17,264 bases of DNA from an uncultured Planctomycetaceae bacterium (GTDB lineage: Bacteria > Planctomycetota > Planctomycetia > Planctomycetales > Planctomycetaceae). The stretch's first letter is position 1. Every line of letters begins with the position of its first letter. Below are positions 1 to 17,264 of this stretch, piece by piece. Location: NCBI GenBank assembly GCA_903921605.1, contig CAIXQV010000430.1, positions 1-17,264 of the forward strand. Direction: 5' to 3'. The notes under the pieces were generated by a model. The model searched no databases. It was not told the DNA's origin and saw only the letters and a list, made by a program, of their open reading frames with translations. Made by a program: the position numbers and the translations under genes.

Positions 1-356
1 GAGTGATTGTGCGAGGCACAGACCATGATATTCGCAGCCGGCACGCCGATTTCTTGTTCGATCGCAGCCCGAGTCCGCGTGACCAGATCGTCCCATGCGA
101 CGACAACATCCAGCGTCACAATCGCCGCTTTTGTCTCACCGTCATCCAGCACAAGCACACCGGCTCGCAACGGATCGCGCACCCCGTTGACCACTCGAGT
201 ATGCCCGGTGACGGTCAGATCCTTCACCTCCTCCGGCGTAATATCCACCTTCGCCGCGCCGGCCTTGAGATTTGAGACGACAGGAAAAGTCCCATCCACA
301 ACCTGCGCCGAAACACTCGTCGTCAGCAGCAGCAAAAATACAAGCAGATATTTCAT
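1..356 (-). CDS. Neutral/alkaline ceramidase-like secreted protein, N-terminal part (cut by window edge)
   Basis: The reading frame runs from an ATG at 356 leftwards off the window, giving 118 complete codons. The first 18 residues are a classic signal peptide: a short basic start, a Leu/Val-rich core and an Ala-Gln cleavage region (VSAQ). The mature start carries GAAKVDITP, then TGH and a VRDPLRAGVLVLDDG stretch, ending in ASHNHS at the edge. This pattern is typical of the N-terminal domain of neutral ceramidases, amidases that split ceramide into sphingosine and fatty acid; the His pair in the final motif would begin the zinc site. Planctomycetes carry many exported paralogues whose substrate is unknown, so true ceramidase activity is inference. 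A GGAGG at 365-369 lies 8 nt upstream of the ATG and fixes the start. The catalytic domain lies outside the window. Confidence 0.75.
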   Translation of the reverse strand, partial: MKYLLVFLLLLTTSVSAQVVDGTFPVVSNLKAGAAKVDITPEEVKDLTVTGHTRVVNGVRDPLRAGVLVLDDGETKAAIVTLDVVVAWDDLVTRTRAAIEQEIGVPAANIMVCASHNH

Positions 357-463
357 CAGAGCGACCTCCAGGACAGTTGAGGCATCAGAAACCGCAGCGG
401 AACGTACCATCCTGTTGCCACAAGTCCAACTGGTTGCCGGTCGTTGCGTTCCGCAGGTCCTGC

Positions 464-508
464 CAAGTAGGTCCAGCTTGCCGAGCTGGACTTTCGCCAC
501 AAGGCGAA
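464..508. repeat. REP-like tandem hairpin, copy 1
   Basis: The sequence CAAGTAGGTCC leads into a perfect 8-bp hairpin (arms 471-478 and 484-491, loop TGCCG). A second perfect 6-bp hairpin follows at once (TTCGCC 493-498, loop ACAA, GGCGAA 503-508). The element lies between genes and is coding in no convincing frame. A related copy lies at 588-629. It may be a dispersed REP-type element. Confidence 0.6.
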
Positions 509-587
509 CGGAGCGCGACGCTGTCCTGGCAAACCGGGGCCCGATACTATCAGACCCCGTGCACCCAAAGTCGCGAAGTCCTAAAGG

Positions 588-629
588 CAAGTAGGTCCTG
601 CCTGCCGGGCAGAATCACAAAAAGGCGAA
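588..629. repeat. REP-like hairpin, copy 2 (stem sequence changed)
   Basis: The same 11-nt leader CAAGTAGGTCC (588-598) and the same loop TGCCG (603-607) as copy 1 are present, but the stem is different: CTGCC 598-602 pairs with GGCAG 608-612. The following AGGCGAA matches the right arm of the second hairpin of copy 1, while the left arm has decayed. A conserved loop and flank with a changed but still paired stem suggests that the folded form is what is kept. Confidence 0.5.
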
Positions 630-841
630 TCGCAAAAGAGGACCTTATGACCTACGCGGAACTGAGCGAGTTCGCGCATGCCACGAATAGCGAGCACGTC
701 ACGGGGTGATACTTTTGCCCCACTCTGAACCGAGTGATGACCGCCGTCATGTCTCTCAAATGGATCATGAAACAACGCCTCAAAGGACTTTCTGATTCCT
801 TGCCCGTTACCCGATTCATTGTTCTCAGGTAAAATCCTTGC

Positions 842-901
842 ATGAGCATGACATCGAAACTCCGCTCAAAGAATCAGAAGACCATACCTGTCGCCTCGTA
901 G
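842..901 (+). pseudogene. Short ORF apparently ended by a repeat element (possible gene remnant)
   Basis: An ATG at 842 opens a 19-codon frame rich in Lys, Arg and Ser (MSMTSKLRSKNQK...) that stops at a TAG inside the first hairpin of the repeat element at 888-1097. A TAAAAT -10-like box lies at 830-835, but no good -35 and no clear ribosome site are seen. It could be the head of a small gene cut by the repeat, or chance. I recognise no family. Confidence 0.2.
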
Positions 902-1097
902 AGGCGGCAGCAGTTAGCCCCAGGCTTCAGCCTGGGGAAGATCATCAAAACATACGTGAAGCTGTGAAACGGCGACAGCAATGTATTCATGTCGTCAACG
1001 TTGTGCCTTGCTGTCGCCGTTTCACGGCTGATGGAACGTATTGTCACCGGCTCCCCAGGTTAAAATCTGAGGCTAATTGCTCCCGCAGCTTCGCTGC
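888..1097. repeat. BIME/MITE-like inverted pair of REP-type elements around an 18-bp perfect inverted repeat
   Basis: The left arm, read forward, holds hairpin 888-897/901-910, then GGCAGCAGTTAGCC, then a 9-bp hairpin (CCCCAGGCT 918-926, AGCCTGGGG 929-937), then the arm GTGAAACGGCGACAGCAA (964-981). The right arm holds the same parts in reverse order and orientation: the exact complement at 1008-1025, a decayed CCCCAGG hairpin at 1053-1072, GGAGCAATTAGCC on the minus strand, and a hairpin with a different stem, GCAGC 1085-1089/GCTGC 1093-1097. The central loop is 26 nt. The arms share a common origin but have drifted, and the outer hairpins have changed stem sequence while staying paired. Such elements are often moved by RAYT-type transposases; none is seen here. 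Confidence 0.65.
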
Positions 1098-1337
1098 TAA
1101 ACGCAGCCTTGCCCACGGAACAAAACTTGCGCAACCATAATGGCTGTGACCCAAAATGGTTTAACAGCCCAGCGTCCGCTCTCCGCGTGGATTTTTCCAC
1201 GACTGCCACGGGAATCTACGTGTCCCACGGAATCAAATGGCTAATCAGGAATGATTGATGCCATTGCCTCCGCCTCACTGAGGGACGTTTGCAGAATCTG
1301 AATGACGGGAAGACTGCTTTCGACGTCCTGAATTCCA

Positions 1338-1346
1338 TGGTATACT
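1338..1346 (+). promoter_or_regulatory. Candidate extended -10 promoter for the small-protein/HNH pair
   Basis: TGGTATACT fits the extended -10 pattern TGnTATAAT with one mismatch and lies 33 nt before the ATG at 1380. No convincing -35 box is present at 16-18 bp upstream, which extended -10 promoters can tolerate. Not tested. Confidence 0.3.
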
Positions 1347-1379
1347 TCGGGTGTTCGGGAATTCTTTCGGGGAATTGAA

Positions 1380-1601
1380 ATGAGCATCGTGACCGTTGAA
1401 CTGGAACTTCCACAGGATTGGATGCGTTTCCAAATGCCAGCCGCGTTAAAAGCTCGGCTGAGTTCTTTGCTGGATGAGCAGGACAAAACAGGGAAGCTCA
1501 GTAAAGCCGAACGCGACGAAGCTCAGGCACTGGCGGAATTGGTGGATTTGCTTTCACTGATGAAGCTGCGAGCCGAACGCGCAGGCCATCGAAAGTCATG
1601 A
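1380..1601 (+). CDS. Small helical protein coupled to an HNH nuclease
   Basis: The 73-residue product begins with a short beta-like stretch (MSIVTVELELP) followed by charged amphipathic helices (residues 20-70: LLDEQDKTGKLSKAERDEAQ, then a Leu-rich segment ending LRAERAGHRKS). No catalytic motif, signal peptide or membrane segment is visible. Its stop overlaps the next start by 4 nt (ATGA, 1598-1601), so the two are probably translated together. GGGGA at 1369-1373 is a plausible ribosome site. From memory, similar short helical proteins precede HNH nucleases of this type in planctomycetes and cyanobacteria, but I know no assigned function. A partner, regulator or antitoxin-like role for the nuclease is inference only. 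Confidence 0.7.
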   Translation: MSIVTVELELPQDWMRFQMPAALKARLSSLLDEQDKTGKLSKAERDEAQALAELVDLLSLMKLRAERAGHRKS

Positions 1602-2014
1602 GCCCCCAGATTCCCGTTCGCTTGATTCGACAAGTTCGCCAGCGGGCGGATGATGTCTGTGAGTACTGCCGCCTGCCTCAGGCATCGCAGGAAGCCACTT
1701 TTCACGTTGACCACGTTTCCCCCCGTTCGCAAGGCGGTTCAACTGAATTGGCGAACCTTGCTCTGGCCTGTGTCACCTGTTCACTTCGCAAATCCGCCCG
1801 GACAACTGCTGCGGATCCAAAGTCCGGCAACACGGTCGCTCTGTTTAATCCTCGAACTGACGACTGGTCAGACCATTTCGCTTTCACGGCCACCTGGAAA
1901 GTTCGCGGACGAACCGAAACTGGACGGGCGACGATTGAAGCTCTCGGAATGAATCGTTCCGCCATCATAATGATTCGACGCGAATTGGTGTTGCTAAATC
2001 GCTTTCCTCATTAG
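1598..2014 (+). CDS. HNH endonuclease family protein
   Basis: This 138-aa protein shows a compact zinc-finger HNH core. Cys21-x2-Cys24 (VCEYCRLPQ) is followed by HVDHV (His36, Asp38, His39), Asn53 in ELANLALAC and Cys58-x2-Cys61, then a basic stretch. The two Cys pairs would hold the structural zinc, and the HxDH/Asn set forms the beta-beta-alpha metal nuclease site. The C-terminal half (NPRTDDW, then GRATIEALGMN) fits the family that I recall as stand-alone HNH proteins of cyanobacteria and planctomycetes. It is expected to be a metal-dependent DNA nicking or cleaving enzyme; its target is unknown. It starts inside the stop of the 73-aa gene (4-nt overlap). No restriction, phage or recombination gene is nearby. 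Confidence 0.85.
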   Translation: MSPQIPVRLIRQVRQRADDVCEYCRLPQASQEATFHVDHVSPRSQGGSTELANLALACVTCSLRKSARTTAADPKSGNTVALFNPRTDDWSDHFAFTATWKVRGRTETGRATIEALGMNRSAIIMIRRELVLLNRFPH

Positions 2015-2077
2015 CGTTCCTCTTGTCGTCAAAAAACCAGACACGCGCAGCCATCTGATCACCGAGGGAGGACACTC

Positions 2078-2094
2078 AACAAGGCCCTTGTTTT
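2078..2094 (+). terminator. Weak hairpin after the HNH gene
   Basis: AACAAG 2078-2083 pairs with CTTGTT 2087-2092 across a GCC loop and runs into two more T. It sits 64 nt after the HNH stop and before the next gene. The stem is short and AT-rich and the T tract is partly in the stem, so termination would be weak at best. Confidence 0.25.
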
Positions 2095-2204
2095 GCGAAT
2101 AGTGTCAGCACGAGATATCTCCCGCTAAGTTCCGGGCCAAGTCTGCGAACTTCGTCAGCAAGAGAGTTCAAATTCAGATCAAAAAGACTCAACGAGGTCT
2201 CGCC

Positions 2205-4010
2205 ATGTCGGAAATTTCAGCAGTTCCCCAGCGTCCGCAGACATGGCGCAGGATCAAGATCGGCCTGCTTTTTCTTCTCGTTGCGTTCCTGGCGGTTTGG
2301 AACCTCCTGCCGCCGGACGTCGTCCGAAATCCTGTGGTGATGGGGCGTGGTAACGACGGAAATTTGCATGAGCAGTCGCAGAACGCCGGCAAAGGTCTCC
2401 ATTTCAACGCACACGTCGGAGTCTTAAAGTCGCAGAACAGCACAACAACGGCCTCGTCCGAATCACATTCCAATGCCGCGTTCCTCGCGGATCGCAGTTT
2501 GGTGATCTTCAACCTTTCCAATCATGTCCTGATGGAACGCATCGGGACTGAGTTGCTCGCACAGCTCAAAGCCGACAACGACTTTGATCGGCTGGCGTAT
2601 TATCCGTCAGGTCATTTACCAGAAATTGGGGCGGAAGCTCCGGACCTGTGGCTCAGCATCAATCTTGAATCCATCGAGGAGTCCGGCATCACCGGCGGAG
2701 AGCTTAAAGCGACCGTTACAGCAACATTGGGATCGTCACTCGCCGCCTCCAATCATTCCGTCCATGACCACCTATCGCCGCCGATCGTCACCCTGAACGT
2801 GAACATCTCAGTCGACCATCAATCCTCGCTGAACGGAATCGAATCGTCATCGGCCGAGTACAGCCAGCAGGGAAAGGACATCGCCAAACATCTCATGACG
2901 GCGGTCTCGGGTAAGCTGAAGACCCTTCGCGAGAAGCACTCTCCGCTGCCAAAACTTCCATCGTCGCTCAGTCCGGAGTTCGTGGCGACTCCGGAATTCG
3001 AGTTCCTCAAACGCTTGAATGCGACGCGTCAGACGTCGTTCCATGGTTTCATGTTTCACAACGAGACGTTTTGGCAATTTACCTCGACGGAAAACGCCGA
3101 GCCAATGCTGACTTCCATTCGTGACGAACTCAGCAAGTCCGATTGGAAAGTTGGAGACTTCGAAGCTGCAGACTTGCAGAATGCTTACCTGCGTGCAGTA
3201 AAAGGGGACGCGATTCTGGAACTGTTTCCGACAAAACGGCGCATCTTTAGCATGCCCGAAACCAAGGAACCGCAAGGACCGGTCCAATACAACGTTCGCT
3301 ATTTGCATCGGATAAGTTCCGACGAAATGCAAGCCGTTGTCGCGGAGTTGTTGGTGGCACCGAAACCAGACGTGGACGAGCTGCTGGTCTTGCGTCGGTT
3401 TGGCAGTTCGGAGCAGCAGGATCAAGTCCTGAAGCTGATTGAGAAACACCCGCCGCGTTCCGTCGAGGCGTGGCTGATGCTCGCGGAATCCTATGCCGGC
3501 GGTAATAACGCAGATGCGTGCCGAGTCGCCCTGGTTCGAGCGACATTGCTAATGCTTACTGTCACAGATTCGGCCGATTATGACCGTCGGATCAAGGACA
3601 TCGCAGCGAAACAGAAGATCGAAGCCTCTGAGTTGAAAGTCGTCGACCAGGCGGTGCTTACGGAGCTTGGTATCGTGGAACTTGTCGCCGGAGCCGATGC
3701 CTCGCCCGTGGAGATCTCAGTCAATACTGCGGCTTCATTTTTTGTAGCGAATGACTCTGAGGGCCCCACAGTGATCACTGTGCGAGTTCGAACTGATGGA
3801 CGCGGCCAGCCGAACACACCAACAACTGTGACCTTTCTCCATGCGTCTCAGAACTCACGCTCATGGTCCACTCAATCGGCATTCGAGGGAGTGTCGACGT
3901 TGCAGCACCAGTTTTCAGTTGGAAGTCGGCCCATTTCTGTCAGCCTTGAGAAACTTGACAGCAATTCCTTCCAAGTCACGGCGACGCTGGAGAACGGAGC
4001 TACCGATTAA
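2205..4010 (+). CDS. Membrane-anchored hypothetical protein (601 aa)
   Basis: I do not recognise this family. An N-terminal basic stretch (PQTWRRIK) is followed by one membrane segment at about residues 18-36 (IGLLFLLVAFLAVWNLLPP), so the rest is probably outside the cytoplasmic membrane. Residues 45-95 are low-complexity (Ser/Thr/Asn/His). Residues 96-240 look mixed alpha/beta, with a duplicated feel of ordered beta strands (LWLSINLES, VTLNVNIS). Residues 400-450 look like a TPR-type helical pair (VEAWLMLAESYAGGNNADACRVA within them). The last ~110 residues are beta-rich and could be an Ig-like or similar sandwich. GAGGT at 2194-2198, 6 nt before the ATG, supports the start. It converges with the GH57 gene and has no obvious operon partner. 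An envelope role is inference. Confidence 0.75.
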   Translation: MSEISAVPQRPQTWRRIKIGLLFLLVAFLAVWNLLPPDVVRNPVVMGRGNDGNLHEQSQNAGKGLHFNAHVGVLKSQNSTTTASSESHSNAAFLADRSLVIFNLSNHVLMERIGTELLAQLKADNDFDRLAYYPSGHLPEIGAEAPDLWLSINLESIEESGITGGELKATVTATLGSSLAASNHSVHDHLSPPIVTLNVNISVDHQSSLNGIESSSAEYSQQGKDIAKHLMTAVSGKLKTLREKHSPLPKLPSSLSPEFVATPEFEFLKRLNATRQTSFHGFMFHNETFWQFTSTENAEPMLTSIRDELSKSDWKVGDFEAADLQNAYLRAVKGDAILELFPTKRRIFSMPETKEPQGPVQYNVRYLHRISSDEMQAVVAELLVAPKPDVDELLVLRRFGSSEQQDQVLKLIEKHPPRSVEAWLMLAESYAGGNNADACRVALVRATLLMLTVTDSADYDRRIKDIAAKQKIEASELKVVDQAVLTELGIVELVAGADASPVEISVNTAASFFVANDSEGPTVITVRVRTDGRGQPNTPTTVTFLHASQNSRSWSTQSAFEGVSTLQHQFSVGSRPISVSLEKLDSNSFQVTATLENGATD

Positions 4011-4043
4011 CGGTTCGACTCGACGGCCGCTTATCGATTGAGA

Positions 4044-4058
4044 ACGCTGTACCAGCGT
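4044..4058. other. Small hairpin between convergent genes
   Basis: ACGCTG 4044-4049 pairs perfectly with CAGCGT 4053-4058 over a TAC loop. It lies between the converging stops at 4010 and 4165. No T tract follows on either strand, so it is not a standard intrinsic terminator. Confidence 0.3.
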
Positions 4059-4164
4059 GCTTGATCTCTCGTGGCGGTTCAGGGAATTGGTCAAATCGCG
4101 AGACGATGAAGGCTGCCGCTGGAGTCGAGGGAATGTTGGCCATTCGATCCAGTCCAACATAGGC

Positions 4165-6399
4165 TCAGCTCATTGGTGCGGCACTCCCTGATGATGCCAT
4201 CGGGGTCAGAACGGCTCGAGGTGTGATGCTGGCCAGTTTTCGAGCGGCGGCGACGCTGGAGTCTACAAGCACTCGCAGATCGACGACCCATGGTCCTTGT
4301 TCCGGCATCACGAATTCCCAGTGCGGCAGAATACACACACTCTGGTGAACCGCTTCGAAACCGCCTTCTGACTGGCTGATGGTTTCAATCGGCATTGTCC
4401 AGAAACCACCTGCACGAGAGGCCTCGATGGAGACATCAAGCCCGAGCCATTCATCGACCAGACTCAGACGGTCAGCACTCGCCAGATTCAGAGTCGCATC
4501 GAGCGTCCCAAGGCGCTGTCCGGTGCTGTCGTAGTAGTAGCGGTCGTTCGCGCCGCCGGGCATCGCGGCAAAGTTCAGCTCAACGGCCAGATGCAGCGGA
4601 ACATCTTTCGCAAATCCTGAGACCTGATATTGAATCAGAATCTCGTTCGGTCGATCGGCCGACATGATCACGATCTTGCGGATCTCACCTGTCAGACCAC
4701 TCACCGCACCACGCCGCCGCATTTCGATAGCAATTTTCTGCTCACCCTTGCGAATGCTGGCTTCGTAAGTGCCTGTCGCGAAATCGCCGATCAGACCTTC
4801 GCCACGACGAAACTCATCGAAGGTCAACTGAGGCTGCAGGAACAGGTCCACAAGACTCTTGTGCGGCCAGTTGTCATAGACGATCTTCTTGTCGAGATCC
4901 GGCTGCTTGAATTTCACATCGCGAGAGATCGATGCCAGATCCGCATCTTCGTCCGATTCAATGTTACGACCGAAATCAATGATTCGCTGATGATACGGTT
5001 CTGGACGACGATTCAGAGTCGCCAGCAGATTGACACCGTTCGCTCGCACGTCAAGCTCGTACATGTGGCCACCGGTGGCCGGTGACAAAAAGGCGGCCAG
5101 GCGATGATTGCTCAGCTTCACTTCCTGGCGTGCGTCGAGATTATAGTCAGCCGTGGTGACATCAACCCAGGCTCCAGGCTCACGAGTCACCCGTTCCAGC
5201 AATGTGTCGGCTTCGATCAGCTCGTGGTAGACCGCATTGCGAAGATGAGGCAAATAGAGGCCACCGAACGCACCGTGCCAATAACTGCAATTACACTGAC
5301 CGCGATAAAGATGTGTCCGAGCATCGATCAGGAGTTCTCGCTGATCGTCATCAAGCGTCTGATCGGCCAGCATGACGCCCAGTCGATTACTGACGTCGAT
5401 CATGCGCGCGTACATCTCATTGCTTTCCGGATAACGAGTCCGGAAATTTCGCCAGAAGCCACCGCGAGTAAACCGGACCAGTCGCTGCCAGTCGGCATCA
5501 TCCGGGTTCATGCGTGTCAACGAGACAAACTCTTTCTGAGCGGCGGGAGGCAGAACCCACTCCGTCATTTCACGGTAGCTGGCGTCGGGAAGGTAGCATC
5601 GTCCAATCGGTGCGACATGATCAAGCACGCCGGACGGTGTCGTCACCTTCAGCCACGATTCATTGTCTCTCAGCAGATCCAGAAACTTACGCAGCCAGCG
5701 ATCTTCATAAACATGCTTGTACGTTTCCGGCCACGATCCAAACTTCTCGCCATCATCGCCAAACACAATGACCGCGTCGTCAAACTGCGCGGCGACTTCG
5801 CGAAGGTAGTCGATACACTGTTCGGGCTCTGAAAAAGGAATCAGGTAACGCAGCTTTTCGCTGTCTGGAAAGACGAACAGCAGGCGGCCTTCATCTTCGG
5901 TCACGTAGTAACCGGCCAGCTCATTCTGTGGAATGCCAGCGCAACGGAAGTGATAGTCGTCGATGATGGTGTATTGAATTCCGGCGGCCGCGATATCGCT
6001 CGCAAACGACTGTTCCCAAACTCGCTCCGGCAACCACATACCCCGCACGTTGGTGTTGAACAACTGATTCAGGTGCTGTGTGTAAGTCGAAATCTGCCCG
6101 ATACGGTCTCGACGCGGAATGTTGGCCAGAATCGGCTCATAGAATGCCCCGCCGATGATCTCGACCTGCGAAGAGCTCACCATCTTGCGGAGGCGATTGA
6201 TGTATTCCGGATGATTCGGCTCCAGCCACTCCAGCAGACTGCCCGACGTGTGCAGACCAAACGGAATCTCCGGATAGTCCTGCATCACGTCCAGAAAAGG
6301 CAAATAGCTGTCGCGATAGGCCTGCTCAAAAACGCCGTCAAAATTTCCGACCGGCTGATGATTGTGAAACGTAAGGACCAGCCGAACTGAACCCGCCAT
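4165..6399 (-). CDS. GH57 family glycoside hydrolase, 4-alpha-glucanotransferase/alpha-amylase type
   Basis: The 744-aa protein carries the ordered GH57 motifs: HNHQP at residues 12-16, VEIIGGAFYEPIL at 79-91, WLPERVWE at 122-129 with Glu125 as the expected nucleophile, and FGDDGEKFG at 213-221 holding the expected acid/base Asp. After the barrel come a helical region and a large beta-rich C-terminal half (about 400-744), as in Thermococcus litoralis-type 4-alpha-glucanotransferases with DUF1925/DUF1926 domains. The enzyme should act on alpha-1,4-glucans such as glycogen or maltodextrin, by transfer or hydrolysis; which one cannot be read from sequence. No signal peptide is visible, so it is probably cytoplasmic. 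It is somewhat longer than the roughly 650-700 aa usual for the family. GGAG 8 nt upstream supports the ATG at 6399. It stands alone, with no glycogen genes beside it. Confidence 0.88.
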   Translation of the reverse strand: MAGSVRLVLTFHNHQPVGNFDGVFEQAYRDSYLPFLDVMQDYPEIPFGLHTSGSLLEWLEPNHPEYINRLRKMVSSSQVEIIGGAFYEPILANIPRRDRIGQISTYTQHLNQLFNTNVRGMWLPERVWEQSFASDIAAAGIQYTIIDDYHFRCAGIPQNELAGYYVTEDEGRLLFVFPDSEKLRYLIPFSEPEQCIDYLREVAAQFDDAVIVFGDDGEKFGSWPETYKHVYEDRWLRKFLDLLRDNESWLKVTTPSGVLDHVAPIGRCYLPDASYREMTEWVLPPAAQKEFVSLTRMNPDDADWQRLVRFTRGGFWRNFRTRYPESNEMYARMIDVSNRLGVMLADQTLDDDQRELLIDARTHLYRGQCNCSYWHGAFGGLYLPHLRNAVYHELIEADTLLERVTREPGAWVDVTTADYNLDARQEVKLSNHRLAAFLSPATGGHMYELDVRANGVNLLATLNRRPEPYHQRIIDFGRNIESDEDADLASISRDVKFKQPDLDKKIVYDNWPHKSLVDLFLQPQLTFDEFRRGEGLIGDFATGTYEASIRKGEQKIAIEMRRRGAVSGLTGEIRKIVIMSADRPNEILIQYQVSGFAKDVPLHLAVELNFAAMPGGANDRYYYDSTGQRLGTLDATLNLASADRLSLVDEWLGLDVSIEASRAGGFWTMPIETISQSEGGFEAVHQSVCILPHWEFVMPEQGPWVVDLRVLVDSSVAAARKLASITPRAVLTPMASSGSAAPMS

Positions 6400-6588
6400 G
6401 GAACAAACTCCAAATTCTGTAGAACCGCTGAATTCAGCAGGAACGATACAGAAGATCGGATCAGTTAGGCGAGGTTAGTCGGCTCAGGCTCCTCGTTTCG
6501 CACGGAAACAGCACGATTCATGCGCCTAATCCATACGCAAATCAAGGTCTGCTAAAGCATCCAACTTGATGTACTCTTCCCATACTCC

Positions 6589-8229
6589 CTATTGGTTCCA
6601 CTGTTCTGGCAGAACACAGATATGACGGCGCTCACTCTCCAGCGATTCCGGGAAGTCACTGCGAGCGTGTACACCCCGGCTTTCCCGTCGTTCCAAAGCC
6701 GCAGCGGCCATGGCGCGTCCAACTAACATCATGTTTTGAAGTTCCCAACCCGCCGGCTCGCTGAGATCTCTGCGGCAGACATAGTTCGCCCAGAAGTCCA
6801 GTTGCTGCCGCGCTGCGGCAAGATCCGTTTCGTTGCGACTGATCCCCACGCTCCGCCACATCAGGCTTCTCAGAGCATTCCGAATGTCGGTCAGGTCCAG
6901 TTGCTCATCGCCCCGTAGAATCTCCCGGGCTGAACGTGATTCGATCGGTGGTGCAGAGAATGTATCGGGCTGGCTCATCGCCACCTGCGAAGCATTTCGT
7001 CCGCAACGAAGCCCAAAGACGACTCCTTCCAGAAGACTATTGCTGGCCAATCGATTTGCGCCATGCAGCCCGCTGGAAGTCACTTCTCCGGCCGCCCACA
7101 GTCCGGGCAAACTTGTTCGACCATCGAGATCTGTTGTCACGCCGCCGATCATATAATGGGCTCCGGGACGAACGGGGACTTTGTCACGTGTCAGATCCAA
7201 CCCAAAATCTGCACAGACTTTGCCGATGTGCGGGAACCGCAGGCGAATGCGGTCGGCCTCAATTGGAGACAGATCGAGATAAACACAGGGATGCGCTGTC
7301 TTTGCCATCTGCTGAGTAATTGCCTGGCTCACCACATCGCGGGGAGCAAGTTCACCGGCCGGATTATAGTCGTGCATGAAGCGACGACCGAAGCAATCCA
7401 CCAGGTGCGCGCCTTCGCCTCGGACAGCTTCTGTGATCAGATAGCGTGAGCTGCCTGCGATATAAAGCACCGTTGGATGGAACTGCATAAACTCCATATC
7501 GCGCAAAATGCAGCCAGCCCGCAATGCAACAGCGTGTCCGTCTGCTGTGGCAATCTGTGGGTTCGTCGTTTCACGATACAACGCGCCAGCACCGCCGGTG
7601 CACAGAATTGTCTGCTTGGCCCAGACAAACGTACGACCATGATTCGGATTCCACACCAACGCACCACGACAGATGCCTTCGTGAGTCAACAGGTCGAGCG
7701 TAAACGTCTTGGGCCAGATATCAATATGAGCGGCCTCGGAAGCACGCCGGTTCATCGCTCGCATGACTTCCTGGCCCGTCGCATCTCCCAATGCATGGGC
7801 CACTCGCGGATGACTGTGACCGCCTTCCAATGTCAGAGCCAGCTCCCCGTCGACCTTGTCAAACTCAGCGCCGTAAGCACTCAATTCACGAATGCGCTGC
7901 GGTGCCTCGCGGATCACCAGTTCAACGACTTCTTCGTGACACAGTCCTTTACCAGCCGCGATCGTGTCGGCCACATGGTTGGAAAAATCATCCAGCGGAT
8001 CCAGAACCCCCGCGATTCCTCCCTGCGCATACGCGCTGTTAGAATGCTGCAGCGAATCTTTCGTCACAACAACGGTTCGCAGAGACGGATCAACCGCTAA
8101 TGCGGCCCTGATTCCGGCAATTCCTCCACCGATAACGAGCACGTCGGTAAACAGATGTGGTACTCGTTTAGGATCAAACGGGACCAGATATCGACGCATT
8201 GACGGAACATGAATGGTGCGTGATTGCAT
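6589..8229 (-). CDS. nadB: L-aspartate oxidase
   Basis: This FAD enzyme oxidises L-aspartate to iminoaspartate, the first step of de novo NAD synthesis; NadA then makes quinolinate. The 546-aa length fits the family (about 540). Visible marks are the FAD-binding DVLVIGGGIAG at residues 29-39, HALGDATGQEVMRA in the substrate-domain region, QFHPT, TEAVRGEGAHLVD, the RDVVSQAI segment, and the late FAD motif GGVTTDLDGRTSLPGLWAAGE followed by GLHGANRLASNSLLEG. The C-terminal helical domain ends in ESRGVHARSDFPE, the usual family signature. About 25 residues precede the FAD fold; a Met at residue 11 is an alternative start, but neither has a strong ribosome site. The start lies only 27 nt after the T tract of the clpP terminator, so its promoter must overlap that terminator or clpP. 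nadA and nadC are not in the window. Confidence 0.93.
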   Translation of the reverse strand: MQSRTIHVPSMRRYLVPFDPKRVPHLFTDVLVIGGGIAGIRAALAVDPSLRTVVVTKDSLQHSNSAYAQGGIAGVLDPLDDFSNHVADTIAAGKGLCHEEVVELVIREAPQRIRELSAYGAEFDKVDGELALTLEGGHSHPRVAHALGDATGQEVMRAMNRRASEAAHIDIWPKTFTLDLLTHEGICRGALVWNPNHGRTFVWAKQTILCTGGAGALYRETTNPQIATADGHAVALRAGCILRDMEFMQFHPTVLYIAGSSRYLITEAVRGEGAHLVDCFGRRFMHDYNPAGELAPRDVVSQAITQQMAKTAHPCVYLDLSPIEADRIRLRFPHIGKVCADFGLDLTRDKVPVRPGAHYMIGGVTTDLDGRTSLPGLWAAGEVTSSGLHGANRLASNSLLEGVVFGLRCGRNASQVAMSQPDTFSAPPIESRSAREILRGDEQLDLTDIRNALRSLMWRSVGISRNETDLAAARQQLDFWANYVCRRDLSEPAGWELQNMMLVGRAMAAAALERRESRGVHARSDFPESLESERRHICVLPEQWNQ

Positions 8230-8256
8230 CGCGAAAGCTCGTCAAACGAAAGAGAC

Positions 8257-8289
8257 AAAAAAAGCCGCCCTGGAAACCAGAGGCGGCTT
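8257..8289 (-). terminator. Intrinsic terminator after the clpP pair
   Basis: On the minus strand AAGCCGCC (8289-8282) pairs with GGCGGCTT (8269-8262); a further CTGG/CCAG continues the stem past one bulged base around a 3-nt loop. Seven T follow directly (8263-8257). It lies 36 nt beyond the clpP stop. This is a textbook rho-independent terminator. Confidence 0.9.
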
Positions 8290-8325
8290 GTATTGTGGCA
8301 TTATCAGGGCACGATCAATAATCGA

Positions 8326-8922
8326 TCAGCCGAGTTTCTGCAGAACATTGTCAATCAGGTTGTACTGTTTGGCTTCGTCTGCAGACATGAAGTTGTCGCG
8401 GTCAGTGTCTTCTTCAATCTTCGTCAGCGTCTGGCCCGTATGCTTCAGCAGAATGTCGTTCATTTTGCCTTTGATTCGCAGCACTTCCTTGGCATGGATT
8501 TCCAGTTCTGTTGCTGTTCCTTCCATACCCGCCAACGGCTGATGAATCATGATGCGTGCATTCGGCAAAGCATTTCGCTTGCCTGGAGTTCCCGCCGTCA
8601 GCAGGATCGCACCCATACTGGCCGCCTGACCGATGCAATACGTCGCCACATCGCAACTGATGTATTGCATGGTGTCGTAAATCGCCATGCCTGCTGTGAT
8701 CGATCCGCCCGGGCTGTTGATATAGAAATGAATATCAGCCTTAGGGTCATCGAACTGCAAAAACAGAAACTGAGCAACGATGCTGTTGGCCACATCGTCG
8801 TTAACACCGCTGCCCAGGATCACGATGCGATCCTTCAGCAGGCGGCTATAAATGTCCATCGCGCGTTCGTCGCGACCATTTTTTTCAATGACATAAGGAA
8901 CAAGTACAGTCATATCCGGCAT
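8326..8922 (-). CDS. clpP: ATP-dependent Clp protease proteolytic subunit (second of the pair)
   Basis: This serine protease subunit forms the barrel that degrades proteins fed by ClpX, ClpA or ClpC. The 198-aa length is normal. The triad is intact and spaced as in E. coli ClpP: Ser102 in [11 protein letters not shown], His127 in IMIHQPLAG and Asp176 in TDRDNFM. The oxyanion and substrate-strand region [16 protein letters not shown] is conserved. The N-terminus ([14 protein letters not shown]) has two possible Met starts (residues 1 and 4), and neither has a strong ribosome site. It follows the other clpP by 65 nt and ends 36 nt before a strong terminator. It is the more canonical of the two copies, and its partner may form a mixed barrel with it. 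No clpX follows, unlike in many proteobacteria. Confidence 0.95.
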
Positions 8923-8987
8923 CCCGCAGAGATGATTTTTGATTCGAAGTCAGAACAGTCACCCGAGCAATTCACTATGTCAGCAAA

Positions 8988-9599
8988 CTACTTCTTTTTT
9001 TCTTTGGGAGGACGTTCCAGAATCTCATCCACCAGACCGTAAGCCTTGGCGTCAACCGCATTTAGGTAATGGTCGCGCTGAGTATCCTTCGCGATTCGTT
9101 CAATCGGCTGCTTCGTGTGATCTGCCAGAATCTCGTTCAGCAACTGACGAGCAGCCAGAATATCACGAGCCTGAATTTCAATATCAGAAACCTGACCACC
9201 CACTTGACCATAAGGCTGGTGGATCATGATCTTTGAATGCTTCAGAGCAAACCGCTTTCCAGGTGCCCCACCAGCCACAAGAATCGCCCCACCACTCGCT
9301 GATAGTCCAACGCTGTAAGTGGCGACGTCGCACTCTACGAACTGCATAATGTCGTAGATCGCGAGAGTTGCGGTGACTGAACCACCAGGCGAGTTGATGT
9401 AAAGATGAATGTCCTGATGTCGATTCTCGGACTGCAGGAACAGCATCTTCATGACGATCAGATTGGCACTGCCGTCATGAATCGGGCCGTCCAGGAAAAT
9501 GATCCGATTGTCAAGCAGCAGATCACCGACCGTCATCTGACGTTGAGCCGAATATTCTCGGGCTGCCATTGGCATGTAGTCGAATCGCGGGTCCTTCAT
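8988..9599 (-). CDS. clpP: ATP-dependent Clp protease proteolytic subunit (first of the pair, divergent active-site loop)
   Basis: This is a second ClpP of 203 aa, clearly a paralogue of the downstream gene. The triad is present at the same numbering: Ser102, His127 (IMIHQPYGQ) and Asp176 (TQRDHYL). The nucleophile loop reads VGLSASGGAILVAGG rather than the usual GQAASMGA, so Gly replaces the Met after the serine and Leu-Ser replaces Gln-Ala; this may change the S1 pocket or processing. The tail is basic (RPPKEKKK). AGGA lies 8 nt upstream of the ATG. It sits between tig, with an intervening terminator, and the other clpP. Paired clpP genes also occur in actinobacteria and cyanobacteria, where both subunits can be needed for an active mixed complex; that is inference here. 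Confidence 0.93.
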   Translation of the reverse strand: MKDPRFDYMPMAAREYSAQRQMTVGDLLLDNRIIFLDGPIHDGSANLIVMKMLFLQSENRHQDIHLYINSPGGSVTATLAIYDIMQFVECDVATYSVGLSASGGAILVAGGAPGKRFALKHSKIMIHQPYGQVGGQVSDIEIQARDILAARQLLNEILADHTKQPIERIAKDTQRDHYLNAVDAKAYGLVDEILERPPKEKKK

Positions 9600-9680
9600 T
9601 CGCTTTATCCTGCTGAGAACTACTCTTCGTGGATCGTCCGGGCTGAATCAGGCCAGACTATTTTCAGAATTCGGTCTGTA

Positions 9681-9718
9681 AACAAAAACAGGCGTCGCGT
9701 CATCCTACGCGCGCCTGT
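9681..9718 (-). terminator. Intrinsic terminator between tig and the clpP pair
   Basis: Read on the minus strand, ACAGGCG plus CGCGT pair with ACGCG plus CGCCTGT, with a single bulged base and a 6-nt loop, followed by TTTTTGTT (9688-9681). It begins 20 nt after the tig stop. It implies that clpP is at least partly expressed apart from tig, from a start in the 80 nt between this hairpin and the ATG at 9599, or by read-through. Confidence 0.8.
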
Positions 9719-9737
9719 CTGTTTCTTGTAGTTTCGA

Positions 9738-11195
<1,458 letters not shown>

Positions 11196-11235
11196 TCTCT
11201 GTTTCCCAGAACTGTTGATGGCCAGCCTCCACCGG

Positions 11236-11261
11236 TTTTATTGGCCCGGGAGGCAATAAAA
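11236..11261. other. AT-rich hairpin between tRNA-Gly and tig
   Basis: TTTTATTG (11236-11243) pairs with CAATAAAA (11254-11261), with CC/GG inside and one bulged G. T runs are on the 5' side on both strands, so it does not have the form of an intrinsic terminator. It could help release the tRNA 3' end from a tRNA-tig transcript. This is inference. Confidence 0.3.
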
Positions 11262-11264
11262 AAG

Positions 11265-11337
11265 AGCGGGTGAAGGGACTCGAACCCTCGACAATCACGT
11301 TGGCAACGTGATGCTCTACCAACTGAGCTACACCCGC
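11265..11337 (-). tRNA. tRNA-Gly (anticodon GCC)
   Basis: The minus strand folds into a 73-nt cloverleaf. The acceptor stem is GCGGGTG/CACCCGC, the D stem GCTC/GAGC, the anticodon stem TCACG/CGTGA with loop TTGCCAA (anticodon GCC at 11304-11302), the variable loop TTGTC, and the T stem GAGGG/CCCTT with loop TTCGAGT. The discriminator base is T, as expected for glycine tRNAs. The CCA end is not encoded. The gene lies upstream of tig on the same strand and may share its transcript. Confidence 0.97.
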
Positions 11338-11425
11338 AATGGTTTTGTGTTCCAGCGAAACACGATCAAATTGTAACGAATCAGTCTCTGGGAAAAGGCT
11401 GTCGACAGCAACTTCGCAGAAAATA

Positions 11426-11449
11426 GGACGGCAAATCTTCTTGCCGTTC
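11426..11449. other. Hairpin in the leader upstream of tRNA-Gly
   Basis: ACGGCAA (11428-11434) pairs with TTGCCGT (11441-11447) across a 6-nt loop, extended outward by a G-T and a G-C pair. On the minus strand it is followed by CCTATTTTC, too poor a T tract for a clear terminator. It lies between the promoter at 11537-11564 and the tRNA, and the 10-mer AATTGTAACG flanks it at 11369-11378 and 11460-11469. Confidence 0.35.
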
Positions 11450-11536
11450 ATAAATCCGCAATTGTAACGCTGCAAACACCCGTTCCAGACAGCCAGAAAT
11501 AGTGCTGGTTCGGCTGGAAGACCGCTTCGGGGCGGG

Positions 11537-11564
11537 ATTATGAGAGTTTCCAGGCTTTCGTCAA
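11537..11564 (-). promoter_or_regulatory. Sigma70-type promoter candidate for tRNA-Gly and tig
   Basis: On the minus strand TTGACG (11564-11559) and CATAAT (11542-11537) are separated by 16 bp, each one mismatch from consensus. The expected start is near 11530, giving a leader of about 190 nt before the tRNA. No gene lies between, so tRNA-Gly and probably tig are the natural targets. Confidence 0.5.
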
Positions 11565-11781
11565 CAGTTTCATGGCCTTTTAGATTCGGAATTCGCCCGC
11601 CTCGATCTTCAGCCGACTCTCGGGATTGTCCGATTCCTTTCCACGAGCGGTCCTCGGCCTTTGAAGTAGGCCCAAATTATGCGGCTTTTATGCCGATATC
11701 TCACTTCCGCTGCGTTGGACTGCCTGTCCTTGCATTTTTGGCAGACTGCTCAGAAGGCCCCATTCCTCGAAACCCAGAAAA

Positions 11782-12711
11782 CTACTGCAGTTCCACTCCC
11801 AGGTGCTTCATGAAGAACTTCATGTCTTCCCAGACCTGTTTCTTTGCAGCTGGGTTTCTAAGCAGGTACGACGGATGATAGGTGCACATGACCTTGATCC
11901 CGCGATAATCGAAAAGTTTTCCGCGAAGCTTTCCAACCGCCTGAGTTTCATTGAGCAAATTCTGAGCGGCAACAGTCCCCCAGCAGACGATGTACTTCGG
12001 TTGGACGACATGGATCTGAGCATCCAGGAACTCCCGACAATTTGCGGCTTCCTCCGGCAGCGGATTACGGTTTCCCGGCGGACGACACCGCAGAATATTG
12101 CAGATGTACAAGTCTTCGCGTTTCAATTGGCTGGCTTCGACAATTTTGTTCAGCAACTGCCCGGCTGGACCAACAAACGGCTCCCCTTTGGCATCTTCTT
12201 CCGCTCCCGGAGCTTCGCCGATAAACATGATGTCTGCGGTGGGATTGCCAACACCAAACACCGTCTGAGTTCTCCGCGAGGCCAGTTCCGGGCAACGCTG
12301 GCACCCGGAAACGCATTTCGCGAGCTTACTGAGGGCGTCTCGACGGCTTTCGAGATCTATGTAAACAGTCTCCATGACCGCCTTCGTTTCCGGAAACGGT
12401 CCGGCCTGCATGGCGACTTTGGCCGAATCATCAGAACCCAGCACGGATGAAGGGCTCTTCATCTCCGTCACTGGTGTGGCAGCCTTGAGCCGGATCGGGG
12501 TTCGCGACGCCACAGCCCCCGTCTCAGCCGCGGGCGAAACATTCTCGCTCGCAGCCGCTGCCTCCGCGACGACAAGACTCGGCCGTGGCTTTCCAAGCAC
12601 TCTCGAAGGCTTGGGAACATCAACCTTCGGCAGATGAGTCACTCCAGTCCCGGCCAGATGGCGAAGCCACTGTGCCATCGCGCGTTTACTGCTCATGGGC
12701 CAACAACACAT
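11782..12711 (-). CDS. Family 4 (type-4, Fe-S) uracil-DNA glycosylase with long N-terminal extension
   Basis: This enzyme removes uracil from DNA to start base excision repair. The catalytic domain covers residues ~125-309 and shows the family 4 marks: [20 protein letters not shown] at 165-184, CRPPGNRNP at 209-217 and HPSYLLR at 279-285. Four cysteines fit the 4Fe-4S ligands: Cys137 and Cys140 (GCQRC), Cys209 and Cys225, the last two 16 residues apart as I recall for the family. The first ~120 residues are Ala/Pro/Ser/Thr/Val-rich and probably disordered; known family 4 enzymes are about 200 aa and lack this. The start is uncertain: Met6 (12696) or Met12 are alternatives, and none has a clear ribosome site. 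It follows the sigma54 activator on the same strand by 131 bp. Confidence 0.9.
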
Positions 12712-12770
12712 TCAGGCTGAGACAACAGAAGAGGTAACAATCCGCCAACAACATCATGCCAGACAATCGC

Positions 12771-12793
12771 CGGGTTCACAATTCAGCAACCCG
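12771..12793. other. Short hairpin between the sigma54 activator gene and the glycosylase gene
   Basis: CGGGTT (12771-12776) pairs with AACCCG (12788-12793) over an 11-nt loop, 50 nt beyond the activator stop. No T tract follows on the minus strand, so termination is not supported. Confidence 0.25.
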
Positions 12794-12842
12794 AGTGAAT
12801 CAATTTTGGAAGAATGCCACTATGAGCGGATGATAATGTTCT

Positions 12843-15800
12843 TCAGGAGATCCCGTACTTCTTGCACTTGCTGAAGAAGGTGCTTCGCGGCAGGTTGAGC
12901 TGTCTTGCGGCGACGGCTTTGTTGCCGCCGGCGGCTCGTAATGCTTCGCGGAGCTGCTGCTCTTCGGATTGTGTTTCACGAAGCTGAGAGGCGTTTGATC
13001 CCGCATAACTTTCAGGCTCAGGCAGGCGTCGAGCAAGACTGCGGACGGTGAGCGTGGGCAGCGTTGATGTCTGAGTTCGGCGCCCGCCAATTGTTGGGCG
13101 TCCATCATCAGCGGCATTCCGCAGTTCGGGCGGCAAGTCGGCCAGGCAGATAATGTCGCTGTCGGCCAGCACGACGGCTCGCTCAATCACGTTCTCCAAC
13201 TCACGAATGTTGCCCGGCCACGGATGATTCTCCAGCGCGGCCAATGCGCTGGGGTCAATCTGACGAATCTGCTTTTTGGACTTCTGGGCGGCTCGGCTGA
13301 GAAAGAAGAAGACCAGTTCCGCCAGATCACCGGGCCGTTCCCTCAGTGGCGGCAGCGTTAGTGCGACGACGTTCAGGCGATAAAACAGGTCGGCTCGAAA
13401 TTGCCCTTTGGAAATCATCTCTTCCAGATTCCGATTGGTCGCCGCCACAAGTCGCACGTCCACCTGAATCGTCTTGTCACTGCCTACCGGTTCGAAACAT
13501 CGCTCCTGAAGAACTCGCAGAAGTTTGACCTGCGTCTCGTGGGAGATGTCGCCGATCTCATCCAGAAACAGCGTGCCTCCATTGGCTGCGAGGAACCGCC
13601 CGGCTTTATCGGCATGAGCGCCTGTGTAAGCGCCTTTCACATGACCAAACAATTCGCTTTCCAGCAGCGATGACGACAGAGCCGCACAGTTCACGCAGAC
13701 AAGATTTCCGGCGGCACGATCACTGTTGCGATGAATGACTTTGGCCAGCAACTCTTTGCCAGTCCCGCTTTCGCCTCGAATCAAAACCGTCGATGAGCTA
13801 CGAGCCACCTTGCGAACCTGATCCAGCACATCCAACAAAGCAGGACTGTTTCCTCGAACACCTTCTCGATCAAAACCCTGATCTGAGGCCAGAACCGGAG
13901 CCTGCCCTGCGTCTGTCTGAAGCGACGTCAGCTCCGCTCGCAGAGCAGCCATTTGACGCTGCTGTTCGGCGATGCGATCCATCTTCATCTTCAGCTCCGC
14001 ATCCAGCTGCGCCATCGCCTGATTCGCGCGGGAGCTGTGCAGAGCCAAAACGCTCATTTGAGCGATCGCGTGAAGGAACGTGATATCTTCAGCGCTGAAC
14101 ACCGCGCCGCCGCGACGACGTCCCAGAATAATGACGCCGTGAACTCCGCCTTCGCCTTCCATCACGCACAACAGTTCGGCTCGCAAGTCATGCAACAACT
14201 GCTGCATTGGCGACATCGCTTCGCGATTGGCTGAAGGAATTCGATGAATGACGGATTCGCCGGGGATGTCTACCTGAACCTGTTCAGGACGCAACTGAGC
14301 GGTCGCGGCCGATGTGGAACGTGTTCCGATCAGACGAAAAACACCGTGCCCATCGCGGACGTACATGATCGCCCACGAGGCATCCATCACATCCTGACAA
14401 GTCTTCAGAGTAATGTCGGCCATCCCGGATGGCTCGGCAAGATACGCCGCCGAGCGATTTAGTTGCTGCATCGCTCGATCGAGCTGGTACTTCTCACTGA
14501 AGAATCTTCGATCCACAACCGCCTGCAGTCGGTCACGCACCCACAAGCTCAGGCCAGCAGCCAGCAGCAGAATGAAGAACAGAGACAGTTGCTGAGTTGT
14601 CGTGGAATTCAGCGGGAGACTGTACGAATGAGTAAACACTCCACCGATCGCGAGTAACGTCGCGAAGCCGCCCGACACAATCATCGACATCAGCACATAT
14701 CGGCGGCTCTTGTCGTCGCCCTCTTCGGCCAGCATCAGGCGATGGCGAAAGATGCCGTGCGAATAAGCCGCCATAAACAACATGCTCGCGATAAACATCG
14801 GGATCTGAGCATGTCCAAGAGCGAAGTCGACTTTGCGAAAGAATGCGAGGTACAACGTATAGCCGATGGGAATTGTCGAAAGCAGCGCGGCCCCAAGAAT
14901 CGTAGCCACCTGGCGACGCTCATGAGGTGTTTCCAGGCGAATCAAACTGAGGGCCAGCTTGCCGACCGTGATCGCAAAGTAGAGTGATGCAAAGATAATT
15001 GCCACATGGACCATTGATCGCAGCAGCGATAACAGCCATGTTGCATGGGCCACGGAAGCCACTGTTGAAGCCGAACCATGCACGGCAATCTGTGACAACA
15101 CGGCCAGTTTCTGAAACACATTCAGAGTATCACTGCCGTTCAGGCTCCACGCCGCCCAGTAAATTACGACGAGAGAAACGCAGATCAGACCTGCTATTCC
15201 GAAGGCCGTTCCCAGGACCCAGCCGCGGCGGCCACGGACAAACTCGGGCTCTTTCGGAAAGACCAAAAAGAAGTTCAGCACGAGACAAGGCAGCATCGCA
15301 GCGCAAACGATGAACGGGATGTTCAGCAAAGGGCTATTCGCCAAAATCCACCAGTGAAACCCAGGCACGAATGCTCCCATGGCCGCACAGCACATCAGGC
15401 AGAAATTCTGAGCAACCCGGTCGAATGGACGATACCAATAAGAGGTAAGTGCGATCGCGAGGATCGATAGCTGACAGACAAACCAGAAAATCGTGAGCGA
15501 GACTTCGCCAACGTTCACCGGATGTACCGGCACGTAGACGCGACTTTCCACCTCCTGATGAGCGGCCCCGGGTCGACGATAAACGATTTCAACAAGTCGT
15601 TGTGAGGGCTGAGAAGGATCTGCACTATACACCTCCACCAAAGGAGGAACTCGCAGCTTCGCCGGGTCTGACTCCGGAGCTAACTGCCCACCGGGTGGAA
15701 TCTTGGCGGAACGCAACGACTCTAGAGCGGACACGAAATCCAGAAACGTGCCAATCTGCCGCCCATTGAGGCGAAGAAGTTGGTCGCCCGCTCTGGGCAC

Positions 15801-16286
15801 GGAAGAATCAATCACAAAATCCGGGCGACTCCATTCCCAGATCTCGATCCCCGACAAGGGCCGCGAAATTGTTTTTCGCGGGGCGGGCTCAGAAACAGCC
15901 GCAACCTGCGCAGGGGCGATCGATAACCGCCGAGCCGCCAGCGAAACGGCTCTGCGTTGATGTGTCCCTGTTGCCTCAGACAAAACTGAAACAGCTTGCG
16001 GCAAGTTTGCCAGCGGTCGGAATCGTGCAACCCCGGAAATCCTGCTTCTGTCTGTCGAGCCGCAGCCGTCTGCAAGGCAATTCAATGCCGGGCGAAGATC
16101 AGGGACCTCGGGGGCCAAGATCGGCGCGGGGCCATCCGGGAGTAAGCAACGAAGACCAACGTCGGGAAAGGTGGCAACATTCAAGAGCACGGTCACGCAA
16201 TACGTCACCACGAGCCCCGTGCATGTCGCAACGAAGGCGCGGCAATCGTGCGTCCCGCCCTGATTATTTGAATACCACAGCTTCAC
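12843..16286 (-). CDS. Membrane-embedded sigma54-dependent transcription activator (PDZ - multi-TM - GAF - AAA+ - Fis HTH)
   Basis: The 1147-aa protein starts with one membrane segment (~18-38). An exported region follows, with a PDZ-like domain (~145-240; RAGDQLLRLNGRQIG). Then come about nine membrane segments between 262 and 584, a linker (DRRFFSEKYQLD), a GAF domain (~605-750), a coiled coil (~755-795), the sigma54-interacting AAA+ domain (~810-1045) and a Fis-type helix-turn-helix (1111-1145, GGNKAVAARQLNLPRSTFF). The AAA+ part is intact: Walker A GESGTGKE 838-845, GAYTGA 885-890 (a Tyr variant of the sigma54-contacting GAFTGA), Walker B TLFLDE 905-910, the FRADLFYRLNV region and HPWPGNIREL 1021-1030. 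It has no receiver domain, so it should sense directly through PDZ, membrane or GAF parts. The start is GTG at 16286 with AAGGA 9-10 nt upstream. It faces dyad repeats and a sigma54 promoter across the divergent intergenic region. Confidence 0.93.
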   Translation of the reverse strand: MKLWYSNNQGGTHDCRAFVATCTGLVVTYCVTVLLNVATFPDVGLRCLLPDGPAPILAPEVPDLRPALNCLADGCGSTDRSRISGVARFRPLANLPQAVSVLSEATGTHQRRAVSLAARRLSIAPAQVAAVSEPAPRKTISRPLSGIEIWEWSRPDFVIDSSVPRAGDQLLRLNGRQIGTFLDFVSALESLRSAKIPPGGQLAPESDPAKLRVPPLVEVYSADPSQPSQRLVEIVYRRPGAAHQEVESRVYVPVHPVNVGEVSLTIFWFVCQLSILAIALTSYWYRPFDRVAQNFCLMCCAAMGAFVPGFHWWILANSPLLNIPFIVCAAMLPCLVLNFFLVFPKEPEFVRGRRGWVLGTAFGIAGLICVSLVVIYWAAWSLNGSDTLNVFQKLAVLSQIAVHGSASTVASVAHATWLLSLLRSMVHVAIIFASLYFAITVGKLALSLIRLETPHERRQVATILGAALLSTIPIGYTLYLAFFRKVDFALGHAQIPMFIASMLFMAAYSHGIFRHRLMLAEEGDDKSRRYVLMSMIVSGGFATLLAIGGVFTHSYSLPLNSTTTQQLSLFFILLLAAGLSLWVRDRLQAVVDRRFFSEKYQLDRAMQQLNRSAAYLAEPSGMADITLKTCQDVMDASWAIMYVRDGHGVFRLIGTRSTSAATAQLRPEQVQVDIPGESVIHRIPSANREAMSPMQQLLHDLRAELLCVMEGEGGVHGVIILGRRRGGAVFSAEDITFLHAIAQMSVLALHSSRANQAMAQLDAELKMKMDRIAEQQRQMAALRAELTSLQTDAGQAPVLASDQGFDREGVRGNSPALLDVLDQVRKVARSSSTVLIRGESGTGKELLAKVIHRNSDRAAGNLVCVNCAALSSSLLESELFGHVKGAYTGAHADKAGRFLAANGGTLFLDEIGDISHETQVKLLRVLQERCFEPVGSDKTIQVDVRLVAATNRNLEEMISKGQFRADLFYRLNVVALTLPPLRERPGDLAELVFFFLSRAAQKSKKQIRQIDPSALAALENHPWPGNIRELENVIERAVVLADSDIICLADLPPELRNAADDGRPTIGGRRTQTSTLPTLTVRSLARRLPEPESYAGSNASQLRETQSEEQQLREALRAAGGNKAVAARQLNLPRSTFFSKCKKYGIS

Positions 16287-16311
16287 GGAAAAGTTTCCTT
16301 AGATTCCCCAG

Positions 16312-16409
16312 TTCAGCGCACGTCGGCGCTGATCAAGTTGGGGAACGGTAGGTGTTCAGCGCCGAAGTTTCAAGCGTCCAGCGATTTCGGCGCTGAAGTG
16401 TTGAGCGCC
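16312..16409. promoter_or_regulatory. Cluster of TTCaGCGCcGAA dyads, probable activator-binding (enhancer) sites
   Basis: Site 1 is TCAGCGC (16313-16319), 6 nt, GCGCTGA (16326-16332), a perfect dyad. Site 2 is TTCAGCGCCGAA (16355-16366) and site 3 is its exact reverse complement TTCGGCGCTGAA (16386-16397); each is itself near-palindromic (TTCnGCGCnGAA), and their centres are 31 bp apart. A further half-site TTGAGCGCC is at 16401-16409. They lie about 110-200 bp upstream of the start expected from the -24/-12 promoter at 16490-16506, the usual place for enhancers of sigma54 activators, and 26-123 bp upstream of the activator's own GTG, so autoregulation is also possible. Binding by the neighbouring Fis-type HTH is inference. 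Confidence 0.6.
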
Positions 16410-16489
16410 ATGTGCCTGTCACGCTTGCTTTTGCGTCGTTTGAGGACGTTTAGTGCACAGTATTTGAGGTTCTCGAAAAATCGGCAGAA

Positions 16490-16506
16490 TTGGCACGTTT
16501 CATGCA
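16490..16506 (+). promoter_or_regulatory. Sigma54 (-24/-12) promoter
   Basis: TTGGCACG (16490-16497), four bases, then ATGCA (16502-16506). The consensus is YTGGCACG-N4-TTGCW, so only one base differs. The invariant GG (16492-16493) and GC (16504-16505) are exactly 12 bp apart. The expected start is near A16517. A dedicated sigma54 activator is encoded divergently next door. Confidence 0.75.
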
Positions 16507-16516
16507 TTTGCAGAAC

Positions 16517-16658
16517 AGTACCCAGCGCCCTTCGGCATGGATGAGTAAGTGTTGAACGAAGAATACACTCGCTGCTCAAGGTTACCCAGCCAGATGCAGC
16601 TTCCCCAGCCTCTTCGACGTTCAGTCCCCGCACCTGCTCACCGCCGAAGGGCTTTTTT
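16517..16658 (+). ncRNA. Candidate sigma54-controlled structured RNA (small RNA or leader of the dehydrogenase gene)
   Basis: Starting at the predicted sigma54 start site, the sequence has nested pairing. P1 is GCCCTTCGGC (16527-16536) with GCCGAAGGGC (16643-16652), a perfect 10 bp closing stem followed at once by T6 (16653-16658). P2 is TGAACG (16553-16558) with CGTTCA (16618-16623), extended by AAG/CTT across a 3-nt bulge. P3 is GCTGC (16571-16575) with GCAGC (16596-16600). The ends make a terminator-like structure for a ~142-nt RNA. No plausible protein is encoded: the AUG at 16537 meets a stop after four codons. I do not recognise it as 6S, tmRNA, RNase P or SRP RNA. It may be a free regulatory RNA, or a leader whose P1 stem attenuates the dehydrogenase gene at 16722. 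Confidence 0.5.
16643..16658 (+). terminator. Terminator-like 3' arm with T6 of the structured RNA
   Basis: GCCGAAGGGC is followed directly by TTTTTT. Its pairing partner is 107 nt upstream at 16527-16536 rather than next to it, so the terminator forms only by closing the whole RNA. A weak local GCC/GGC hairpin is the only nearer alternative. Confidence 0.5.
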
Positions 16659-16683
16659 ATGCGCTGAGTTTGGGTATGGTCGA

Positions 16684-16702
16684 GTTGATTTGCTCGATCA
16701 AC
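16684..16702. promoter_or_regulatory. Inverted repeat in the dehydrogenase leader
   Basis: GTTGAT (16684-16689) and ATCAAC (16697-16702) form a perfect 6-bp inverted repeat with a 7-nt gap, 20 nt before the dehydrogenase start. It could be an operator or an RNA hairpin near the ribosome site; nothing decides between them. Confidence 0.3.
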
Positions 16703-16721
16703 ATTCTGCATTGGAGCCATG

Positions 16722-17264
16722 ATGCTGGCTGGTCAATTTGTCGGTTGTCGGGATCTTCGACTCGTGGACGTGGCGGAACCGGAACTCCCGGATTCTACCA
16801 CTCTACCCGGCCAGATTATATTTCAACCCGAGATGACCTGTCTTTGCGGATCGGATTTGCCGTTCTTTGACAGTGAATTTGAGGGACATTCGATTGAGTA
16901 CCCTCAACCCATCGGTATGTCCCTGCATGAAATGGTCGGTACCGTTGTCGCCTCAAACGGGCTGCGATGGAAACCGGGAACTCGTGTTCTTGCAGTCCCT
17001 CCTGGCCAACAAGGTCTTTCCGAGCGATTCGTGATGCCGGAGACGCGAGCCATCTCACTGCTTCCCGCACTTTCAGATGAATTAGCGATGCTGGCTCAGC
17101 CCTTCGGCACAGTCGTATGGGCGTTAAAGAAGCTGCCAAACATGATCGATCGAGATGTCGCCGTGGTTGGGCAGGGACCGATTGGCCAGATGTTCAACGC
17201 AGGTCTTCGCAACCTCGGAGCTCGGAGAATCATTGGGATCGATCCAGTGGAATCCCGTCTTCGC
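16722..17264 (+). CDS. Zinc-type medium-chain dehydrogenase/reductase, N-terminal part (cut by window edge)
   Basis: An open frame of 181 codons runs off the right edge without a stop. It carries the marks of the zinc-dependent alcohol dehydrogenase (MDR) superfamily. CLCGSDLPFF holds the first catalytic-zinc Cys. GMSLHEMVGTVV matches the GHExxG segment. WKPGTRVLAVP is the usual loop before the substrate domain. VVGQGPIGQM is the Rossmann nucleotide-binding turn, and IGIDP ends the next strand, suggesting NAD. I cannot name the substrate. Two Met codons are adjacent; GGAG at 16713-16716 is 5 nt from the one at 16722 and only 2 nt from 16719, so 16722 is preferred. It lies 63 bp past the T6 of the structured RNA and may be controlled by the same sigma54 promoter. 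Confidence 0.85.
   Translation, partial: MLAGQFVGCRDLRLVDVAEPELPDSTTLPGQIIFQPEMTCLCGSDLPFFDSEFEGHSIEYPQPIGMSLHEMVGTVVASNGLRWKPGTRVLAVPPGQQGLSERFVMPETRAISLLPALSDELAMLAQPFGTVVWALKKLPNMIDRDVAVVGQGPIGQMFNAGLRNLGARRIIGIDPVESRLR

Follow-up and report, generated by a model that had tools for sequence, protein, structure and literature searches.

Organisation of the locus

In this work we describe a locus within the window, the whole stretch of 17,264 nucleotides that was analysed, in which a gene for a predicted sigma54 activator is divergent from a -24/-12 promoter. The promoter is followed by a putative small RNA closed by an end-to-end stem and a run of six T residues, and palindromes resembling enhancer sites lie between the activator gene and the promoter. 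Coordinates are collected in Table 1.

Table 1. Features of the activator and small RNA locus, in positions of the window
Feature	Position	Strand	Basis or remark
Sigma54 activator (bEBP)	12843-16286	-	Pfam PF00158 (AAA+), AAA lid, HTH_8 (Fis-type); hydropathy; orthologues opposite the RNA
Enhancer-like palindrome, weak copy	16322-16333	.	2 mismatches; 33 bp to next copy
Enhancer-like palindrome TTCAGCGCCGAA	16355-16366	.	exact
Enhancer-like palindrome TTCGGCGCTGAA	16386-16397	.	exact; 31 bp past previous copy
-24/-12 sigma54 promoter TGGCACGTTTCATGCA	16491-16506	+	read from sequence; conserved in relatives
Small RNA (putative)	16517-16658	+	~142 nt; models R1/R2, covariation; start inferred, 12 nt past -12 element
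Unpaired ACCCAG close to 5' end	16520-16525	+	motif analysis
Closing stem, 5' arm GCCCTTCGGC	16527-16536	+	sequence, covariation
Inner stem, 5' arm, GTG and TGAAC	16549-16557	+	covariation, helices 2 and 3
Hairpin, 5' arm GCTGC	16571-16575	+	covariation, helix 4
ACCCAG within hairpin loop	16584-16589	+	motif analysis
Hairpin, 3' arm GCAGC	16596-16600	+	covariation
Unpaired TCCCCAG	16602-16608	+	motif analysis
Inner stem, 3' arm, GTTCA and CAC, bulged GTCCCC (16624-16629)	16619-16633	+	covariation
Closing stem, 3' arm (terminator arm) GCCGAAGGGC	16643-16652	+	sequence, covariation
T6 terminator run	16653-16658	+	sequence
Conserved ATGCGC, 3' of T-run	16659-16664	+	conservation

Promoter, fold and terminator of the RNA

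Promoters were scored over 12 positions of TGGCACG-N4-TTGCW, with GG-N10-GC spacing. The window promoter matches at 11 of the 12, placing the expected start near 16517. The two arms of the closing stem pair perfectly across an intervening 106 nt, with the T6 run directly 3', and the minimum-energy fold of 16517-16670 reaches -56 kcal/mol; for 200 dinucleotide shuffles the value is -40.7 (sd 3.38), and none was equally good (z -4.53). As a guide to chance levels, both strands of 1.6 Mb from the genome of a relative (G036) held 6 promoter-like sites scoring 11 or 12, 79 scoring at least 10 and 479 scoring at least 9, and a perfect 10-bp stem with roughly the same loop size preceded 1 of its 1042 T6 runs. 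An earlier, sequence-only reading of this DNA had described an element one base from consensus with exact spacing, a perfect 10-bp end-to-end stem with T6, and two further stems nested inside; each of these descriptions holds, the nested stems being GTG/CAC with TGAAC/GTTCA, and GCTGC/GCAGC. Transcription of a small RNA here is predicted from the conservation of the locus described below.

Distribution and covariation among relatives

To place the RNA in an evolutionary context, 99 relatives were searched with the activator protein of the window, and the best 30 places were taken as loci (L001-L030); some sigma54 activator was present in all 99 by this protein search. With blastn (E <= 1e-4) the RNA was found at 15 of the 30 loci, always upstream of the activator and in divergent orientation. 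A covariance model (R1) was built from 15 sequences, the corresponding alignment A1 omitting one locus cut by a contig end (L009), and at E <= 1e-5 it recovered the RNA in 21 of the 30. R1 matched exactly once in every one of 18 genomes of the same genus. Across the bacterial family it matched 32 of 170 genomes, 14 of these being its own seeds. A second model (R2), representing a second subtype and built from the 19 sequences of alignment A4, matched 118 of the 170, including its 19 seeds and one genome with two matches (G207). Together the two models, which do not overlap, cover 150 of the 170 family genomes and 49 of 58 genera, with a single copy in 149 genomes. Neither model matches the other 20; in three of these (G020, G021 and G042) a promoter and closing stem were found by script (L082, L066 and L074, respectively), and in others, such as G037, no RNA was seen in the flank examined (L087). 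Searches of 397 genomes of the class gave 89 matches, 88 within the main family of the RNA and one in another family (f9), and those of 392 genomes of the phylum gave 23, all within the main family; these wider searches used stricter filters, by which weak matches were lost.

The paired positions of the RNA covary. In a structure-guided alignment of 31 sequences (A3), which was fitted to its model and is thus biased in favour of the structure, 94.4% of cells were paired and 20 of 25 pairs showed two-sided changes; on each of five measures all 500 shuffles scored lower, and sliding the structure along the alignment reduced pairing to 32-50%. For the second subtype, whose structure was picked by scanning its own alignment and carries a similar bias, 82.5% of the cells of A4 were paired (0 of 500 shuffles) and 11 of 15 pairs had two-sided changes (1 of 500), while the number of further pair types was less unusual (30 of 500), such that covariation is weaker than in A3. 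Conservation and covariation in relatives, the test put forward by the sequence-only reading, were thus both observed, and it appears that a small regulatory RNA not described before is carried by this family of planctomycetes. By eye, some genera seem to have a second C-rich domain inside the RNA (L065, L026).

The promoter is conserved in the same arrangement. Across 70 loci, 57 sites scoring at least 10 of 12 lay on the divergent strand and 3 on the other, against 4.45 expected per strand; such a divergent site was present in 54 of the 70, the 16 loci that had none belonging mostly to other families. A closing stem ahead of a T-rich run was found in 50 of 68 promoter segments and in 114 of 1360 shuffles, the former count taking in a few seemingly spurious stems (L014 and L022, of 7 bp; L094 and L099, from other families). 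A further sample comprised 40 model-found loci, namely those of the 150 model-matched genomes with fetched loci outside A1. Here, with 420 nt scanned, a site scoring at least 9 occurred within 105 nt upstream in all 40 (at least 10 in 35), and the activator lay on the opposite strand in 39, the remaining locus starting 286 nt from a contig end. For 25 of these 40, which had contributed to no model and had not been selected by position, the site was present in every case and the activator in 24. RpoN is encoded in 39 of 40 relatives. Promoter, stem and T-run recur together across genera, as expected of the single transcription unit that had been proposed.

The divergent activator and its putative enhancer

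The divergent activator and the enhancer-like palindromes are two informative parts of the locus that were absent from the sequence-only reading. Hydropathy analysis of the activator indicates an N-terminal hydrophobic segment and 7-9 others; a GAF_3 domain was detected only below the cut-off, and only in activator orthologues, and the predicted structure is weak (mean pLDDT 58.6, pTM 0.39). The RNA appears to be switched by a membrane-bound sensor encoded next door, which would convert a signal from outside directly into RNA, and we infer that sensing of a signal is the role of the activator.

Between the activator gene and the RNA promoter lie copies of the palindrome TTC(G/A)GCGC(C/T)GAA. 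With up to 2 mismatches allowed, all 48 loci have a palindrome within 300 nt upstream, and 40 have two or more, compared with 2 of 47 downstream control stretches and 3.8% of shuffles; the loci counted are the window and 47 others in which a stem was identified by script, among them L014, L022 and the f9 locus L089, with L092, L094 and L099 left out. Copies are spaced 31-34 bp apart, about three turns of the helix, in 38 of 76 cases, and 21 bp apart, about two turns, in 6. Exact copies are scarce: each of eight genomes has between 1 and 11 of them, and between 0 and 7 copies of a reversed control. Six of these genomes (G001, G012, G015, G056, G022 and G019) have one or two exact copies at the RNA locus and 0-5 elsewhere, the latter about equal to the reversed control, and two (G060 and G100) have none of their exact copies at the RNA locus. 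In the 1.6 Mb of G036, two palindrome pairs lie away from the RNA, neither with a sigma54 site. The palindrome is probably the enhancer of the activator, a prediction from sequence under which the activator would bind it. The palindromes also precede the activator gene, which may therefore be autoregulated.

The hexamer ATGCGC, often followed by TGA, is kept directly after the T-run in the window and in relatives. The string GCGCTGA corresponds to half an enhancer palindrome, and it might in addition lengthen the closing stem; in six genomes, TTTTATGCGC was counted 66 times against 47 for its reversed control, hardly above it.

Proposed circuit and comparison with known systems

The promoter, palindromes, activator gene, RNA scaffold, motifs and terminator are established as elements of the locus by sequence and comparison. 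Joined into a circuit, they would operate as follows: a membrane-anchored sigma54 activator would sense a signal, bind two or three of the palindromes (centred some 125-190 nt ahead of the expected start) and drive RpoN polymerase at the -24/-12 promoter; the product would be a single-copy RNA of ~142 nt with its own terminator, and this RNA would act in trans by means of ACCCA and UCCCC motifs that recur, unpaired, on a covarying scaffold. We consider a dedicated one-component switch with RNA output likely, an estimate that applies to the switch and the RNA and not to the mode of action of the RNA. As there are candidates for promoter, activator and enhancer motif, and covariation extends across the family, both the input and the output of the circuit can be tested by single deletions.

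Qrr RNAs form an Rfam family, and CrcZ and CrcY carry repeated binding motifs, the Hfq/Crc motif being A-rich. The closest layout is that of LuxO-Qrr1 in the Vibrionaceae, in which a sigma54-dependent small RNA is divergent from the gene of its sigma54 activator, qrr1 lying 151 bp upstream of luxO with a sigma54 promoter and activator sites (PMC8043402); the V. fischeri qrr1 promoter is described as having two LuxO sites (PMC10162802). The systems differ in that the window activator has a membrane anchor and LuxO an N-terminal regulatory domain, and in that the window palindrome differs from TTGCAWWWTGCAA; the window RNA also has no Rfam match, and Hfq was not found in any of 40 relatives. Among RNAs acting as decoys, CrcZ and CrcY of Pseudomonas, under CbrB, are RpoN-dependent and sequester an RNA-binding complex (PMC8657755), and GlmY of Enterobacteria, under QseF (GlrR), is described as a sigma54-driven decoy that titrates the RNA-binding protein RapZ (PMC7073468); both resemble the window RNA if this, too, is a decoy. 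In contrast to CrcZ and CrcY, the window RNA has an ACCCA motif, no detected Hfq and no Rfam match, and, unlike QseF-GlmY, the window has a single membrane-anchored activator, no two-component pair and no Rfam match. The circuit would thus work in the style of LuxO-Qrr1, CrcZ and GlmY, an analogy by which membership of any of these classes is not established. In a literature search covering titles and the starts of abstracts, with subscription journals mostly outside it, no sigma54-controlled planctomycete small RNA was found.

Possible action of the RNA

Motifs were counted in 45 RNAs, that of the window and those of 44 loci of the family at which a script located a closing stem; two loci with a weak stem (L014, L022) were dropped, and others, for example L015, L020, L025, L029, L072 and L081, were left out where the script found none. 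ACCCA occurs 88 times against 14.3 expected, with an unpaired probability of 0.88 compared with 0.39 overall, and UCCCC 49 times against 24.2 expected, with an unpaired probability of 0.89 against the same overall value, 16 of the 45 RNAs having no UCCCC. Such repeated motifs suit either a decoy or a multi-site antisense RNA. We know of no ACCCA-binding protein. A sponge for CsrA of the CsrB/RsmZ type was rejected because AGGA is depleted in the 45 RNAs (15 against 25.5 expected).

An antisense regulator would pair its C-rich motifs with G-rich stretches of a few mRNAs, in the manner of Qrr but independently of Hfq. The near-invariant motifs do sit in loops and single strands, and Qrr RNAs, the closest in layout, are reported to regulate target mRNAs post-transcriptionally (PMC8043402). 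Against this, complements of the motifs are not enriched upstream of genes in the 1.6 Mb of G036 (CTGGGT, 8 against 15.2 expected; TGGGTC, 5 against 10.0), nor are UGGGU-type complements enriched at translation starts in the same 1.6 Mb, where they are somewhat depleted, such that no target is in sight; the gene starts came from a home-made gene caller, whose starts are enriched in AGGA, AAGG and GGAG, and a mere handful of targets would escape a test of this kind. Hfq (PF17209) was likewise found in 0 of 40 genomes of relatives, by a search whose control itself succeeded in only 5 of 14 known genomes. We regard base pairing with a few mRNAs as a substantial possibility, at somewhat less than an even chance. 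As a separate observation, CTGGGT at translation starts of G036 (L227-L306, 1.6 Mb) occurs 3 times against 11.4 expected; the depletion of TGGGT words perhaps means that pairing with some abundant C-rich RNA is avoided, or perhaps reflects codon effects.

Taken together, the motif repeats, the lack of enrichment of their complements, the failure to find Hfq and the depletion of AGGA point to an RNA that probably acts in trans through its ACCCA and UCCCC motifs, with the decoy slightly preferred. That the last step is the binding of an RNA-binding protein by the RNA as a decoy is our leading suggestion, held at close to an even chance and ranked slightly above mRNA base pairing. In bacteria in which Hfq went undetected, the repeated ACCCA boxes are of wider interest as pointers to an RNA partner.

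Other readings of the locus

It could be argued that the palindromes and conserved DNA serve mainly the expression of the activator itself, the RNA being a by-product, and the palindromes do fall within the shared intergenic region. However, the RNA stems covary, and in one genome (G038) the RNA (L307, contig C267) and the best activator match are on different contigs; no activator lies in the 5.5 kb around the RNA, which still keeps a promoter matching 9 of 12 positions and three palindromes with one mismatch each. That palindromes and promoter stay with the RNA away from the activator links the palindromes to the RNA, and this arrangement also suggests action in trans; we hold the by-product reading to be very improbable. 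Slightly less credible still is a leader or attenuator of the downstream gene in place of a free RNA: a dehydrogenase-like ORF (16719 on, forward strand) starts 60 nt past the T-run and is common to L001-L003, but downstream ORFs vary elsewhere, no group with a common ORF exceeding 6 of 45 loci and the ORF of that group lying on the opposite strand, while the RNA and its terminator persist.

6S RNA has a closing stem and a bulged rod. The window RNA shares an end-to-end closing stem with internal bulges, but that it is 6S in diverged form, or belongs to some other class in Rfam, is the least probable reading of all: a search of 16440-16720 against Rfam up to E 10 gave a single match, to a nematode snoRNA on the opposite strand (E 7.1), none was obtained up to E 0.5 at the loci of 20 relatives, and 6S itself (RF00013) was found in 25 of 40 relatives (14 above the gathering score), at a separate locus where both RNAs were found, as in G001, with 6S on contig C68 and the RNA on C21, and the window RNA has a sigma54 promoter and C-rich loops. 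These searches bear out the sequence-only reading, which could match the RNA to no known class and had likewise seen no protein that fits.

A peptide gene was considered and rejected, as the start most often shared by ORFs of at least 10 codons, a GTG, occurs in 10 of 31 sequences. No conserved reading frame was found in these 31 RNAs, in which the longest ORF has 25 codons and gap runs are mostly 1 or 2 columns; no ORF of at least 10 codons lies wholly within 16520-16662, and two mechanically called ORFs cross the RNA (16338-16544, forward; 16370-16720, reverse).

A hydrolase-like ORF at the divergent position in other families

At ten loci of other families of the class (L088, L090, L091 and L093-L099) the divergent position is occupied by an ORF with a GxSxG motif, which alone is a weak sign; the two such ORFs tested by Pfam (L096 and L098) are alpha/beta hydrolases (PF00561). 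A sigma54-like site scoring at least 9 is present at 8 of the ten, and one scoring at least 10 at only two. Palindromes with 0 or 1 mismatch occur anywhere in the fetched 1.7-2.1 kb at six (L088, L090, L091, L095, L096 and L097), and none was found within that span at L093 and L099. The family f9 carries the RNA itself (L089 and G429), in G429 with a promoter matching 9 of 12 positions, palindromes and the activator. These sequence comparisons hint that the output was swapped, RNA for enzyme. The fuller scenario, in which an ancestral membrane sigma54 switch for an alpha/beta-hydrolase gene was re-wired in one planctomycete family so that the RNA became the sole output of the sensor, serving as an ACCCA decoy for an RNA-binding protein in bacteria lacking Hfq, is tentative, and we would put its chances at little better than one in three. 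If the exchange is true, it would provide a traceable case in which a regulator keeps its site while its output changes from protein to RNA.

Other features of the window

Elsewhere, an Acido-Lenti-1 RNA (RF01687) was matched at 892-937 on the reverse strand, just at the gathering score (37.1 against 37). Two adjacent ORFs at 8326-9599, also on the reverse strand, which we take to encode ClpP-like proteases, lie downstream of a presumably trigger-factor-like ORF (9738-11195).
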